From Mesotoga sp. BH458_6_3_2_1 (GTDB taxonomy: Bacteria; Thermotogota; Thermotogae; Petrotogales; Kosmotogaceae): a DNA stretch of 64,000 bases. The notes under the pieces are model-generated. The model saw nothing but the letters and a program-made list of their open reading frames with translations. It was not told the origin of the DNA and did no database searches. A program made the position numbers and the translations under genes. Positions 1-64,000 of this stretch are shown piece after piece (within the stretch, counting starts at the first letter, position 1; every line of letters begins with the position of its first letter). Location: contig NZ_JFHL01000017.1 in assembly GCF_003664995.1 (NCBI RefSeq), positions 1 to 64,000 of the forward strand, given 5' to 3'.

Positions 1-53
1 GTGTAGTAGTAAAGCTTGAGATTTTCTACGGTCAATATATTATCCATACTCAT
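1..53 (-). CDS. Oligopeptide ABC transporter ATP-binding protein (N-terminus only)
   Basis: Only the first 17 codons lie in the window (MSMDNILTVENLKLYYY). The ATG overlaps the stop codon of the upstream permease in a TAATG junction, so the two are translationally coupled. The phrase LTVENLKLYY is the usual opening beta strand of DppD/OppD-type ATPases, and the position after DppB and DppC fits. No Walker motif is inside the window, so the assignment rests on N-terminal similarity and operon order. Confidence 0.75.
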   Translation of the reverse strand, partial: MSMDNILTVENLKLYYY

Positions 54-1447
54 TACCTCGTCTTCAGTTTCGGGTTCAGTATCTTATCCATTGCAAACCC
101 GACAAATGCGAATGTCATCCCCATGAAGGCTATTGCCATCCCCGGCGGTACTACCCACCACCACATCCCGCTCAGCATCGCGCCTCCACTGTTAGCTGCC
201 TGCAATATCTGACCCCAGGTAACAATTGTCGCGTCCCCAAGACCCAATAAACTTATCGTGGCCTCGACAACGATAGCTCCTGGGACATTGAGCGCCATTG
301 AAGCGAAGGCGTAAGGGATAAGCAGAGGCACCATATGCTTGAAGATTATTCTTGTGTTAGATGCCCCGAGGGCTCTTGAGGCCTCTATGTAGGTCTCTTC
401 CTTTATCTGGAGTCCCATGCTCCTGACAGTCTTCACCGGTCCAACCCAGTAGAATATACACATTATTCCAATCATTACCCATATGTTTGGCTTGAAGACT
501 GCGCTCATTACGATGAGAACGGGAAGCATTGGAACACTTATGAATATCTCGAATATCCTCTGCATTAGAGAGTCTTTCCATCCGCCGACGTAAGCACTAA
601 TGACACCATAAATGACACCAATTGAAACTGAAACAAGCGCCGTAAGGAGTCCAATCAACATTGCCCATTTCACTCCGGCAATTACCCCGCTCCAGATATC
701 TCTCTTGGAGTTATCCGTTCCAAGAATTCCATGTACTCTGCCCGCAATAGTCACGAAGGCGTTCTCAATATTTTCCTCTGCTCTTTGAAGCAGGAGGGTT
801 ACCTTCAGCTTGTATATTCCGGCGAGAGGAGAAGGACTTCTAAATATCCCTTGCTTTGCTTCGGAGAAGATCACATCGGTGGTTTTGATAGTTTGAAGCT
901 GGACCCCTTCTGAAGGAGAGTATTTCTTGCCGAAATTCATTGATGCAGCCTGCGCCGATCTGTCTATAGAGACTCTTGCGTCCTGAGTAGGAGACATTTC
1001 AAGCTGCTTTCTATATAGATCAATTGAAAGGCCGTCAGGCCTTTGAATCGAGATAACCACAGTGGGTTTACCAACTCCAGAAGCGTGGAAAACAACATCT
1101 GAAGGAGCAACAGATGCGGAGTAATCATATTCAAAGACATATTCCTGTATTCTCATTGCGCCTGCGAGGGTCTCCGAAAAAGCGTATTCCTCTATGGATT
1201 CCGAAACAGCTCGCTTCTTTGAGGTGAAGAGATTTATCCACGAGGGCGGCGCGCTTGAGGGGAGATCTTGCCAGTAAGTTATATCTCTCCACTTTTCATT
1301 GGCTTCTGGATAAGGTACAATGACCGGTTCGAAAATTAGAATGCAGATAAATATTGCAAGAAAGATAAGACCAAACACTCCAGATCTAACCTTTCTGAAT
1401 TCTCTCCAGAATTCGCTTGCAGATCTTCTGAAATCACTTACAGTCAT
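53..1447 (-). CDS. DppC/OppC-type ABC transporter permease with large extracytoplasmic insert
   Basis: Inner-membrane permease subunit of a peptide- or oligosaccharide-type ABC importer, 464 residues. Transmembrane segment 1 is at about residues 20-45. The DppC signature HGILGTDNSKRDIWSGV (near residue 240) leads into the five remaining segments, and the EAA loop is EASRALGASNTRII. Between segment 1 and that signature lies an extra domain of about 185 residues, rich in beta-type sequence, that ordinary DppC proteins of about 300 residues lack. Start and stop overlap the neighbouring DppB and DppD genes (ATGA and TAATG), giving a coupled operon. Substrate is unknown; in Thermotogota this transporter family often imports sugars rather than peptides. 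Confidence 0.9.
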   Translation of the reverse strand: MTVSDFRRSASEFWREFRKVRSGVFGLIFLAIFICILIFEPVIVPYPEANEKWRDITYWQDLPSSAPPSWINLFTSKKRAVSESIEEYAFSETLAGAMRIQEYVFEYDYSASVAPSDVVFHASGVGKPTVVISIQRPDGLSIDLYRKQLEMSPTQDARVSIDRSAQAASMNFGKKYSPSEGVQLQTIKTTDVIFSEAKQGIFRSPSPLAGIYKLKVTLLLQRAEENIENAFVTIAGRVHGILGTDNSKRDIWSGVIAGVKWAMLIGLLTALVSVSIGVIYGVISAYVGGWKDSLMQRIFEIFISVPMLPVLIVMSAVFKPNIWVMIGIMCIFYWVGPVKTVRSMGLQIKEETYIEASRALGASNTRIIFKHMVPLLIPYAFASMALNVPGAIVVEATISLLGLGDATIVTWGQILQAANSGGAMLSGMWWWVVPPGMAIAFMGMTFAFVGFAMDKILNPKLKTR

Positions 1448-2484
1448 TGTCTGCCACCTACCTTGATCCTTGGATCAAGCAAACCATAGATGAGATCCAG
1501 GATTACAAGACCGCAAATATACAGTCCCGTAGTTATTGCAAGGTTTCCCATAAGGACTGGAACATCATTTTGCTGCAAAGCAATCCAGTATAAGTTTCCC
1601 ATTCCTGGCCAAGAAAAAATCCCTTCGTACACTATGTTGCCCCCCACAGAGGCTAGCAAAGCTAAGAGTGACATTGTGACAATTGGCGGGGCAGATGTTC
1701 TCATCGTGTGGCCGTATAAGACCTTTCTTTCGGGAATTCCCCTTGCTCTTGCTGCCATTATGTAGTCGTCCTGAAGTACTCCAAGGACTATGTTTCGCGT
1801 AAGGAAGGCGCGCCCCCAAAATCCAATAACAACAAGTGTTAGGACCGGAAGGGCAAGATGATAAAGAAGGTCGAAGAAATATGAGATCCCTTCTGGAGGG
1901 GGTGTGGAATGCAGACCACCAGAGGGAAAGATCTTCACTCCGTAGGCAAAGAACATGATCATGATCATCCCCAACCACCAGGAGGGCATGCCAAAAACTA
2001 CCATCGTTCCAACTGAGGTGCTTTTGTCCAGAACTCCGCCGGCTTTTTGAGCTTTCTTCAGTCCCAGAAGAAGACCTAGAACAATGTCAACTAGCATTGC
2101 TACAGAAAAGAGGAGAAGAGTCTTGGGAATTGCTTCGGAAACAACATCCCACACACTTCTGCTGCCTTTTGAAGACCTTATTATCGTGGAATTTCCGAGA
2201 TTCAGAGTTAACGTGTCCCATGTTCGCCACATTATTCTCTCAGCAACAGGTTTGTTCAGGCGATAGAGAGAGTATAGATCGTTTCTCCGATTCATGACGT
2301 AGTTCTCAAGCTGACTTTCATTGAGGCTTGTCATTCGCATCGTCTCGCCCCTGATCTGTTCCTCGATCTGCGCGCTCAAAGTCTGTTCCATGACAGTGTT
2401 GAATAGAGCCGAGAAAATGAAGATCAGAATTGCATACATCAATAGTCCATAGAGAACTCTTTTGATTGCATACTTCCAGTACAT
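1444..2484 (-). CDS. DppB/OppB-type ABC transporter permease
   Basis: First gene of the operon as seen here, 346 residues, the partner permease to the following DppC-like protein. Segment 1 is at about residues 8-30, followed by a periplasmic stretch of roughly 70 residues, then the DppB core with the EAA loop MAARARGIPERKVLYGHTMR and the C-terminal phrase LDLIYGLLDPRIK typical of DppB. The SD GAGGTGAG sits just before the ATG. It overlaps DppC by four bases. No substrate-binding protein gene precedes it in the window; it may lie elsewhere or downstream of the ATPase genes. Confidence 0.92.
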   Translation of the reverse strand: MYWKYAIKRVLYGLLMYAILIFIFSALFNTVMEQTLSAQIEEQIRGETMRMTSLNESQLENYVMNRRNDLYSLYRLNKPVAERIMWRTWDTLTLNLGNSTIIRSSKGSRSVWDVVSEAIPKTLLLFSVAMLVDIVLGLLLGLKKAQKAGGVLDKSTSVGTMVVFGMPSWWLGMIMIMFFAYGVKIFPSGGLHSTPPPEGISYFFDLLYHLALPVLTLVVIGFWGRAFLTRNIVLGVLQDDYIMAARARGIPERKVLYGHTMRTSAPPIVTMSLLALLASVGGNIVYEGIFSWPGMGNLYWIALQQNDVPVLMGNLAITTGLYICGLVILDLIYGLLDPRIKVGGRQ

Positions 2485-2790
2485 AACTCACCTCGATAAA
2501 CGGATGAATTCTTCTGCTGATTCATTTATGAAATGTGGTCCAATTTGATTTGCTCTTGAGCCCCTGTGGGGCAATCAATTTAATCTCTATAGCTTTGACA
2601 ACTTTCTTCATTACGCTACTCTAGCTTTTTTCATGCGGCATTGACAGTCTTAGGAAAGGCTTTAAAACGACATAATAGGGGAAAAGCGCATCTGCAACAT
2701 CTGCCATTCTTAATGGACATACTGTATTGCAAGATCACAAGAAAACATTAGGAAGCTCTGATTACTCAAAACAATTATATACTTAAGGAC

Positions 2791-2819
2791 TGATATTTAA
2801 TTAACTCGCGCGATATAAT
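2791..2819 (+). promoter_or_regulatory. Putative sigma-70 promoter of the DUF1349 gene
   Basis: A perfect TATAAT at 2814-2819 lies 31 bases before the start codon, with a weak -35 (TGATAT, 2791-2796) at 17 bases. The rest of the 350-base gap 2485-2835 between divergent genes shows no other feature I can support. Confidence 0.5.
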
Positions 2820-2850
2820 CTAGGAAACCAAACTTGTGGAGGTAATGAAT

Positions 2851-3429
2851 TTGTCATATTTCAATGCAGAAACAATAAGGCGTTTTACATGGTTTAATGA
2901 GCCAGAACATTGGGAATTGGAAGACGGGAATCTAATCGTCAGGCCAGACGCTCGAACAGATTTCTGGCAGAAAACACATTATGGGTTTCGGAATGACAAT
3001 GGGCATTTCCTGTTTCTCTCTCTCACATGCGATTTTTCTCTGGTTGTTGGAGCCAAATTCTCTCCAGTGAACCAGTATGATCAAGCTGGAGTTATGGTAA
3101 GAGTTTCTCCTTCTTGTTGGCTTAAGAGTTCGGTTGAGTTCGAGGGGTCTGATCCCGCACGATTGGGAGCAGTGGTAACTAATTCAGGTTACTCGGACTG
3201 GTCAACTCAAAATGTTCCGGCCGAGACGAAGAGCCTCAGAGTACGAGTAGACAGGAAAGGTCCTGATTATTCCGTTTATGCTTGGCAAAACGGATGGGTT
3301 CAATTGAGACTTGCCAGGTTACTGGAAGACGATGGGAAGCTTCCTGTTATGGTGGGACCTTACTGCTGCAGCCCAAAAGGTAGCGGTTACAGAGTGGTTT
3401 TTGAAGAGATCTCCCTACAGTCTGAATGA
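2851..3429 (+). CDS. DUF1349 family protein (concanavalin-like fold)
   Basis: About 192 residues, cytoplasmic (no signal peptide). The sequence matches the DUF1349 pattern: an opening FTWFNEPEHWELEDGNLIV, the DFWQKTHYGF segment, and the core DQAGVMVRVSPSCWLKSSVE leading to a closing MVGPYCCSPKG. These proteins have a jelly-roll fold like lectins and GH-associated domains; the biochemical role is not established. I chose the TTG at 2851 because the SD GGAGGT (2838-2843) is seven bases upstream; the GTG at 2836 and ATG at 2845 sit on or too close to that SD. It is monocistronic, ending convergently with the next gene. Confidence 0.8.
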   Translation: MSYFNAETIRRFTWFNEPEHWELEDGNLIVRPDARTDFWQKTHYGFRNDNGHFLFLSLTCDFSLVVGAKFSPVNQYDQAGVMVRVSPSCWLKSSVEFEGSDPARLGAVVTNSGYSDWSTQNVPAETKSLRVRVDRKGPDYSVYAWQNGWVQLRLARLLEDDGKLPVMVGPYCCSPKGSGYRVVFEEISLQSE

Positions 3430-3522
3430 TTCTTCGCCATAAGTGAACACCATGGTGGTTCTTTCTGAAAAGCGTTTCTTGAGTTGCTTATGAGCTTTTG
3501 TTTTAAGCTGATTGGTATTGTT

Positions 3523-5439
3523 CTATTGAAGCGGTACTCTCGAACGATCAACGGTTTCATTTGTTTGTATCTTGATCTTGAAGGTTCCTACCGGCTGATC
3601 ATACGCTGCATCCTCACTGTAGTAAAACTCTAGAAAAGATTCTCCAAATTCGGTGGGTCTCAAGTGGAATACCGAATACGAGACTTCCAAGTACTCAGCT
3701 TCATAAGGGTCCTCAATAAGCTGAAATTTCGGATCCAGAGAAGAGATTTTCCATCCACTATCTATCGCAAGGGCCTTCTTAAGCTTTATTATCAAAGTAT
3801 GATGGGGTCCTATTTCAATTGCTCTACCATTATCTGAGTCCTGAACAATAGAGACTTCTTTAAAAGGCTCGGTAACGATCAAAGTGGCTTCGAAGATTTT
3901 TTCCGGGGGTACATCGTCCCATGGGCTTCCGTAAGCAAATTCAAGAGTAGCCTCTCCGTAGTTCATTCCTTCAAAGTAGTAGACCTGCTCGATTTTTTTT
4001 GCCAGACCAGAAGAGTCTTCAAAGACTCTACTTTCACTTTCCTTTGGCTGCCGAACAATCTCGGGACTTGTCAATACTATACGCCAGCTGAGGCTTGAAC
4101 TGACTGTAGATTCGAGAACTACTTCGATCGGTTCATTAAGCCCAACAATGAAAGTCTTTCCCGAGTCTGACGCATGAATGATAAGGGGTTCAACGAAATG
4201 CTCCTCAACCTGAACTAACATAGAACAGCTCTTTATTGGAACAACGTCCCATGAAGAACCAAAGGAAAATATTAGAGGAGAAGACCCTGAACCAACGACT
4301 CTAAAGCCGAAAATATCGTAACCGCTACCGGCTTCTTTCGGTTCTTCATAAAATGGATCCGAAATAAGTCTCAACACGTCTTCATCGAAGCTTTCCACGC
4401 TCCAGAAGTAGCCCGCGCCTGGATTTGACGGAAGCATAACAGTAAAATCTTCTCCAACTTGCATGTCCAGAGTCCTTTGCGAGTCTTGTAACCCGAAAAT
4501 TCTTTCGTCAGGTGTCTCCGATAGGATATCAAAGCAGGCTTCATCTTCTCGATTACTTTCTACAGTCTGTTCTACTCTTCTGTGGAAATCTTCGACAATC
4601 AATTTGAAGGCAGTGGTTTCTTCAGTCATTGGAAAGTGTCCGCTGTCTATAAAGGTAACAAATTCACTTTCGAGGGCTCCTACTTGATAGGTCATTGTGT
4701 GGATAACGCCTGGAAAACTCTTCAGTCCGGTACAGACAAGAACAGGCACATCAATATCGGCGAGTCCACAAGATAAGTCAAACCCACGCAGTTTTCCGTT
4801 TATGAAGGATGAATCATTACCCCAGAAGAGATTGTATGTTTCCATGTTAATCGAATTCTTGGCGATTGAGGACTCACTCTCAGACTCGGAAGAATTGCCA
4901 AACAGGAGTTCAAACTTGTCAAGCTCTTTCGTCGACTCCTGGGTTCTAGCTTCGAACAGAGCTGAATCGATTGCCGGATAGTTTAGTCTAGGGTTAACAA
5001 TCACTAGACTAAGCAGTCCGGGAGGGTTTGTGAGAGCTAATCCTACGGCAACTGCACCCCCAAAACCATGGCCAATCAAATGAAATGACTCGATATCAAG
5101 TGAGTAGATCAGCGCGGCGAGTTCCGAAATATAATATTGGAAAGTAATATCTAAAGAGGACAAGTTCTGGGACATTCCACTCCCCAACTGATTGTACCTC
5201 AGAGACTTTCCATGATCAAAAATACCTTTCATATAAGAGCTGTCAAGGCCAGGTCCGTCGCCAACAATTACGATAAATTCACCATCTGCCTCCTCCACTT
5301 CATAGTAGATTTCGTTCCCGTTGAACAATATCTGTCCTTCATATGATAGACAGACTGTTGAGGCAAACAAAAGCACTACGGCGAAGACAGTTCTCAAGCG
5401 GGGCACGCCAATTAACTTGTTGTCACCATTCTTTTCCAT
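3523..5439 (-). CDS. Secreted degenerate alpha/beta hydrolase with three chagasin-like (I42) domains
   Basis: About 638 residues with an N-terminal hydrophobic export signal (about residues 12-32). Residues 35-290 read as an alpha/beta hydrolase, but the nucleophile elbow is LIGHGFGG (Gly near 125) instead of G-x-S-x-G, and the acid segment reads LVCTGLKSFPG, without the usual Asp. The His region (DSGHFPM) remains. The C-terminal half holds three repeats of about 100 residues. The first has the chagasin signature NPGAGYFW (about 339-346) and the GSGYDIFGFRV strand; the second and third keep the GEATLEFAYGSPWDD-type strand but lose the NPxxGY loop. Chagasins are inhibitors of papain-type proteases. 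The ATG was chosen for SD GAGGAG (5449-5454). Probably a binding or inhibitor protein rather than an enzyme. Confidence 0.72.
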   Translation of the reverse strand: MEKNGDNKLIGVPRLRTVFAVVLLFASTVCLSYEGQILFNGNEIYYEVEEADGEFIVIVGDGPGLDSSYMKGIFDHGKSLRYNQLGSGMSQNLSSLDITFQYYISELAALIYSLDIESFHLIGHGFGGAVAVGLALTNPPGLLSLVIVNPRLNYPAIDSALFEARTQESTKELDKFELLFGNSSESESESSIAKNSINMETYNLFWGNDSSFINGKLRGFDLSCGLADIDVPVLVCTGLKSFPGVIHTMTYQVGALESEFVTFIDSGHFPMTEETTAFKLIVEDFHRRVEQTVESNREDEACFDILSETPDERIFGLQDSQRTLDMQVGEDFTVMLPSNPGAGYFWSVESFDEDVLRLISDPFYEEPKEAGSGYDIFGFRVVGSGSSPLIFSFGSSWDVVPIKSCSMLVQVEEHFVEPLIIHASDSGKTFIVGLNEPIEVVLESTVSSSLSWRIVLTSPEIVRQPKESESRVFEDSSGLAKKIEQVYYFEGMNYGEATLEFAYGSPWDDVPPEKIFEATLIVTEPFKEVSIVQDSDNGRAIEIGPHHTLIIKLKKALAIDSGWKISSLDPKFQLIEDPYEAEYLEVSYSVFHLRPTEFGESFLEFYYSEDAAYDQPVGTFKIKIQTNETVDRSRVPLQ

Positions 5440-5540
5440 TTTTTCGATCTCCTCGTGAAACAGATAGAAGCTCTCTAAGCAAACTCTCCAAATCGCTTGA
5501 TAATGGACACAAACGTCGATGAGGCTCTCATGAGGAGTTC

Positions 5541-7406
5541 CTAGTGGACATGAAGCCACACACACATTGGTGAATTTCCTCTGTTATTCCACGCGTAGTA
5601 GGGAATAAGAGAAAATCTAACGTTCTTGCCCTTGCTCTTGACTGAACCAAGAGAATCGTATAGCTTCTTATCCCAGTCATCAAGATCATAAGCTATTCCT
5701 TTTCCACTTATAACAACTGGATTCCCATCTAGAGCGTCACTCTCGGATAGTTCGAAGTTTCTTTTCGAAGGAACCGACAACGTTCGTACATCAAAAGTGG
5801 GGTTGTCTATACCTTCTGCACAATAGATTAACGGGCCTCTTTGGATGGCCACTTTATCAGTATTCTCTCTCAGAAGCGGATTTGCTGTCATCATTCGGAT
5901 TCGCATCGGAAGTGTGAGCGAGACTTCAGTCTTGCCCTTCCAGTTTCCCTCAAGTCTGACGAATCCCTTTTCCGGTCTTATCTTTTGCTTAACACCATCA
6001 ATTTGAAGGTCGAAATTTCCTTCAGTCCATTCTGGAATTCTCAGGAGAATGGAGAGACTGGTATCAAGATCTGTGGAAATTACGAGATTCACTTCTTCAG
6101 AATGAGGGAAGGCTGTCTTTTGAACGATTGATACCTCTCCGTCTCTGAAAGGAATTGACGCTCTACTTGCTTCATAGAAATTGACTCTTATCTCATCGAG
6201 TGTTGTACCGTAAAGATAGCCACTGAATGAGGTGAGAAGCCTGGCAATGTTCGGGGGACAACAGGCACACTCAAACCATTCCTTTCTGTTGTGGTTGCCG
6301 ACGTCTTCAAGTGGGTTCACATAGAAGTAGCGTCTCCCGTCAAGAGAGATTCCCGACAAGACACTATTATAGAAAGACCTTTCAAGTACATCGAGGTACT
6401 TCGCATCACCAGCGAGCATATACATTCGCCAGTTCCAGAAAACATTTCCAATCGCGGCACATGTTTCGGAATAGGCTCTCCCGCTTGGCAGTTCATAAGC
6501 TTCCCCAAAAGCCTCTCCTTCATATCTTGATCCTACTCCGCCCGTAATGTACATTTTTCTCGATGTCAGATCTATCCACAGCCTCTCAAGAACGGCGAGA
6601 AGTGTTTCGTCGCCTGTTTCGAGAAATACGTCGGCCGCTCCTGTCAGTAAATAAAGCATTCTAACCGCGTGCCCTGCGAGTTCCTTAAGGTCTCTGAAAG
6701 ATGCGTGGTCGATATGGTATTCATCACCACCGGCGTAACCCTTTCCTCGATTGTCAATGAGCCTTTGGACAAATTCCAGATAATTGCGATTTCCAGTCTC
6801 GCGGTGCAGCTCGATCATTGCCATTTCCAGTTCTGGATGCCCGGTAGTCACTTCACAGTCATCATCGGGAAAAGTTTTCAGGATGTTATCGGCCACTTTC
6901 ACACATACGTTGAAGAGGGACTCATTCCCGGTAACTCTTTTGTAAGCTATTCCCGCCTGAATAAGATGACCTGCGCAGTAGAGCTCATGCATACTCTTCA
7001 AGTCTTTCCATTTCTCCGATGCTCTTTCACCTGTGAAGTAAGTATTAACGTAACCTACTTCGCTTTTCTTCTGAACACTCTCTATAAGGGTTATCAAAGA
7101 TTCTATTCTTGTTTGAATCTCGGAATCCTCGTCATACGAAAGGGAATACGAGGCCGCTTCTATCCACTTATAAATATCGGAATCATTGAAGAACCAGCCT
7201 GTAAAATCTCCTTCCATGCTCCCTATAGCCTTTCTGAAGTTATCAATTCTGCCACTAGATTCAAGATAATCATATTGAAGAGCGAGACTGGTCGATTTCA
7301 TCAGATCTTGATATCTTCTTACAAAACCCGCCAGTTCTACTCTTTCAATTGCTATAGGTCTCACCTGTGCTCTTGGTGACCGTGACGTATCATTAACGAA
7401 AGTCAC
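5541..7406 (-). CDS. GH127-type beta-L-arabinofuranosidase (DUF1680)
   Basis: Retaining glycosidase of the (alpha/alpha)6-barrel GH127 family, 621 residues, no signal peptide, so cytoplasmic. The catalytic zinc-cysteine site is visible: Glu314 and Cys316 in YSETCAAIGN, and Cys382-Cys383 in CACCPPN, matching the Glu/Cys/Cys/Cys set known for HypBA1. The C-terminal beta-sandwich closes the protein. I chose the GTG at 7406 since SD GGAGGTGG (7412-7419) lies seven bases upstream; the longer ATG frame from 7496 would overlap the divergent gene's start codon and has no SD. The gene upstream of the hydrolase/chagasin gene on the same strand may be co-transcribed with it (101-base gap). Confidence 0.88.
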   Translation of the reverse strand: MTFVNDTSRSPRAQVRPIAIERVELAGFVRRYQDLMKSTSLALQYDYLESSGRIDNFRKAIGSMEGDFTGWFFNDSDIYKWIEAASYSLSYDEDSEIQTRIESLITLIESVQKKSEVGYVNTYFTGERASEKWKDLKSMHELYCAGHLIQAGIAYKRVTGNESLFNVCVKVADNILKTFPDDDCEVTTGHPELEMAMIELHRETGNRNYLEFVQRLIDNRGKGYAGGDEYHIDHASFRDLKELAGHAVRMLYLLTGAADVFLETGDETLLAVLERLWIDLTSRKMYITGGVGSRYEGEAFGEAYELPSGRAYSETCAAIGNVFWNWRMYMLAGDAKYLDVLERSFYNSVLSGISLDGRRYFYVNPLEDVGNHNRKEWFECACCPPNIARLLTSFSGYLYGTTLDEIRVNFYEASRASIPFRDGEVSIVQKTAFPHSEEVNLVISTDLDTSLSILLRIPEWTEGNFDLQIDGVKQKIRPEKGFVRLEGNWKGKTEVSLTLPMRIRMMTANPLLRENTDKVAIQRGPLIYCAEGIDNPTFDVRTLSVPSKRNFELSESDALDGNPVVISGKGIAYDLDDWDKKLYDSLGSVKSKGKNVRFSLIPYYAWNNRGNSPMCVWLHVH

Positions 7407-7494
7407 TTTGTCCACCTCCAAAGAAGATCCTCTCTTCTCAAGAGTAGCAGAAATCGTGGAAACTTTTGTATCCTGAAATAGGGAGGTCATAACC

Positions 7495-7815
7495 ATGTTT
7501 GAGAAGATAGATTACTGGATATCTGCTGCGAGTTATTCAGACAGAAACGGGACTTGGCTAATAGAAGCGGCGCTCATTCATCCGAACATTGGAGAGACCC
7601 ACGAATATGGTGAGGAATGGACGCGCGAAGAGATTATGGAAAAGTGTGATGTGTTTGTGTTTTGTTTGATCACAAGAGACGAAAAAGGCAATTGGAATAG
7701 GGGAGATCAGCTGAGAAAGATTGAGACTGAGAAAGGGACTTTTATCAGGATTGATGGTTTAAAGAAAACAGGCGATTATCTTGGTGATATTCCGTTCTTT
7801 GAAGGAGCCAGATAA
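7495..7815 (+). CDS. Small conserved-looking protein, possibly DUF3892-like
   Basis: 106 residues, no signal peptide or membrane segment. SD GGGAGG (7481-7486) is eight bases before the ATG. The sequence has a beta-rich opening (DYWISAASYSD), a middle W-x-x-E-E-I-M segment and a closing GTFIRIDGLKKTGDYLG. The order (strand, helix, strand carrying a short basic end) resembles DUF3892-type proteins, but the match is weak and I assign no function. It is transcribed divergently from the GH127 gene. Confidence 0.6.
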   Translation: MFEKIDYWISAASYSDRNGTWLIEAALIHPNIGETHEYGEEWTREEIMEKCDVFVFCLITRDEKGNWNRGDQLRKIETEKGTFIRIDGLKKTGDYLGDIPFFEGAR

Positions 7816-8038
7816 GCTGAATAGATTTGCTAACAAGAACTGAAGCAAATCAATAATTGCATCAAGAAATGATCTTCAAGATCCATAGATCATGTAAATT
7901 CCTGGTGTTCGATCTTGGACCTGTTTGTAATAAGCTTCTTTTAAGGATATTCACTGTGATATTATTAAAAATACTATTAGTTCAATTAGCTCGATTTCTT
8001 ATTTAGCGGATCAAAAAAAGATGGTTTGGGGGTTTCAG

Positions 8039-8878
8039 ATGAAGGTTAAGATTCTCTTGACGCTTGGTATTCTATTCTTTATCGTAAGTGCTTTCGGAGT
8101 TGGATCTATAAGATATCTGGTTAGGCCCGGAGATAGGCTTTTCAATATAATTAGGGATTACAATTTGAGGATCAGCACCGTGCTTGACCTGAACAGCATA
8201 GATGATCCTCGCAATCTTGAACCGGGCGAATTTATATACCTCCCTACAGGGGACGGCTTCTTCTACGAGGTTCAGTATGGTGATTCCATCGATTACATTG
8301 CCAAACTCTTCTTTGCACTTGCAGAACACCTCATTGCTGCGAACAACTTGAGTTGCAATTCAGTTATTTATCCCGGTCAGAGACTGTTTGTTCCACTTGA
8401 ATCAATAAGTGTTTGCAGTAACGCGAATCCCGGCACACAGTTCACTTGGCCAGTGTACGGGAAGATTTCTTCGGAGTTTGGTTGGCGGAAGGATCCGTTC
8501 ACAGGAGTCTCTACCTTTCATTCAGGTATGGACATAGCAGTTCAGAGAGATGCTCCCGTGTTCGCTGCAAAGGAAGGAACGATAATTGAGGCTCAGGAAA
8601 ACGGTGGGTATGGGCTGAATATTATAGTTCAACACTATGACGGTGCCAAAACGAGGTATGCTCACCTGAATCATATAAGTGTCTATGTCGGGCAAAGAGT
8701 TTTAAGGGGAGAGTTGATCGGTAGAGTGGGAGAGACGGGGAGGTCAACAGGACCTCATCTTCACTTTGAGATCATTGATTCGAGAGATCAATGTAGAGAT
8801 CCGAGAGGCTATCTTACGGGATCCAATTACATGTACGTTAGAAGAGAAACAGATAGCCTTGGAGTTGGGGGTAGATAG
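8039..8878 (+). CDS. Secreted LysM-M23 peptidoglycan endopeptidase
   Basis: About 280 residues: signal peptide (residues 1-20), two LysM modules (YLVRPGDRLFNII... at about 24-68 and FYEVQYGDSIDYIA... at about 70-118), then an M23 lysostaphin/LytM peptidase domain. All zinc ligands are present: His and Asp in HSGMDIA and the HLHFE motif near the end. LysM binds N-acetylglucosamine chains and M23 cleaves peptide cross-links, so a role in cell-wall remodelling or division is expected. I prefer the ATG at 8039 preceded by GGGGGT over the ATG at 8021, which lacks an SD. Confidence 0.92.
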   Translation: MKVKILLTLGILFFIVSAFGVGSIRYLVRPGDRLFNIIRDYNLRISTVLDLNSIDDPRNLEPGEFIYLPTGDGFFYEVQYGDSIDYIAKLFFALAEHLIAANNLSCNSVIYPGQRLFVPLESISVCSNANPGTQFTWPVYGKISSEFGWRKDPFTGVSTFHSGMDIAVQRDAPVFAAKEGTIIEAQENGGYGLNIIVQHYDGAKTRYAHLNHISVYVGQRVLRGELIGRVGETGRSTGPHLHFEIIDSRDQCRDPRGYLTGSNYMYVRRETDSLGVGGR

Positions 8879-9866
8879 TATCTACAGCACTAAGTTCATT
8901 GAGTCAAGCTCTTATGATCCTTGGTTAAATCTGGCCGTCGAAGAGTATCTCCTGAATTCATTTGCCAGTGAGAGCATCGTTCTATACCTATGGCAAAATC
9001 AAAATACGGTCGTTATCGGCAGAAATCAAAATGCGTGGCAGGAGTGCAGGCTTAACAACCTTGAAAGGGATAACGGAAAACTGGCAAGAAGGCTTTCAGG
9101 GGGCGGGGCTGTCTTTCACGATCTTGGAAACTTGAACTTCACCTTTCTATTGCCTAAGAGAGAGTACAACCTTCACAGGCAACTCTCGGTAATTGTAGAC
9201 GCCGTGAAGGAAATCGGGATCGAAGCCCATTTCAGCGGTCGAAATGACATACTCGCCGAGGGAAAGAAATTCTCCGGAAACGCCTTTTATCATGGACAGT
9301 ACGCATCCTATCATCACGGCACAATTCTGATTGACGTAGATACAGGAAAACTATCAGAATACCTGAACGTTTCCAAAGCAAAGATTGAATCAAAAGGCGT
9401 GAAGTCGGTCGTATCAAGGATTGTGAATCTTAAGGAGTTGAAGCCGGACCTGTCCATTGAGAAAATGAAAAAGGCGATGTACATGGGTTTCATTGAAGAA
9501 TACGGTCGCATAGACAGCGTTCTTGACTTCGAAAAACTGGCGGTTTCAACGGATGTCACGAGACTCTATGATAAGTATTCATCAAAAGAATGGCTTCTTG
9601 GAAGGAGTCCAGAATTCAACTTCAGAACCAGTAATAGATTTTCCTGGGGAGGAATAGAGTTACTGTTCACTTCCAGAAAGGGTACAATTGCCGATGTCGC
9701 GATCTACTCTGACTCGATGGATGTTGATTTTATTGAGCATTTGAGACAAGGCCTCACGGGAACTGATTTTTCTAAACCAAGCATTTTAGAAGCTCTTCAC
9801 AATCTCCCTAAATGCGTTGAGAGAGACGACATAATTGATTGGCTGCATAAAACAGATCTTAGTTAA
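8859..9866 (+). CDS. lplA: Lipoate-protein ligase A
   Basis: Adenylates free lipoate and transfers it to lipoyl domains (for example glycine cleavage H protein). The BPL/LplA fold is clear: DPWLNLAVEEYLL, then RRLSGGGAVFHDLGNLNFTF with the lipoyl-AMP-binding glycine loop, the conserved Lys in GKKFSGNA, and the accessory C-terminal domain. The start is uncertain. Homologues begin a few residues before the YSTKFIESSSYDPW segment, but the only in-frame canonical codons there are TTG at 8859 or 8865, inside the preceding gene. An ATC at 8880 directly after the preceding stop has GGGGGT six bases upstream. Overlap or immediate junction implies coupling to the M23 gene. Confidence 0.88.
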   Translation: MELGVDSIYSTKFIESSSYDPWLNLAVEEYLLNSFASESIVLYLWQNQNTVVIGRNQNAWQECRLNNLERDNGKLARRLSGGGAVFHDLGNLNFTFLLPKREYNLHRQLSVIVDAVKEIGIEAHFSGRNDILAEGKKFSGNAFYHGQYASYHHGTILIDVDTGKLSEYLNVSKAKIESKGVKSVVSRIVNLKELKPDLSIEKMKKAMYMGFIEEYGRIDSVLDFEKLAVSTDVTRLYDKYSSKEWLLGRSPEFNFRTSNRFSWGGIELLFTSRKGTIADVAIYSDSMDVDFIEHLRQGLTGTDFSKPSILEALHNLPKCVERDDIIDWLHKTDLS

Positions 9867-9881
9867 GAGTTAAGTCTGAAA

Positions 9882-10109
9882 TTAAACATAAATGCTGATC
9901 GTTAGGTAGTTCAAAAGAGACGATTTGCCTTCAAGGAGCTTCGCGAATCTCCGATCTCTATTAGGAGACTTTGAGTAAGCTATTCCCCTGCAAACCAGTA
10001 GAGTTAAGTCATCGTCAGGAAACCGCAAGGTCTCCACTTTATATTCAGAATCTTCAACTGTAATTCTGTAAGGCGAAAGAGAGATCTTTATGCTTGCGGA
10101 TAGTGGCAT
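9882..10109 (-). CDS. Doubtful small hypothetical protein
   Basis: An open frame of 75 codons between two plus-strand genes. The central part (VETLRFPDDDLTLLVCRGIA) reads protein-like, but an in-frame stop directly precedes the ATG, no SD is visible, and I recognise no family. It could be the end of a decayed gene. Confidence 0.3.
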   Translation of the reverse strand: MPLSASIKISLSPYRITVEDSEYKVETLRFPDDDLTLLVCRGIAYSKSPNRDRRFAKLLEGKSSLLNYLTISIYV

Positions 10110-10160
10110 CTATTTGCCAAATTGAAAAGTCAGATCTGTGAAAGCTTTGGGAAGATGTTT

Positions 10161-10166
10161 TATAAT
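10161..10166 (+). promoter_or_regulatory. Candidate -10 box upstream of nifJ
   Basis: Perfect TATAAT about 87 bases before the nifJ start; no good -35 at 17 bases. Offered only as a likely promoter position. Confidence 0.3.
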
Positions 10167-10228
10167 ATAGTTGAAGACTGTGGTCTTACTTGGTTTTTTT
10201 ATGTAATGCTAGATAGATCAAGAAATAA

Positions 10229-13783
<3,555 letters not shown>

Positions 13784-13798
13784 TTCAATGTGAATTGT

Positions 13799-13826
13799 GC
13801 GGGTGGTTCACCGCCACCCGCTTTTT
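13799..13826 (+). terminator. Rho-independent terminator of nifJ
   Basis: Stem GCGGGTGG / CCACCCGC (13799-13806 with 13814-13821), seven-base loop, then TTTTT. Confidence 0.9.
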
Positions 13827-13878
13827 GTCAGAATCGGATGGTTTTTCTGTTTTTGAGATTCTCTGAAGGAGGTTTTCA

Positions 13879-14388
13879 ATGAACGCTATCGATTACGCCC
13901 TTAAGTTGGAAAAGGATGGAAAGGCTTATTACACAAAGCAGGCACAATGTGCAAAGGACTTGCAGCTGAAGAAGCTGTTTGAGATGCTTGCAAACGATGA
14001 ACAAAGACACTATGAGATCATAAGTGGTTTTAAGGATAAGAACTACATGTATAAGGGGACTTACACTTTCAAGACAACCAGGAATATGTTCTCGGAAATG
14101 CTTAAAGACGAGAAGTGCTTCGAAGTTGAGGCAACTAATCTTGACGCATACGAGCATGCAGTCGAGATGGAGAAAGAGAGTGTCAAGCTTTACCTTGATC
14201 AGGCTAAGCTTACGAGTGAACCATCTGAGAAAGAAACACTCCTTAAGTTAGCCGCCGAAGAAAACAAACATCAGATAATTCTCGAAAATCTTATGGATTT
14301 CATTAGAAAGGGTCTCGATTGGAGTGAATCCCCTGAATTCAGCCATCTTGAAGAATGGGATCAGTTCACCGATTTAGACAAATACTGA
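13879..14388 (+). CDS. Rubrerythrin-type ferritin-like diiron protein (no rubredoxin domain)
   Basis: 169 residues, a four-helix bundle with two E-x-x-H metal motifs: DEQRH near residue 37 and EENKH near residue 133, plus flanking helix glutamates (LKLEKDGKAYY, VEMEKESVKLY). Unlike classical rubrerythrin it lacks a C-terminal CxxC rubredoxin domain. Such proteins act in peroxide reduction or iron handling; its position after PFOR, an oxygen-sensitive enzyme, fits oxidative protection but is not proof. SD GGAGG is six to eight bases before the ATG. It has its own terminator. Confidence 0.88.
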   Translation: MNAIDYALKLEKDGKAYYTKQAQCAKDLQLKKLFEMLANDEQRHYEIISGFKDKNYMYKGTYTFKTTRNMFSEMLKDEKCFEVEATNLDAYEHAVEMEKESVKLYLDQAKLTSEPSEKETLLKLAAEENKHQIILENLMDFIRKGLDWSESPEFSHLEEWDQFTDLDKY

Positions 14389-14409
14389 TTAGCATCAACT
14401 TGATAAAGT

Positions 14410-14436
14410 AAAGACCGGGACTTAGTCCCGGTCTTT
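14410..14436 (+). terminator. Rho-independent terminator
   Basis: Perfect 12-base stem AAAGACCGGGAC / GTCCCGGTCTTT with a three-base loop. The A/T ends make it usable on both strands, so it may also end the minus-strand gene stopping at 14546. Confidence 0.85.
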
Positions 14437-14545
14437 GTAACTCAGGGGTAATCCATGTCGCCTTCGCTTGCCTTACATTCTAAAGGGGTTGTGCCTGTGG
14501 TTTCTCTGGTCTCTGATAATGAGACTTAACCCCGAAGAAAAAGGT

Positions 14546-15265
14546 TCAGTCAGATAGGATTTTTTCTGCGAGTTCTAAATCTTCAGGAGTGTTAACACCC
14601 AGAAACTCCTCATCATGTTTTGTCTTAAAGCCGCATACAGACTTATTGTCACTCAATGCCAGAGAGACAATATCGGCAATGTAAATTTCTCCCGTTTCAC
14701 TGTTGGGTACGAGTCTTTCAATGTACTGTTCCACAATTTCCTTCCTGATAATTATCGGGCCTATATAGAATTCCCAGGGCGGAGGAAAGTCAGGAATCTT
14801 TCTCTCCTTGAAAGAGATGACATTGCCTGATTTGTCCCTCTCTACCAGGGCATATGGAAATCTTTTGTCTGTTACTCCAGAGAGAAAGGTGATATCACAT
14901 TTATTGAAGCTGTGGAGGTCAGTCATAGCTTTCAAAGAATCCTCTCTGATGAGTATGAGGTCTGAGTACATAACGAGAATATCTGAGTTTTCAGGAATCA
15001 GATGAAGCGCCCTTTTCAAAGCGTCGGCAGTTCCTTTTGGGGAATCCTGATTTGCTATTAGAACGCTGCTATCAAGAGCTTTCCTAAAATCATTTTCAGA
15101 ATCGGGATTGATAACAACGATCGAAGTATTGCTATCACAGATTCGTTTGATTTTATTGAGTACGTGCACTATCATTGATTCTCCTCTAACTTTGACAAGA
15201 GGCTTTGGTATTGAAGTTTTCAACCTTTTCCCCTTACCAGCAGCCAGAACTACTGGAACCAGCAC
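14546..15265 (-). CDS. GlmU-N-like sugar-1-phosphate nucleotidyltransferase
   Basis: About 239 residues of Rossmann-like NTP-transferase fold. The signature LAAGKGKRLKTSIPKPLVKV (near residue 7) carries the nucleotide loop and catalytic Lys; later come the QDSPKGTADALKRAL base-recognition segment, a D-containing MYSDLIL metal site and the closing GVNTPEDLELAE typical of GlmU N-domains. The left-handed beta-helix acetyltransferase domain of GlmU is absent, so it makes an NDP-sugar (probably UDP-HexNAc) without acetylating. GTG at 15265 is chosen for SD GAGGAGGG six bases upstream; the longer frame has a non-conserved N-terminus. Confidence 0.82.
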   Translation of the reverse strand: MLVPVVLAAGKGKRLKTSIPKPLVKVRGESMIVHVLNKIKRICDSNTSIVVINPDSENDFRKALDSSVLIANQDSPKGTADALKRALHLIPENSDILVMYSDLILIREDSLKAMTDLHSFNKCDITFLSGVTDKRFPYALVERDKSGNVISFKERKIPDFPPPWEFYIGPIIIRKEIVEQYIERLVPNSETGEIYIADIVSLALSDNKSVCGFKTKHDEEFLGVNTPEDLELAEKILSD

Positions 15266-15445
15266 GTTGATCCCTCCTCTAAAACAATGATAGCATTTTC
15301 GCTCAGCAAGATTATTAATAGTATCTATTTTATCCTCAAAAGATAACCAGGGCTGTTGATGACTCACAATAAGCATTAGGTCACAATGTCAAGAGAATCC
15401 AAATCGGTTCTCCCGTCTATGTGATCAAGTGCAGTTCAGTAAGAC

Positions 15446-15515
15446 TACCGGAAAGTTCGTTCTGACAAAAAAAGGTGTATTTCAGCACCTTCTTACCGGA
15501 AAGAAGAGTTATAAT
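15446..15515 (+). promoter_or_regulatory. MgtC leader: direct repeats, hairpin and -10 box
   Basis: A ten-base direct repeat TACCGGAAAG occurs at 15446-15455 and 15494-15503, flanking a small hairpin (AAGGTG / CACCTT, 15472-15491). A TATAAT at 15510-15515 follows, about 25 bases before the start codon. The repeats look like a regulator-binding pair, but this is inference. Confidence 0.4.
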
Positions 15516-15539
15516 CATTACTTAAGGGAGGGTTTGCAA

Positions 15540-16184
15540 TTGGAGTATCTGGATCTGTCCTTAAGATTATTCTGTGCCCTCGTTGCGGGAGCATTGATAG
15601 GAGTCACGAGAGAGAGAATATACAAGCCTGCTGGCCTTAGGACGCATTCACTAATTTGCGTTGGGGCCGCCTTCATAACTGTTCTATCCACAACCGTTTT
15701 CGTAACTGCCGAACATGGTGACCCTGGGCGTGTTGCGGCACAAATCGTTTCTGGAATAGGATTTCTTGGAGCAGGAACAATATTGAAGAAGGGTTTTTCC
15801 GTTAAAGGCTTGACAACTGCTGCAACACTATGGGTAACCGCTGCCGTAGGCATGGGTTTCGGCAGTGGAGAATACCTTCTATCTGCAGTAGTTACTGTAT
15901 TTGCATTGATGATTGTTCTCTTTCTCAAGAGAATAGAGCTTCTCATAGGGGGAAGGAATCTACCCAGGGTCCTAATTGTCGCGAACAACACTCAAGAGAT
16001 GTCTAGAAAGGTTTCAGAATGGTTCATGGATAACGGATTGACAGTAGAGTCACTAGAGATCGATGAGGATGAAGAGAGCCTAAGTCTCTTGGTTGAAGTC
16101 AGTAAAAGCGATGCCATAAAAGTTAAGACCCTTATTGTTGGGCTTTCAAGACTGAAGGGCATCAGAAGTGCTGAGCTTCGGTAA
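15540..16184 (+). CDS. MgtC/SapB family membrane protein
   Basis: About 214 residues. The N-terminal half has four or five membrane segments with the MgtC family motifs GALIGVTRER, PAGLRTHSLICVGAAF, RVAAQIVSGIGFLGAGTI and GLTTAATLWVTAAVGMG; the C-terminal 70 residues form a soluble ACT-like regulatory domain. In enterobacteria MgtC modulates F1Fo ATPase and survival in low magnesium; in this lineage the role is unproven. Start TTG at 15540 fits the SD GGGAGGG (15526-15532), seven bases upstream; the longer frame adds a non-hydrophobic leader not seen in the family. Confidence 0.9.
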   Translation: MEYLDLSLRLFCALVAGALIGVTRERIYKPAGLRTHSLICVGAAFITVLSTTVFVTAEHGDPGRVAAQIVSGIGFLGAGTILKKGFSVKGLTTAATLWVTAAVGMGFGSGEYLLSAVVTVFALMIVLFLKRIELLIGGRNLPRVLIVANNTQEMSRKVSEWFMDNGLTVESLEIDEDEESLSLLVEVSKSDAIKVKTLIVGLSRLKGIRSAELR

Positions 16185-16186
16185 CT

Positions 16187-16720
16187 TCATTTTCTCGGAC
16201 AAATGTGGTCTATCCAGAGTTCCTGACCTCCTATCGAAAAAGATGTAATTGTACCCTGAAGATTCAGTATTCCCTTAGGACCGCTCACGCCTGTCAGAGT
16301 CACACTTACTCCACCGATTATTTTTCCATTGATGTCGGAGAAGTCCTGAACATTTTCTAGAACTCCATTTATCTCTACATTGATGTTTCCACCGTATTCT
16401 CCGTAATAGAGAACGAGACCAGAGGGTTTTACAGGGAACTTAAAAGAGATAGTGATGTTGTTCAGATTGACATCCTTACCCGCATGCCCTGACATTCCTG
16501 CATTCGTGACGGTCATTACCCCATTTGGCGTGAGAGTTCCATTGAACCAAAAGAATGGCTTCATTACCATCTGTGTTGTAAGTTCAGAAAAGACATCACC
16601 ATTATGGTACTGTGTTCCAACAGCGAATCCTTCAAAGTCAACACATTTCAGAACTAGGTAACATCCAGAAAACATGAGAAGTGTCGTCAATACAAGGGCT
16701 AAAATGACAATGCGTTTCAT
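16187..16720 (-). CDS. Predicted lipoprotein of unknown function
   Basis: 177 residues. Signal peptide with lipobox LMFSGC (lipidated Cys20). The mature part is beta-rich, with phrases DFEGFAVGTQYHNGDVF and GLVLYYGEYGGNINVEINGV that resemble jelly-roll binding modules, but I cannot name a family. SD GGGGAGG precedes the ATG. It converges with mgtC, two bases apart. Confidence 0.75.
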   Translation of the reverse strand: MKRIVILALVLTTLLMFSGCYLVLKCVDFEGFAVGTQYHNGDVFSELTTQMVMKPFFWFNGTLTPNGVMTVTNAGMSGHAGKDVNLNNITISFKFPVKPSGLVLYYGEYGGNINVEINGVLENVQDFSDINGKIIGGVSVTLTGVSGPKGILNLQGTITSFSIGGQELWIDHICPRK

Positions 16721-17324
16721 AGAATCGCCTCCCCGTAGAATTTGGCAAAAATTGAAGTGAGAATCGAGAGAAAGAATGACTATGACCTGATAATTATATT
16801 CCAGTGTTCTCTTAGATCAAAGAAGGTTGATGTCTGTCTTCGTTTCATATGATTTAAACAATTGATGAAATTATAAGGATTCATTCCAGATTTGAGAGAA
16901 GAGTTGGAAAGCCAAAAATTGAAATGACGGTCATTTGCTTTCTCGAATTTGAAAGTATCTAGCTACCGCCAATGTTAATATAAAAAGACTGGGAGCATTC
17001 TATATCAGTGATAGTGGAGACCGGGGAAAAGCAATCTGAGAACTTCTGAAGTAGGAGCTTCATGTTGAAGGAATTTGCTTTCAGCAGTTGAGTGTGAATC
17101 GGATGGTGTTAGAAGAAGATTGGAAGATACTACAAAGAAAAACAGCAGGATCATCCGGTCTATATTCCAGGGCCTGAGAATTATTCTTCCTGCTTCAGTG
17201 CTCTGAGAAAGAGGTGTTTTTGTGATTCTATGGAGTGCGATTACCCGACATAAGACGGAAAATAACGATTCCGCAATCTTCTTAGGAGAAGTCACATCAA
17301 GAGCTTTGAGGCAAGGGATGAGTC
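16721..17324. other. 604-base gap without a supported gene
   Basis: Between divergent genes. A minus-strand frame at 17005-17295 has no SD and unlikely composition, so I do not call it. I see no RNA gene, repeat or convincing promoter here; promoters for both flanking genes must lie in it. Confidence 0.5.
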
Positions 17325-18677
17325 ATGAGCTTCATTGAGAAGGATCTAGTTATTGTTGGTTCTGGAATATCGGGAATCCATGCAGCTTTGGCTGCATCCA
17401 GAAAAGGCCTTGAAGTACTGCTTGTTGAAAGGAATGGCTGCGTTGGTGGCATTTCCACTGTAGGCCTATGCAGTCCCTTTATGAGATTCTGGCTTGGGGG
17501 CGAATCTCTTGTTTCGGGGATTTTTGGGGAGATCCTGGTTGACCTTCATGAGAGTGGGGGGATCCTCAGAAACTCCTTCGATTCAGAGACTCTTAAGATT
17601 ATCTTTTTGGAAAAGCTTAGAAAGGCAGGAGTTTCGCTTGTCCTTCATTCGCTACCTACAGAAGTCGTCTCCTCCGAGCGAATAATTGATGAAGTTAGTT
17701 TTATTTCCTCTTCGGGAGCCAAGTTCACTGCAAGAGCAAAGATGTTTCTCGATTCAACGGGGGACGCCTCGCTAGCTAAAATGGCAGGTGCCACTCTCTT
17801 CTCCGGTAATATTGAGGGTGCACACCAGGCTACAACCCTTATGTTTACAATGAGCAACATCGACTTTGAGATAATTAGAGAGGACGTTCGTCGTAGAAGA
17901 AGCAACTTCTTCAAATGGGTGAGACCCGATTCAAAGCCTCTTTCAGTTGCGGGCTACTTCGAGGAGATCGAAAAGGCCAGAAAGAGCGGATTCAACAATC
18001 TTCACGACTACTTTTTCTTCGTTGAACTTCCCGGAGAAGACAGAGTATCCATAAACACAACTCACTCGTTCGATAGAGATCCCGTTAATCCTTTTGAACT
18101 GAGTCAATCAGTCTTCGAATGCTCTGAGCAGATAGATCAGCTTGTCGCCTTCGTTAGGAAGTACGTTCGGGGATTTGAGAAGTCAAGAATTGAGAAAATC
18201 GCAGACGATATAGGAATTCGAGAGAGTAGAAGAGTGAAGGGGCTTTACGTTTTCACTGGAGAAGATGTAAGGTCGCACAGGAAATTCGCTGACGGAGTTG
18301 TCAAAGCGACATATGGAATAGATATACATTCTCCTGAAACACAAAAGATTACTCCAGAAATGAGGGACAGTGTTCCTCTCTATTCTGACTACTACGAGAT
18401 TCCTATAAGGGCACTCATCAGCTGCGATTTCGATAATCTATACACCGCAGGCAGATGTTTTTCAAGTGATTTTGAAGGTCAAAGTGCCGGAAGGATTATG
18501 CCTACGTCGGCCGGAATGGGACAGGCTATTGGAGTGGCCTCTGCGATTTCTTTTGAGAGTGGCAGACCAATAAAAGAAATCTCCAGAGATGAAATCAATG
18601 GAGAACTTGACAGAATCACTGATAAAAACTCAATCATTTCTCTAGCGGAAATTCTTAAAAGCGACAACTCAAACTAG
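17325..18677 (+). CDS. FAD-dependent oxidoreductase (FAD_oxidored family)
   Basis: 450 residues. The N-terminal dinucleotide fold is explicit: DLVIVGSGISGIHAALAASR with acidic VER at the end of strand 2, then the family motif GGISTVGLCSPF. A second FAD segment (FLDSTGDASLAKMAG) and the C-terminal NLYTAGRCFSSDFEGQSAG ... MPTSAGMGQAIGVASA close the FAD site. Family members act on unknown substrates and some sit with glycan-degradation genes. It is not flanked by obvious partners here. The start is preceded by GAGGCAAGGG. Confidence 0.82.
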   Translation: MSFIEKDLVIVGSGISGIHAALAASRKGLEVLLVERNGCVGGISTVGLCSPFMRFWLGGESLVSGIFGEILVDLHESGGILRNSFDSETLKIIFLEKLRKAGVSLVLHSLPTEVVSSERIIDEVSFISSSGAKFTARAKMFLDSTGDASLAKMAGATLFSGNIEGAHQATTLMFTMSNIDFEIIREDVRRRRSNFFKWVRPDSKPLSVAGYFEEIEKARKSGFNNLHDYFFFVELPGEDRVSINTTHSFDRDPVNPFELSQSVFECSEQIDQLVAFVRKYVRGFEKSRIEKIADDIGIRESRRVKGLYVFTGEDVRSHRKFADGVVKATYGIDIHSPETQKITPEMRDSVPLYSDYYEIPIRALISCDFDNLYTAGRCFSSDFEGQSAGRIMPTSAGMGQAIGVASAISFESGRPIKEISRDEINGELDRITDKNSIISLAEILKSDNSN

Positions 18678-18958
18678 ATATGCTTTTTCTGATTCGGGGA
18701 GGCCCAATTTAGACTATTAACTAACAGGAAGTTGTAAATGATCTAGATAATAACTCAGTCAGTGCGCGACAGATATTAGAATTGCAGGCAGTCTTTTCGG
18801 CTAAGACAGATCATAGATGGGGATGTGCGATATTGAAGGACAGAGCATCTCTTGATTTGAAAAAGATCCCGGCATTGTGAGGATAAATGAGAATTGATTT
18901 CTCCCCAATTATTCGTTTCACGGAGGCTGTCGTAGCTTATCGAATTTCGAGGTGTCAT

Positions 18959-19777
18959 ATGAAGAGAGCGTTGGTTCTGGGTGGTGGAGGAGCAAAAGGT
19001 GTGGCTCACGTTGGGGTTATTCGCGCGCTTGAAGAGAAAGGGTTCGTTCCTGACCTCATTGTGGGAGTTAGCATTGGTGCGCTAGTCGGGTCGGCATATT
19101 CAATATTGGCTGATTCAAGTAGCCTCTGGGAAATTACGTTGAGGACCTACAGAAAGGCGGCCAGATGGCTTTCATTAAAGAAATCAGCGGCAAGAACGCA
19201 TTCGCCGATCTTGAGTGCGATCGTGTGTGCATATGTGAACACTTTTAGAGAAGTACTTCCCTCCAGGAGATATTTCAGAATTCTTAGGAAGCACTTGGGG
19301 GGGTACAGATTCTCCGATACAAAGATTCCTTTTATGTGTACATCTACAATCATGAATTCCGCTGAACTTTGCATCCACAATGATGGAAGTATATATGAAG
19401 CTCTTAGAGCTTCAATGGCTATTCCTGGCTTATTCAAACCTGAAGAGAAAGGAGGGCTAATACTTGCCGATGGCGGTATACTGAACAACCTTCCTGTAAG
19501 TGTAGCAAGAGAGGCGAACAGCACTTTCGTAGTTGCGGTAGATCTTTCTTCATCTGATGAGGTTACTTCCTTCAATACTTCGAATTCAATATTGGGAATA
19601 ATAGATGAATACAAAGCCGGTGTGATTTTGCAGAGAGAAATAGCTGCTGCAGATATTGTAGTATCTCCAGTTATGACCAGGAGAATCGATTTGATGGATT
19701 CTTCATCCTGTATTGATGTAATGAATGAATCGTATGAAGAAGCGCTCAAATATGATTTTAACGGAGTGACACTTTGA
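18959..19777 (+). CDS. Patatin-like phospholipase (RssA/YchK type)
   Basis: 273 residues, a Ser-Asp dyad acyl hydrolase. The oxyanion loop GGGGAKG (residues 8-14), nucleophile elbow GVSIG with Ser38, and the Asp of ADGG (about residue 171) are all present. No signal peptide; a cytoplasmic or membrane-associated lipase is expected. ATG 18959 is preferred (SD GAGGTG, four bases upstream) and places the oxyanion loop at the usual N-terminus. The next gene overlaps its stop codon and is a degenerate paralogue. Confidence 0.9.
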   Translation: MKRALVLGGGGAKGVAHVGVIRALEEKGFVPDLIVGVSIGALVGSAYSILADSSSLWEITLRTYRKAARWLSLKKSAARTHSPILSAIVCAYVNTFREVLPSRRYFRILRKHLGGYRFSDTKIPFMCTSTIMNSAELCIHNDGSIYEALRASMAIPGLFKPEEKGGLILADGGILNNLPVSVAREANSTFVVAVDLSSSDEVTSFNTSNSILGIIDEYKAGVILQREIAAADIVVSPVMTRRIDLMDSSSCIDVMNESYEEALKYDFNGVTL

Positions 19778-20499
19778 GGATACATGTCGGAGGATACGGT
19801 TTTCAGGGCCTCGCCGCTGTGGAGCACATAAATGACCTCATTGGCAAGGGAGAGATGATTCTTAACGGACTGGCGGGGTATTACGCAGTGATTTCAGAGA
19901 CGCTGGGAGAAAATAAGGCGATGAGCCGGTTATCTGAGTTTGTGAAGAGGTTCTTCAAGACGCTGAAAGTTATGGATGGCTTCACGGTCTCCTCATCGCT
20001 AGGGCTGTCGTACAGGCTGCAAAAGGTTCGGCACTGCCGGATCTGGTCCAGACAGAATCGTGTATTCGAGAGCGATGTGAGAGATTTCTTTCTGGAAGGG
20101 GTTTCAGGGACCACAAATTTCAGAGCTGAGGTCTTTGATCTTGAAGAACGGACGGTAAAACTTTTCTCGGGAATGGCTAGGGGAGTTGCGGCCTCATGCA
20201 TTTCTCTCCCCGGTCTTTTCCCGCCTTATATGGATAGATACGTTACCACTACTTATCTTAGCCAGATTCCGGTATCGTTTCTCTCGGATGGAGATATAGT
20301 TCTGGTAAACCTTAGAGATCCATCTTCCGGCAGGCTAAAAACAGCTTCAGATTTGCTGTTTCAGTCTATGGAGGTCCGCTCTTTGAACTATGCGAGGGAG
20401 ATGCTTTCACATTCCAAATGCCAATTAGTAAGAGTTTCGAAGATAGTCTGTTCGGACAGCGCATTTGATTTTTTAGAGAAGTTGAGAAAGAGATTGTAG
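19774..20499 (+). CDS. Catalytically dead patatin paralogue
   Basis: 241 residues, TTG start overlapping the preceding patatin stop (TTTGA), SD GGAG at 19763-19766. It aligns end to end with the upstream patatin: GGYGFQGLAAVEHI replaces the oxyanion loop, NGLAG replaces GVSIG so Ser becomes Leu, and YLSQIPVSF replaces DGGILNNLPV so Asp is lost, while the intervening SLPGLFPP and DIVLVNLRD strands are kept. The reading frame is intact, arguing for a selected non-catalytic role, perhaps as a partner subunit. Confidence 0.75.
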   Translation: MRIHVGGYGFQGLAAVEHINDLIGKGEMILNGLAGYYAVISETLGENKAMSRLSEFVKRFFKTLKVMDGFTVSSSLGLSYRLQKVRHCRIWSRQNRVFESDVRDFFLEGVSGTTNFRAEVFDLEERTVKLFSGMARGVAASCISLPGLFPPYMDRYVTTTYLSQIPVSFLSDGDIVLVNLRDPSSGRLKTASDLLFQSMEVRSLNYAREMLSHSKCQLVRVSKIVCSDSAFDFLEKLRKRL

Positions 20500-20569
20500 T
20501 TTTGGCAAGTGGTAGTATTGATATGTGTTATTTGCTGTCGGAATAAAGGGGTGAATGGGGGGCAGCCAA

Positions 20570-21508
20570 ATGTTCAAAACAATGGTGATAATCGGCACTC
20601 TTCTTGCAATGGGATTCTACCTCGTCAGCGGTACGAAAAAAGGATTAGATGAGTTTGTAACGATGGAGTATGACGGCAGAACGAGACAAAGCATAGTTCA
20701 TCTACCTCCGACAATAAAAGACGAGGAGTTGCCAGTAGTCTTTGTCTTTCATGGTCTTTTTGGCAATAGTAACTACACAAAGAATACATACGGAATAACG
20801 GAAGTTGCAGACAAAGAGGGTTTCATTTCGGTCTATCCTGAAGGGACCGGCCCTCTGAACAGTGTTTTCTTGAGCTGGAATTCGGGGTTCTGTTGCGGAT
20901 ACGCTATGGAAAACAATGTTGATGATGTCTCGTATATTTACGAGCTAGTTGGCGAAATAAGAAACAGCTATCCCGTTGACGAGACTAGAATTTATCTTGT
21001 CGGTCTTTCTAATGGAGGTATGCTTGTCTATAGGCTTATGTCCCAGTATCCAGAACTATTTGCAGCTTGTGCCATTGTCTCCTCTTCTCCAGCGGGTGGA
21101 ACTGATGAAAATGCCGTAGTTATGATAGACCCTCCGGACGTAGGAGTTCCGCTTATAGTGTTTCATGGGATGAAAGATCCTATAATACCCTTTCAGGGAG
21201 GTTTTTCGAGCAGCTCCGAAGCCAACGGAATGTATTTTCCCCCGGCAGAAGAGTCTGTGGAATTCTGGGCAACAAAGATGGGAGCAAGTACCCTACAAGA
21301 GACACAACAGGAAAATGGACTGGTCATACTGAAAGAGTACACCGGGAAAGACGAGAGAAGTCTTGTCCATTTCTACACTATAACTGACGGTGATCACACC
21401 TGGCCGGGAAGAGAAAAGGGGATCGACTCTCTCAGCAGTTCCTCCAATGCAAGCATAAAAGCCAGTGAAATGATCTGGGAGTTTTTTGAAGCCAAGCACC
21501 TAGAATGA
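20570..21508 (+). CDS. Secreted esterase of the PHB-depolymerase/LpqC/feruloyl esterase family
   Basis: About 312 residues with an N-terminal hydrophobic segment (residues 3-20), probably a signal peptide or anchor. The alpha/beta-hydrolase triad is visible: Ser in GLSNGGM, Asp in FHGMKDPIIP, His in DGDHTWPG, all characteristic of LpqC/PHB-depolymerase-type esterases. Substrates in the family include polyhydroxyalkanoates and feruloyl or acetyl xylan esters; which applies here is not visible. The ATG at 20570 has GGGGGG about seven bases upstream, better than the ATG at 20555. Confidence 0.85.
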   Translation: MFKTMVIIGTLLAMGFYLVSGTKKGLDEFVTMEYDGRTRQSIVHLPPTIKDEELPVVFVFHGLFGNSNYTKNTYGITEVADKEGFISVYPEGTGPLNSVFLSWNSGFCCGYAMENNVDDVSYIYELVGEIRNSYPVDETRIYLVGLSNGGMLVYRLMSQYPELFAACAIVSSSPAGGTDENAVVMIDPPDVGVPLIVFHGMKDPIIPFQGGFSSSSEANGMYFPPAEESVEFWATKMGASTLQETQQENGLVILKEYTGKDERSLVHFYTITDGDHTWPGREKGIDSLSSSSNASIKASEMIWEFFEAKHLE

Positions 21509-21532
21509 TTTCTTATGTACTTCTAGGTGATA

Positions 21533-22312
21533 TCATTTTACATAGCCAACTCCTGGTTCCTGAAACTTCCCCAATCTGAATCCTCTTCTTATAAGAAACT
21601 CGTGAATCTCATTATCGGAATCACTATTGCCAGGAAAGATAGCAGTATCTCCCCCATTATTAGTAACTCTGTGCATCTCGCAGAATTCGGCTGCAAGGAA
21701 ATCTCCAAAAACGTGCCCCGAGATGACAACATCCGTGAAGTCTTTCTCAAAGGGAATCTCCTCTACCAAGCCATCAACAACATAGAAATTACTTAATCCT
21801 TCTACTTTCGCCCCTTTTTTCAAGTACGCCCTCAAAGTTCTCATCGGCTCAACTACGTGAACGACTGATTTTTCCTAGTTCACCGTAACGAATGACAGCC
21901 TGCCAGTACCCGCTCACAAATCGACAACTCTCTTGCCACTTAATTTAACCAAGTCTGTCAGTAATTTGTCATTCCATTTCGTGAATTCGAGAGAGTCGTA
22001 TACAGATGGATCGACGATGTATACAATCCAGTCGTTCGCATTCTTCAGTACTTCTTATTCTGCTTCTCTGATCTCTTCTTTAGATGAGTTTTCCGAGGTT
22101 TCTTTCACGATTCTTTCGAATATCTCCTCGGTGTTAGGAAGAACCTTCTTGAAGTACCAGAGGATTTCTGGATTGGTCTTTAGAACTATTGCCAGAGATT
22201 GTTAGAATAAATGGTTTCTTGCAAGATGGGAGATATTGTGCTTTTCCAGCAGTAGATGAGTCTTGATGTCAATGTTTTTAACATCGATCCAGTTCAGTGA
22301 CAAGAAAATCAC
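21533..22312 (-). pseudogene. Decayed SAM-dependent methyltransferase gene
   Basis: One continuous minus-strand frame of about 260 codons encodes a class I methyltransferase but carries four in-frame stops: TAA at 22202-22204, TAA at 22055-22057, TGA at 21914-21916 and TAG at 21875-21877. The SAM-binding motif reads SGKRVVDL-stop-AGTGRLSF, where the expected glycine codon has become TGA; then EKSVVHVVEPM, a VEEIPFEKDFTDVVIS segment and EMHRVTNNGG follow. No frameshift is needed, so decay is recent or by point mutation only. The N-terminal boundary is approximate. Confidence 0.75.
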
Positions 22313-22389
22313 TCCATTGGATGAATTCTATTATGCGTTGTATCATGATAAAATCTGGATTATCTTTGGTCTTTTTGACGGGAGTTTTT

Positions 22390-23190
22390 ATGAAGCTTAA
22401 CCACAACAAATTCGAGAGAAGGCTTGGAGTTTTCTTCATGGTTTTGTGGATCGTGATTTTCATCTTCTACTTGACCTGGGACGGGTGGCTTTATGAGTGG
22501 CAAGATTGCGGTTACAGTGGGCCAAACCAGCATTTCGATCTCGATCTTCTTGATATGGAATACGAGCGTACTGCTGACGGCGAGATTACTTATTTCTCGA
22601 CGAACAACTTACATAATTTGATCTATCTGTGTTATCTAATATTCTTGATCGGTTGGTTGGCTCTGTTATTTGGGTGGGAGTGGGCCAAACAGGGGGCAAT
22701 GGCGACAATGGGAGTTTCTCTTGTTGCGGCGCTCTCAACTCTCGATCTTTCCGACCATATTTACATGCTCCAGATAGTATATGACGTCGTGCATCTTTCG
22801 GGAATAGTTATTGGTGCCTACCTCTTTTCGAAATACTATCTGAAGACCTCTAAGAGTTTGCCGATTGTCTTTGGCACGTGGGCAATATATCTTATAAGCC
22901 ATTTGATGTTCACACCCTGGCCTTTCTGGGAGAAAGTCGGGCAAGCCTATTTCAGTGTTAACCAGATAAACAATTTGCCATTCTTTTTGTTTGGAATCGA
23001 GTACGTTCTTGTTGTAGCTATAATACTCTCAGTCAATTTCGTAGTTGAAAAAATGAATTCCAGAACTTCCAATAGAGTCTTAAGAGTACTAATTCCTCTT
23101 GGGCTATATTCCCTTTTATGCCTGGTTATGTATTCGATGGGTCTGATAATTGTCCAGGATATGGACATGAGAACCTGTATTATTGGATGA
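22390..23190 (+). CDS. Polytopic membrane protein of unknown function
   Basis: About 266 residues with six or so hydrophobic helices (starting at about residues 13-30, 77-95, 100-115, 125-145, 160-180, 205-225, 240-258) and an extracytoplasmic loop rich in Asp/Tyr (DLDLLDMEYERTAD). I do not recognise a family. ATG 22390 is preceded by GGGAG. It converges with a small gene whose stop abuts its own. Confidence 0.65.
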   Translation: MKLNHNKFERRLGVFFMVLWIVIFIFYLTWDGWLYEWQDCGYSGPNQHFDLDLLDMEYERTADGEITYFSTNNLHNLIYLCYLIFLIGWLALLFGWEWAKQGAMATMGVSLVAALSTLDLSDHIYMLQIVYDVVHLSGIVIGAYLFSKYYLKTSKSLPIVFGTWAIYLISHLMFTPWPFWEKVGQAYFSVNQINNLPFFLFGIEYVLVVAIILSVNFVVEKMNSRTSNRVLRVLIPLGLYSLLCLVMYSMGLIIVQDMDMRTCIIG

Positions 23191-23355
23191 TTATGTAATC
23201 TTCATCTGCCCCAGTTCGCTTGTTTTTCGAAGTACCTGTACCGCGACAAGTCTTCCTTTGGCATCGTAATATCTTATGGCATCTCTTATATCCTTTAACT
23301 CGTCTGGTTTCATCATTATATATTCGTAACCTTCCCAGACCTTCCAGTTCTTCAT
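23191..23355 (-). CDS. Small 54-residue protein
   Basis: An ATG at 23355 with an excellent SD AGGAGGG (about seven bases upstream) opens a 54-codon frame. The protein begins MKNWKVWEGYEYIMMKPDEL and ends VAVQVLRKTSELGQMKIT; it is charged, soluble and has a helix-strand pattern, including DIRDAIRYYDAKGRLVAVQV. I do not know the family. The stop is immediately adjacent to the end of the convergent membrane-protein gene. Confidence 0.6.
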   Translation of the reverse strand: MKNWKVWEGYEYIMMKPDELKDIRDAIRYYDAKGRLVAVQVLRKTSELGQMKIT

Positions 23356-23796
23356 CAAAACCCTCCTGAAAGAGATTTTCGGTTTCTATGGTAACACGCA
23401 TAAGATGAGTATGCAGAATTTCCACGAACATAACAATGCGTGCAATTAACTGAATCGAAAGCGAATGAAAGCAGAGAATTTAACAAGAAGGCATCTGCCA
23501 TCCGGCTGATCACATCTCAATTAACTACGAAGTGATAATCAACCGTAGTTGCGCTAGATTGGAGATTAACTTGACTGATCATAGTTTGTAAGGGATGGAA
23601 GAGATGGTAGAATGAGTCTGTAAACGATAAGGATTACGTACTTATTTAATTGACTGTTTCTTTATTCTTCGGCAGCCTTCAAGAGGATCGTTTTGGATCC
23701 AGTATTGACTAGTCAGCTTGAAATTTGAACATGTAAACTTAGTGTCGTTGTTTTTAGTCTATATATTAGTTCAATAGTTTGAAGGGAGGGTATTTT
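23356..23796. other. 441-base gap upstream of the peptide-utilisation locus
   Basis: No gene seen. A possible -10 (TATATT, 23762-23767) lies about 30 bases before the first gene of the following operon, with a poor -35. No repeat or RNA element recognised. Confidence 0.4.
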
Positions 23797-24378
23797 ATGA
23801 GAAAGACTATTCTAGGATTTCTATTACTACTGCTTTTAGTCTTGCCTTGTTCAACTCTTTTCTCAACGGAGACTGAGATGCCTGTTGTTCAGCCCCCTAT
23901 GGTTGTAACCACTATGGGGCAGAGTCCGGGTGCTTTGATGTTCAGACTGGTGTGTACTAGAAGCCAGATTGCCTGTGTTCAGGAGGATCTCTTGACTGCC
24001 GAACAGCTTGCCGAGATGGCGGCAGGAGAAAATGCTCCAAAGACATTGGTCATAACCACAGGAACGAGTCTCAAAGGAATGGGAGCTGCCGGTATTGATA
24101 TGAATTTCGAGGTGAAAAGGGTTGAAGCTCTTATTTCCAAGGCTAAAGAACTCGGAATGACGATAATTGGTGCACACATTGAGGGAATGGCGCGCCGTGT
24201 AGATTCTACTGACGAGAAGTCAATCAACACAGTGATTCCAGAATCAGATCTGATTCTTGTCATTGCTGACAGTGATTCTGATGGTTTCTTCACCAATTAC
24301 TCTGAAGAGAATGGAATACCTCTAGTGAAGGTTAATGAATCGCTAGAGATTGGACCCGCTCTCAAAGAACTGTTTTAG
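23797..24378 (+). CDS. Secreted substrate-binding-like protein, copy A (possibly DUF6305)
   Basis: 193 residues: signal peptide (1-24), then a compact alpha/beta domain of about 165 residues. Hallmarks are VVTTMGQSPGALM near the N-terminus, the strand-turn TLVITTGTSLKGMGAAGID, and a DSDGFF metal-loop-like stretch (DSDSDGF) near the C-terminus. The family is, to my recollection, DUF6305; function is not established. Copies at 34541 and 30791 are paralogues. Being the first gene of a transporter operon, secreted and separated from the permease by a hairpin, it is placed like a solute-binding protein. ATG 23797 follows SD GGGAGGG; the TTG-initiated longer frame begins inside the SD. Confidence 0.72.
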   Translation: MRKTILGFLLLLLLVLPCSTLFSTETEMPVVQPPMVVTTMGQSPGALMFRLVCTRSQIACVQEDLLTAEQLAEMAAGENAPKTLVITTGTSLKGMGAAGIDMNFEVKRVEALISKAKELGMTIIGAHIEGMARRVDSTDEKSINTVIPESDLILVIADSDSDGFFTNYSEENGIPLVKVNESLEIGPALKELF

Positions 24379-24410
24379 TAGGAGAGAGCACAACAATGAT
24401 TCTCTTATCC

Positions 24411-24428
24411 ATCGACCTTTAGGTCGAT
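24411..24428 (+). terminator. Intercistronic hairpin, copy A
   Basis: Perfect stem ATCGACC / GGTCGAT with TTTA loop between the binding-like gene and the permease, without a long T-run. Likely an mRNA-stabilising or attenuating stem-loop. Confidence 0.55.
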
Positions 24429-24448
24429 TCTAAAGGGGGAGTGTGCTA

Positions 24449-25741
24449 GTGTACTTCCACGCTGGTCTAATACTTGCCGTTATTGCGATCTCGTTTGGGA
24501 TTGCAAAGGCTCTAAAGTTAAGTGTTGAGCTCTCTATGCTGGTTGCTGCAATTGCAGCGGCGATTGTTCATTCGGGAGGCGCAATTCCTGTTCGTCATCT
24601 GGTTGAAGGCTCTTTCACTTATCTTGATGTCTGTTTGATCTTTATTACGGCTACTTTCTTCATGAATCTGATAAAGGAGTCTGGGGGAGTCGCCTTTTTA
24701 GTAAGGCGTATAGTTACCGCCTTCCACAAAAGCAGGGCGCTTTGCCTTTTCTTCCTGACCCTGCTCTTATTGATTCCTGGAGCGCTGACTGGATCCGGTG
24801 CTACTACTGTTCTTACAGTAGGAACACTGGTAGGTACGGTTCTCACGTACATGGGAATATCCGAAAAACGAGTGGCTGCGATAATTTTTATCTGTGCCGC
24901 AATGAGTGCTGCTGCGCCCCCAGTTAATCTCTGGGCCATGATGGCAGCCGCCGGCTCGAACATGCCTTATGTAGGCTTCTTCATTCCGCTTTTAGTACTG
25001 TCGCTTGCGGGCTCTCTTTTTGCAATGTTCTTCCTTGGTGGAAAAGGCAAAAAAGTTGAGCTGAGCGAGGCGCTTAAAGAGCTGCCGGAAGCGCCTGCGA
25101 AAATGAACTGGGTAAGGGTAGGTATTCCCTTTGTTGTTCTGATCTTCTTAATAATGGCGGGACGAATTTGGCCTCACTCAATTCCTACGCTGGGACTACC
25201 GTTCATGTTCGTTGTGGCATCCATCTTTGCGATTTTCCTAAGCCCCAAGAAGCTAGAAATCCTCAAAATCGCTACAAATACCATTAACACTTTGATCCCT
25301 CTTGTAGGAATCATGATAGTTGTGGGTATTTTGATACAGATAATGGCTTTGAGCGGCGCAAGGGGATTGATCTCTCTTGCGGTTGTAACGCTGCCTATGT
25401 GGGTTCTGTTTGCGGCGCTATGGCTTATTCTACCGGTGTCAGAGGGATTGCTCCAGTACGCGGTTGCGCCGCTTCTTGGAGTGCCCCTTATACTTCTGTT
25501 TAACATGAAGGGTATGGACGCAATAATCGCCCTTTCTGCGATGGCAGTAATGTGGCCTGTGGGAGACATTCTTCCTCCTACGGCAGTTGTTGGAAGGGCA
25601 ACCGTGATGGAGCTCAAGTTCAAAGGTCGCTACTATAAGGATTTTCTGAAAACTTCGCTTGTACCGATGGGGTTCATTCTACTGATTGCTACATTGTTCT
25701 TGATATTCAGTAATGAACTTTCCTTCTTGGTTGGCGGGTGA
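24449..25741 (+). CDS. TRAP/DctM-like ion-coupled permease, copy A
   Basis: About 430 residues with around 12 hydrophobic helices and an internal two-fold repeat. It resembles the DctM large subunit of TRAP transporters and the wider ion-transporter superfamily: LLIPGALTGSGATTVLTVG followed by MSAAAPPVNLWAMM in the first half, LPVSEGLLQYAV and PVGDILPPTAVVGRA in the second, the two hairpin-type helices. No DctQ small subunit is encoded nearby; the following microprotein may take its place. GTG 24449 is chosen (GGGGGAG seven bases upstream). A close paralogue lies at 35242. Substrate is unknown; context suggests an amino acid, acyl-amino acid or dicarboxylate. Confidence 0.75.
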   Translation: MYFHAGLILAVIAISFGIAKALKLSVELSMLVAAIAAAIVHSGGAIPVRHLVEGSFTYLDVCLIFITATFFMNLIKESGGVAFLVRRIVTAFHKSRALCLFFLTLLLLIPGALTGSGATTVLTVGTLVGTVLTYMGISEKRVAAIIFICAAMSAAAPPVNLWAMMAAAGSNMPYVGFFIPLLVLSLAGSLFAMFFLGGKGKKVELSEALKELPEAPAKMNWVRVGIPFVVLIFLIMAGRIWPHSIPTLGLPFMFVVASIFAIFLSPKKLEILKIATNTINTLIPLVGIMIVVGILIQIMALSGARGLISLAVVTLPMWVLFAALWLILPVSEGLLQYAVAPLLGVPLILLFNMKGMDAIIALSAMAVMWPVGDILPPTAVVGRATVMELKFKGRYYKDFLKTSLVPMGFILLIATLFLIFSNELSFLVGG

Positions 25742-25768
25742 TGTCATGGTCGAAAGGAAGTGGTTTTA

Positions 25769-25933
25769 ATGGCTATTCTGTATACAATTATTAGCGTCTG
25801 CTACTACTTGATAATTGCTTTTATCATTTTTGTTATAGCTAGAAACTTAGTCAAGACCAAGAGTTTTCAGGAGGCAATCCTCTTTTCCGTCATGCTAATG
25901 CCGTTCATTCTGCGAATCTTGAGAATCAAGTAG
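25769..25933 (+). CDS. Transporter-associated membrane microprotein, copy A (54 aa)
   Basis: A 54-codon gene between the permease and the M14 gene. It has one clear membrane helix (about residues 3-24), a polar turn ARNLVKTKSF, and a second hydrophobic/amphipathic helix ending in MPFILRILRIK at the C-terminus. The equivalent position in the second cassette holds a 50-residue protein with the same plan and tail (LPLILRLLRMR). SD GGAAGTGG precedes the ATG. Conservation of order and C-terminal motif shows it is a real gene. Possible role: small membrane subunit of the permease; no family known to me. Confidence 0.72.
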   Translation: MAILYTIISVCYYLIIAFIIFVIARNLVKTKSFQEAILFSVMLMPFILRILRIK

Positions 25934-25944
25934 GGGGTGCTGAT

Positions 25945-27111
25945 ATGACTGACAGAAACCTTATGATTGTCAAGATTGTGTCATCGGTTCTGGTCGGAAT
26001 TGCCCTGATAATCTCGGGAATTGAGTTCTACAACCACCGAAATTTCCAGGAACCGGTTGTCATAGGGCCGGGAGTCACTTCAGTTAAGACTCTCGGTGAC
26101 TACTATACACCCTTGAAGGGCACCATAAACGATACCAATATATACATTATCGACAGCGGCGTGCCCGGTGGGACGGCCCTGGTAATCGGAAGGTCACATC
26201 CTGAAGAACCTGCGACAAATCTAGCTGCCAAGATATTGGTAGAAAATGCAAGCTTAAGCAAGGGAAGACTTATCGTTGCCATAACGGCAAATCAAAGTGC
26301 GTCAAGAGTCACAAGACCGGGCGACGCATATCCGATGTACTACACGATTGAAACACCCTGGGGAGAGAGCAAATACAGAATGGGAGACAGATGGTCAAAT
26401 CCGTTGGATTCCTGGCCAGATCCCGAAGCGTACGTTCACTACCCCAGCGGTCAACTTCTTGCCTACATGGACATACGTAACTTCAACAGAACATGGCCGG
26501 GTAGGGACAACGGAATGATAACGGAACAGACTAACTATGCATTCATGAATCTGATCAGAGAAGAGGGAGTAGACGTCTTCGTCGATTTTCATGAGGCCGA
26601 GCTGGAGTACCCTGTCATAAGCACGATAGTTGCTCATCAGAAAGCCGCTGATATTGCAGGACTAGCCTCAATGATACTTACCTCATCTGAATTTAGGATT
26701 GGCATGGAGTTCTCACCTCCGAGCCTTCATGGGCTTTCTCATAGAGAGGTTGGAGATCATTCCGACGCCATATCTTTGCTGTTTGAGACTCCCGAACCTT
26801 TCCTGGATAGGGTTAGAGGAATCACTGACGAGGCACTTCTGTTAACCGGCAAGGATGAATTTGTTGTGACGGCCGGAAAGTACGGCCTTCTATACGAGAA
26901 GATCGATGAGAAAGGTTGGCCAATCGATTTGAGAGTCGGCAGACACTGCTCCTCGACTCTCATGGTTCTCGAATTGTGGAATGACTTTAATCCCGGAAAG
27001 GAGGTAGTTGTTGGAGGAGTTCCAAGGTACGACGAGGTAGTTAGTAACGGTACCGGCTTTTATTTTCAGGATCCATCCAAAGCAAGTGAGAGCAAGATCT
27101 ACTTTGAATGA
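25945..27111 (+). CDS. Membrane-anchored M14/AstE-like metallohydrolase, copy A
   Basis: 388 residues: N-terminal anchor (about 7-26) and an extracytoplasmic zinc carboxypeptidase/aspartoacylase-like domain. Zinc ligands His85 and Glu88 (RSHPEEP, H-x-x-E) and His216 (VDFHEAE) are visible, with substrate-carboxylate-binding Asn-Arg in RNFNRTWPG and a late glutamate in LLFETPE. Family members remove C-terminal residues or deacylate N-acyl amino acids. Copy A has HPEE where copy B has HANE, so substrate preference may differ. SD GGGGGTG. It lies 11 bases after the microprotein gene. Confidence 0.8.
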   Translation: MTDRNLMIVKIVSSVLVGIALIISGIEFYNHRNFQEPVVIGPGVTSVKTLGDYYTPLKGTINDTNIYIIDSGVPGGTALVIGRSHPEEPATNLAAKILVENASLSKGRLIVAITANQSASRVTRPGDAYPMYYTIETPWGESKYRMGDRWSNPLDSWPDPEAYVHYPSGQLLAYMDIRNFNRTWPGRDNGMITEQTNYAFMNLIREEGVDVFVDFHEAELEYPVISTIVAHQKAADIAGLASMILTSSEFRIGMEFSPPSLHGLSHREVGDHSDAISLLFETPEPFLDRVRGITDEALLLTGKDEFVVTAGKYGLLYEKIDEKGWPIDLRVGRHCSSTLMVLELWNDFNPGKEVVVGGVPRYDEVVSNGTGFYFQDPSKASESKIYFE

Positions 27112-27166
27112 CCGGTAATAACATTATTTTGTTGAGCGTTTTTCCTCAAAAGGGAGGGGTTTTTAG

Positions 27167-28738
27167 GTGAGAAAGCTACTAGTAACGATTGTTCTTGTAC
27201 TATCAGTTTTCTACACGGGATTGCTTGCCTGTACTGACATCGGAGTCGGCAAACTTGCGACCGTTGACGGGTCGGTTATATCAGCCCAGTCTGTAGACGG
27301 TTCATATGACTCCAGACTTCTGATTCAGCCAGCCGCAGACCACGAACCGGGAAGCATGACGCCGGTTTGGGAATGGATAGTCTATGCTGACAGAAGACCG
27401 TTGGTTCAGCTTGGTGAGATACCCCAGGTGGAACATACGTATTCATGGATCCAGACTTCCTATCCATTCTCCAACGAAAAGGGTTTGCTTATGGGCGAGA
27501 CAACACAAGGTGGAGCAAGAGAAACCGCAAACAGCCCGGATGCCATAATGACTATTGAGCAGCTTCAGGCCTTTGCACTCCAGAGATGTACAACTGCTAG
27601 AGAGGCCATTGAGCTTATGGGCTCGTTGGCAGTTGAGTATGGCTACAGAGAATCCTGCTCCCGTGGCGAGGGCCTTACAATTGCAGACGGTGAGGAAGTT
27701 TGGTGGTTTGAGATCTACGGAGTAGGCCCGCTTTGGAAACCAGGTGATGGCCCTGGAGCGATATGGGCAGCACAGCGTGTTCCGGACGACCACATAATGG
27801 TAAATGGAAACGCAAGTATCATTGGTGAGATCGATCTCGAGACGAATCTCCCCCCTGGAGTTTCCGCAGACGACTTCATGATATGTGACAATTATCTCCA
27901 GAGCACTATCGAACTCGGTCTATGGACAGAAGGCCAGGAAGGACCATTCATCTGGAAGAAAGTAATTGGTACCATACGTGACTGGAATCCAAGGCTGTGG
28001 AGAGTATTTTCGATGTTCCAGCCTTCCGGAAACTGGGAATATGGTGGAAACACTTCCGAGTACCCGTTCTCCTTCAGGCCGGATCGATTGGTTTCGGTTT
28101 ACGACATTATCGAACTGTATCGTGATGTTATGACTGACACCCCTGGCGATCAGCTTGCTAACGAGGCATGGCTATACAAAGACAGAGATGGTAACGATGT
28201 TCTTAGCAACCTAGCGACACCTCAACCTGGAACCGAGATTAGAAATCTTCTGGGTCTTCCATCTAGCCAGAGGTTCATTGGCGTTCAGAGTACGAGCTGT
28301 TACTTCATAAACCAGACTAGAAGCTGGCTGCCGCCTGAAATTGGTGCAGTATCTTGGTTTGGACTTGGAAACGGTCACAAAGCAACAGTTGTTCCGATTT
28401 ACGCAGGTATCACAAGAGTTCCGGAATCCTGGGCGACAGTTAACAGAGGAATTGCCAAGATTGACAGAGACGCGGCCTTCTGGGCATTCTATACCGTTGA
28501 CAGACTTTCCGCGCAGAGATACGGAGATATGATGCCTAGAATCGATGCAGTCAGAATTCCTCTTCAGCAGAAGATGTACGATATGCAGCCCGCAATCGAA
28601 GAGACGGCCCTGAAGCTTTACGAAACTGATAGGGACATGGCTGTCGAATTCTTGACTACTTACACGAATTCTCTAATGGTTGAAGTTGAACAAGCTTATT
28701 GGGATCTTGCAGATTCACTTATACTAAGGCTTCCATAA
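27167..28738 (+). CDS. Secreted C69 family dipeptidase, paralogue 1
   Basis: 523 residues, Ntn-hydrolase dipeptidase. A signal peptide of 21 residues ends in LLA and the predicted mature protein begins with Cys22 in ACTDIGVGKLATVDGS, the C69 nucleophile motif. Hence signal cleavage would itself expose the N-terminal nucleophile. Other family features: VDGSYDSRL, YSWIQTSYPFSNEKGLLMGE and the EGLTIADGEEVWWFE strand. GTG 27167 fits SD GGGAGGGG seven bases upstream. It follows the M14 gene by 55 bases. C69 enzymes cleave a broad range of dipeptides; export to the periplasm fits peptide scavenging. Confidence 0.88.
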   Translation: MRKLLVTIVLVLSVFYTGLLACTDIGVGKLATVDGSVISAQSVDGSYDSRLLIQPAADHEPGSMTPVWEWIVYADRRPLVQLGEIPQVEHTYSWIQTSYPFSNEKGLLMGETTQGGARETANSPDAIMTIEQLQAFALQRCTTAREAIELMGSLAVEYGYRESCSRGEGLTIADGEEVWWFEIYGVGPLWKPGDGPGAIWAAQRVPDDHIMVNGNASIIGEIDLETNLPPGVSADDFMICDNYLQSTIELGLWTEGQEGPFIWKKVIGTIRDWNPRLWRVFSMFQPSGNWEYGGNTSEYPFSFRPDRLVSVYDIIELYRDVMTDTPGDQLANEAWLYKDRDGNDVLSNLATPQPGTEIRNLLGLPSSQRFIGVQSTSCYFINQTRSWLPPEIGAVSWFGLGNGHKATVVPIYAGITRVPESWATVNRGIAKIDRDAAFWAFYTVDRLSAQRYGDMMPRIDAVRIPLQQKMYDMQPAIEETALKLYETDRDMAVEFLTTYTNSLMVEVEQAYWDLADSLILRLP

Positions 28739-28762
28739 GTGTAAGATTTCAAGTTATTATTC

Positions 28763-28789
28763 GGGTCGGTCACTGGCCGACCCCATTTT
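28763..28789 (+). terminator. Intergenic hairpin between two C69 genes
   Basis: Stem GGGTCGG / CCGACCC (28763-28769 with 28777-28783), seven-base loop, then CATTTT. Partial terminator or processing signal; the next gene's SD follows at once. Confidence 0.65.
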
Positions 28790-28809
28790 GTGAAAGGGGA
28801 GTGAGAAAT

Positions 28810-30405
28810 TTGAGACGTGCACTTATTTTAGTGTTGGTCCTCATTGTCGGTTATGGTGTAACTGCACTGGCATGCACTTCAATACTTGTCGGGAAAGACG
28901 CATCTGTTGACGGTTCCACAATGGTAACGCATACTTGCGACGGTAGCTATGATGCAAGGCTGCAGGTAATTGCTGGTGGAGTTCATGAAGAAGGCGAAAC
29001 AGTCAGCATCTACAAAGGTCTCTGCCAGGCTACTGTTCCCGGGAGAACCGTCAGCTACGTCGGCGAGATTCCTCAGGTTCCTGAGACATACACCTACTTC
29101 CACATCGGTTATCCTTTCATGAACGAACATCAGGTCATTATCGGAGAGACTACCTGGAGTGGTGAGAGAGCGCTGAGAAATTCGCAGGGCTGGATGACAA
29201 TTGAACAGCTTCAGGTTCTGGGCCTGCAGAGAGGCACAACTGCGCGAGAAGTCATCCAGATAATGGGCGAACTCGCAGAGAAGTACGGTTACGGAGATGG
29301 CGGCGAAGGTCTGACCGTTATCGATGGTGACGAAGCGTGGTTGTTTGAGGTTTGTGGTCCCGGTCCGTTCTGGTCTCCCGGAAGCGAAGAACCCGGAGCC
29401 GTATGGGTTGCACAGAGAATTCCAGATGACCACGTCCTCGTGCATGCAAACAGATCGAGGATTGGCGAGATCGATCTTGAGAACACGGATTACTTCATGG
29501 CCTCACCAAATGTGTACTCAACGGCACAGGAACTCGAGTTGTGGGACGGACAGGAACCCTTCGTTTTCTATGCAGCCTACGGTCCAAAGAATGCCTTCTA
29601 TAACACGAGACGAGAATGGAGAGTTCTCGATCTTCTTGCCCCCTCTCTGGAACTCGATCCCTGGGCAGAAAGATACCCTCTGTCGGTCAAACCAGACAAA
29701 AAGGTTTCTGTTCATGATCTTATGATGATCAAGCGTGATCATTATGAAGGAACAGAATTCGATCTCACGGTTGGCCTTGCCGCAGGTCCTTTTGGCAATC
29801 CCAACAGATACGCGACCTCTTCCAGCCAAAGGCCAGAAGGTGTCAACTACGACGGCTGGGAAAGAGCGATTTCCATGTTCAGATGCTCATATGTCATAGT
29901 TGGGCAGGCAAGAAACTGGATGCCAGATGCAATAGGTGGAGTTACATGGTTCGGTGAAGACGCACCTCACTCAACGGTATACATTCCTTTCTATGCAGGT
30001 GCGACAAGCGTTCCCGAATCATTCAGCCAGGGCGCAAGGGATTACTTCGATAGAACTTTCGCATGGTGGGCATTTAACCATGTTTCGAACCTTGCCGATC
30101 TTAGATATGATGTAGCCATCGAGATGATCAAAGAGGAATATACGAAGTTTGAAAGTGAGTTCCTTACGAATCAGCCGTTGATTGAAAAGGTTGCGCTTGA
30201 TCTTTACAAGAGCAATCCAGAAGCAGCGATTGATTTCATCACGAACTACAGTAACGGTCTCGCTAACAGAGTTGTAGATAGATGGTGGAAACTGGCCGAT
30301 GAACTCATCTACACACTGAACGATGGTTATGTAAATGGTTCTACTGCAGGTTACCCAACCTGGTGGCTTGAAGAAGTAGGATACGGAGCAACAACACAGA
30401 GATAG
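28810..30405 (+). CDS. Secreted C69 family dipeptidase, paralogue 2
   Basis: About 531 residues, paralogous to its upstream neighbour. Signal peptide ends in ALA with Cys22 next (ALACTSILVGKDASVDGS), again placing the Ntn nucleophile at the cleavage site. The family strand EGLTVIDGDEAWLFEVCG and the C-terminal GSTAGYPTWWLEEVG, shared with paralogue 3, are present. TTG 28810 is chosen because AAAGGGGAG is about eight bases upstream and the signal peptide then has normal length; the longer frame overlaps the previous gene. Confidence 0.88.
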   Translation: MRRALILVLVLIVGYGVTALACTSILVGKDASVDGSTMVTHTCDGSYDARLQVIAGGVHEEGETVSIYKGLCQATVPGRTVSYVGEIPQVPETYTYFHIGYPFMNEHQVIIGETTWSGERALRNSQGWMTIEQLQVLGLQRGTTAREVIQIMGELAEKYGYGDGGEGLTVIDGDEAWLFEVCGPGPFWSPGSEEPGAVWVAQRIPDDHVLVHANRSRIGEIDLENTDYFMASPNVYSTAQELELWDGQEPFVFYAAYGPKNAFYNTRREWRVLDLLAPSLELDPWAERYPLSVKPDKKVSVHDLMMIKRDHYEGTEFDLTVGLAAGPFGNPNRYATSSSQRPEGVNYDGWERAISMFRCSYVIVGQARNWMPDAIGGVTWFGEDAPHSTVYIPFYAGATSVPESFSQGARDYFDRTFAWWAFNHVSNLADLRYDVAIEMIKEEYTKFESEFLTNQPLIEKVALDLYKSNPEAAIDFITNYSNGLANRVVDRWWKLADELIYTLNDGYVNGSTAGYPTWWLEEVGYGATTQR

Positions 30406-30420
30406 AGTAATTATTCGTTG

Positions 30421-30452
30421 AGAAGGGCGGGGAGATCTCCGCCCTTCTTCTA
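30421..30452 (+). terminator. Terminator after C69 paralogue 2
   Basis: Stem AGAAGGGC / GCCCTTCT extended by GG..GAG/CTC..CC around GATC, followed by a broken T-run. Likely end of the copy A operon. Confidence 0.75.
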
Positions 30453-30790
30453 TTTGCGGATGAATTCGTTTATCGCAGAACCTTTCCTCTGAAACAGAGG
30501 ATTTGGCAAGCCCTTTCAAAGAGCAAAACAACATTCTTGTATTAACGTCCCTGTTTCAAGGATTCGTCGGAGCCAATCATTGTATTTTGTAGGTCAGGAA
30601 TCCTGCATCATTTATGTACTCCGTTTCCTTGTATGGCTAACTAGAGCTTTTTCCTCCTATTTAACACTTGTGTATCGATTGCGACAAGCGAGCAAATTGG
30701 CAGAAGGCTTTGCTATAATGATTATAAGAAAGTTTTATAACCTAACTTAATGAGTTTTCTGCTTTGGACTAATTATTATTTACTTTGGGG
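30453..30790. other. Gap of about 340 bases holding the promoter of the next operon
   Basis: No gene seen. Contains a small CCTCTG / CAGAGG hairpin near 30486-30500 and an extended -10 element, listed separately. Confidence 0.5.
30711..30719 (+). promoter_or_regulatory. Extended -10 promoter
   Basis: TGCTATAAT, a TGn-extended perfect -10, about 70-80 bases before the copy C binding-like gene; the -35 is poor, as is usual for extended -10 promoters. Confidence 0.55.
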
Positions 30791-31414
30791 ATGGCACTCT
30801 TGAAAATTGCTACGGTTACATTGATTCTCTTAGTTTGTTCGATTCTTTGCTCTCTGACAGTCGAACCTTTGCCCGCGATTGAAGATCCTATGTTAATGAC
30901 AGTTTGGGGTGAGAGCATGGAGCTTCTGAATATAAACTATTTCTGTGACAGCCTTCAGATTGCTCGTGACTATTCTCCGACTGCTAAGATTGAAGATCTG
31001 AATTCCGGTGCGGGGTTCAGGATTGGGAGAGAGCTACCGGAAGAGATTTTTCATCCCTTCTACGTTTTTGGAACTCCATACCGTACTCTTGTTGTCATAG
31101 TCGGAGGTGCTGAACAGGAATCAGCAGAAGATATCATTAGAATTGAGATGCTCGCCTCTTCAGTGAAGGGATCTGGAGGAAAGGTTCTGGCAATAGATGT
31201 CGATGTTGAAGGAACTGGAGACAATCCCGTAAAGGGAGAATTCGTCCGAACAATAGTTCCGTTTCTAGATGTCCTTATAGTAGCTGAGAGCCCCACTGAT
31301 CAATACTTGCCATTTCTGAAAGGTGATATCCCGGTACTGGTGGAGTTGCCGGTTGTCGTAGATCTCATCTCAGTATTTGAAAGGGACTTCGGCGGCGGCA
31401 GGTGCTGTGACTAA
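30791..31414 (+). CDS. Secreted substrate-binding-like protein, divergent copy C
   Basis: About 207 residues; signal peptide (3-23) and the same alpha/beta layout as copies A and B: LMTVWGESMELLNIN matches their VVTTMGQS / VITSAGQS strand, YRTLVVIVGGAEQES matches their TLVITTGTSLKGMGA strand, but the SLKGMGAxG loop is lost. The later VRTIVPFLDVLIVAE strand is kept. The end FGGGRCCD carries a vicinal Cys pair. Start is uncertain: ATG 30791 or TTG 30800, the latter better spaced from GGGG at 30787-30790. It is followed 11 bases later by the propeller gene, not by a permease. Confidence 0.65.
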   Translation: MALLKIATVTLILLVCSILCSLTVEPLPAIEDPMLMTVWGESMELLNINYFCDSLQIARDYSPTAKIEDLNSGAGFRIGRELPEEIFHPFYVFGTPYRTLVVIVGGAEQESAEDIIRIEMLASSVKGSGGKVLAIDVDVEGTGDNPVKGEFVRTIVPFLDVLIVAESPTDQYLPFLKGDIPVLVELPVVVDLISVFERDFGGGRCCD

Positions 31415-31425
31415 CAGGAGGATTT

Positions 31426-32700
31426 ATGAAGAGAATATTCTTATTGGCCGTTATTATGTTAAGCGTACTTGCATTTACAGAGATCAATGTTGAGTATTCG
31501 TTTGCTTACGGAGGAGAAGGCGACGACCTTGCGAACGATCTGGTTTTGCTCAAAGACGGAAGTATTCTAATTGCAGGACATACAACGTCAATTACCGGAG
31601 ATTTCGGGGCCTCGAAAGGGGAAGAGGATTTCCTTGTAGTGAAAATTGACGGCTCTTTTGAAGTGTTGTGGTCTAGAACTTTCGGTGGTAGTGATTCTGA
31701 TGTCGCTGAAGCGATAGCTGAGACAAGAGACGGCGGCTTCATCGTTGTTGGCATGACAGAATCATCTGACGGAGATGTTTCCGTGAGTAACAAGCTTGGA
31801 GATTTCTGGATAATCAAGCTTTCCTCAGAAGGCGAATTACTTTGGGAGAAGACATTCGGGGGAAGTGGCCAGGACCATGCTTACGATGTTGCTGAGAGGG
31901 CCTCGGGAAATTTGGTCGTTGCAGGCTACACGAGATCGGTAGATGGAGATGTTCAAGGCCACGTATGGGGTGAAGATTTCTGGATAATTGAGCTCACTTC
32001 TACAGGAGAGCTTCTAAACCAGTGGACAATAGATGGAGAAAACAACAACGAAGATCTTGCTCGAAAGCTACTGATTACTGACAAAGGCGAGATACTGGCT
32101 GTAGGCTATACGGCTTACAAAGACGTAGGAATTAGCTGTAATTACGTCAACGAACAGGCTGCACTCGCAATCATCGATAATGAAGGAGTTGTCTCTTCCT
32201 ATAAGAGCTACGGTGGTATGTATCTTGAAGATGGTTACGATGTGATGATCTCTGAGGATACGATCGTTATTGTTGGTGAACAGGATGCTGGAGTATCCAT
32301 GTTTTCGAGCGGACTCGGAGGGAAAGACTTTTATGTTGTAACGGTAGACGGCAATGGGCATGAAATCTGGGCGAAGAATTATGGAGGAACCTTTACAGAT
32401 ATAGCACGCGTGGTTCAGCCATTCGGAAACGGTTATTTCCTTGTTGCAGGTCACACAACTTCACAGAATGTTGACGTCAAAGATCCTCTAGGTATGAACG
32501 ATGGGTGGATAATTGTGATAAAGGAGAACGGTGAGCTTGTCGAATCATTATCGGTAGGTGGGTCGGCGGACGATTTAATTCTTTCGGGTGTCAGTTCAGA
32601 TGAAAAGCATATTTTCTGTGGTTATTCAACATCATCTGATGGAGACGTTGAAAGCAACAAGGGCGGAAAAGATATCTGGTTGATTTCGTTAGGGAAATAG
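31426..32700 (+). CDS. Secreted seven-repeat beta-propeller protein
   Basis: 424 residues: signal peptide (1-17) and seven repeats of about 55-58 residues, each built on YGG-x-x-D-D-x-A ... DGSILIAGHTTS ... GDFW-IIKL ... LLWEKTFGG. Repeats start near residues 28, 86, 144, 202, 262, 319 and 377. Seven repeats imply a closed seven-bladed propeller, a binding scaffold. The fourth is the most diverged. SD AGGAGG, 11 bases after copy C of the binding-like protein, so co-transcribed with it and probably with the C69 gene that follows. Confidence 0.82.
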   Translation: MKRIFLLAVIMLSVLAFTEINVEYSFAYGGEGDDLANDLVLLKDGSILIAGHTTSITGDFGASKGEEDFLVVKIDGSFEVLWSRTFGGSDSDVAEAIAETRDGGFIVVGMTESSDGDVSVSNKLGDFWIIKLSSEGELLWEKTFGGSGQDHAYDVAERASGNLVVAGYTRSVDGDVQGHVWGEDFWIIELTSTGELLNQWTIDGENNNEDLARKLLITDKGEILAVGYTAYKDVGISCNYVNEQAALAIIDNEGVVSSYKSYGGMYLEDGYDVMISEDTIVIVGEQDAGVSMFSSGLGGKDFYVVTVDGNGHEIWAKNYGGTFTDIARVVQPFGNGYFLVAGHTTSQNVDVKDPLGMNDGWIIVIKENGELVESLSVGGSADDLILSGVSSDEKHIFCGYSTSSDGDVESNKGGKDIWLISLGK

Positions 32701-32764
32701 ATGAGGTCTAGCGACCTTAAACTGGGGTATATCCCCAATAAAATCTAGTTGGGAGGGGTTTCAT

Positions 32765-34426
32765 TTGCGTAAGATCCTATTGGTCCTGATTGTGGCTGCA
32801 GCAATAGTCAGTATTGGCCTTGCATGTACCACGATCATCGTTACTAAGGGTGCGTCTGTTGACGGTTCGGTAATGACGAGCCATTCAGCTGACTGCGGCC
32901 TTTGTGATTTCAGGTACGTCTATGTTCCACCCGCAGACTATGAAGCGGGAGCAAAGAGAGCAGTATATCCTTTCATCGAGCCATATCCACGTTATGTCGG
33001 TGCAGACATGGGTCCGACCTACAACGATCCAGACCTTCCAGCAACAGAGCCTCTGGGTTACATCGATCAGGTCGAGCACACATTTGGCTATTTTGATGCC
33101 GTATATGGCGTAATTAATGAACATCAGCTGGCAATCGGTGAATGTACATGTTCTGCGAAGGTCTATGCGCAGTCAAGTGCAGATTGTATTTTCGACGTTG
33201 CTGCTCTTTCGAGAGTTGCAATGGAAAGGACTACCACAGCCCGAGAAGCAATAGAACTCATGGGAGCCCTTGCTGTCGAATACGGTTACTACGGCTGGGG
33301 AGAAACATTGACAGTAACAGATCCCAACGAAGCCTGGGTCTTCGAAATCTGTGCGTCGCCTGACAAGAAGAGCGCTCTATGGGCGGCAAAGAAGGTTCCC
33401 GATGGAGAAGTCTTCGTAGAATCGAACATGTTCAGGATAAGAGAACTCGATCCAGAAAGTCCTGACAATATGTTCTCGCCGAATCTTATCGATGTTGCTA
33501 CAGAAGCCGGCTGGTACGATCCCAGTACAGGTCCTATCGACTGGATGGCAACTGTAAGCACAGGAGAATATTCCTACCCTTACTACAGTCTTAGAAGAAC
33601 TTGGAGAGTTCTCGACAGAGTCTCCCCATCTCTTGGACTTTCTCCCTGGGTAGAAGACACTTTCACAAAAGATTACCCGTTCTCTATCGTACCTGACAAG
33701 AAACTGTCTGTGGCCGATGTTATCGACCTCTTCAGGGATCATTACCAGGGAACAGAGTTTGATTTGACTGAAGGACTTGCCGCAGGACCTTTTGGCAATC
33801 CTAATCGCTATGCCGGTTCCAGTAAGCTAATAAAGGGAAGCTGGGAAAGAGCCCTTTCTATCTTCAGATGTGAGTACGTTTTCGTTTCTCAGGTTAGAGA
33901 CTGGCTTCCTGATCCTGTAGGTGGAGTAGTATGGTGGGGAGCAGCTGCACCTCACGAAACGATTCTTGTGCCGATGTACTGTGGAATAACGGACGTTCCT
34001 TATGCTTATGACAGTGGTAGCCTTCAGGAATTCGACTATGATGTCGCATCATGGGCATTCAACTTCATGGGCAACTGGGCGGAACTGAAGTGGAGCTACA
34101 TGTACCCCGAGATTCAGGAACTACAGAAGAAGATCGAAGGAAAGCTCTTTGCAGTACAGCCAGCGATCGAAGCGGCAGCTGCACAGCTTTACGAAACAGA
34201 TCCAGAACTGTGTAAGGAATTCCTTACTGATTACGTTGCCGACGTAACTGACAGAGTAATGGCAGAAGTATGGGATTTCAACGAATATCTAATAACCAAG
34301 TACAGAGATGGATACATAAACGTACCTAACGTTGGTTCTTCAGCTGGATACCCCGACTGGTGGCTTGATGCAGTAGGATACGACGAAGGTCACATTTTCG
34401 GCGACGACGGCTACAAAGCCAAGTAA
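32765..34426 (+). CDS. Secreted C69 family dipeptidase, paralogue 3
   Basis: 553 residues. Signal peptide ends GLA before Cys21 (LACTTIIVTKGASVDGS). It has an insertion rich in Pro/Tyr (FIEPYPRYVGADMGPTYND) after the nucleophile strand, absent from paralogue 1, and several extra cysteines (ADCGLCDF, GECTCSAK) absent from the other two. The C-terminal SAGYPDWWLDAVG matches paralogue 2. TTG 32765 is preceded by GGGAGGGG. A strong terminator follows, separating it from the copy B cassette. Confidence 0.88.
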   Translation: MRKILLVLIVAAAIVSIGLACTTIIVTKGASVDGSVMTSHSADCGLCDFRYVYVPPADYEAGAKRAVYPFIEPYPRYVGADMGPTYNDPDLPATEPLGYIDQVEHTFGYFDAVYGVINEHQLAIGECTCSAKVYAQSSADCIFDVAALSRVAMERTTTAREAIELMGALAVEYGYYGWGETLTVTDPNEAWVFEICASPDKKSALWAAKKVPDGEVFVESNMFRIRELDPESPDNMFSPNLIDVATEAGWYDPSTGPIDWMATVSTGEYSYPYYSLRRTWRVLDRVSPSLGLSPWVEDTFTKDYPFSIVPDKKLSVADVIDLFRDHYQGTEFDLTEGLAAGPFGNPNRYAGSSKLIKGSWERALSIFRCEYVFVSQVRDWLPDPVGGVVWWGAAAPHETILVPMYCGITDVPYAYDSGSLQEFDYDVASWAFNFMGNWAELKWSYMYPEIQELQKKIEGKLFAVQPAIEAAAAQLYETDPELCKEFLTDYVADVTDRVMAEVWDFNEYLITKYRDGYINVPNVGSSAGYPDWWLDAVGYDEGHIFGDDGYKAK

Positions 34427-34434
34427 TCGACTTG

Positions 34435-34470
34435 CCCGCCCCACAGCGGGGCGGGTTTTGCTCTTTTTTT
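34435..34470 (+). terminator. Strong rho-independent terminator
   Basis: Stem CCCGCCCC / GGGGCGGG (34435-34442 with 34448-34455), then TTTTGCTCTTTTTTT. Confidence 0.92.
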
Positions 34471-34540
34471 ATTTCAAACCTTGTAGACGATTTTTGATTC
34501 ATATATAGTGTTGAAGATTTCGAATGAGGAGGTTACTTAC

Positions 34541-35176
34541 ATGAGAAGATTTCTGTTAGTTCTGATTGTAGTTTCTCTTGTCAGTGTTTTTGCGTTTGCC
34601 GAACCCGAGGTGCAGCTCGGATTGCCAGTTGTAATCACTTCTGCAGGTCAGAGCGCAGAGGTTGAAACAGTCAACTATGTTGCCGATGAAGTCGGCTTGA
34701 AGTACGACTACTGTGATGTCCTTTCTAAGGATGAGCTTGCGGCTGGAGTGGGACTCGGTGGAGCCAAGTCAGCAATAGGAAAGCACGTTACCACGCTCTC
34801 TCCCGATCCAGAAGGCACTAAGTTCCAGTCTCTGGTACTCGTTCTTGGTGCCAGCCTCAAGGGCATGGGTGCTTCCGGTCTCTCTGTAGACACAGAAGTA
34901 GACAGACTCAAGGACCTTATAGAATATGCGAAGGCAAACGAAATAAAGATTGTTGCAATTGCTATTGGAGGAGAGATTCAGAGGGGTCTTCCAGGTAGTC
35001 CAATTGAGACAATGATCGATACAGTTGCACCTCACGCTGACGTTTTCGTAGTTACAAAGGATTCAAACGGTGATGGGAAGTTCACGAAGGCAGCGGAAGA
35101 TAGAAACGTTCCAATAGTAGAAATCGATTCTGCGTTTGATCTTCTCGATACTTTTACACAGGTATTCGGTTTGTAG
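34541..35176 (+). CDS. Secreted substrate-binding-like protein, copy B (possibly DUF6305)
   Basis: 211 residues: signal peptide ending AFA (residues 1-20), mature alpha/beta domain. Shares with copy A the strand PVVITSAGQSAEVE, the loop LVLGASLKGMGASGLS, the helix DRLKDLIEYAKAN and the C-terminal DSNGDGKFTKAAEDRNVP, which resembles an acidic metal loop. It has an extra segment (GLGGAKSAIGKHVTTLSPDP) that copy A lacks. ATG 34541 follows SD AGGAGG by eight bases. First gene of the second cassette. Confidence 0.75.
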   Translation: MRRFLLVLIVVSLVSVFAFAEPEVQLGLPVVITSAGQSAEVETVNYVADEVGLKYDYCDVLSKDELAAGVGLGGAKSAIGKHVTTLSPDPEGTKFQSLVLVLGASLKGMGASGLSVDTEVDRLKDLIEYAKANEIKIVAIAIGGEIQRGLPGSPIETMIDTVAPHADVFVVTKDSNGDGKFTKAAEDRNVPIVEIDSAFDLLDTFTQVFGL

Positions 35177-35186
35177 TTTTTTGGTG

Positions 35187-35218
35187 GCCGGCACAGTAGA
35201 ATCATCTACCGTGCCGGC
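35187..35218 (+). terminator. Intercistronic hairpin, copy B
   Basis: Long stem GCCGGCAC-A-GTAGA / TCTAC-C-GTGCCGGC with an ATCA loop, in the same position as the hairpin of copy A, between the binding-like gene and the permease. No T-run follows, so it is more likely a stabilising stem-loop than a full terminator. Confidence 0.7.
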
Positions 35219-35241
35219 TCCAATTAAAGGGGGGAATCAAA

Positions 35242-36546
35242 ATGTCAGCTGACGCAATATACATGCAAACGATCATAGCCGGGCTAGTCATGGTTGGAGC
35301 CTACGCCGTTGGAAAGTTTCTGAAGTTTTCAACGGAACTATGTATGTTTGTTGCAGTAATCGGAGGAGCAATTGCCGGAGGAGCAGGTTTTGACACTTTC
35401 AGGCATATTGCCGAAGGATCGGTAACCTACCTCGACATTGGACTCATCTTTGTATTTGCAACGATTTTCATGAATATTATCAAAGAGTCGGGAGGAACGA
35501 ATTATATAGTCAGAAAGATTATCGGAGCTTTCCACAACAAAAGAATACTGATGCTTATACTTCTTATGCTGGTAATATTAGTTCCAGGAGCACTTACAGG
35601 AGCGGGAAGCATCTCTGTTCTGGTTGTCGGAGGAACGGTCGCGGCCGCTCTCAATGCAATGGGACTTTCAAAGGTAAGAATATCTGCATTGATTTTCATT
35701 GTTGCCGGTTTGAGTGCCGCTGCTCCTCCAGTCAATATCTGGGCGATGATGACCTGCGCCGGAACAGCCATTCCTTACGTTGGATTTACCATGCCACTTC
35801 TGGTACCGGTGCTGATTCTCGGTCTCTTCTCGGTTCTATTTTTTGGACGTGGAGCTGGAAACATCGACAAAGAAAAGGCTCTAAAAGAGATTCCCGATCC
35901 CAAAGGGCTCTCCGGGTGGAGCGTTGCTGTTCCTTTCCTTGTCTTGATATTCTTGCTTGGGGCACCGAGAATCTGGCCGTTCGGGTTCCCGGTCCTTGGA
36001 TTGCCTTTGGTATTTGCGATATGTACTCTGGTAGCGTGGCTAATGAACTTCAAGAGAGTAAATATTTTGAAGGTCAGCAGAGAAACCGTGGCTCAGTTAA
36101 CACCACTCATAGCGACTACTGCAGTTGTCGGTATGCTGATACAGGTAATGAGTTTCAACGGTGTCAAGGGCTTGATCTCTATGTGGATTGTCACAGCTCC
36201 TCTTGCAATAGTCTGGATTCTACTTCCTTTCATAATACCGATATCGGAAGGTCTCCTGACTTATGGTGGTGCTATGGTAATAGGTATACCTCTCATGTGG
36301 ATGTTGAATTCGAACGGGATCAACCCGGTAATCGTTTTGGCAGGACTGAGTTTACTGTGGCCTCTTGGGGATGGATTACCCCCGACTGCACTTATCGGAC
36401 GCTTGACAGTTAGCACAGTCGGGTACAAAGGCTCATATGGCTCGTTCTTAAAAGAGTGCGTGGTACCCTGGGTAGCCATAACTGTCGTTGCAATGATTCT
36501 GGTTATCTTTGCAAATAAATTCAACTTCCTGATGATGGTAGGTTGA
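35242..36546 (+). CDS. TRAP/DctM-like ion-coupled permease, copy B
   Basis: 434 residues, about 12 hydrophobic helices, clear paralogue of the permease at 24449. Shared motifs include VTYLDIGLIFVFATIFMNII, PGALTGAGSISVLVVGG, LSAAAPPVNIWAMM, IPISEGLLTYG and PLGDGLPPTALIGR. As in copy A no four-helix DctQ subunit is encoded; the microprotein gene starts 15 bases downstream. SD AAAGGGGGG. Substrate unknown. Confidence 0.78.
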   Translation: MSADAIYMQTIIAGLVMVGAYAVGKFLKFSTELCMFVAVIGGAIAGGAGFDTFRHIAEGSVTYLDIGLIFVFATIFMNIIKESGGTNYIVRKIIGAFHNKRILMLILLMLVILVPGALTGAGSISVLVVGGTVAAALNAMGLSKVRISALIFIVAGLSAAAPPVNIWAMMTCAGTAIPYVGFTMPLLVPVLILGLFSVLFFGRGAGNIDKEKALKEIPDPKGLSGWSVAVPFLVLIFLLGAPRIWPFGFPVLGLPLVFAICTLVAWLMNFKRVNILKVSRETVAQLTPLIATTAVVGMLIQVMSFNGVKGLISMWIVTAPLAIVWILLPFIIPISEGLLTYGGAMVIGIPLMWMLNSNGINPVIVLAGLSLLWPLGDGLPPTALIGRLTVSTVGYKGSYGSFLKECVVPWVAITVVAMILVIFANKFNFLMMVG

Positions 36547-36561
36547 GGAGGAGGTGTCGTC

Positions 36562-36714
36562 ATGACTTTGATTATGTTTCTGTATTATGTGATGACAGCC
36601 TATGTGGTAGGCATGCTTATCTGGAACTTCATAAAGACAAAGGATATCAAGAGCGAAATATTATACACACTGGCTCTCTTGCCCCTCATTCTCAGATTGC
36701 TTAGAATGAGGTAG
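36562..36714 (+). CDS. Transporter-associated membrane microprotein, copy B (50 aa)
   Basis: 50 residues; membrane helix at about 3-22, polar turn WNFIKTKDIKSE, second helix ending LPLILRLLRMR at the very C-terminus, matching the MPFILRILRIK tail of copy A. SD GAGGAGGAGGTG, very strong, lies just before the ATG. The stop codon overlaps the SD of the downstream M14 gene (GTAGGAGGG). Duplicated position, size and tail argue that it is a functional subunit or regulator of the permease. Confidence 0.75.
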   Translation: MTLIMFLYYVMTAYVVGMLIWNFIKTKDIKSEILYTLALLPLILRLLRMR

Positions 36715-36724
36715 GAGGGATATT

Positions 36725-37873
36725 ATGATGAGAAAGCTAATAATAGCCGTTATTCTAGTGCTCGTAGTCCTGGCTGGTGGAATACCTCTATATATTCAGA
36801 GGGGGTTCAAAGAAGAAGTTGTTGCCGGGCCAAGTGTAACGAACGTATTCAAACTCAGTAAGTACTTCGATGGAATCGAAGGAACAATAGCTGACACAGA
36901 CGTTTTTGAACTTAAGGGTGCAGAAGAAGGTGGAAAGACGCTTATTATAGCCGGAACCCATGCTAACGAACCATCTGCCGCCTTACTAGCCTATTTCTTC
37001 ATTGAGAATCTTGAAGTGGAAAAGGGAACAGTATATATTATTCCGCATTTCAACCTGAGTGGTTCTCTGGGACCGCAGCCCGGTGGCGGCTTCCCTCTTT
37101 ACTACTATCTTGATACGCCCTGGGGTGAACAGGCCTTCAGAATGGGTGACAGAGGGTTCCAGGCGCTTGATCAATGGCCGGACCCAGACGTGTATGTCCA
37201 CTATCCCGACGGGCAGCTCCTTTCGTATATAGATGCCAGAAATACGAACAGAGCATGGCCAGGAAGACCGGACGGTTACCTTGCTGAGAAGGTATGCTTT
37301 GCTGCCATGGAAATGATTCGCGGCGAAGGAATCGATATTGCAATCGATCTTCACGAGGCGGAAGCCATGTATCCAGTAACCAATTGTATAGTTGCTCCTG
37401 AGAAATCCATGCCCTATGCAATTGGAGCGGCATTCTACGTCAAGGGAAGGGAAAAGTTTGAAAATCACGTAGAGTCTTCGCCTTCAGGTTACAGAGGTCT
37501 TTCTCACAGGGAGATTGGAGATTGGTCTGATGCCTATCCATTCTTGCTGGAATCTCCTGGAGTACACTTGGATCAGATTACCGCTGCAAAAACGCCTGAA
37601 CTGATTATTGACGGCATAGATCCATTTGTTCTCAAAGCTGGCGAAAAGGGCCTTCTATACGTTCCTTACGATGAGAATGGATTCTCCATGGACAGAAGAG
37701 TTGGACAGCATTCTTCAGTTATTCAGGAGATTCTGTCTCAGTGGACGAAGAAGAACCCCGAACGTGGATTTGAGATCTCAGCTCCAAAACATGCGGACAT
37801 TGTGGAAAATGGATTGGGATTCTACTTTAAAGATCCTTCTGAAGTAGATTCAAAAATGGTGTATCTACAGTAG
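36725..37873 (+). CDS. Membrane-anchored M14/AstE-like metallohydrolase, copy B
   Basis: 382 residues, paralogue of the protein at 25945: anchor (5-23), zinc motif GTHANEP (His79, Glu82, the classic AstE/M14 form), Asn175-Arg176 in RNTNRAWPG, His210 in IDLHEAE and a late Glu in LLESPG. The conserved YLDTPWGEQAFRMGDRGFQ segment is shared with copy A. The start could be either of two adjacent ATGs (36725 or 36728). Last gene of the cassette, ended by a strong hairpin. Confidence 0.82.
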   Translation: MMRKLIIAVILVLVVLAGGIPLYIQRGFKEEVVAGPSVTNVFKLSKYFDGIEGTIADTDVFELKGAEEGGKTLIIAGTHANEPSAALLAYFFIENLEVEKGTVYIIPHFNLSGSLGPQPGGGFPLYYYLDTPWGEQAFRMGDRGFQALDQWPDPDVYVHYPDGQLLSYIDARNTNRAWPGRPDGYLAEKVCFAAMEMIRGEGIDIAIDLHEAEAMYPVTNCIVAPEKSMPYAIGAAFYVKGREKFENHVESSPSGYRGLSHREIGDWSDAYPFLLESPGVHLDQITAAKTPELIIDGIDPFVLKAGEKGLLYVPYDENGFSMDRRVGQHSSVIQEILSQWTKKNPERGFEISAPKHADIVENGLGFYFKDPSEVDSKMVYLQ

Positions 37874-37892
37874 AGTATTGATTCGAAATAAA

Positions 37893-37930
37893 GAAGTGCA
37901 TACGCATCTTACTGCGTATGCACTTCTTTT
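37893..37930. terminator. Bidirectional terminator
   Basis: Perfect 14-base stem GAAGTGCATACGCA / TGCGTATGCACTTC with a six-base loop; T-run after it on plus and after A-rich sequence on minus. Serves the M14 gene and the convergent HAD genes. Confidence 0.9.
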
Positions 37931-37943
37931 ATGTGCTTTGCAT

Positions 37944-38582
37944 CTATCTGGAATGACTGTCTTTCAAAACTATTTCCTCAAGCTGCACCAGATCACATAT
38001 TATAAAATCAACATCAATAGATGGTCTAGTCCCATTCTGCGAGAAGAAACACGTCTTTGTTCCTGCGTCCCTTGCAGCAATGACGTCAAGGTCTCTGTCA
38101 CCAATGGAGAGAGTTGATCTAGGGTCCAGTCTAAAATTTCTTATCGCGTAGATGAAAGCATCGGGGTCTGGCTTCCTCTTGAATCCGCTTTCTCTGGTGA
38201 TTATGTCGCTGAAGAGTGAGGTCATCTCAAAGTAGCTCAGCAGCTTGAAAGCAGTCTTTCGCGATCTATGGGTTATGATCAGATTCTTTCCGCCATTCCT
38301 TACCACTATTGAACATACCTCACGAGCGCCTTCAAAGGGAGGTTGCTCGGCCGGGTCAAGTTTTTCTTCAGATGTCTTGAAGTCTTTGTAGAAATCATAG
38401 TCAACTCCTCTATCCAAATAGAAATCAACGGCCTTTCCCAGGGTGTCCTTCATTAGGGAGAGAATTTCGTTTTCGGAAGTGACATATCCCTTTCTAAGCA
38501 GAGCCTTTTTAAACAGTTTAACCATAGCGGGGTAGGTATTGAAGAGCGAACCGTCGAAATCCCATATAAGATTCTCGATCAT
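37944..38582 (-). CDS. HAD-IA family phosphatase-like hydrolase, second of tandem pair
   Basis: 212 residues, PGP-like HAD subfamily. Motif I is DFDGSLFNT with both catalytic aspartates (D8, D10), motif II is ITHRS, motif III is the Lys of FKRKPDPD, and motif IV is SIGDRDLDVIAA. A cap domain occupies about residues 18-80. It starts inside the stop of the preceding HAD gene (TGATG), so the pair is translationally coupled. The natural phosphate ester is unknown. Confidence 0.85.
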   Translation of the reverse strand: MIENLIWDFDGSLFNTYPAMVKLFKKALLRKGYVTSENEILSLMKDTLGKAVDFYLDRGVDYDFYKDFKTSEEKLDPAEQPPFEGAREVCSIVVRNGGKNLIITHRSRKTAFKLLSYFEMTSLFSDIITRESGFKRKPDPDAFIYAIRNFRLDPRSTLSIGDRDLDVIAARDAGTKTCFFSQNGTRPSIDVDFIICDLVQLEEIVLKDSHSR

Positions 38583-39235
38583 CAGCTTTCACACCCACTG
38601 TATCTATTGCACACTTGCAAAACAGAAGGAATTTGCTTCAGGGAAGTGATTACGAAATCAGCTTTTGAGCTTGTCGATGCCGAATCTGGATTGAAGAGGC
38701 AGGTAGCTATTCCGGCACGTTTTCCGGCCTCCATGTCTATCTCTCGATCACCGATCGTAATCACTCTTTCTCTTTCGAGTCCATACTTGTCGATAATATA
38801 CATAACTGCCTGTGGATCGGGCTTTCTGGTGAAACCACTGTCTGCAGATACAATTTCAGAGAAAAGATCGAGCATGTTGTAGTAATTAAGAAGTTTAGTC
38901 ATGGAATAGTTGCTTCTATGGCTGAAAAGGAAATTGCTGCCTCCGTTCTTGTTGATCTGGATACACATTTCCTTTGCCCCTTCAAAGGGAGGTTGTCTCT
39001 CCGGTTCAAGATGGTTCTCTATACTGTAGAAATCCTGCAGAAATCCATTGTGAAGTTTGTACTTATCCACAAAGTATCTGGCAGCCTTCGATGTTGATTC
39101 CTTAAGCTTTTCGAGAATTTCTTTGACAGAAGCTCTTACCTCATACTTCTCAAGAACCCTCGAGAATACCTCCGCTGCTGCGGGGTATGTGTCAAAAAGA
39201 GTGCCGCCGAAATCCCAGATTACATATTCAAACAT
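38582..39235 (-). CDS. HAD-IA family protein with altered motif I (DFGGT)
   Basis: 217 residues, similar along its length to its downstream neighbour. Motif I reads DFGGTLFDT: nucleophile Asp8 is present but the acid/base Asp two residues later is Gly10. Motif II (FSHRS), III (TRKPDP) and IV (TIGDREIDMEAG) are intact. Loss of the second Asp usually abolishes phosphatase turnover, though some groups of HAD proteins carry DFGGT naturally. SD GGGGAAA before the ATG. Confidence 0.83.
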   Translation of the reverse strand: MFEYVIWDFGGTLFDTYPAAAEVFSRVLEKYEVRASVKEILEKLKESTSKAARYFVDKYKLHNGFLQDFYSIENHLEPERQPPFEGAKEMCIQINKNGGSNFLFSHRSNYSMTKLLNYYNMLDLFSEIVSADSGFTRKPDPQAVMYIIDKYGLERERVITIGDREIDMEAGKRAGIATCLFNPDSASTSSKADFVITSLKQIPSVLQVCNRYSGCES

Positions 39236-39304
39236 AACTATTTCCCCTTTCTGATGTCTAGTTCAATGATAAACGTTTTTGGGAATTTCGTCCTGTCGAG
39301 CATC

Positions 39305-39808
39305 TTAAGAATTTTGAGTTTCTTCAAGATATCTTATCCTTGATGCCGCGATAATTTCCAATGTCTCTTCCCTTCTTACCCAGCCCTCGATACCCGTTTT
39401 CTTCTTTTCGAGATCCTTGTATACGGAGAAGAAATGCTCTATCTCTTTAAGTAAATGAGGTGGAACGTCATCGAGAGTCTCAATGTAATTCCAAACTGGA
39501 TCGTGAATTGGAACACAAAGGACCTTCTCATCGGGTCCCTTCTCGTCCCACATTTTGAATGCGCCGATTGGCTTTGCCTCAATCAAACATCCGGGAAAAG
39601 TTGGCTCCCAGAGCAAAACCATCGCATCAAGCGGGTCCTCATCTTCAGCAAGTGTATTGAGAATGAAGCCGTAGTCCATTGGATAATGGACTGCAGAAAA
39701 CAGAGTCCTGTCGAATCTTATTCTTTGAAGCTTCTTGTCGTATTCGTATTTATTCCTGCTCCCCTTCGGAATCTCTATCATTATGTCCAGCACTATTTCT
39801 TCCTGCAT
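39305..39808 (-). CDS. ppa: Inorganic pyrophosphatase (family I)
   Basis: About 167 residues, soluble Mg-dependent PPi hydrolase. The family signature EDEDPLDAMVL holds the metal-binding aspartates; MIEIPKGSRNKYEYDK and MDYGFILNT complete the active site. ATG 39808 is preceded by SD GGAGGTGA; the longer frame has no conserved residues. Monocistronic. Confidence 0.95.
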   Translation of the reverse strand: MQEEIVLDIMIEIPKGSRNKYEYDKKLQRIRFDRTLFSAVHYPMDYGFILNTLAEDEDPLDAMVLLWEPTFPGCLIEAKPIGAFKMWDEKGPDEKVLCVPIHDPVWNYIETLDDVPPHLLKEIEHFFSVYKDLEKKKTGIEGWVRREETLEIIAASRIRYLEETQNS

Positions 39809-39860
39809 TACACTCACCTCCACAACAATTATGCCAGAAGAGAGACTGCTGAATGATAGC

Positions 39861-39896
39861 AAAAAAAAAAGAAGAACCCACTTAGGGGTTCTTCTT
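39861..39896 (-). terminator. Terminator of the cohesin/dockerin operon
   Basis: On the minus strand, stem AAGAAGAACCC / GGGTTCTTCTT with six-base loop followed by a run of about ten T. Confidence 0.92.
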
Positions 39897-39915
39897 AAGA
39901 GATTTTTCGATCTAT

Positions 39916-41382
39916 CTATCTGTTGTTATAGAGGAATACCCAAGCAGCTACGTCTTCACCGTTAATCTTCCCGTCTTTTGGGAAAGAAATGTCACATGTT
40001 GCTATATCCTCTGCTTCTGTAGAACCAATCTTTTCGACCAAAGCCTCGAAGTCCTTCTCGTCAACAATGCCATCACCGTTAACATCAAGACTGTCTTCTT
40101 CGTGATGTGCAAGATCATGGAAAATCGGCAAATACATCTCTCGTCCCTCGATTTCCCAGAAACCTATCTGCCCGCTCTCATACTGTTCCTCGCTAATAGC
40201 GGGAATTACATAGTAACCACCGTCTCCCCAATCATATGCCCACGAGTTCTTAATTATCCAGAAAGTTGTCGTGGTGAAGACAGGGGAACCAGATTGCGTC
40301 GGATCTACATATGTATAGCTTTCAATCTCCTCAGCTAGTATAGGAGTTGCCTCTGGATTGGTTTTGCCGGCAAGTATCACATCGTCAAGATCAGTTGCGC
40401 TGGCCCAGCCCACAAGAGTGACAGCATGTCCGCCCGTGCTGTAGTCACCCTCGATTGGAGAAAAGATCCCTTTCGAATAGTAATCAAAGCTGGCGGGAAC
40501 AGAGAATGATACTGCCAGTGAGCCATAGTCTAGTAGAGCGGTTTTTATGGCGTTTAGATACTCTTCATACGTATAACCAAGTTCATAAGCTGCATCGGCC
40601 GGAAGTATCATAACTGTTCTTGAGGATTTCAGCAATGGAGCAGTATAAGCCGAAGGGGGCAGTGGAACTTCTTCTCTGGGATCGAGATAGACTTCAGAAT
40701 ATGGAGCGTATTGTTCTTCCATCATTCCATACCTTATGAGATTGTACATTGCAAAGTAGCTGTTTCCACCCTCAAGACTGTTCTTGTCCTGAACATAACT
40801 GTCTGGTGAAAAACTGTAGATATCCCAGTCGATGTTATGGTAAGTTCCCCATCGTTCGGAGTAGTCAAAAGTATTGTCCACATTGCCGTTCATTCCAAAG
40901 ATCTGAACTGCAAGTGCACTTTCAAAAGAACCAACAGTAGCGAAAGACCAGCAGCTGCCATGAATGAACTGGTCTCTTACGGGTTCAAGCCTCACAAAAT
41001 AGCTTTCAGCCACTTCTCTCGGTTCCAAAAGAACGAAAGTTGACATCATAAGATCGTCTGTTGTGGTCATCCCCTGAATGGAAAAGTCCTCTACTTCTTC
41101 TATATATGCCATTCTAAGGTATTCAACTAACCGATTGGAAACATCCTTTGGAAGGTCAATGTAACCATTAAGCCGCTCAAATATCGCACCGACATCTGAG
41201 ATATTTGCGGTTTCAAGCTTTGCTACAAAGCTGTCTTCCAGTCCTGCTTTCCAGCTCAAATTTAATTCTGCGATCGACGAATTTATCTCTTCCTCAGCCG
41301 ATCTTACTTGAGTTGCAATATTTGCCAGTGCAAACGACGATATCAACATTACCGTAAATAGAACTATAAAGGTTTTCTTCAT
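39916..41382 (-). CDS. Secreted papain-family (C1A) protease with C-terminal dockerin domain
   Basis: About 488 residues: signal peptide (1-20), pro-like helical region (25-115), C1A catalytic domain and dockerin. Catalytic residues: Gln138 and Cys144 in DQFIHGSCWSFA, His319 in GGHAVTLVGW, Asn379 in IIKNSWAYDWGDGGYY. The last 58 residues hold a type I dockerin: first calcium loop DVNGDGIVDEKD is canonical; the second (DISFPKDGKINGED) has two extra residues. Dockerins bind cohesins, and the gene directly upstream encodes a lipoprotein with a cohesin-like domain. Start is the second ATG, spaced correctly from GGGGGG; the first sits on the SD. Confidence 0.88.
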   Translation of the reverse strand: MKKTFIVLFTVMLISSFALANIATQVRSAEEEINSSIAELNLSWKAGLEDSFVAKLETANISDVGAIFERLNGYIDLPKDVSNRLVEYLRMAYIEEVEDFSIQGMTTTDDLMMSTFVLLEPREVAESYFVRLEPVRDQFIHGSCWSFATVGSFESALAVQIFGMNGNVDNTFDYSERWGTYHNIDWDIYSFSPDSYVQDKNSLEGGNSYFAMYNLIRYGMMEEQYAPYSEVYLDPREEVPLPPSAYTAPLLKSSRTVMILPADAAYELGYTYEEYLNAIKTALLDYGSLAVSFSVPASFDYYSKGIFSPIEGDYSTGGHAVTLVGWASATDLDDVILAGKTNPEATPILAEEIESYTYVDPTQSGSPVFTTTTFWIIKNSWAYDWGDGGYYVIPAISEEQYESGQIGFWEIEGREMYLPIFHDLAHHEEDSLDVNGDGIVDEKDFEALVEKIGSTEAEDIATCDISFPKDGKINGEDVAAWVFLYNNR

Positions 41383-41396
41383 AGTCATCCCCCCCT

Positions 41397-42737
41397 TTAC
41401 TCTAAGAAGACAATTGGTTCATGGTCAACAATGAAGCCGTCAACTGAACCATTGTCTACATTTCTGAAAGCGGGATTTGGCAAATCGGGGTAAATGTCAT
41501 ATGTATCCCAGTAACCTTCGTACGCCAGTCCAACGGCAATGATCTCGCCTTCATAATCCTCTGGAACTGAAAAAGTGAGAGTTGCGAAGACATTATCGGC
41601 AGCTTCAGCTTCATCTTCTCCGTTCAGGAAGGCTTTGTAAAGGGTAACTGCTTCATCACTGCTCTTGAATGTTCCGACGTCCTTCAAACCAGCCATGAAA
41701 TTCCCGAACTCAACGCTTTCAAGAACAATGCCTTCTGAGTTCCATAGAGAAAGTTGAATATACCTTACATCGTAAAGATCCGCAAAACTTGCGACATTCT
41801 CTGTCATAACACCGACAGTAAATGAATCGCCGGGTCCTATATCGCTATCAGGAGTAGAAAGGCTGATCACAGGTTTTTCATCGGAGTCGTATCTTTCTCT
41901 AAGAGAGAAGGCTTTGTATGCTTCTCCATAGTCATTAAATGTGTTTCCAAATACATGGGCCTCAACCCATCTCGCGTAAACTGTGTTAAGATCAAATCCC
42001 ACTTCAGCAAACTTGTAGAACAAGACATATCCACTGTAAGGACCTTCAACACCGGCATAGTATGCCCTTATCGATTTCTCGCCATACTCGAATCCATAAG
42101 GCACCCATAGCGTATCGTAATCTATCAAATAACCAGGAAGATACACATATGTCTGAAGATCGGGCCTGTCATTCGGTATTTCTTCCCAGGTGTCATAGAT
42201 GCCGTCATCATTGGTGTCGAGTAGGTTTAGTCGCTTTCTGACTGTAACCTCTTCTGCAGGAACAATTTCCTCCGATGCAGCCTTATAAAACCTAATGCCG
42301 AAGAACTCATCTTCGATATACTGGAACAAGTCAGTGTAGTCGAAATACATTAGCCCTGATCCGGACTGGAAAATCTCCCTCTTCAGATTGGTCGCTTTGA
42401 AGGAAATTGCCTCTTTCGATTGAGCACCCATCGAATCAGTTGCAGTTACCTCTGCCAGATATTTCCCCTCTTCATCAAGCGCATACACAGCTTTCTTCCC
42501 ATCAGTCACTGAAAGAACTTCAGCCCCATTCTTGTATAGCTTGAATTCAGCGGTAACTTCTGTGTCATCGAAGTCCGTTACTTCCCACTCAAAAGTCACA
42601 AGCGTCTTCGGAGCAATTTCCTCTCCTTCTGTTACTGAGCCTGTTAACGATACTACTGGCGGATTGTTGATTTTGAAGCAGCCAGAGACAAAGAACAGGA
42701 ATACAAGCAACAGAGTTACGAACAATGCTTTCTTCAT
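41397..42737 (-). CDS. Lipoprotein with Ig/PKD-like and cohesin-like domains
   Basis: 446 residues. Lipobox VSGC at Cys20; an Ig/PKD-like domain at about 24-116 (PPVVSLTGSV ... YLAEVTATDSMG); a middle region of unknown fold (120-285) containing DTNDDGIYDTWEE, an EF-hand-like acidic loop; and residues 289-405 that read like a cohesin: GDSFTVGVMTENVASFADLY, SVEFGNFMAG and NVFATLTFSVPEDYEG. It precedes the dockerin protease by a few bases in one operon, so it probably anchors that protease on the membrane or toga. The cohesin call is by pattern, not by a search. SD GGGGG before ATG. Confidence 0.72.
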   Translation of the reverse strand: MKKALFVTLLLVFLFFVSGCFKINNPPVVSLTGSVTEGEEIAPKTLVTFEWEVTDFDDTEVTAEFKLYKNGAEVLSVTDGKKAVYALDEEGKYLAEVTATDSMGAQSKEAISFKATNLKREIFQSGSGLMYFDYTDLFQYIEDEFFGIRFYKAASEEIVPAEEVTVRKRLNLLDTNDDGIYDTWEEIPNDRPDLQTYVYLPGYLIDYDTLWVPYGFEYGEKSIRAYYAGVEGPYSGYVLFYKFAEVGFDLNTVYARWVEAHVFGNTFNDYGEAYKAFSLRERYDSDEKPVISLSTPDSDIGPGDSFTVGVMTENVASFADLYDVRYIQLSLWNSEGIVLESVEFGNFMAGLKDVGTFKSSDEAVTLYKAFLNGEDEAEAADNVFATLTFSVPEDYEGEIIAVGLAYEGYWDTYDIYPDLPNPAFRNVDNGSVDGFIVDHEPIVFLE

Positions 42738-42949
42738 TCTCTTACCCCCTTTTTCTAGATTTCGTGTTCAGAATCAATTATACATTCAGGATAGCTTATT
42801 CCCAAATAACTATCGTCTTGATGGTTATGTGAGAGTTTTAAAGCAGCTTACGAATGAGCACGGTTTTGTAGACTTGTTGCTAACCGACTAGCCGGGATTG
42901 CGCGTGCAGAGAGCGTGGTTCCAAGGCAAGAATTCCCTTAACATAACCG

Positions 42950-42958
42950 TGTTATAAT
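42950..42958 (+). promoter_or_regulatory. Extended -10 promoter of leuS
   Basis: TGTTATAAT, a TGn-extended perfect -10, 50 bases upstream of the leuS start. No T-box features seen. Confidence 0.55.
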
Positions 42959-43008
42959 GCATCTAAATTGCTTTAGTCAAGCTTCATCATCGCTTCGGGA
43001 GGTAGCAT

Positions 43009-45384
43009 ATGTACGATTTCAGGGTGATTGAAAGGAAATGGCAGGATTATTATGCGAAGGAAAAGCCGTTTAACATAGATCTCAAGAAAGCGGAGAAGCC
43101 TTTCTACAATCTCATGATGTTTCCATATCCCTCCGCAGCGGGACTTCACATAGGAAATATGTTTTCCTTCATAGGTTCGGATGTATATGGAAGGTTCATG
43201 AAACTGAAGGGCTATGATGTATTTGAACCGATCGGCTTCGATGCTTTCGGTATACATAGCGAAAACTATGCTTTGAGAGTTGGGAGACATCCTGCTGAAC
43301 TCACTCCGAAAAGCATAGAGTACTTCAGAGAAGAGCAGCTGAAAAAGATCGGGAATATCTTCGATTGGAACAGCGAAGCGATAACCTCCTCTCCAGAGTA
43401 CTACAAGTGGACTCAGTGGATATTCATACAGTTATTCAAGAAAGGACTCGCAGAAAAACGCTCATCGAATGTGAACTGGTGTCCATCGTGTAAAACGGTG
43501 CTTGCCGATGAACAGGTCATCGATGGCCGTTGTGAAAGGTGCAACAACGAAGTTGAGAAGCGTGAAATGAGTCAGTGGTTCTTTAAAATCACAGAGTACG
43601 CAGAGAAGCTTCTATCTAACCTGGAAAAGCTTGACTGGACCGATACAACCAAGAATCTTCAACGGGCCTGGATAGGCAAATCCTCCGGAGCTACGATCTC
43701 TTTTGAAGTACATGGAATGAATGAGCAGATAGATGTGTTTACAACCCGTCCAGATACAATATTCGGAGTAACTTACATAGTTGTGGCTCCTGAATACGGT
43801 CTGGTCAGCAAGCTAATCACACCTTCAACGCTGGAGACCTTTGAAAACTTCAAAGAAGAAGTCAAGAACATGGATCTTGCAACAAGAACATCTATTTCGC
43901 GCCCCAAGAATGGGATATTCACCGGTTCTTATGCCATTCACCCTCTTACAGGTGAGGAGCTTCCAGTCTGGATAGGAGATTACGTGCTGGCAGAATACGG
44001 AACAGGTGCTGTTATGGCCGTCCCGGCGCACGATGAGAGAGATTATGTCTTTGCGAAGAAGTATGGACTGGAGATAAAACAGGTTATCGAATGTGATCCC
44101 TCGCAATTGCCCTATACTGAGAAGGGAAAGATGATCAACAGCGGAAAGTATTCGGACATGCTGAGCGTTGACTTCATCGACAAGATAGATGAAGTTAGCG
44201 ATAGTATAAAAGGTTCTGTAAATTACCACCTTCATGATTGGTGTATCTCGAGACAGCGCTACTGGGGTCCACCTATTCCTATTGTCTACTGTGAGAAGTG
44301 TGGAACGGTTCACGTCCCTGAAGATGAACTGCCCGTAATGCTGCCCAATACTGATGACTACATACCTGACGGCAGCGGGAAATCACCTCTTGCCAAGAAT
44401 CTAGAGTTTGTTAACACAACTTGTCCTGTTTGCGGAGGGCCTGCCAGAAGGGAGACTGATGTTTCCGACAACTTCCTGGATTCAGCATGGTATTACCTTA
44501 GGTATCTTTCGCCGAAGAATAGAAGTGTCCCCTTTGATGATGAGCTCGTTGACAAATGGTGTCCTGTTGATATGTATATAGGGGGAAATGAACATGCTAC
44601 CCTGCACCTTATGTACTCGAGATTTCTAGCAATGGCGCTTCATGATATCGACTTTCTTCCTTTTGAAGAGCCATTCGCCTCATTCAGAGGTCACGGGCTC
44701 ATAATTAAGGACGGAGAGAAGATGTCGAAGTCCAAGGGCAATATTGTCAATCCAAACGAGTATTTTGAGACCCATGGAGTGGATGCGCTCAGGACCTACT
44801 TGATGTTCATGGGTACTTTTCTAGAAGGCGGAGATTTCAGAGACAGTGGGATGGACGCAATGAGGAGATTTCTCAATCGTGTATGGGACATCGCAACTAT
44901 GCCTGAAGGGAAAAGTTCTACCGAGTTGAAGATAAAGATGTCAGAGACTGTGGAGAAAGTGGAGTATTCAATCAACAACATCAAGCCGAACACGGCAATT
45001 GCCGCTATTATGGAGTTTGTCAATGAGGCTTCGAAAGAGACTTCTATCGAGAGACAGCTTGTCATAGATATGGCGAAGCTTCTTTCTCCATTTGCACCGT
45101 TTGTCTGCGAAGAGATTTACAGTATGAAAGGTGGAAAGAAGAAGACAATTCTTGACGATGGTTTTCCATATGGTTATGAGAAGTACGCATCCATGGCCAA
45201 GACGGAATTGCCTGTCCAGATCACTGGAAAGATGAGGGGAAAGGTCGTGCTTTCTCAGAATGCATCCCAGGAAAAGGCAATGGAAGCGGTAATGGCCGAC
45301 GAAAAACTCTCAAAAATGCTTGAAGGAAAGTCAATAAGAAAGATCATCTACGTTCAAGACAAGATAATCAATATAATTATCTGA
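43009..45384 (+). CDS. leuS: Leucyl-tRNA synthetase
   Basis: Charges tRNA-Leu. 791 residues, slightly short of the usual 820-860. Class I signatures: HIGN in PYPSAAGLHIGNMFSF and KMSKS in DGEKMSKSKGNIVNP. The editing (CP1) domain contains VFTTRPDTIFGVTYIVVAPE and GTGAVMAVPAHDERD with the threonine-rich and Asp motifs, so editing should be intact. Zinc-type knuckles CPSCKTVLADEQVIDGRCERC and CEKCGTVHVP plus CPVCG are visible. SD GGGAGGTAG. Ended by a terminator. Confidence 0.97.
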   Translation: MYDFRVIERKWQDYYAKEKPFNIDLKKAEKPFYNLMMFPYPSAAGLHIGNMFSFIGSDVYGRFMKLKGYDVFEPIGFDAFGIHSENYALRVGRHPAELTPKSIEYFREEQLKKIGNIFDWNSEAITSSPEYYKWTQWIFIQLFKKGLAEKRSSNVNWCPSCKTVLADEQVIDGRCERCNNEVEKREMSQWFFKITEYAEKLLSNLEKLDWTDTTKNLQRAWIGKSSGATISFEVHGMNEQIDVFTTRPDTIFGVTYIVVAPEYGLVSKLITPSTLETFENFKEEVKNMDLATRTSISRPKNGIFTGSYAIHPLTGEELPVWIGDYVLAEYGTGAVMAVPAHDERDYVFAKKYGLEIKQVIECDPSQLPYTEKGKMINSGKYSDMLSVDFIDKIDEVSDSIKGSVNYHLHDWCISRQRYWGPPIPIVYCEKCGTVHVPEDELPVMLPNTDDYIPDGSGKSPLAKNLEFVNTTCPVCGGPARRETDVSDNFLDSAWYYLRYLSPKNRSVPFDDELVDKWCPVDMYIGGNEHATLHLMYSRFLAMALHDIDFLPFEEPFASFRGHGLIIKDGEKMSKSKGNIVNPNEYFETHGVDALRTYLMFMGTFLEGGDFRDSGMDAMRRFLNRVWDIATMPEGKSSTELKIKMSETVEKVEYSINNIKPNTAIAAIMEFVNEASKETSIERQLVIDMAKLLSPFAPFVCEEIYSMKGGKKKTILDDGFPYGYEKYASMAKTELPVQITGKMRGKVVLSQNASQEKAMEAVMADEKLSKMLEGKSIRKIIYVQDKIINIII

Positions 45385-45417
45385 ACGCAGTAAACAATAT
45401 TCTGTTCTGAATATAAA

Positions 45418-45443
45418 AATGGAGAGCCACTGGCTCTCCATTG
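45418..45443. terminator. Bidirectional terminator after leuS
   Basis: Stem AATGGAGAGCC / GGCTCTCCATT with ACT loop; A-rich sequence on the left gives a T-run for the convergent minus-strand gene. Confidence 0.85.
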
Positions 45444-45461
45444 TCTTCAATAGATTCATCT

Positions 45462-46136
45462 TCATTTTGATATGGGCTCTCGCGAAACAAAAATACTGGT
45501 ATTCCCGTATCTTGCATGGTGTTTTACAGGCATGAACCCAGCCTTTTCTAGAACTGCTTGTTGATTGTTTATGGAAAGCGGCAAATCGAAGTGATAGAAA
45601 CCGTCAGGTACGTTGCACACACTTTTCAGAGACTCGTATCTCTTGCGATATTCCTTTTCCTCAATTTCGGTGCTTACCACATAGTCTGCTTCGATATACA
45701 TTCCGTTACCAACCAGACTACGGAAAATCTTGTTGTAGATAGACAGTTTTTGCCCATATCCGAAATGATGCACTGATTGGACCGAAATAGCCAGATCGAA
45801 TCCTTCAGATGGAAATTCGACTTCAAAATAAGAGCCGGCTATGAGATTCAGTTGATCACTTCTGAAATGGTGCTTGCTTCTAAGGATTTCGAGCATCTTA
45901 TCAGAAAGGTCAATACCTGTGACGCTGGCCGTCGGATTTCTGCTGAAAATTTGGTCTAGCTCAAGGCCGGTTCCACAGCCCAGATCTAGAATACTTACTC
46001 CGGTAGTCTCGGGTACTAGATTAGACACTTCAATATAGAATTTCTCGGAATCTTCTACTTTGTTCTTCATATGAGTCTCGTAGGAATTGGCTCTTCTATC
46101 GAAGAAAGCTCTCATTGTTTCCAAGTCGTCGTTCAC
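45462..46136 (-). CDS. Class I SAM-dependent methyltransferase
   Basis: 224 residues. Motif I is ILDLGCGTGLELDQIF, motif II is VTGIDLSDKML, motif IV-like stretch is FDLAISVQSVHHF; it resembles the Methyltransf_25/UbiE-like group. The target is unknown. GTG start with SD GAGG four bases upstream; an internal ATG eight codons in is an alternative. Shares no close similarity with the methyltransferase pseudogene at 21.5-22.3 kb beyond the fold. Confidence 0.85.
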   Translation of the reverse strand: MNDDLETMRAFFDRRANSYETHMKNKVEDSEKFYIEVSNLVPETTGVSILDLGCGTGLELDQIFSRNPTASVTGIDLSDKMLEILRSKHHFRSDQLNLIAGSYFEVEFPSEGFDLAISVQSVHHFGYGQKLSIYNKIFRSLVGNGMYIEADYVVSTEIEEKEYRKRYESLKSVCNVPDGFYHFDLPLSINNQQAVLEKAGFMPVKHHARYGNTSIFVSREPISK

Positions 46137-46292
46137 TTTTCCTCGCTCCGATTTTTCTGCTTCTTTGGCATCGTAATTTACTTTCTTATATCATAGAAGT
46201 GCCGAACAAGCATGAATCCGATTTTGACGTAACTATTGAAATGGTGGTTTTCACGGAAGTCTAAATGAACTTGTGTTCGAAAGGAGACAAAA

Positions 46293-47192
46293 TTGATAAT
46301 CAGCGCAAGCAGGAGGACGGATATCCCGGCCTTCTATTCCGACTGGATTATTGAAAGAATCAGAAGCGGTTTCGCTCTGGTCAGGAATCCCTTCAATCCC
46401 AGACAGGTAAGTAAGGTGGCTTTGAATCCGGAGGCAGTAGATTGTCTTGTTTTCTGGACCAAAGACCCCAAGAACATGCTAGATAAACTGTCTTACTTGA
46501 AAGATTACTGCTACTACTTCCAGTTCACAATCACACCTTATGATAGATCTGTAGAGCCCGGACTACGTGATAAGGGAAAAATCATTGAGACTTTCAAGAA
46601 GCTGGCGGATAGAATCGGTAGGGAAAGAGTAATCTGGCGATATGATCCGATTCTGGTTTCGGAGAAGTTCAATGTAGCTTTCCATTTTAGAGCCTTTGAG
46701 AAGATGGTCGATCTACTCCAAGGATACACAGACAAATGTGTGATTAGTTTTCTCGATTACTATAAGAAAATCTCTTCAGGTCTAGGAAAACTAGGTTTGA
46801 GAAGGCCGGAAGGAGATGAAATCAGAGATGTTGTTCGGTTTTTTGCCGGGAAAGCAAAGGACGCGGGGATCCGTATTGAAACTTGTTCTGAAAAGGGAGA
46901 TTTCGATGAGTTCGGAGTAAATCACGGCAGCTGTATTGACGGCAATCTGATAAACAGGCTTACGGGCAAGAGCAAACAGTATTCAAAGGACAGATATCAA
47001 AGATCTGCATGTAGATGCGTTGAAAGCGTTGACATCGGTTCATATAATACCTGTCTTCATCGCTGCATTTACTGCTACGCGAACTTCAGCAAGAAGACGA
47101 TTGATAGAAATTTCGGGAGATACGATTCAAAGTCCCCGATTCTCTGCAGTCATGTGGACGCAAGAGACAGAATAACAGAAAGAAAAGGATAG
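46293..47192 (+). CDS. DUF1848 family protein with C-terminal Cys cluster
   Basis: 299 residues. The N-terminus SASRRTDIPAFYSDWIIERI and the VFWTKDPKNM segment are the DUF1848 hallmarks. The C-terminal part holds SACRCVESVDIGSYNTC followed by CLHRCIYCYAN, a C-x3-C-x2-C arrangement like the radical-SAM iron-sulfur motif but at the C-terminal end. Function unknown; an iron-sulfur enzyme is plausible. TTG 46293 has SD AAAGGAGA. It stands alone. Confidence 0.85.
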   Translation: MIISASRRTDIPAFYSDWIIERIRSGFALVRNPFNPRQVSKVALNPEAVDCLVFWTKDPKNMLDKLSYLKDYCYYFQFTITPYDRSVEPGLRDKGKIIETFKKLADRIGRERVIWRYDPILVSEKFNVAFHFRAFEKMVDLLQGYTDKCVISFLDYYKKISSGLGKLGLRRPEGDEIRDVVRFFAGKAKDAGIRIETCSEKGDFDEFGVNHGSCIDGNLINRLTGKSKQYSKDRYQRSACRCVESVDIGSYNTCLHRCIYCYANFSKKTIDRNFGRYDSKSPILCSHVDARDRITERKG

Positions 47193-47366
47193 CCGATTCC
47201 TGAAGGCTTTGGAACTTACGGGATCAGTGGTGAGTGTTTTCTTACCTTGAAGGGAGGACTAACTGTCACTTTGGTAATTTCTTAATCACCCCACGCGTCG
47301 TCATATATCTTATAATCTGCACGGATGGGCAGATAATTTTCATGAAATACGGTAGGAGGGTTTTCT

Positions 47367-47951
47367 ATGGAAGAGTTCTTAAACGGAGATCTGTTCAGAT
47401 GGGTAATTATGCCCCTAATAATCTTCTTCGCAAGGATCATCGACGTTTCTCTTGGAACCACGAGAATCATAATGGTTTCGAGAGGCAAGAAAGAAATGGC
47501 AAGTGCAATCGGTTTCTTTGAGATTATTCTTTGGTTGCTCGTTGCCAGCAAAGTAATCCAGAGTGTTGATAACGTACTTTATATACTTGCTTATGCAGGT
47601 GGTTTTGCAGCCGGCAGCTACATAGGAATGCTCATTGATGAGAGGCTTGCAATTGGGACCGTTTCGGTCAGGTTGATAATTTCGAGAGATCCGACTGAAC
47701 TTATCGAAAAACTATGCCAGGCTGGATTTGGAGTGACAAAGATAGACGCTCACGGTGCTCGAGGAAAGGCTTACATTGTTTACAGTATCATAAACAGGAA
47801 AGAAGTGGAAGACTTCGAGAGAATCGCTCTCGAATGCGTTCCAAAGGCGTTCATGTCTGTTGAAGATATTCGAAAGGTAAGAGAAGGGGTCTTCCTCACC
47901 AAAGATACGATGCGTCTCAGAAGGGAGTCTCCCTTAAGAAAGTCCAAATAG
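47367..47951 (+). CDS. UPF0316 (DUF5698/DUF2179) membrane protein
   Basis: 194 residues: three membrane helices (about 12-30, 48-66, 70-90) with the signature IIFFARIIDVSLGTTRIIMV, and a soluble DUF2179 C-terminal domain (VSVRLIISRDPTELIEKL, DAHGARGKAYIVYSII). The domain is shared with YitT-family proteins; function unknown. SD AGGAGGG. A TATAAT at 47311-47316 is a candidate promoter. A GGGGGG/CCCCCC hairpin follows at 47982-47997. Confidence 0.88.
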   Translation: MEEFLNGDLFRWVIMPLIIFFARIIDVSLGTTRIIMVSRGKKEMASAIGFFEIILWLLVASKVIQSVDNVLYILAYAGGFAAGSYIGMLIDERLAIGTVSVRLIISRDPTELIEKLCQAGFGVTKIDAHGARGKAYIVYSIINRKEVEDFERIALECVPKAFMSVEDIRKVREGVFLTKDTMRLRRESPLRKSK

Positions 47952-47998
47952 CTTTCTGGTAGTGTTTTCATTGAGAGAAATGGGGGGATTTCCCCCCC

Positions 47999-48685
47999 TC
48001 ATCTCTTTATATCATTGAAAATGTTGCCATCTCTGATTTCAACTATTCTGTCTGTCTCTTCTGCGATTCTTCTATCGTGAGTAATTATAACGAACGTTGT
48101 TCCGTATTTCTTGTTGAGATCACGCATGAGGCTGAAAACCTTGGCTGAGGTATCGGAGTCGAGATTGCCCGTAGGTTCATCTGCAAGGATAATCTTCGGA
48201 TTGTTGATAAGGGCCCTTGCTATTGCGGTTCTCTGCTGTTGACCTCCCGACATGTTGGGAGCTAGATTGTCCTTAACCTTGCTTATTTGGACGACATCCA
48301 TTAGTTCCTTTGCCCTTTCCGTAATTTCCTTCGAGGGTTTCAGGCCCTTGATTCTGTAGGGTAGAATTACGTTTTCGAAAGCAGTGAACTCGGGAAGCAG
48401 ATAATGAAACTGGAATATAAAGCCGATAGTCTCATTCCTAACGCTTGCGAGTTCATTTTTGTTCATTTTGTTCGTCTGTTTGCCCGAGATCGTTATTTCA
48501 CCGCTCGTGGGTTGATCCAGTGTGCCCATAATATTCATGAGTGTAGATTTGCCGCTTCCAGACTGTCCGACTATCGAAAGAAACGACGACTCTTCGATTT
48601 CGAGATCCACGTCGTGAAGAACTTCTGTCTTCACAACCGTTCCGTAAACCTTTTTTATATCCTTGAGCTCGATTATGTTAGCCAT
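47999..48685 (-). CDS. LolD/MacB-type ABC transporter ATP-binding protein
   Basis: 228 residues. Walker A GQSGSGKST, signature MSGGQQQRTAIARAL, Walker B IILADEPTGNLD with the family-specific TGNLDSDT, and switch His in VIITHD. This class drives MacB/LolCE/FtsX-like mechanotransmitting exporters. It overlaps the permease gene by eight bases. Last gene of a four-gene minus-strand operon. Confidence 0.93.
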   Translation of the reverse strand: MANIIELKDIKKVYGTVVKTEVLHDVDLEIEESSFLSIVGQSGSGKSTLMNIMGTLDQPTSGEITISGKQTNKMNKNELASVRNETIGFIFQFHYLLPEFTAFENVILPYRIKGLKPSKEITERAKELMDVVQISKVKDNLAPNMSGGQQQRTAIARALINNPKIILADEPTGNLDSDTSAKVFSLMRDLNKKYGTTFVIITHDRRIAEETDRIVEIRDGNIFNDIKR

Positions 48686-49841
48686 TTCGTATCACCTCAA
48701 CGGGGCTGAGTTTAGAGGATCTTCTGGCTGGGACCATTGCGGCAATAGTTGAAGCGCCAATTGCAATGAGCGCGGACAACATTACAAACCCATAACTCAG
48801 TGAGATTCTGATGATCGGTTCTCCGTCAGTCCCTACGGCAAAAGTGGAGAACATTATTATTAGCAAGATTCCGAATGCAATTCCAACTACTGCACCCACA
48901 ACACCGAGAGCCAGTCCCTGAAAGAGAAAGACGAAACTTGTCGTGGAATCCTTAAGCCCCATGGCTTTCAGGATTCCGATCTGCCTTGATTTCTGGACTA
49001 CAGTTATTGCAAGGACACTTGCTATTCCAAGGGAAACGGCTATGATCACGAATACCTGAATCATTATGCTTGAGACGCTCTGCCCGTTCAGTCCGGAGAG
49101 AAGATCTTCGTTCTGAGATTTCCAGTTAGTAACCTGCAAAGCAGACGTCGAGAGACGTTCCGAAATGACAGAGGCATTTTCATCAGCTCTGAAGACCTCA
49201 CTCACCTGCATCTCTATCGATGTGACTGCATCACCAAGTTTCCCAACTGATTGAGCGGTGCCAATCGTTGAGATCAGCCAGTTCTTGTTAAGGCTTGCAA
49301 CACCCAGATCGAAAACACCGACCACCTTCAGGGTCTCAACTGTTCTATCCGGAGTGAAGATTGTGATTTCTTCTCCAAGGTTCACATCGAGCTCATCCTC
49401 AAGACCCTTGCCGATAATGATTTCTCCGTCGCCTTCAGGAAGGCTACCATCAATGAGACGACTATCCGTCTTGTAAATAACGTGTGATTCAGGGAACTGC
49501 AGGCCTCGAAGCAGAACAGATAAAGTCCTGTCGCCGCTGCTTATGAAGACAGGAACATCTGCGCTTGCAGAAAGAGCCGTCAGATCGGTTGGCAAATCAA
49601 TAGAGGCGATTTCCGAAACTATGTTCTGCCACTCTTCCACTCCGTTGTTTTCCGTAGAGGAGACAGTTATTTGTGAAGAGCTTCCAATTGTTGTATCCAC
49701 CAGGTCTTTTTGAAGCCCCTGGATAAGCGAGCCAATAAATACCTGTACGGAAACACCTATAGCAATTCCCAACACTATGAGAAGAGTTTGTGCCTTGCTA
49801 GATGATAGAAAGCGCATCGCAATCGAAAAAGCCAATCTCAT
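48678..49841 (-). CDS. MacB/LolC-type ABC transporter permease (FtsX family)
   Basis: 387 residues: helix 1 at about 18-38, a large extracytoplasmic domain (about 45-255), then three C-terminal helices, the FtsX/MacB topology. SIAMRFLSSSKAQTLLIVLGIAIGVSV is the typical opening, LGIASVLAITVVQKSRQIGILKAMGLKD the mechanotransmission stretch. Likely exports a lipoprotein, peptide or small molecule. It overlaps the B12-binding gene by four bases (ATGA) and the ATPase gene by eight. Confidence 0.9.
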   Translation of the reverse strand: MRLAFSIAMRFLSSSKAQTLLIVLGIAIGVSVQVFIGSLIQGLQKDLVDTTIGSSSQITVSSTENNGVEEWQNIVSEIASIDLPTDLTALSASADVPVFISSGDRTLSVLLRGLQFPESHVIYKTDSRLIDGSLPEGDGEIIIGKGLEDELDVNLGEEITIFTPDRTVETLKVVGVFDLGVASLNKNWLISTIGTAQSVGKLGDAVTSIEMQVSEVFRADENASVISERLSTSALQVTNWKSQNEDLLSGLNGQSVSSIMIQVFVIIAVSLGIASVLAITVVQKSRQIGILKAMGLKDSTTSFVFLFQGLALGVVGAVVGIAFGILLIIMFSTFAVGTDGEPIIRISLSYGFVMLSALIAIGASTIAAMVPARRSSKLSPVEVIRNG

Positions 49842-50491
49842 TTTACATCACGCTTCCCCAGAGCAAGAATCTCTCTCGGATCTTTCAGGAAGATATCTGC
49901 ACCGACTTCCTTCCAGTAGTCGGGATTATTTTCGAATGCATTTCCACCTACGACAACTCTCGATTCGCAACCGGCTTCTTTAATTCGTGAAATCATCCTC
50001 CGTGTGTTTATGAGGTTGTAGTAGTTTGAAACGCTAATCGCAACGTACAATGGACTCAGTTTCTTCGCAGCCTGAAGGAAGGTGTCTAGCGGGGTGTTTG
50101 CTCCGACGAATATGGAATTGTATCCAGCAATAGTGAAGATGTCCGAGATCATTCTAGCTCCGATCTCGTGATACTCTTCGGGCGGACAGAGTACTGCCAC
50201 CGTCTGATCACTCTTTGATGATCCATTATCCCTTCTTTTCTTCACAATATAGGGGAAACAACACTCCAAGACTGTTCTGACGATCGAGCTTCTAATGTGC
50301 TCTTTCCATATGCATAGTCTGTCACCTATATAGTCGCACTCCCAGTGTTTTAGGGCTGGGGCAAGTATATCCAGATACAAGTCAATCACTTCGATGCTTT
50401 TCGATTCGAGCCCCTCCACGCAAAGGAGTACGGCTCTTTCCTTATCCTGGGAATCGAGAGCATCGGCAAAACTACTTTTGATGTCGTTCAA
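49838..50491 (-). CDS. B12-binding domain protein (MtaC/CarH-like, no DNA-binding domain)
   Basis: About 217 residues. N-terminal helical cap (10-85) with a W..EH motif (RLCIWKEHIRSSIVRTVLE), C-terminal Rossmann-like cobalamin domain containing EYHEIGARMISDIFTIAGY, where the axial His of the D-x-H-x-x-G motif is present though Asp is Glu, then FVGANTPLDTF and VVVGGNAFENNPDYWKEVGAD. It lacks a MerR HTH. It could be a corrinoid shuttle or a B12/light sensor acting on the adjoining exporter. Start TTG chosen with SD GGAGGG four bases upstream. Confidence 0.82.
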   Translation of the reverse strand: MNDIKSSFADALDSQDKERAVLLCVEGLESKSIEVIDLYLDILAPALKHWECDYIGDRLCIWKEHIRSSIVRTVLECCFPYIVKKRRDNGSSKSDQTVAVLCPPEEYHEIGARMISDIFTIAGYNSIFVGANTPLDTFLQAAKKLSPLYVAISVSNYYNLINTRRMISRIKEAGCESRVVVGGNAFENNPDYWKEVGADIFLKDPREILALGKRDVK

Positions 50492-50501
50492 AGTACCCTC
50501 C

Positions 50502-51323
50502 TTATTTGAGCGAATCAAGCATTCTTACATCGACTTGATCGAGGACAATGCTTGCTGCTTCGAGATTGGATCTAAGGTGTTCCAGCTTCGATGCCTTTGG
50601 GATTACTACTACTCCATCTTTCCCCAGTAGCCATGAGAGCATTATTTGTTGAATGGAAGCCGAGTATTTACTGGCAAGATCCTTGAGCAGTTTTTCGGTT
50701 GAGGTCTTCACAGCATTTCTTCTCAGTGGAGAATATGCCGTCACTGTTATTCCCTGATTCTGGCAGTAGGGAAGAAGTTCATTCATTGCGAGTCTGTCGT
50801 CGATGTTAAAAAGAACCTGATTGTTGACAATCGGTTCTCGCGAAACGGCAACAGCCTCCTTCAACAGAGACGTATCAAAATTGGATACACCAATGAATCT
50901 AACTCTACCGTTCTGGACTTCGTCACTCATAGCTGAAAGCGTTTCTTCAAGAGTAACATCGGGATTAGGCCAGTGAATCAAGTAGAGATCCAGGTAGTCA
51001 GTTCTAAGTCTTTGGAGTGTGCCGTCTAGTGCTTCATGGAGTGCGGCTCTCTGCAAATGGCTGGGCCAGACCTTAGATGTAATAAACAACTCCTCTCTAC
51101 TGAAGATGGATATTGCTTCTCCGATTAGTTCTTCAGTATGGCCTCCACCATAGTATTCAGCCGTATCGATGTGTGTGTAACCCATTTCAATTGCTCTTGA
51201 AATAGTCTCAATATGTTCCCTGTCTCTGGATTTGTCGGGGGTATCTCTTCCTCCTACTTCCCAGGTTCCAAGTCCAACAGCAGGAATCTCTGCTCCTCTG
51301 CTACCGAGAGTTCTAAATATCAT
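50502..51323 (-). CDS. Aldo/keto reductase
   Basis: About 273 residues, NADPH-type TIM-barrel reductase. Catalytic tetrad: Asp and Tyr in HIDTAEYYG, Lys in ITSKVW, His in YLIHWP. The NADP-binding C-terminal segment is VVIPKASKLEHLRSNLEA. Substrate unknown. It lies ten bases upstream of the B12-binding gene and is the first gene of the operon. ATG 51323 is chosen from SD GGGGTG. Confidence 0.92.
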   Translation of the reverse strand: MIFRTLGSRGAEIPAVGLGTWEVGGRDTPDKSRDREHIETISRAIEMGYTHIDTAEYYGGGHTEELIGEAISIFSREELFITSKVWPSHLQRAALHEALDGTLQRLRTDYLDLYLIHWPNPDVTLEETLSAMSDEVQNGRVRFIGVSNFDTSLLKEAVAVSREPIVNNQVLFNIDDRLAMNELLPYCQNQGITVTAYSPLRRNAVKTSTEKLLKDLASKYSASIQQIMLSWLLGKDGVVVIPKASKLEHLRSNLEAASIVLDQVDVRMLDSLK

Positions 51324-51580
51324 CTTAATCACCCCTGTCTACAAGATTCTACCTTAATAATTCGAAAGATTATAGCTGGTTAAGCATTCCCATCTGTTCT
51401 CGGCTAATGCAGGGTAGTTGTGGTTTGAGGTATAATTAAACGAACGGGCTGATCACTCTGCAAAAACAGTTCTTAATGGTCATTCAAAAACGGCTTTTCC
51501 AGAAATCAGGATCTACATCTGGTACCTTCCTATGTTAGTTGTTAACGGAATCAGAGAAACCAGACGAAGGAGGGAGCGCC

Positions 51581-51904
51581 ATGTACATTGTGTGCGATTT
51601 GAGGTATGCTGTGTCTGAAAGTAGATCCACAGAGGCTTTGAAAATGATACTTGAGACGCTCTCAAAAAAGTTGCTTCTGGGAGCCCAAGGTGACACGCTC
51701 AATATGAGAGCCGAGACGGAAGATACTATTGAAGTACAAATCATGGCTCTCAAAGGGTCCTGTTCTTTCGAAGAAGTAGTGCCACGGATCAACGAGTACC
51801 TTTCATTGATCTCAAGAGCGCTGGAAACAAGTTTCCCTGATTACAGAGTGGTTAGTTCATACATCTATCCAGATGGTGAAGAAACACCTTATCTACTCTG
51901 TTAA
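51581..51904 (+). CDS. Small hypothetical protein
   Basis: 107 residues, no signal or membrane segment; alpha/beta-type composition, opening MYIVCDLRYAV and closing SFPDYRVVSSYIYPDGEETP. I do not recognise a family. SD AAGGAGGG is seven bases before the ATG, and it has its own terminator, so it is a genuine gene. A TATAAT at 51431-51436 is a distant possible promoter. Confidence 0.68.
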   Translation: MYIVCDLRYAVSESRSTEALKMILETLSKKLLLGAQGDTLNMRAETEDTIEVQIMALKGSCSFEEVVPRINEYLSLISRALETSFPDYRVVSSYIYPDGEETPYLLC

Positions 51905-51910
51905 AGACAT

Positions 51911-51937
51911 AAAAAGAGGGCCTGTGGCCCTCTTTTT
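51911..51937 (+). terminator. Rho-independent terminator
   Basis: Perfect stem AAAAAGAGGGCC / GGCCCTCTTTTT with TGT loop. Confidence 0.93.
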
Positions 51938-51943
51938 GTTTGG

Positions 51944-51972
51944 TTGACAAATCAAAAAGATAAAAGTATAAT
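51944..51972 (+). promoter_or_regulatory. Consensus sigma-70 promoter of the peroxiredoxin gene
   Basis: TTGACA (51944-51949), exactly 17 bases, TATAAT (51967-51972): both hexamers are perfect. It implies very high expression; it starts seven bases after the preceding terminator. Confidence 0.93.
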
Positions 51973-52016
51973 GATTTCGTAGCTAATAATAACGGTTCTA
52001 ATTATGGAGGTGCTTT

Positions 52017-52658
52017 ATGGAAAAGAGAATTCCATTGATCGGTGAAGATTTTCCAGAAATGAAAGTTAAGACAACTCACGGGGTTGTGACTCTGCCGGAA
52101 GCATACAAAGGAAAGTGGTTCGTTCTCTTTAGTCATCCAGGAGATTTCACACCAGTCTGCACTACTGAGTTCGTAGGATTCCAGAAGAGATATGATAAAT
52201 TCAGAGAACTCAATTGTGAGCTCATCGGCTTGAGTGTTGACCAGGTATTCTCCCACATTAAATGGACTGAATGGATAGAAGAAAAGCTAGGTGTCAAGAT
52301 TGAATTCCCAATTATTGCAGATGAAATGGGAGAAGTAGGAATGACGCTAGGCTTGATTCACCCAGCGAAGGGTACAAACACAGTCAGGGCAGTGTTCATT
52401 GTTGATCCCAAGGGAAAGATAAGAGCAATTCTTTACTATCCGCAAGAACTTGGAAGAAACATGGACGAAATCTTGAGAATGATTAAGGGATTCCAGGTCG
52501 CCGATAAGAATGGAGTGGCAATTCCTGCAGATTGGCCCAACAACGAAATTATTGGAGATCACGTAATAATTCCTCCTGCATCAGACGTGAAGACGGCTGA
52601 GGAGAGAAAGGGTAAGGAAGGCTGCTACGATTGGTGGTTCTGTCATAAGAGCCTTTGA
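52017..52658 (+). CDS. Peroxiredoxin, archaeal Prx6-type
   Basis: 213 residues, thiol peroxidase. Peroxidatic Cys48 in [10 protein letters not shown], the conserved Arg later ([17 protein letters not shown]), and two C-terminal cysteines (203 and 209) in [12 protein letters not shown]. This layout equals the archaeal Aeropyrum-type TPx, where the first of the C-terminal pair resolves the disulfide. Function: peroxide detoxification in the cytoplasm. SD GGAGG. Perfect promoter and terminator make it a strong monocistronic gene. Confidence 0.95.
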
Positions 52659-52686
52659 TAGTCCAAATAGCGTACAATACTAGAAG

Positions 52687-52714
52687 CAAAGCGGGTGCAA
52701 GCCCGCTTTGTTTG
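52687..52714 (+). terminator. Rho-independent terminator
   Basis: Stem CAAAGCGGG / CCCGCTTTG with TGCAAG loop, then TTTG. Confidence 0.85.
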
Positions 52715-52760
52715 CAATGTAAGTAACTGTAACTCTTCATCTTAATGAGGAGGTGTTCTC

Positions 52761-53600
52761 CTACCAGTCGATGATGTTATTCAGCAACTTCCTGTTATCA
52801 AATAGATCAATAAAATCTCCGGAGATATATTCCCATATATCGTCTGAAAAGAGATTAATATCTCCAATCGCTACAACCTTTCCTGAACCGACTGAAGCCG
52901 CAGCTACAAGCGGAACTACTATAGTAACTTGCTTAGAGAATTCAGTTAACGAAGAACCGCTTCCTGCGACCACACCGGACAAAGATTCAATGGCGGCAAC
53001 ATTTAGAGGGACATATGAGGTTGGTTCAGCATATGCAATTGTTTGAGCCTCTCCGGACGTATTCAAGGTTGCTCCGGCTATCAATACTATCTTACTTAGA
53101 CCGGCAGTCAAAGGGTGAGCGTTGAATTTGGTAGTTGTGACCCAGATTTCCTCGTTATCATAATTGTTCGTACTGTCATGGAGAAGATTATTGTTGAATT
53201 GGATTCCTACTTCGAGATAAGAGGCTATGGCATTAATTGGAGCATTGTCGTAGTACGGATAATACTCTCCCAATAACAACACTTTTCCGCCCCTGCTCAA
53301 GAGTGTGGCCAGCCCGCTCATCTCATTGACCGAGTAAGACGATTGTGGTGCTAGAACAAGAGCGATGCCGTACCCTTCAGGAGAGAATCCCGTCTCTGAT
53401 GAAAGATCAACTGTATACCCCTTATCTTCGAAAGCCTTAATCAGCTTCGACAGTTCGACAGAGGCGTCATCATCGATTCTGTTATTATGGGAGTCATCTA
53501 TGAGAAGGGTTTTTGGCACTCTTGGGAATGAACCGGGAAAACAGGAAGTCAATATCAAAACGAGAGCAGAGAACATTATCAAGATTGCGATTCTTTTCAT
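52761..53600 (-). CDS. Lipoprotein with GATase-like (DUF4350-type) domain
   Basis: About 279 residues: lipobox LILTSC, then an alpha/beta domain beginning KTLLIDDSHNNRID, with LIKAFEDKGYTVDL, YGIALVLAPQSSYS and LLSRGGKVLLLGEYYPYYD, the pattern of DUF4350/GATase1-like sensor domains. No catalytic Cys-His pair visible, so it is probably a ligand-binding protein. Closing SGKVVAIGDINLFSDD is a recurrent signature of this group. ATG 53600 is preferred by SD GGAGATG. Confidence 0.72.
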   Translation of the reverse strand: MKRIAILIMFSALVLILTSCFPGSFPRVPKTLLIDDSHNNRIDDDASVELSKLIKAFEDKGYTVDLSSETGFSPEGYGIALVLAPQSSYSVNEMSGLATLLSRGGKVLLLGEYYPYYDNAPINAIASYLEVGIQFNNNLLHDSTNNYDNEEIWVTTTKFNAHPLTAGLSKIVLIAGATLNTSGEAQTIAYAEPTSYVPLNVAAIESLSGVVAGSGSSLTEFSKQVTIVVPLVAAASVGSGKVVAIGDINLFSDDIWEYISGDFIDLFDNRKLLNNIIDW

Positions 53601-54012
53601 TTTATCATCTCCAATCGAAGTCATGGAAGACCTCATTGAATCAAGTATATTCCTCTAATCACTAACTCCAAATGATCTTGGACACTCTTAACTGGTCACA
53701 AGAAAGTGAAAGATGATAAACGAAGCTGCCAATGGCGATCAATAGGAACCTTTGGCCGAAGAGCTTACTGTTGTTCACGATTAAATGAATCCAGTAGAGG
53801 GAAATTATCTCACTTTATTATCTTTAGTACGGCTTCATTGCAAAAGATAACTATATACTATCTTGTATTTGTGAATGGTATGAACCAATAATCGTAAATA
53901 AAAGTGTCTGAAGAGTGATAATCGCAGCTAAGCAATCTTGACGGGTCTTTGGAAAACGTGAAGTTATCTGCTATGATATGGAAGAAAAAAATTTCCTTCG
54001 GAGGTGATGACA
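53601..54012. other. Intergenic region of about 410 bases between divergent genes
   Basis: No gene seen. Its right end holds the promoter of the sugar ABC operon, listed separately. No operator palindrome I can defend. Confidence 0.5.
53949..53977 (+). promoter_or_regulatory. Promoter of the sugar ABC operon
   Basis: TTGGAA (53949-53954), 17-base spacer, TATGAT (53972-53977), 35 bases before the start codon. Confidence 0.6.
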
Positions 54013-55308
54013 GTGAAAAAAATTTTCTTTGTGGTATTTCTTGTTTTGATGCTTTCGGTAACAATGACTGGAAAGCTTGTCTATTGGCATACTCAAGAAG
54101 AAGAATCAAGGCAGCAGGTTATTTCCCAAATAATCGAGTCGTTCACAATTGAAACTGGAATCGAAGTTGAAGTGGTGGCGATCGAAGAGAATGAGATGTT
54201 CTCAAAACTTGCCGCAGCCTCCGCTGCAGATACACTTCCGGATATAATTGAAGCGGGCGCTGAGACTATTCTTGGTCTCGGAGCGGATGGTCTTCTCGAT
54301 ACGGCGATTCCGACTAGATTCATTAATAATGCCGGAGACTTCTACAACGGGGCCACAAGATTCGTTATTACGCCGTCTGGAGATCAGTACTTCGCGGTTC
54401 CTTATCATGGATGGGTTCAGGGAATCTGGTACAGAAAAGATTGGTTTGAAGAAGAGGGACTATCTGAACCGACGACGTGGGAAGCAATAATGGAGGCTGC
54501 TGAGCACTTCCATGATCCACAGAATGGGATGTATGGAATTGTTCTTGGAAAAACAAACGACGCATATGCCGAACAGGTATTCACGATTTTCGCTTTGTCA
54601 AATGGAGCAAGGATTTTTGATAAGGATGGAAATGTTATAGTAAATTCCCCAGAAATGAAGGAAGTGCTTCAGTACTACAAGGACCTAGGCGCATACTCGG
54701 CTCCAGGACATACATATTGGCAGCAAGCAAGAGAGCTGTTCCTGGCAGGCAAAACCCCAATGATGTTCTACTCCACTTATGTCATGGACGATCTAGCTCT
54801 GGCCGAAATTCAGACTCAGTACATTAGTGATTTTGATCCTGATCTCGTTAGGAACACCGAATTTGCTCCAATGATGACAAATAGTAGATCTTCCTCCTTT
54901 GGACAGGTCTTGTCACTTGCCGTTGTTAAGTCTTCCCAGAACAAGCTTGATGTTCTCAAACTCCTCGATTTCATGTTCGAGCCTGACAACTACATTAAGT
55001 ACATACATATGGCTCCCGGTGGAATGCTTCCAACAAGGTCTTCCACAGCTGAAAGTGAAGAATTCCTCAATGATCCGAAGGGGATTTACAGGAGCTACGG
55101 CGCAGAAAAGATCAAGGCAATCATTTATGGAATGGAGAATATTGAGAAGTTCGGTTACGTTGAAGGGAAGGTCTTCCCTGAGATGGGAAAGATATCTGGA
55201 GCCTTCACAATTGGAAATGGAATCGTTATGATGTTCGATAACAACGCAACTCCCGATCAAGTTCTGACTTTCTGGAGAGAGGACATAAGAAAGCTGATAG
55301 GCAGATAA
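54013..55308 (+). CDS. Family 1 extracellular sugar-binding protein of ABC transporter
   Basis: About 431 residues: signal peptide (1-20), mature start near GKLVYWHTQEEESRQQ, a MalE-like two-lobe protein with VAASAADTLPDIIEAGA, VPYHGWVQGIWYRKDWFEE and FLAGKTPMMFYSTYVMDD. No lipobox; it is presumably free or anchored by an uncleaved signal. The binding partner permeases follow. GTG 54013 is chosen, with SD GGAGGTGA upstream. The ligand cannot be told from sequence. Confidence 0.9.
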   Translation: MKKIFFVVFLVLMLSVTMTGKLVYWHTQEEESRQQVISQIIESFTIETGIEVEVVAIEENEMFSKLAAASAADTLPDIIEAGAETILGLGADGLLDTAIPTRFINNAGDFYNGATRFVITPSGDQYFAVPYHGWVQGIWYRKDWFEEEGLSEPTTWEAIMEAAEHFHDPQNGMYGIVLGKTNDAYAEQVFTIFALSNGARIFDKDGNVIVNSPEMKEVLQYYKDLGAYSAPGHTYWQQARELFLAGKTPMMFYSTYVMDDLALAEIQTQYISDFDPDLVRNTEFAPMMTNSRSSSFGQVLSLAVVKSSQNKLDVLKLLDFMFEPDNYIKYIHMAPGGMLPTRSSTAESEEFLNDPKGIYRSYGAEKIKAIIYGMENIEKFGYVEGKVFPEMGKISGAFTIGNGIVMMFDNNATPDQVLTFWREDIRKLIGR

Positions 55309-55320
55309 ACATCTGACAGA

Positions 55321-55351
55321 GAAGGCCCCGGAGCCGGGGCCTTCCTTTTTT
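55321..55351 (+). terminator. Intra-operon terminator
   Basis: Stem GAAGGCCCCG / CGGGGCCTTC, GAGC loop, then CTTTTTT; the SD of the next gene follows directly, so read-through limits permease expression relative to the binding protein. Confidence 0.9.
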
Positions 55352-55364
55352 GGAGGTAGATTTC

Positions 55365-56240
55365 ATGCAGCAAGTTACCTCTTCCATTTTGAGGAAAGAA
55401 AACAGTTTGGGTTGGAAACTGGTATCACCAACGGTTATTCTTTTGATGATACTCATACTGTATCCAGTTGCTTACAACATATACATTTCATTTTTCGACT
55501 ACGGGATTACGAGTTCCACGTTTGTTGGACTGGAGAACTACATCAGAGTTTTCAAAGATGGTGCATTCTGGAAGTCGTTCTTCATAACTGTTGGATTCAC
55601 CCTAATAACAGTTTTTGGGAGTATACTGTTGGGTCTTGGAGTTGCACTAATGTTGAACAAAGAGTTCAAGGGAAGAGCAATAGTAAGAACAATCATCTTG
55701 CTTCCATACATTACTCCCCTGATCTCGATTGTTTTCTCCTGGAAGTATATCTTTGATCCCAGCTATGGCCCCTTCATGCAGCTTTTTAGTCAGACTCTCG
55801 GATGGGTTTCCCCTCAACTCGATCTTCTTAACAACTCAAACAATGCATTCCTCGTAGCATCTATCTTCAACATTTGGCGTAACTTCCCCTTCGTTTACTT
55901 GATGCTTTTGTCAAGGCTCCAATCAATTCCCGAGGATTACTACGAGGCAGCGGAGATAGATGGAGCAACAGCTTGGCAGAAGTTTACGAATATCACTCTT
56001 CCCGAGCTCTTCTTCGTTATGGGAGCAGTGGCTCTTATGAGAGGAATTTGGAACTTCTACAAGTTCGACGAGGTATATTTGATAAGCAAAAGAGCCGGTA
56101 CTCTTCCGATATTTATTTATGAAAGGGTTATAGGCACAACTTCACCTGAGTATGGAGTAGCGGCTGCAATTGCAACAATTCTCATGGTCGTCATGCTCGG
56201 ATTGATAACCGCATACGTCAAGAAGGTGTTGAAATGGTAA
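55365..56240 (+). CDS. Sugar ABC transporter permease, MalF/UgpA-type
   Basis: 291 residues, six membrane helices. Opening helix WKLVSPTVILLMILILYPVA, EAA loop YYEAAEIDGATAWQKFTNITLPEL. Partner of the following MalG-type protein. ATG 55365 with SD GGAGGTAG. Ends seven bases inside the next gene. Confidence 0.93.
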   Translation: MQQVTSSILRKENSLGWKLVSPTVILLMILILYPVAYNIYISFFDYGITSSTFVGLENYIRVFKDGAFWKSFFITVGFTLITVFGSILLGLGVALMLNKEFKGRAIVRTIILLPYITPLISIVFSWKYIFDPSYGPFMQLFSQTLGWVSPQLDLLNNSNNAFLVASIFNIWRNFPFVYLMLLSRLQSIPEDYYEAAEIDGATAWQKFTNITLPELFFVMGAVALMRGIWNFYKFDEVYLISKRAGTLPIFIYERVIGTTSPEYGVAAAIATILMVVMLGLITAYVKKVLKW

Positions 56241-57529
56241 AGAAGAAGACACCTTTCAGAAGAATAATGTTTGTTCTTGGAATTCTCACAATCTGTTTCT
56301 TTATTCTAATTCCCTTCTATTTCATGGTTCATGTATCTCTTAAAGCAGACTATGATCCAAATAAGCTAACATTTTCCGATTTCACAGTAAGGAACTATCT
56401 GGAGATATTTGGGCTCATTCAGAGCAGCGAAACGGAGTTTTTCGGCGACGAGATAATACGAGCGAATCTAGAACCTGTATTGAAGAGGATAGATGAGTTG
56501 AAGAAAAGAACAGCCTCGCTTGAAGCATATACTCAATATGTTCGTGACGTTCAGCTGAAGGCTAAAGAGAAAGAACTCAGAGACATCGTAGATCTCGTAA
56601 TTGACTTCAGCGGACTTGAGGTCGAAAATAGGGAAGAGTTTGTAGAAAACTCCCTAATTCCCGGCACAGAAGAGGCCAAGACCATTGAAGAGAATATGGA
56701 GTCAATATTCAGTGTAAACGATATCAAGCGATTTACAGATCTGAGAACTGAGATTGAGAATGCGCTGACGGAGGAATCACTGATTTTCGGTTTCGAAAAC
56801 GCAAAGGCTCAGCTAAAATCTTACGAAGATCAAAAAACGAAAATTCTAGAAGAAAGGGCAAGCGAATTTCCCTTCCTGAAGTATCTGAGGAACTCTCTGA
56901 TTTTTGCGGGAACTTCCGCCTTGATAAGTCTCTTCGTTGCGATTCTTGGCGCTTATGCCTTTTCAAGACTTAGATTCAAGGGAAGGGGACCAGTCCAGCG
57001 ATCGGTTCTTTTCGTGTATCTATTCGGCGGCACCGTAATAATGGTCCCTCTTTATCAGATGGCGGTGAAACTTGGAATCCTTTCCTCTCCTCTAGGGACG
57101 GGTATGTATTTGATTATGGTATATGTGATTCAGACTCTTCCGGTCTCCCTTTACATGTTGGGAAATTACTTCAGAACAATACCATTTTCAATTGAGGAAG
57201 CGGCAATCATTGATGGGTGTTCCAGAGTGCAGGCGATCTTCAAGATTGTTATTCCGCTCTCTCTTCCAGCAATTGTCACAGTATATATCTATGCCTTTAT
57301 GATTGGATGGAACGAATACTTGTTTGCATCTGCCTTCCTTGGCCTAAAATCCTATAAGGATCTCTTCACTCTTCCAATTGGGTTGAATGCGTTTTCCGGT
57401 TCGGCTCATGCAGTGTGGGGAAGGCTGATGGCAGCTTCAGTAGTTTCGGCAATCCCAATCATATTTATCTTCAGTCTTATGCAGAAGTATCTGACAAGCG
57501 GATTTACTGCCGGAGGTGTCAAAGAATAG
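56234..57529 (+). CDS. Sugar ABC transporter permease, MalG-type, with 150-residue insert
   Basis: 431 residues against a usual 270-290. Helix 1 at about 11-32; the normal SDFTVRNYLEIFG segment (48-60) is interrupted by about 150 residues (61-210), mostly charged, predicted alpha-helical and coiled-coil prone (LKRIDELKKRTASLEAYTQY, KAKEKELRDIVDLVIDF), then FPFLKYLRNSLIFAG resumes the MalG core. The EAA loop EEAAIIDGCSRVQAIFKIVI is intact. The insert faces the extracytoplasmic side. It overlaps the MalF gene by seven bases and is followed by a glycosyltransferase gene. Confidence 0.9.
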   Translation: MVKKKTPFRRIMFVLGILTICFFILIPFYFMVHVSLKADYDPNKLTFSDFTVRNYLEIFGLIQSSETEFFGDEIIRANLEPVLKRIDELKKRTASLEAYTQYVRDVQLKAKEKELRDIVDLVIDFSGLEVENREEFVENSLIPGTEEAKTIEENMESIFSVNDIKRFTDLRTEIENALTEESLIFGFENAKAQLKSYEDQKTKILEERASEFPFLKYLRNSLIFAGTSALISLFVAILGAYAFSRLRFKGRGPVQRSVLFVYLFGGTVIMVPLYQMAVKLGILSSPLGTGMYLIMVYVIQTLPVSLYMLGNYFRTIPFSIEEAAIIDGCSRVQAIFKIVIPLSLPAIVTVYIYAFMIGWNEYLFASAFLGLKSYKDLFTLPIGLNAFSGSAHAVWGRLMAASVVSAIPIIFIFSLMQKYLTSGFTAGGVKE

Positions 57530-57540
57530 GAGGTGGAAAT

Positions 57541-58740
57541 ATGCCTGGACTGAATCACAAATCATATGACATAGTAATCGGAATACCTAGTTTTAACAAC
57601 TCGAATACTATCAAATACGTTGTCGAGACAGCAGCAAAAGGTCTTGGTCAGTTTTTCCCATCGTTGAGAGGGTGTATCATCAATTCAGACGGAGGATCGA
57701 CGGACAATACGGAAAAGGTTTTCTATTCAGCTTCCAGTAATGGAACGGATCTGCTGTCTTTCAGATACCGGGGGATCTCCGGAAAGGGAAGCGCAATGAG
57801 ATCGATAATGGAGAAAGCCCTCACTCTCGATGCTCAGGCAGTAGTATTTCTCGACTCGGATTTAAGAAGCGTAGAACCTTTTTGGATAGATAGACTTGCC
57901 CGGCCGATTTTTGAAAAGAATGCCGCGTACGTTACCCCTTACTACATACGACACAAGTACGACGGAACGATAACCAACAGCATATGCTACCCTCTCACAA
58001 CGACCCTTTACGGAAAGAAGATAAGACAACCTATTGGAGGAGATTTCGGTGTAGGCAGAGAAATGCTTGACTATTACACCTCCGTATCTGAGGAGACGTG
58101 GAAATCCGACGTTTCCAGGTTTGGAATCGATATCTGGATGACCACTTCTGCAATCAATGAGGCGAGAGGGAGTATATACCAGGCAGCTTTAGGTACGAAA
58201 ATTCATGACGTGAAGGATCCAGGCAAGCAGCTTGGAAATATGTTCAGAGAAGTCGTCGGCACTCTGTTTTCCCTAATGCAGAGGTATGAAGATTTCTGGA
58301 GAGCGGTGACAGTTTACTCTGAATCGCCAATCTATGGTGAAGTGGCAGCTGGAGTTCCAGAATCGGTAGAAGTCGATTTGGGGAATATGATTCTCAAGTG
58401 TTATGAGGGCATTAAAGAGCAAGAGGCCTTTATTGGGGAGATCCTTGGATCGGGAATTTCTCATGAGCTGTTCCTTCTTGGAAAAGCCAGCGCGATGATT
58501 GATGATGATCTATGGGTTAGAATCATATACAGGATTGCTTCAAGATACAGAAATGTTGCACTTAGGAAGAGATTAATTGAGTTGCTCGTTCCTCTTTATT
58601 TTGGGAGAGTTGCGAGTTTTGTTTCGAGAACTGAGGAAAAGACTCAAGAGGATGCCGAAAAGGAAACCGACAGACTCCTTGAGAAGTTTGTGAGCGCAAA
58701 GGATGAGTTGATGTCAATATGGGAGAAGAGTTCAGAATAA
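57541..58740 (+). CDS. GT2-fold glycosyltransferase, possibly glucosylglycerate/mannosylglycerate-type
   Basis: 399 residues. GT-A signature IVIGIPSFNNSNTIKYVVE, donor-binding NSDGGSTDNT, acceptor/phosphate-type GKGSAMRSIM, and the DxD metal site FLDSDLRS (105-107). The downstream KIHDVKDPGKQLGNMFREVV and VTVYSES stretch suggests the GT81/GT78-like group that makes glucosyl- or mannosyl-glycerate compatible solutes, but I cannot confirm this. ATG 57541 has SD AGGAGGTGG. Its location between a sugar importer and a sugar-phosphate-sensing regulator links synthesis or recycling of a solute to uptake. Confidence 0.72.
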   Translation: MPGLNHKSYDIVIGIPSFNNSNTIKYVVETAAKGLGQFFPSLRGCIINSDGGSTDNTEKVFYSASSNGTDLLSFRYRGISGKGSAMRSIMEKALTLDAQAVVFLDSDLRSVEPFWIDRLARPIFEKNAAYVTPYYIRHKYDGTITNSICYPLTTTLYGKKIRQPIGGDFGVGREMLDYYTSVSEETWKSDVSRFGIDIWMTTSAINEARGSIYQAALGTKIHDVKDPGKQLGNMFREVVGTLFSLMQRYEDFWRAVTVYSESPIYGEVAAGVPESVEVDLGNMILKCYEGIKEQEAFIGEILGSGISHELFLLGKASAMIDDDLWVRIIYRIASRYRNVALRKRLIELLVPLYFGRVASFVSRTEEKTQEDAEKETDRLLEKFVSAKDELMSIWEKSSE

Positions 58741-59540
58741 CAGAGAAACTCAAAGCGATGATAAAAGGATTAAATCCAGCTGAGAAGAAGGCTGCGAAGT
58801 ACATTATCGATTTTCCGGATGATGTGATTCACCATTCAATTAGCGAGCTTTCAGTACTTGCCGGGACCAGTGAGACCACTATCTTCAGATTATCAAAAAA
58901 GTTGAGTTTCAATGGCTACCAGGCTTTCAAGATCCAACTGGCAAGAGAGCTTTCGAGTGAAACTCCATCGATTTCTGCCGACAAGAACAAGTTAATTTCA
59001 GATCTTATTGAAGCACTGAATCAGCAGAATCATCTAATTGACGAAGTCCAGCTTGACAGAATCGCAAGTAGAATTGTGAAGGCAAGCAGGCTAATATTCT
59101 TCGGAGTGGCTTCTAGCGGAATAGTGGCGGAATTTGGAGCCACTCTCTTCATGAGGGCGGGCTTTTCAACAGCTTTCTATACTGATCCTCATTTACAAAT
59201 AATGACGGCCGTTTCTTTGAACAAAGGCGACATTGTTTTTGGGATTTCTGCCAGCGGAAATATCAGAGATACGGTCAAGTCAATCGAAGTAGCCTCTGAT
59301 TCTGGAGCATATACTGTAGCGATTACGGGTGGGATCGGATCAAGAATTGTCAGCGTTTCTACTGAGACGGTCTATGTTGCCCAGGGAGGGCATGAGACTG
59401 GGATACCACTTCTTCAACCAAGAGTATGCCAGCTTGCTGTGATTCAACTCTTGCTCGAGAAGTCGATAAGGCTTCGAAACGGAACAATGCAGACACTGGA
59501 AAAAGTCGATAGAACACTTGATAAGAAGAGATACATCTGA
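58719..59540 (+). CDS. MurR/RpiR family transcriptional regulator
   Basis: 273 residues: N-terminal HTH_6 (about 8-80; HSISELSVLAGTSETTIFRL is the recognition region) and C-terminal SIS sugar-phosphate-binding domain (110-250; FFGVASSGIVAEFGA, VFGISASGNIRDT, SGAYTVAITG). Regulators of this type sense phosphosugars. It overlaps the glycosyltransferase gene by 22 bases and is the last gene of the operon, so it is probably an autoregulator of the sugar importer. Confidence 0.92.
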   Translation: MGEEFRITEKLKAMIKGLNPAEKKAAKYIIDFPDDVIHHSISELSVLAGTSETTIFRLSKKLSFNGYQAFKIQLARELSSETPSISADKNKLISDLIEALNQQNHLIDEVQLDRIASRIVKASRLIFFGVASSGIVAEFGATLFMRAGFSTAFYTDPHLQIMTAVSLNKGDIVFGISASGNIRDTVKSIEVASDSGAYTVAITGGIGSRIVSVSTETVYVAQGGHETGIPLLQPRVCQLAVIQLLLEKSIRLRNGTMQTLEKVDRTLDKKRYI

Positions 59541-59695
59541 ACTAGTTATTATGAGGAGTGTCGTTTTGTAGTAGGTGAAGAATTGGTTTGTACGGACTAC
59601 GAATTGCAGATATTAGTAGATCTGACTTGCGTAGCAGGCACTAGATTTAATTTACGAACTGTTGAAGGTACTGCTTTTCGGGAATTTGTGGAGTT

Positions 59696-60850
59696 CTACC
59701 CAAAAGAAAAGCCCTTTCTGAAAACGGTGAGACAAGACTCTACTACGTCGGCATGATAAAGAGATCCACTGTTCTTCACGATTTCAGCAAGAGCAAACTT
59801 CACTCCGTGGGTGGTCCTGTAGGGTCTATAGAAGCTCATTGCTGAAACTACCTCTGATACTGCAAGAATACATCCTTCAAGACTTATTTCCGAGCCAGTT
59901 AAACCATTTGGATATCCCGAGCCGTCCATCCTTTCGTGATGTTGAAGAATCGCATTTGAGACTTTGTCCGGAAATGGAACGCCTTTGGTAAGTTCGAATC
60001 CGGTTCTTGGATGTTCTTGAAGAAGCTTCCACTCAAAACTTTGGAGAGGGCCTGGCCTGCTAATCATATCAAGAAACAGTGAAATCATGCCAACATCGTG
60101 AATCTTTCCTGCCATTTCTATACAGGTTTTTGTAAAGGAGTCAAGACCCATCTCATCGGCTATAGCCACCGCAAGCCTTGAGACATTATCCTCATGTGCT
60201 TCCACATAGATGCTCTTGATTTTGAACATCTGTAGCAGCGAATCGGCGGTCCCCCTGCAGATATCAAGACGGCTGGCAATATCGAACCCTATAGCTCTAT
60301 CAGGAGCGGTGCAGTAATCATCATTCATTGAAAACTCCCCCATTCGATAAACGTATGGATGAAGCCTAGAGATCTCAAGAACATTCTTTCGGTCCATTCT
60401 TGCTGTATCGTATAGACAGGTTGCCCCCAATGGTAATTCTTCGACCAAGTCATTGACGGATGCTTCGTACTCAAGAAGCCTTTCAATCCTTGCTCCCGAT
60501 TCGAGGATCGGAGTGCCAGTTCCTGCCACGTAAAGGCCTTCGAATCCTTCTTTTAGAGCATTCATTACCGCCTTTTCAAGAAACATGATAGAGCCATTTG
60601 GATCGAAAGTCCCTTGTCTTAGGTACGATTGAGTTGTTTCCACAAGTTCCAAAGACTTCGCTTCCAGCAATTCGTCGATACTGCTTTCTCTGTCAAGAAG
60701 GGTTTTCTTCAAAACTCTGAATTCCGATTCGGCCCCCAGACAGAGGATCTTGACGTTATTCGACAGACCTTCGCCCAAAATGGAGTCAAGCACAACTCTG
60801 AAGGCTTCATTGTTGTTATATAAAGCAATACTGTGAGATCCGAATTTCAT
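59696..60850 (-). CDS. MEDS sensory domain plus HD-GYP phosphodiesterase
   Basis: About 384 residues. The N-terminal 160 residues match MEDS/DcmR-type sensory domains (SHSIALYNNNEAFRVVLDSI, later FEGLYVAGTGTPILE). The C-terminal part is an HD-GYP domain: GKIHDVGMI, LQEHPRTGFELTKG and HHERMDGSGYPNGL, the c-di-GMP hydrolase motif. No membrane segments, so a soluble sensor. The start at 60850 follows a minus-strand promoter, and an SD GGAG is present; the longer frame (to 60994) would begin upstream of the promoter. Confidence 0.85.
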   Translation of the reverse strand: MKFGSHSIALYNNNEAFRVVLDSILGEGLSNNVKILCLGAESEFRVLKKTLLDRESSIDELLEAKSLELVETTQSYLRQGTFDPNGSIMFLEKAVMNALKEGFEGLYVAGTGTPILESGARIERLLEYEASVNDLVEELPLGATCLYDTARMDRKNVLEISRLHPYVYRMGEFSMNDDYCTAPDRAIGFDIASRLDICRGTADSLLQMFKIKSIYVEAHEDNVSRLAVAIADEMGLDSFTKTCIEMAGKIHDVGMISLFLDMISRPGPLQSFEWKLLQEHPRTGFELTKGVPFPDKVSNAILQHHERMDGSGYPNGLTGSEISLEGCILAVSEVVSAMSFYRPYRTTHGVKFALAEIVKNSGSLYHADVVESCLTVFRKGFSFG

Positions 60851-60904
60851 TAGCAACAACTCCAATAATGAGTTCGAATTTGGTCTGAATGAACACTTTC
60901 CTAA

Positions 60905-60913
60905 ATTATAGCA
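60905..60913 (-). promoter_or_regulatory. Extended -10 promoter of the HD-GYP gene
   Basis: On the minus strand TGCTATAAT, a TGn-extended perfect -10, about 55 bases before the chosen start. Confidence 0.6.
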
Positions 60914-61034
60914 TGTGCAAAATCCGTCTAAGCAACACACTTGTTTGAGGAAATCACCGAGAGACCTTCTGCAAGGACTATTAGTCGGTTGCACGTGGAA
61001 AATCAGAAATCTTGAAGTCTTGAAGACTATACAC

Positions 61035-62012
61035 TTACATGTTCTTGGGAAAAGTGATGGTTACAGTTGTTCCCATCATATATCTTGACCTGACGTCTAT
61101 CGTTCCATTAATTAGATTTAGAGCGTGCTTGACCAGAGATAGCCCCAGTCCAAGACCAGACGATCCCGATGTCCTCGCGTTGCTCGCTCGATAGAATCTT
61201 TCGAATATTCTGGGGAGTTCGTCGCTCTTAATGCCTATTCCATAATCCTTAACGGAGATGTAGATATTAGACTCTTCTTCACGAGAAACCACGTTAATTG
61301 TATCCCCAACACTCGAATACTTGACAGCATTCGAGATGAGGTTGGATATTACTCTGAAAAGGAGCATAGAGTCAACGGCCGCGTAAGTATCCGGCGACAC
61401 AGTTGTGATGATCTCGAGTCTCTTCCGATTCCATTTGGCTTGAAGGTCGCCTATGGCTTCATCTACAAGCTCTCTTAGATTTACTGTTTCGACTTTCACT
61501 CTGTAGTTCTGCAGTTCGAGGTTAGATAGTATGCCAAGCTCTTCGACGAGTCTTGAAAGTCTTCCTGTTGATCTGGATATTCTATCGATTGTCTCAGAGA
61601 CATCGGTGGGCAGTTCACTGTTCCTGTCCATAAGCAGCTGGACGTAGCCGTTTATTACTGCTAGCGGTGTCGAAAATTCATGAACGATTGAATTGACGAA
61701 ATCCATCTTGGCACTCTCGAACAGCTTCTCGCTTGTGATATTTTTAGCAATTATATATGGTGGAGAGACCTTTATTCTTAAATAGTGAGTGATCTCGTCT
61801 CTTACAAAAACAGTATCTGTACTATGATGAAGCCCTGAGATGAGACTATCGACGATCTTCGAAATGCCTTGAACATGAAGAGCGTCCGGGAGAGCCAACC
61901 CTTCAATTTCGCCCAACATTTTTTTCGCAGATGAGTTCGCGTATGAAATCACAAGGCCCTCATCGACTATCATGATCCCCTCGCTTAGCTCATCGAGCAA
62001 CGATTTGTTCAC
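61035..62012 (-). CDS. phoR: PhoR-type sensor histidine kinase without membrane segments
   Basis: 325 residues: PAS-like domain (1-85; EGIMIVDEGLVISYANSSAK), HisKA dimerisation domain with His111 in SIVHEFSTPLAVINGYV, and HATPase with N box LISNAVKYSS, G1 KDYGIGIKSD and G2 GLGLGLSLVKHA. PhoR normally has N-terminal membrane helices; here none exists, so it is a soluble kinase that may read the Pst/PhoU complex. It overlaps phoB by four bases (ATGA). The symbol is from operon context. Confidence 0.9.
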   Translation of the reverse strand: MNKSLLDELSEGIMIVDEGLVISYANSSAKKMLGEIEGLALPDALHVQGISKIVDSLISGLHHSTDTVFVRDEITHYLRIKVSPPYIIAKNITSEKLFESAKMDFVNSIVHEFSTPLAVINGYVQLLMDRNSELPTDVSETIDRISRSTGRLSRLVEELGILSNLELQNYRVKVETVNLRELVDEAIGDLQAKWNRKRLEIITTVSPDTYAAVDSMLLFRVISNLISNAVKYSSVGDTINVVSREEESNIYISVKDYGIGIKSDELPRIFERFYRASNARTSGSSGLGLGLSLVKHALNLINGTIDVRSRYMMGTTVTITFPKNM

Positions 62013-62683
62013 TTCTGTTCTCCAAGGACAAATTTGTAGCCAACGCCTCTCACTGTTTTTATAAAACCTTCTCCAACCTTCTCCCTCAATTTGCTTATAT
62101 GAACATCCACCGTTCTGAAGTCTCCAAAGAAATCAATTCCCCATACTTTGTCCAGCAACTCTTCTCTAGTGAAGACTCTCGCAGGGTTTTCTGCGAGTAA
62201 CTTAAGCAATTCGAATTCTCGCCTCGTCAGCTCTTCTGACTTTCCATTTCTGGTCACTGTATACGATTTTAAATTCACAATCGCATCGCCTATCGTCAAC
62301 GTTTCTTCAAGAGTGCCAGATATCTCGCTTCTTCTCATTACAGCTTTGATTCTTGCTACCAAAGCTCTTGGGTTAAAAGGTTTAGTGACATAATCATCTG
62401 CGCCAAGCTCAAGTCCGAGAATCATGTCGAGGTCAGATTTTCTTGCGGTCAAGAATATTATTGGAATTCTGGAATACTTCATCCGGATTTTCTTAACCAG
62501 GTCAAGACCATTTGCGTCTGGCAGCATAATGTCGAGAAGTATGACGTCTGGTTTTCCCGCGCGCAGAACCGTCCAAAGCTCTTCTGCATTTGCAGCGGCT
62601 GAAGTCTCCATGCTTTCGCTCTCACAAGCCGTCCTGACAATATTCAGAATATCGAGATCGTCATCAACAATCAATACCTTCAA
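62009..62683 (-). CDS. phoB: PhoB-type OmpR-family response regulator
   Basis: 224 residues. Receiver domain with acidic pocket DDD (8-10), phosphoacceptor Asp51 (VILLDIMLPD) and Lys in DYVTKPF; C-terminal winged helix with RREFELLKLLAENPARVFTR and RTVDVHISKLREKVG. Expected to activate phosphate-starvation genes. It overlaps phoR and phoU by four bases each, so it is part of one operon. Confidence 0.92.
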   Translation of the reverse strand: MKVLIVDDDLDILNIVRTACESESMETSAAANAEELWTVLRAGKPDVILLDIMLPDANGLDLVKKIRMKYSRIPIIFLTARKSDLDMILGLELGADDYVTKPFNPRALVARIKAVMRRSEISGTLEETLTIGDAIVNLKSYTVTRNGKSEELTRREFELLKLLAENPARVFTREELLDKVWGIDFFGDFRTVDVHISKLREKVGEGFIKTVRGVGYKFVLGEQK

Positions 62684-63357
62684 CGTCGCATTTCCTCCTT
62701 AAGACTCTCACCCTTTTCTATGTAGTAGATCTCTTCAGCAATATTCGTCGCGTGGTCGCCGGCTCTTTCCAGAAACCTTGATACTAGCAGGAGGTCAAGA
62801 AGCTGACCAATTGCGCCGGAGTCAGACATGCTTATCAACTTGTCTCTCACTTCACTCTTGATATACAGATAGTATTCATCAACCTTACTGTCCTCATTCC
62901 ACACTCTCTTGGCTGCTTCCGTATCCTTGTTGTAATAAGCATCAATTACCTCTTCCAACATCTTTTCCACAACGGCAGTCATCTTCTTTATGTGTATGAG
63001 GGGCTTGACCAAAGTCTGGTTCTCGTATCTAACTGCGACTTCAGCAATGTTTACAGCAAGATCGCCAATTCTTTCGAGATCAGTAGCCAACTTCATCATT
63101 GTCAGAACATACCTGAGGTCTTCTGCCAGAGGCTGAAATCGGCCAATGTAATTGCAGATTTCCGTATCCATTTTTCTCTGCAAGTCGTCAATAACTTCAT
63201 CATTTTCGATAACAGTTCTTGCAAGGTCGCCATCAAGTCTGTCCAGCGCATCGATGGCTCTCTGAATACTAGATCTTACGTTCTCCATCATGTCTGAAAG
63301 CATTGATTTGAGCCTGTTGAAGCCTGCTTCAAGATGTCTTTGTCTCTCTGGTGTCAT
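62680..63357 (-). CDS. phoU: Phosphate signalling regulator PhoU
   Basis: 225 residues, two homologous three-helix bundles. Signatures: MLSDMMENVRSSIQRAIDAL, VIENDEVIDDLQRKMD, TDLERIGDLAVNIAEVA and RFLERAGDHATNIAEEI, whose E/D residues form the metal clusters. Links the Pst transporter to PhoR. ATG 63357 is chosen, nine bases from GGGAG. It is 15 bases after pstB. Confidence 0.93.
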   Translation of the reverse strand: MTPERQRHLEAGFNRLKSMLSDMMENVRSSIQRAIDALDRLDGDLARTVIENDEVIDDLQRKMDTEICNYIGRFQPLAEDLRYVLTMMKLATDLERIGDLAVNIAEVAVRYENQTLVKPLIHIKKMTAVVEKMLEEVIDAYYNKDTEAAKRVWNEDSKVDEYYLYIKSEVRDKLISMSDSGAIGQLLDLLLVSRFLERAGDHATNIAEEIYYIEKGESLKEEMRR

Positions 63358-63372
63358 CAGAACCAACTCCCG

Positions 63373-64000
63373 TCAACTAAAGATTCCTCTCAGATAGTCG
63401 CTTGTCCTTTGATCCTTGGGATTTGAAGTAATCTTTTCCGTCGTATCAAACTCTACTAACTCTCCAACATAAAAGAACATAACATAATCCGAGATCCTCA
63501 GCGCCTGCTGCAAATTATGGGTTACTATAACAATAGTATACTTTTCAGAGAGTTCTTCTATTAACGTTTCTATTCTCTGAGTAGCAATAGGGTCAAGAGC
63601 ACTCGTCGGCTCGTCCAAAAGGAGGACGTCGGGTTCTACAGAAAGAGCCCTTGCTATGCAGAGTCTTTGTTGCTGACCTCCCGACAGATTTGTTGCATTC
63701 TTCTTCAGTTCATCTTTGACTTCGTCCCATAGAGCAGCTTGTCTTAGTGATTTCTCGGTTATTTCACGCAGAACTTGGCGGTTCTTTATGCCATGAATTC
63801 TTGGCCCATAAGTGACGTTTTCCTGTATTGTCTTTGGAAAAGGGTTTGGCTTCTGAAATACCATCCCGATATGCTTCCTGAGTAATACAGGATCCATGTC
63901 GAGAATTTCATTGCCTAAGAGCTTGACAGAACCGGTATGCCTGTATGAAGGAATTAAGTCATTCATTCGGTTTAAAACTTTCAGAAAGGTCGATTTTCCA
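63373..64000 (-). CDS. pstB: Phosphate ABC transporter ATP-binding protein (partial)
   Basis: C-terminal 209 codons; the N-terminus runs off the window. The end of Walker A ([15 protein letters not shown]) is at the window edge; then the Q-loop [13 protein letters not shown], the signature [15 protein letters not shown], Walker [14 protein letters not shown], and [17 protein letters not shown], all PstB-specific. With phoU, phoB and phoR on the same strand downstream, the order pstB-phoU-phoB-phoR is a standard phosphate-starvation block; pstS/C/A are expected beyond the edge. Confidence 0.95.

Follow-up and report, generated by a model that had tools for sequence, protein, structure and literature searches.

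A permease, microprotein and zinc-enzyme cassette in Mesotoga and its linkage to poly-gamma-glutamate genes

The window, by which we mean the whole 64,000-nucleotide stretch of Mesotoga sp. BH458_6_3_2_1 analyzed here, encodes a DctM-like permease twice, each time beside a secreted protein, a membrane microprotein and a zinc enzyme. Do these genes form one unit, and what might such a unit process or transport? A first-pass annotation had described two cassettes of identical gene order and orientation, separated by three C69 peptidases with signal peptides and a seven-repeat propeller. Open reading frame coordinates and Pfam matches confirmed order, strand and position: at both 23797 to 27111 and 34541 to 37873, the order is DUF6305, permease, microprotein, AstE/M14 zinc enzyme. 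The genes are as follows.

23797..24378, +, secreted DUF6305 protein, copy 1 (Pfam PF19823, 2.2e-50; AF2 model)
24443..25741, +, IT-superfamily (DctM-like) permease, copy 1 (Pfam DctM 4e-4, below cut-off)
25769..25933, +, 54-aa two-helix membrane microprotein, copy 1 (family profile; dN/dS)
25945..27111, +, membrane-anchored AstE/AspA-like M14 zinc enzyme, copy 1 (alignment motifs; profile match to DoeB/AstE structures)
27167..28738, +, secreted C69 peptidase (PF03577, 6.3e-48; signal peptide ...LLA/CTD)
28801..30405, +, secreted C69 peptidase, start approximate (PF03577, 1.1e-73; signal peptide ...ALA/CTS)
30785..31414, +, third, diverged DUF6305 protein (PF19823, 1.3e-8; conserved in related species)
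31426..32700, +, secreted propeller-like repeat protein (sequence repeats)
32765..34426, +, secreted C69 peptidase that goes with cassette 2 (PF03577, 2.5e-54; ...GLA/CTT)
34541..35176, +, secreted DUF6305 protein, copy 2 (PF19823, 1.8e-43)
35242..36546, +, IT-superfamily permease, copy 2 (AF2 pLDDT 94.7; fold matches)
36562..36714, +, 50-aa two-helix membrane microprotein, copy 2 (family profile; dN/dS)
36725..37873, +, membrane-anchored AstE/AspA-like M14 zinc enzyme, copy 2 (PF24827, 4.9e-7, above cut-off)

The three peptidases between the cassettes were likewise upheld (Pfam C69, 6e-48 to 1e-73): each has a signal peptide ending in Ala with the Cys nucleophile directly after it, and so combines the family match with an N-terminal Cys nucleophile. 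The C69-DUF6305-permease-microprotein-M14 order of cassette 2 was found again in another locus (L060). The genome as a whole carries four permease cassettes.

The cassette had been called duplicated, a description that stands as ancient paralogy. Copies 1 and 2 share 29% identity in DUF6305, ∼45 to 46% in the permease, 36% in the microprotein and 42% in the M14 enzyme, and each clusters with cassettes from other families or phyla (tree and distance comparison). By sequence, then, the window copies are ancient paralogues; a recent tandem duplication is ruled out by the 29 to 45% identities and the tree. Because each copy groups with foreign cassettes and two congeners (L243 and L244) keep copy 2 with no copy 1 adjoining, the bracketing pattern is a lineage-specific arrangement.

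A conserved unit around a divergent permease

We surveyed the neighbors of 80 permease loci from genome contigs, counting over testable neighbors. The microprotein accompanied the permease in 76/77 cases, the M14 enzyme in 69/69 and DUF6305 in 34/34, which supports the first view of the four genes as one conserved unit; permeases usually standing apart from the other three genes were clearly not what the survey returned. The same gene set recurs in many bacterial phyla. Distance matrices of the components also correlate (r of 0.80 to 0.95, partly reflecting species relatedness and with no unlinked-gene control), and co-occurrence and this co-divergence together rule out chance neighbors.

Copy 2 of the permease lacks even the weak DctM match of copy 1, and a profile match to IseQM reached 3e-4. 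The copy 2 model found its best folds in TRAP QM (TM 0.72) and DASS/INDY transporters, with 44 PDB matches at E ≤ 0.001 that were nearly all IT-type transporters, carboxylate/Na+ transporters included; PP motifs lie at 162-163 and 380-381. The permease is thus predicted from the model to have the inverted-repeat elevator fold of the IT superfamily. That this is not a standard TRAP system was correctly anticipated: Pfam gave no DctQ match for the microprotein, the permease (434 aa) has no room for a fused DctQ domain, and a DctP search of this genome placed DctP on contigs C21 and C15 only, the secreted partner in the cassettes being DUF6305. With no DctQ or DctP alongside the cassettes, a standard TRAP system is ruled out. 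The permease profile and predicted fold nevertheless resemble the M subunit of TRAP transporters (DctM large subunit; IseQM, 9pym; SiaQM, 7qha/8thi), and those transporters likewise work with one secreted and one small membrane partner. In the cassette, however, these partners are a single-domain DUF6305 protein and a protein of ∼50 residues, and the array includes an M14 enzyme. At the level of overall fold, the permease model also matches DASS/INDY and other IT-superfamily transporters (VcINDY, NaCT and ArsB); we know of no report of known members with partners like those of the cassette.

For the microprotein, dN/dS was 0.04 to 0.07 against two related species for copy 1 and ∼0.02 to 0.15 for copy 2. 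Since the values fall at ∼0.02 to 0.15, selection marks the microproteins as real genes. No permease-microprotein gene fusions were found, and long microprotein frames look like artifacts of overlapping high-GC reading frames.

All three DUF6305 genes of the window score above the PF19823 cut-off of 25 bits (170.7, 148.3 and 35.0 bits). The mature part of copy 1 was modeled with confidence (AF2 pLDDT 94.4) as a one-domain parallel alpha/beta fold, a single lobe unlike the two lobes of classical binding proteins. Across the family, Lys70, Arg85 and Arg111 are near-invariant or invariant. A fold search gave mostly SGNH/GDSL-like matches at low TM (∼0.4) and a sequence search of the PDB gave nothing significant, and assignment to a known enzyme was rejected; the name DUF6305 was not found in any paper of the literature library searched.

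The cassette is linked to poly-gamma-glutamate genes

In a neighbor survey run without a chosen target, the additional families found most often near the cassette were TIGR04332, PgsB and PgsC (17, 17 and 14 loci, respectively), which belong with poly-gamma-glutamate (PGA) systems. Collinear arrays were found in Bacteroidota, Gemmatimonadota, KSB1, Spirochaetota and Thermotogota. Three loci (L140, L126 and L133) read PgsB-PgsC-TIGR04332-DUF6305-permease-microprotein-M14-C69; the others read PgsB-PgsC-TIGR04332-C69-DUF6305-permease-microprotein-M14 (L122), DUF6305-permease-microprotein-M14-C69-PgsB-PgsC-TIGR04332 (L235) and PgsB-PgsC-TIGR04332-GGT-DUF6305-M14-permease-microprotein (L057). Among 103 Thermotogota genomes, TIGR04332 was present in 17/19 with the cassette and 0/84 without it (Fisher, 1.5e-17), and it was present in 45/50 cassette genomes reached via other loci. 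All four Spirochaetota genomes with DUF6305 carry TIGR04332 on the same contig, within ∼7 kb. All major clades of the permease tree include linked members (19/95 permease rows). The association is strong but not obligatory, because 9 of the 13 Spirochaetota genomes with TIGR04332 (of 296) are without DUF6305 and 5 of the 50 cassette genomes gave no TIGR04332 match.

The Mesotoga genome has its own PGA genes, on contig C29, and neither window cassette adjoins them. PgsB scored 246 bits (cut-off, 223), TIGR04332 347 bits and PgsC 93.9 bits, just below its cut-off of 96.5; judged by PgsB plus PgsC in the genome or linked to the cassette, profile matches indicate a PGA system. Of the Bacillus PGA components (PgsB/CapB, PgsC/CapC, PgsA/CapA, PgsE/CapE, CapD/GGT and PgdS), PgsB, PgsC and a GGT-family enzyme also occur in cassette-linked loci. 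There, in contrast to Bacillus, TIGR04332 goes with PgsB and PgsC, and the DUF6305-permease-microprotein-M14 module is not among the parts of described Bacillus operons.

Collinearity with PgsB-PgsC-TIGR04332 would also suit a role in polymer maturation rather than uptake, in which M14, GGT and C69 enzymes shorten PGA or fix it to the envelope, like CapD in the known capsule system, while the permease, microprotein and DUF6305 serve as part of an export or anchoring machine or as a small-molecule exporter. CapD, the PGA anchoring enzyme, is a GGT-family member (PMC4497714), and a single-domain DUF6305 provides no two-lobe receptor. We nevertheless consider this role improbable, given that the predicted elevator fold is that of small-carboxylate transporters, that the genome has four cassettes but a single synthesis locus and that most sampled Spirochaetota genomes with TIGR04332 are without the cassette.

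Hydrolases and a candidate salvage route

Copy 1 of the M14 enzyme keeps the HxxE, RNxNR, DxHE and catalytic Glu motifs, and H79, E82, N173, R176, H210 and E276 are invariant in an alignment of 22 sequences. A profile match to DoeB/AstE structures (7.7e-13) was obtained, and the Pfam match is above cut-off for copy 2 only. The zinc ligands (HxxE plus H), RNxNR and catalytic Glu identify both as putative AstE/AspA-type zinc enzymes, and the N-x-N-R motif is more suggestive of exo- than of endo-cleavage. The PGA hydrolases known from phages and their kin are also zinc enzymes of carboxypeptidase fold (PMC6506827). In contrast to these (PghP/PghL), the cassette enzyme lies on the AstE/AspA/DoeB side by sequence, and no PghP match was seen.

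Most cassettes also come with a secreted hydrolase, which supports the first-pass view that extracytoplasmic hydrolases belong with them, but its family is swapped among C69, gamma-glutamyltranspeptidase (GGT) and M28. C69 is missing near 9/34 fully visible cassettes, several of which have M28 instead, and type B cassettes have GGT, with a TTHxS motif in Thermotogota members. In B. subtilis, the GGT class trims PGA from the N terminus (PMC4497714). Swapping among unrelated families would be expected if the polymer varied, and PgsB was assigned by profile only, so that the PgsB-PgsC-TIGR04332 locus could make another gamma-linked or peptide polymer for the cassette to process; PgsB scores, however, exceed the curated equivalog cut-off in most full-length members tested, and we regard this as very improbable.

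The first-pass annotation had proposed peptide or N-acyl-amino-acid hydrolysis and import. The AstE/AspA branch of M14, to which the sequences point, agrees with an enzyme of N-acyl-amino-acid type, and PGA linkage together with the C69/GGT/M28 swap narrows the substrate reading toward gamma-glutamyl compounds. General scavenging, in which the hydrolases act on ordinary protein, the permease imports the dipeptides and amino acids set free, and the PGA link stems from a common place in the envelope or biofilm and not from a common substrate, seems unlikely to us. Ordinary dipeptides are the known substrates of C69 enzymes, and the nearest C69 structures solved are annotated as dipeptidases only; AstE/AspA/DoeB, the family nearest to the M14 enzyme, acts on N-acyl amino acids; many loci hold additional M28, M14 and S9 peptidases; and the genome has four cassettes to one PGA locus. 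Yet TIGR04332 is rare (0/84 cassette-free Thermotogota and 13/296 Spirochaetota) and still tracks the cassette, shares gene arrays with it in distant phyla, and type B cassettes use GGT.

We favor, with some confidence, the reading of the cassette as an accessory module of PGA systems for extracellular hydrolysis of PGA or gamma-glutamyl peptides and import of glutamate or short gamma-oligomers. We infer its substrate, direction, coupling ion, complex formation, and the DUF6305 and microprotein roles along these lines. The secreted hydrolase (C69, GGT or M28) and the membrane-anchored AstE/AspA-type enzyme would act beyond the cytoplasmic membrane to cut PGA or other gamma-glutamyl peptides; the zinc enzyme would release the C-terminal glutamate, which in chemical terms is an N-acyl-glutamate. 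The anionic product may be bound by the secreted DUF6305 protein, and the DctM-like elevator permease, together with the two-helix microprotein that is its obligate partner, would import glutamate or short gamma-oligomers, probably using a gradient of sodium or protons. The outcome would be turnover and salvage of the cell's own or its neighbors' polymer. More tentatively, an IT-superfamily permease with an obligate microprotein, one-lobe DUF6305 receptor, anchored zinc hydrolase and swappable secreted hydrolase might constitute a new transporter class recovering PGA units in many uncultured anaerobic phyla. The salvage reading offers a testable function for DUF6305 and for two further families, the unannotated microprotein and the divergent permease. 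It suggests a dedicated route for reclaiming the PGA of Thermotogota, Aminicenantes, Gemmatimonadota, Bacteroidota and Spirochaetota, and bears on whether anaerobic communities use the polymer as a store or as a shared good.

Two further genes lie between the cassettes. The third DUF6305 gene (30785 to 31414), absent from the earlier gene description, is without the GASxKGxGAxG loop; it is under purifying selection across related species (dN/dS of ∼0.13 to 0.26), ruling out a pseudogene. The propeller-like protein (31426 to 32700) has ∼7 GG-D repeats as judged by eye, in line with the seven first described, and its cluster appeared in Thermotogota loci only in the neighbor survey, marking it as a lineage-specific companion.

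Cassettes of the window and conservation of the four-gene unit

Both four-gene cassettes claimed by the first-pass annotation were found as described, with corrections; among these, the C69 peptidase genes between them enclose a third DUF6305 gene.

23797-27111: cassette 1 (DUF6305 protein, DctM-like permease, two-helix microprotein, M14 zinc enzyme)
30785-31414: third DUF6305 gene, diverged, between C69 genes; main glycine loop absent; conserved in related species
34541-37873: cassette 2, same order

The cassette parts retain signal peptides and catalytic motifs, signs of functioning genes, and the microproteins (50 to 54 residues) are under purifying selection as well. The window's genome (3.23 Mb; closest relatives, Thermotogota) contains four permeases of the cassette family, each beside DUF6305, microprotein, and M14 enzyme genes. 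It also carries an orphan DUF6305 gene without a permease (contig C26, L047:8318-8926), divergent from a transglutaminase-core protein (L047:9184-10602), a neighborhood resembled by that in L064, and an orphan AstE/M14 paralogue away from any permease (contig C12, L049:8292-9365).

A single scan of genome contigs from bacteria and archaea returned at least 563 permease relatives, of which the best 80 loci were kept; denominators here are those loci whose contig reaches far enough. The proposed co-occurrence with the permease held for the microprotein (76/77 loci; the sole exception is a contig ending 302 bases past the permease) and for DUF6305 (34/34 testable loci among the best 80). The M14 enzyme was present at 69 of 69 testable loci and C69 nearby at 25 of 34, again among the best 80 of at least 563. 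Because these loci are the query's closest relatives, the figures apply to the cassette permease family and not to all DctM-like permeases. Pairwise distances of the four proteins were correlated across 77 cassettes (r = 0.80 to 0.95), to which the species' shared ancestry contributes. Five other Thermotogota genomes gave weak permease matches (about 1e-7 to 1e-8) within larger proteins (631- to 675-residue frames), and DUF6305 was found in 0/5 of them; these matches are probably ordinary superfamily relatives. Weak DUF6305-like stretches also occur within larger open frames (441 to 683 residues) at four Spirochaetota loci (L223, L224, L225, and L226).

Association with poly-gamma-glutamate genes

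When 736 genes near cassettes were clustered with no target preselected and families were named by NCBIfam, the three most recurrent families were TIGR04332, PgsB, and PgsC, all poly-gamma-glutamate (PGA) genes. They are collinear with the cassette in Bacteroidota (L140), Gemmatimonadota (L126 and L133), KSB1 (L122), and members of the Spirochaetota (L235) and Thermotogota (L057), and adjoin it in opposite orientation at some other loci. Among 103 Thermotogota genomes, TIGR04332 was present in 17/19 with the permease versus 0/84 without it; the two permease-bearing genomes that lack it are assemblies split into 420 and 640 contigs. It was also present in 45 of 50 cassette genomes reached via other loci, two of the 50 being Thermotogota already counted. 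Of 296 Spirochaetota genomes, 13 had TIGR04332, and all 4 with a strong DUF6305 match were among these, the two genes lying about 5 to 7 kb apart. The other nine had TIGR04332 without such a match; therefore, the polymer genes can manage without the cassette. At one Spirochaetota locus (L230:9862-16839), no cassette accompanies PgsB-PgsC-TIGR04332, and the genes that follow have no assigned role.

Fisher values for the TIGR04332-cassette association ignore phylogeny and are hence indicative only. The link reappears across all major clades of the permease tree (13 changes), and this recurrence makes a better case for a long-standing functional tie. On contig C29 of the window's genome, the PGA genes lie about 32 kb from a type B cassette (defined below). 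An OPT oligopeptide transporter gene directly adjoins them (L229:10349-11971).

Architectures and exchanged secreted hydrolases

Type A cassettes, including both window copies, have the order DUF6305-permease-microprotein-M14, with C69 genes upstream or downstream. Most type B members have DUF6305-M14-permease-microprotein, commonly with extra M14 copies, and their hydrolase is a secreted gamma-glutamyltranspeptidase (L046, L050, L057, and L059). Aminicenantes show a third architecture, with an M28 peptidase and with an approximately 206-residue protein between DUF6305 and permease. The core thus stays constant, and unrelated families substitute for one another as the secreted hydrolase. The approximately 206-residue protein lies immediately upstream of the permease at seven Aminicenantes-type loci (e.g., L090:9304-9939, L124:9318-9938, and L142:5598-6218) and had no Pfam match. 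The C69 signal peptide of Thermotogota and Clostridia stops immediately ahead of the Cys nucleophile, which would therefore be exposed by signal peptidase cleavage alone; most Aminicenantes have a short additional segment before the Cys.

Predicted role in polymer hydrolysis and uptake

The most fitting description of the module is a transporter-hydrolase cassette linked to poly-gamma-glutamate. DUF6305 received no mention in the searched literature, which covers few subscription journals and against which alone novelty was judged. As modeled (pLDDT 94.7), the permease folds like TRAP M subunits and INDY-type carboxylate transporters. DUF6305 consists of one alpha/beta domain with conserved loops after strand ends; Lys70, Arg85, and Arg111 are among its conserved residues and would be compatible with an anionic ligand. 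Zinc and catalytic residues are intact in the M14 enzyme, whose nearest relatives, the AstE/AspA/DoeB enzymes, take acyl groups off N-acyl amino acids. The C-terminal residue of PGA would be an N-acyl-glutamate, the substrate type of such enzymes. In B. subtilis, gamma-glutamyltranspeptidase trims units off the PGA N terminus (PMC4497714), and phage-type PGA hydrolases are zinc enzymes with a carboxypeptidase fold (PMC6506827). Given the permease fold, the nearest relatives of the M14 enzyme, these two precedents, and the DUF6305 residues, we favor a model in which cassette enzymes would hydrolyze the polymer outside the membrane and glutamate or short gamma-oligomers would then be imported. 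The earlier proposal of peptide or N-acyl-amino-acid hydrolysis and import is partly supported: its four-gene unit is conserved, and the favored import narrows to these products. That four cassettes are present alongside one PGA synthesis locus is a further point in favor of uptake, with diversified substrates.
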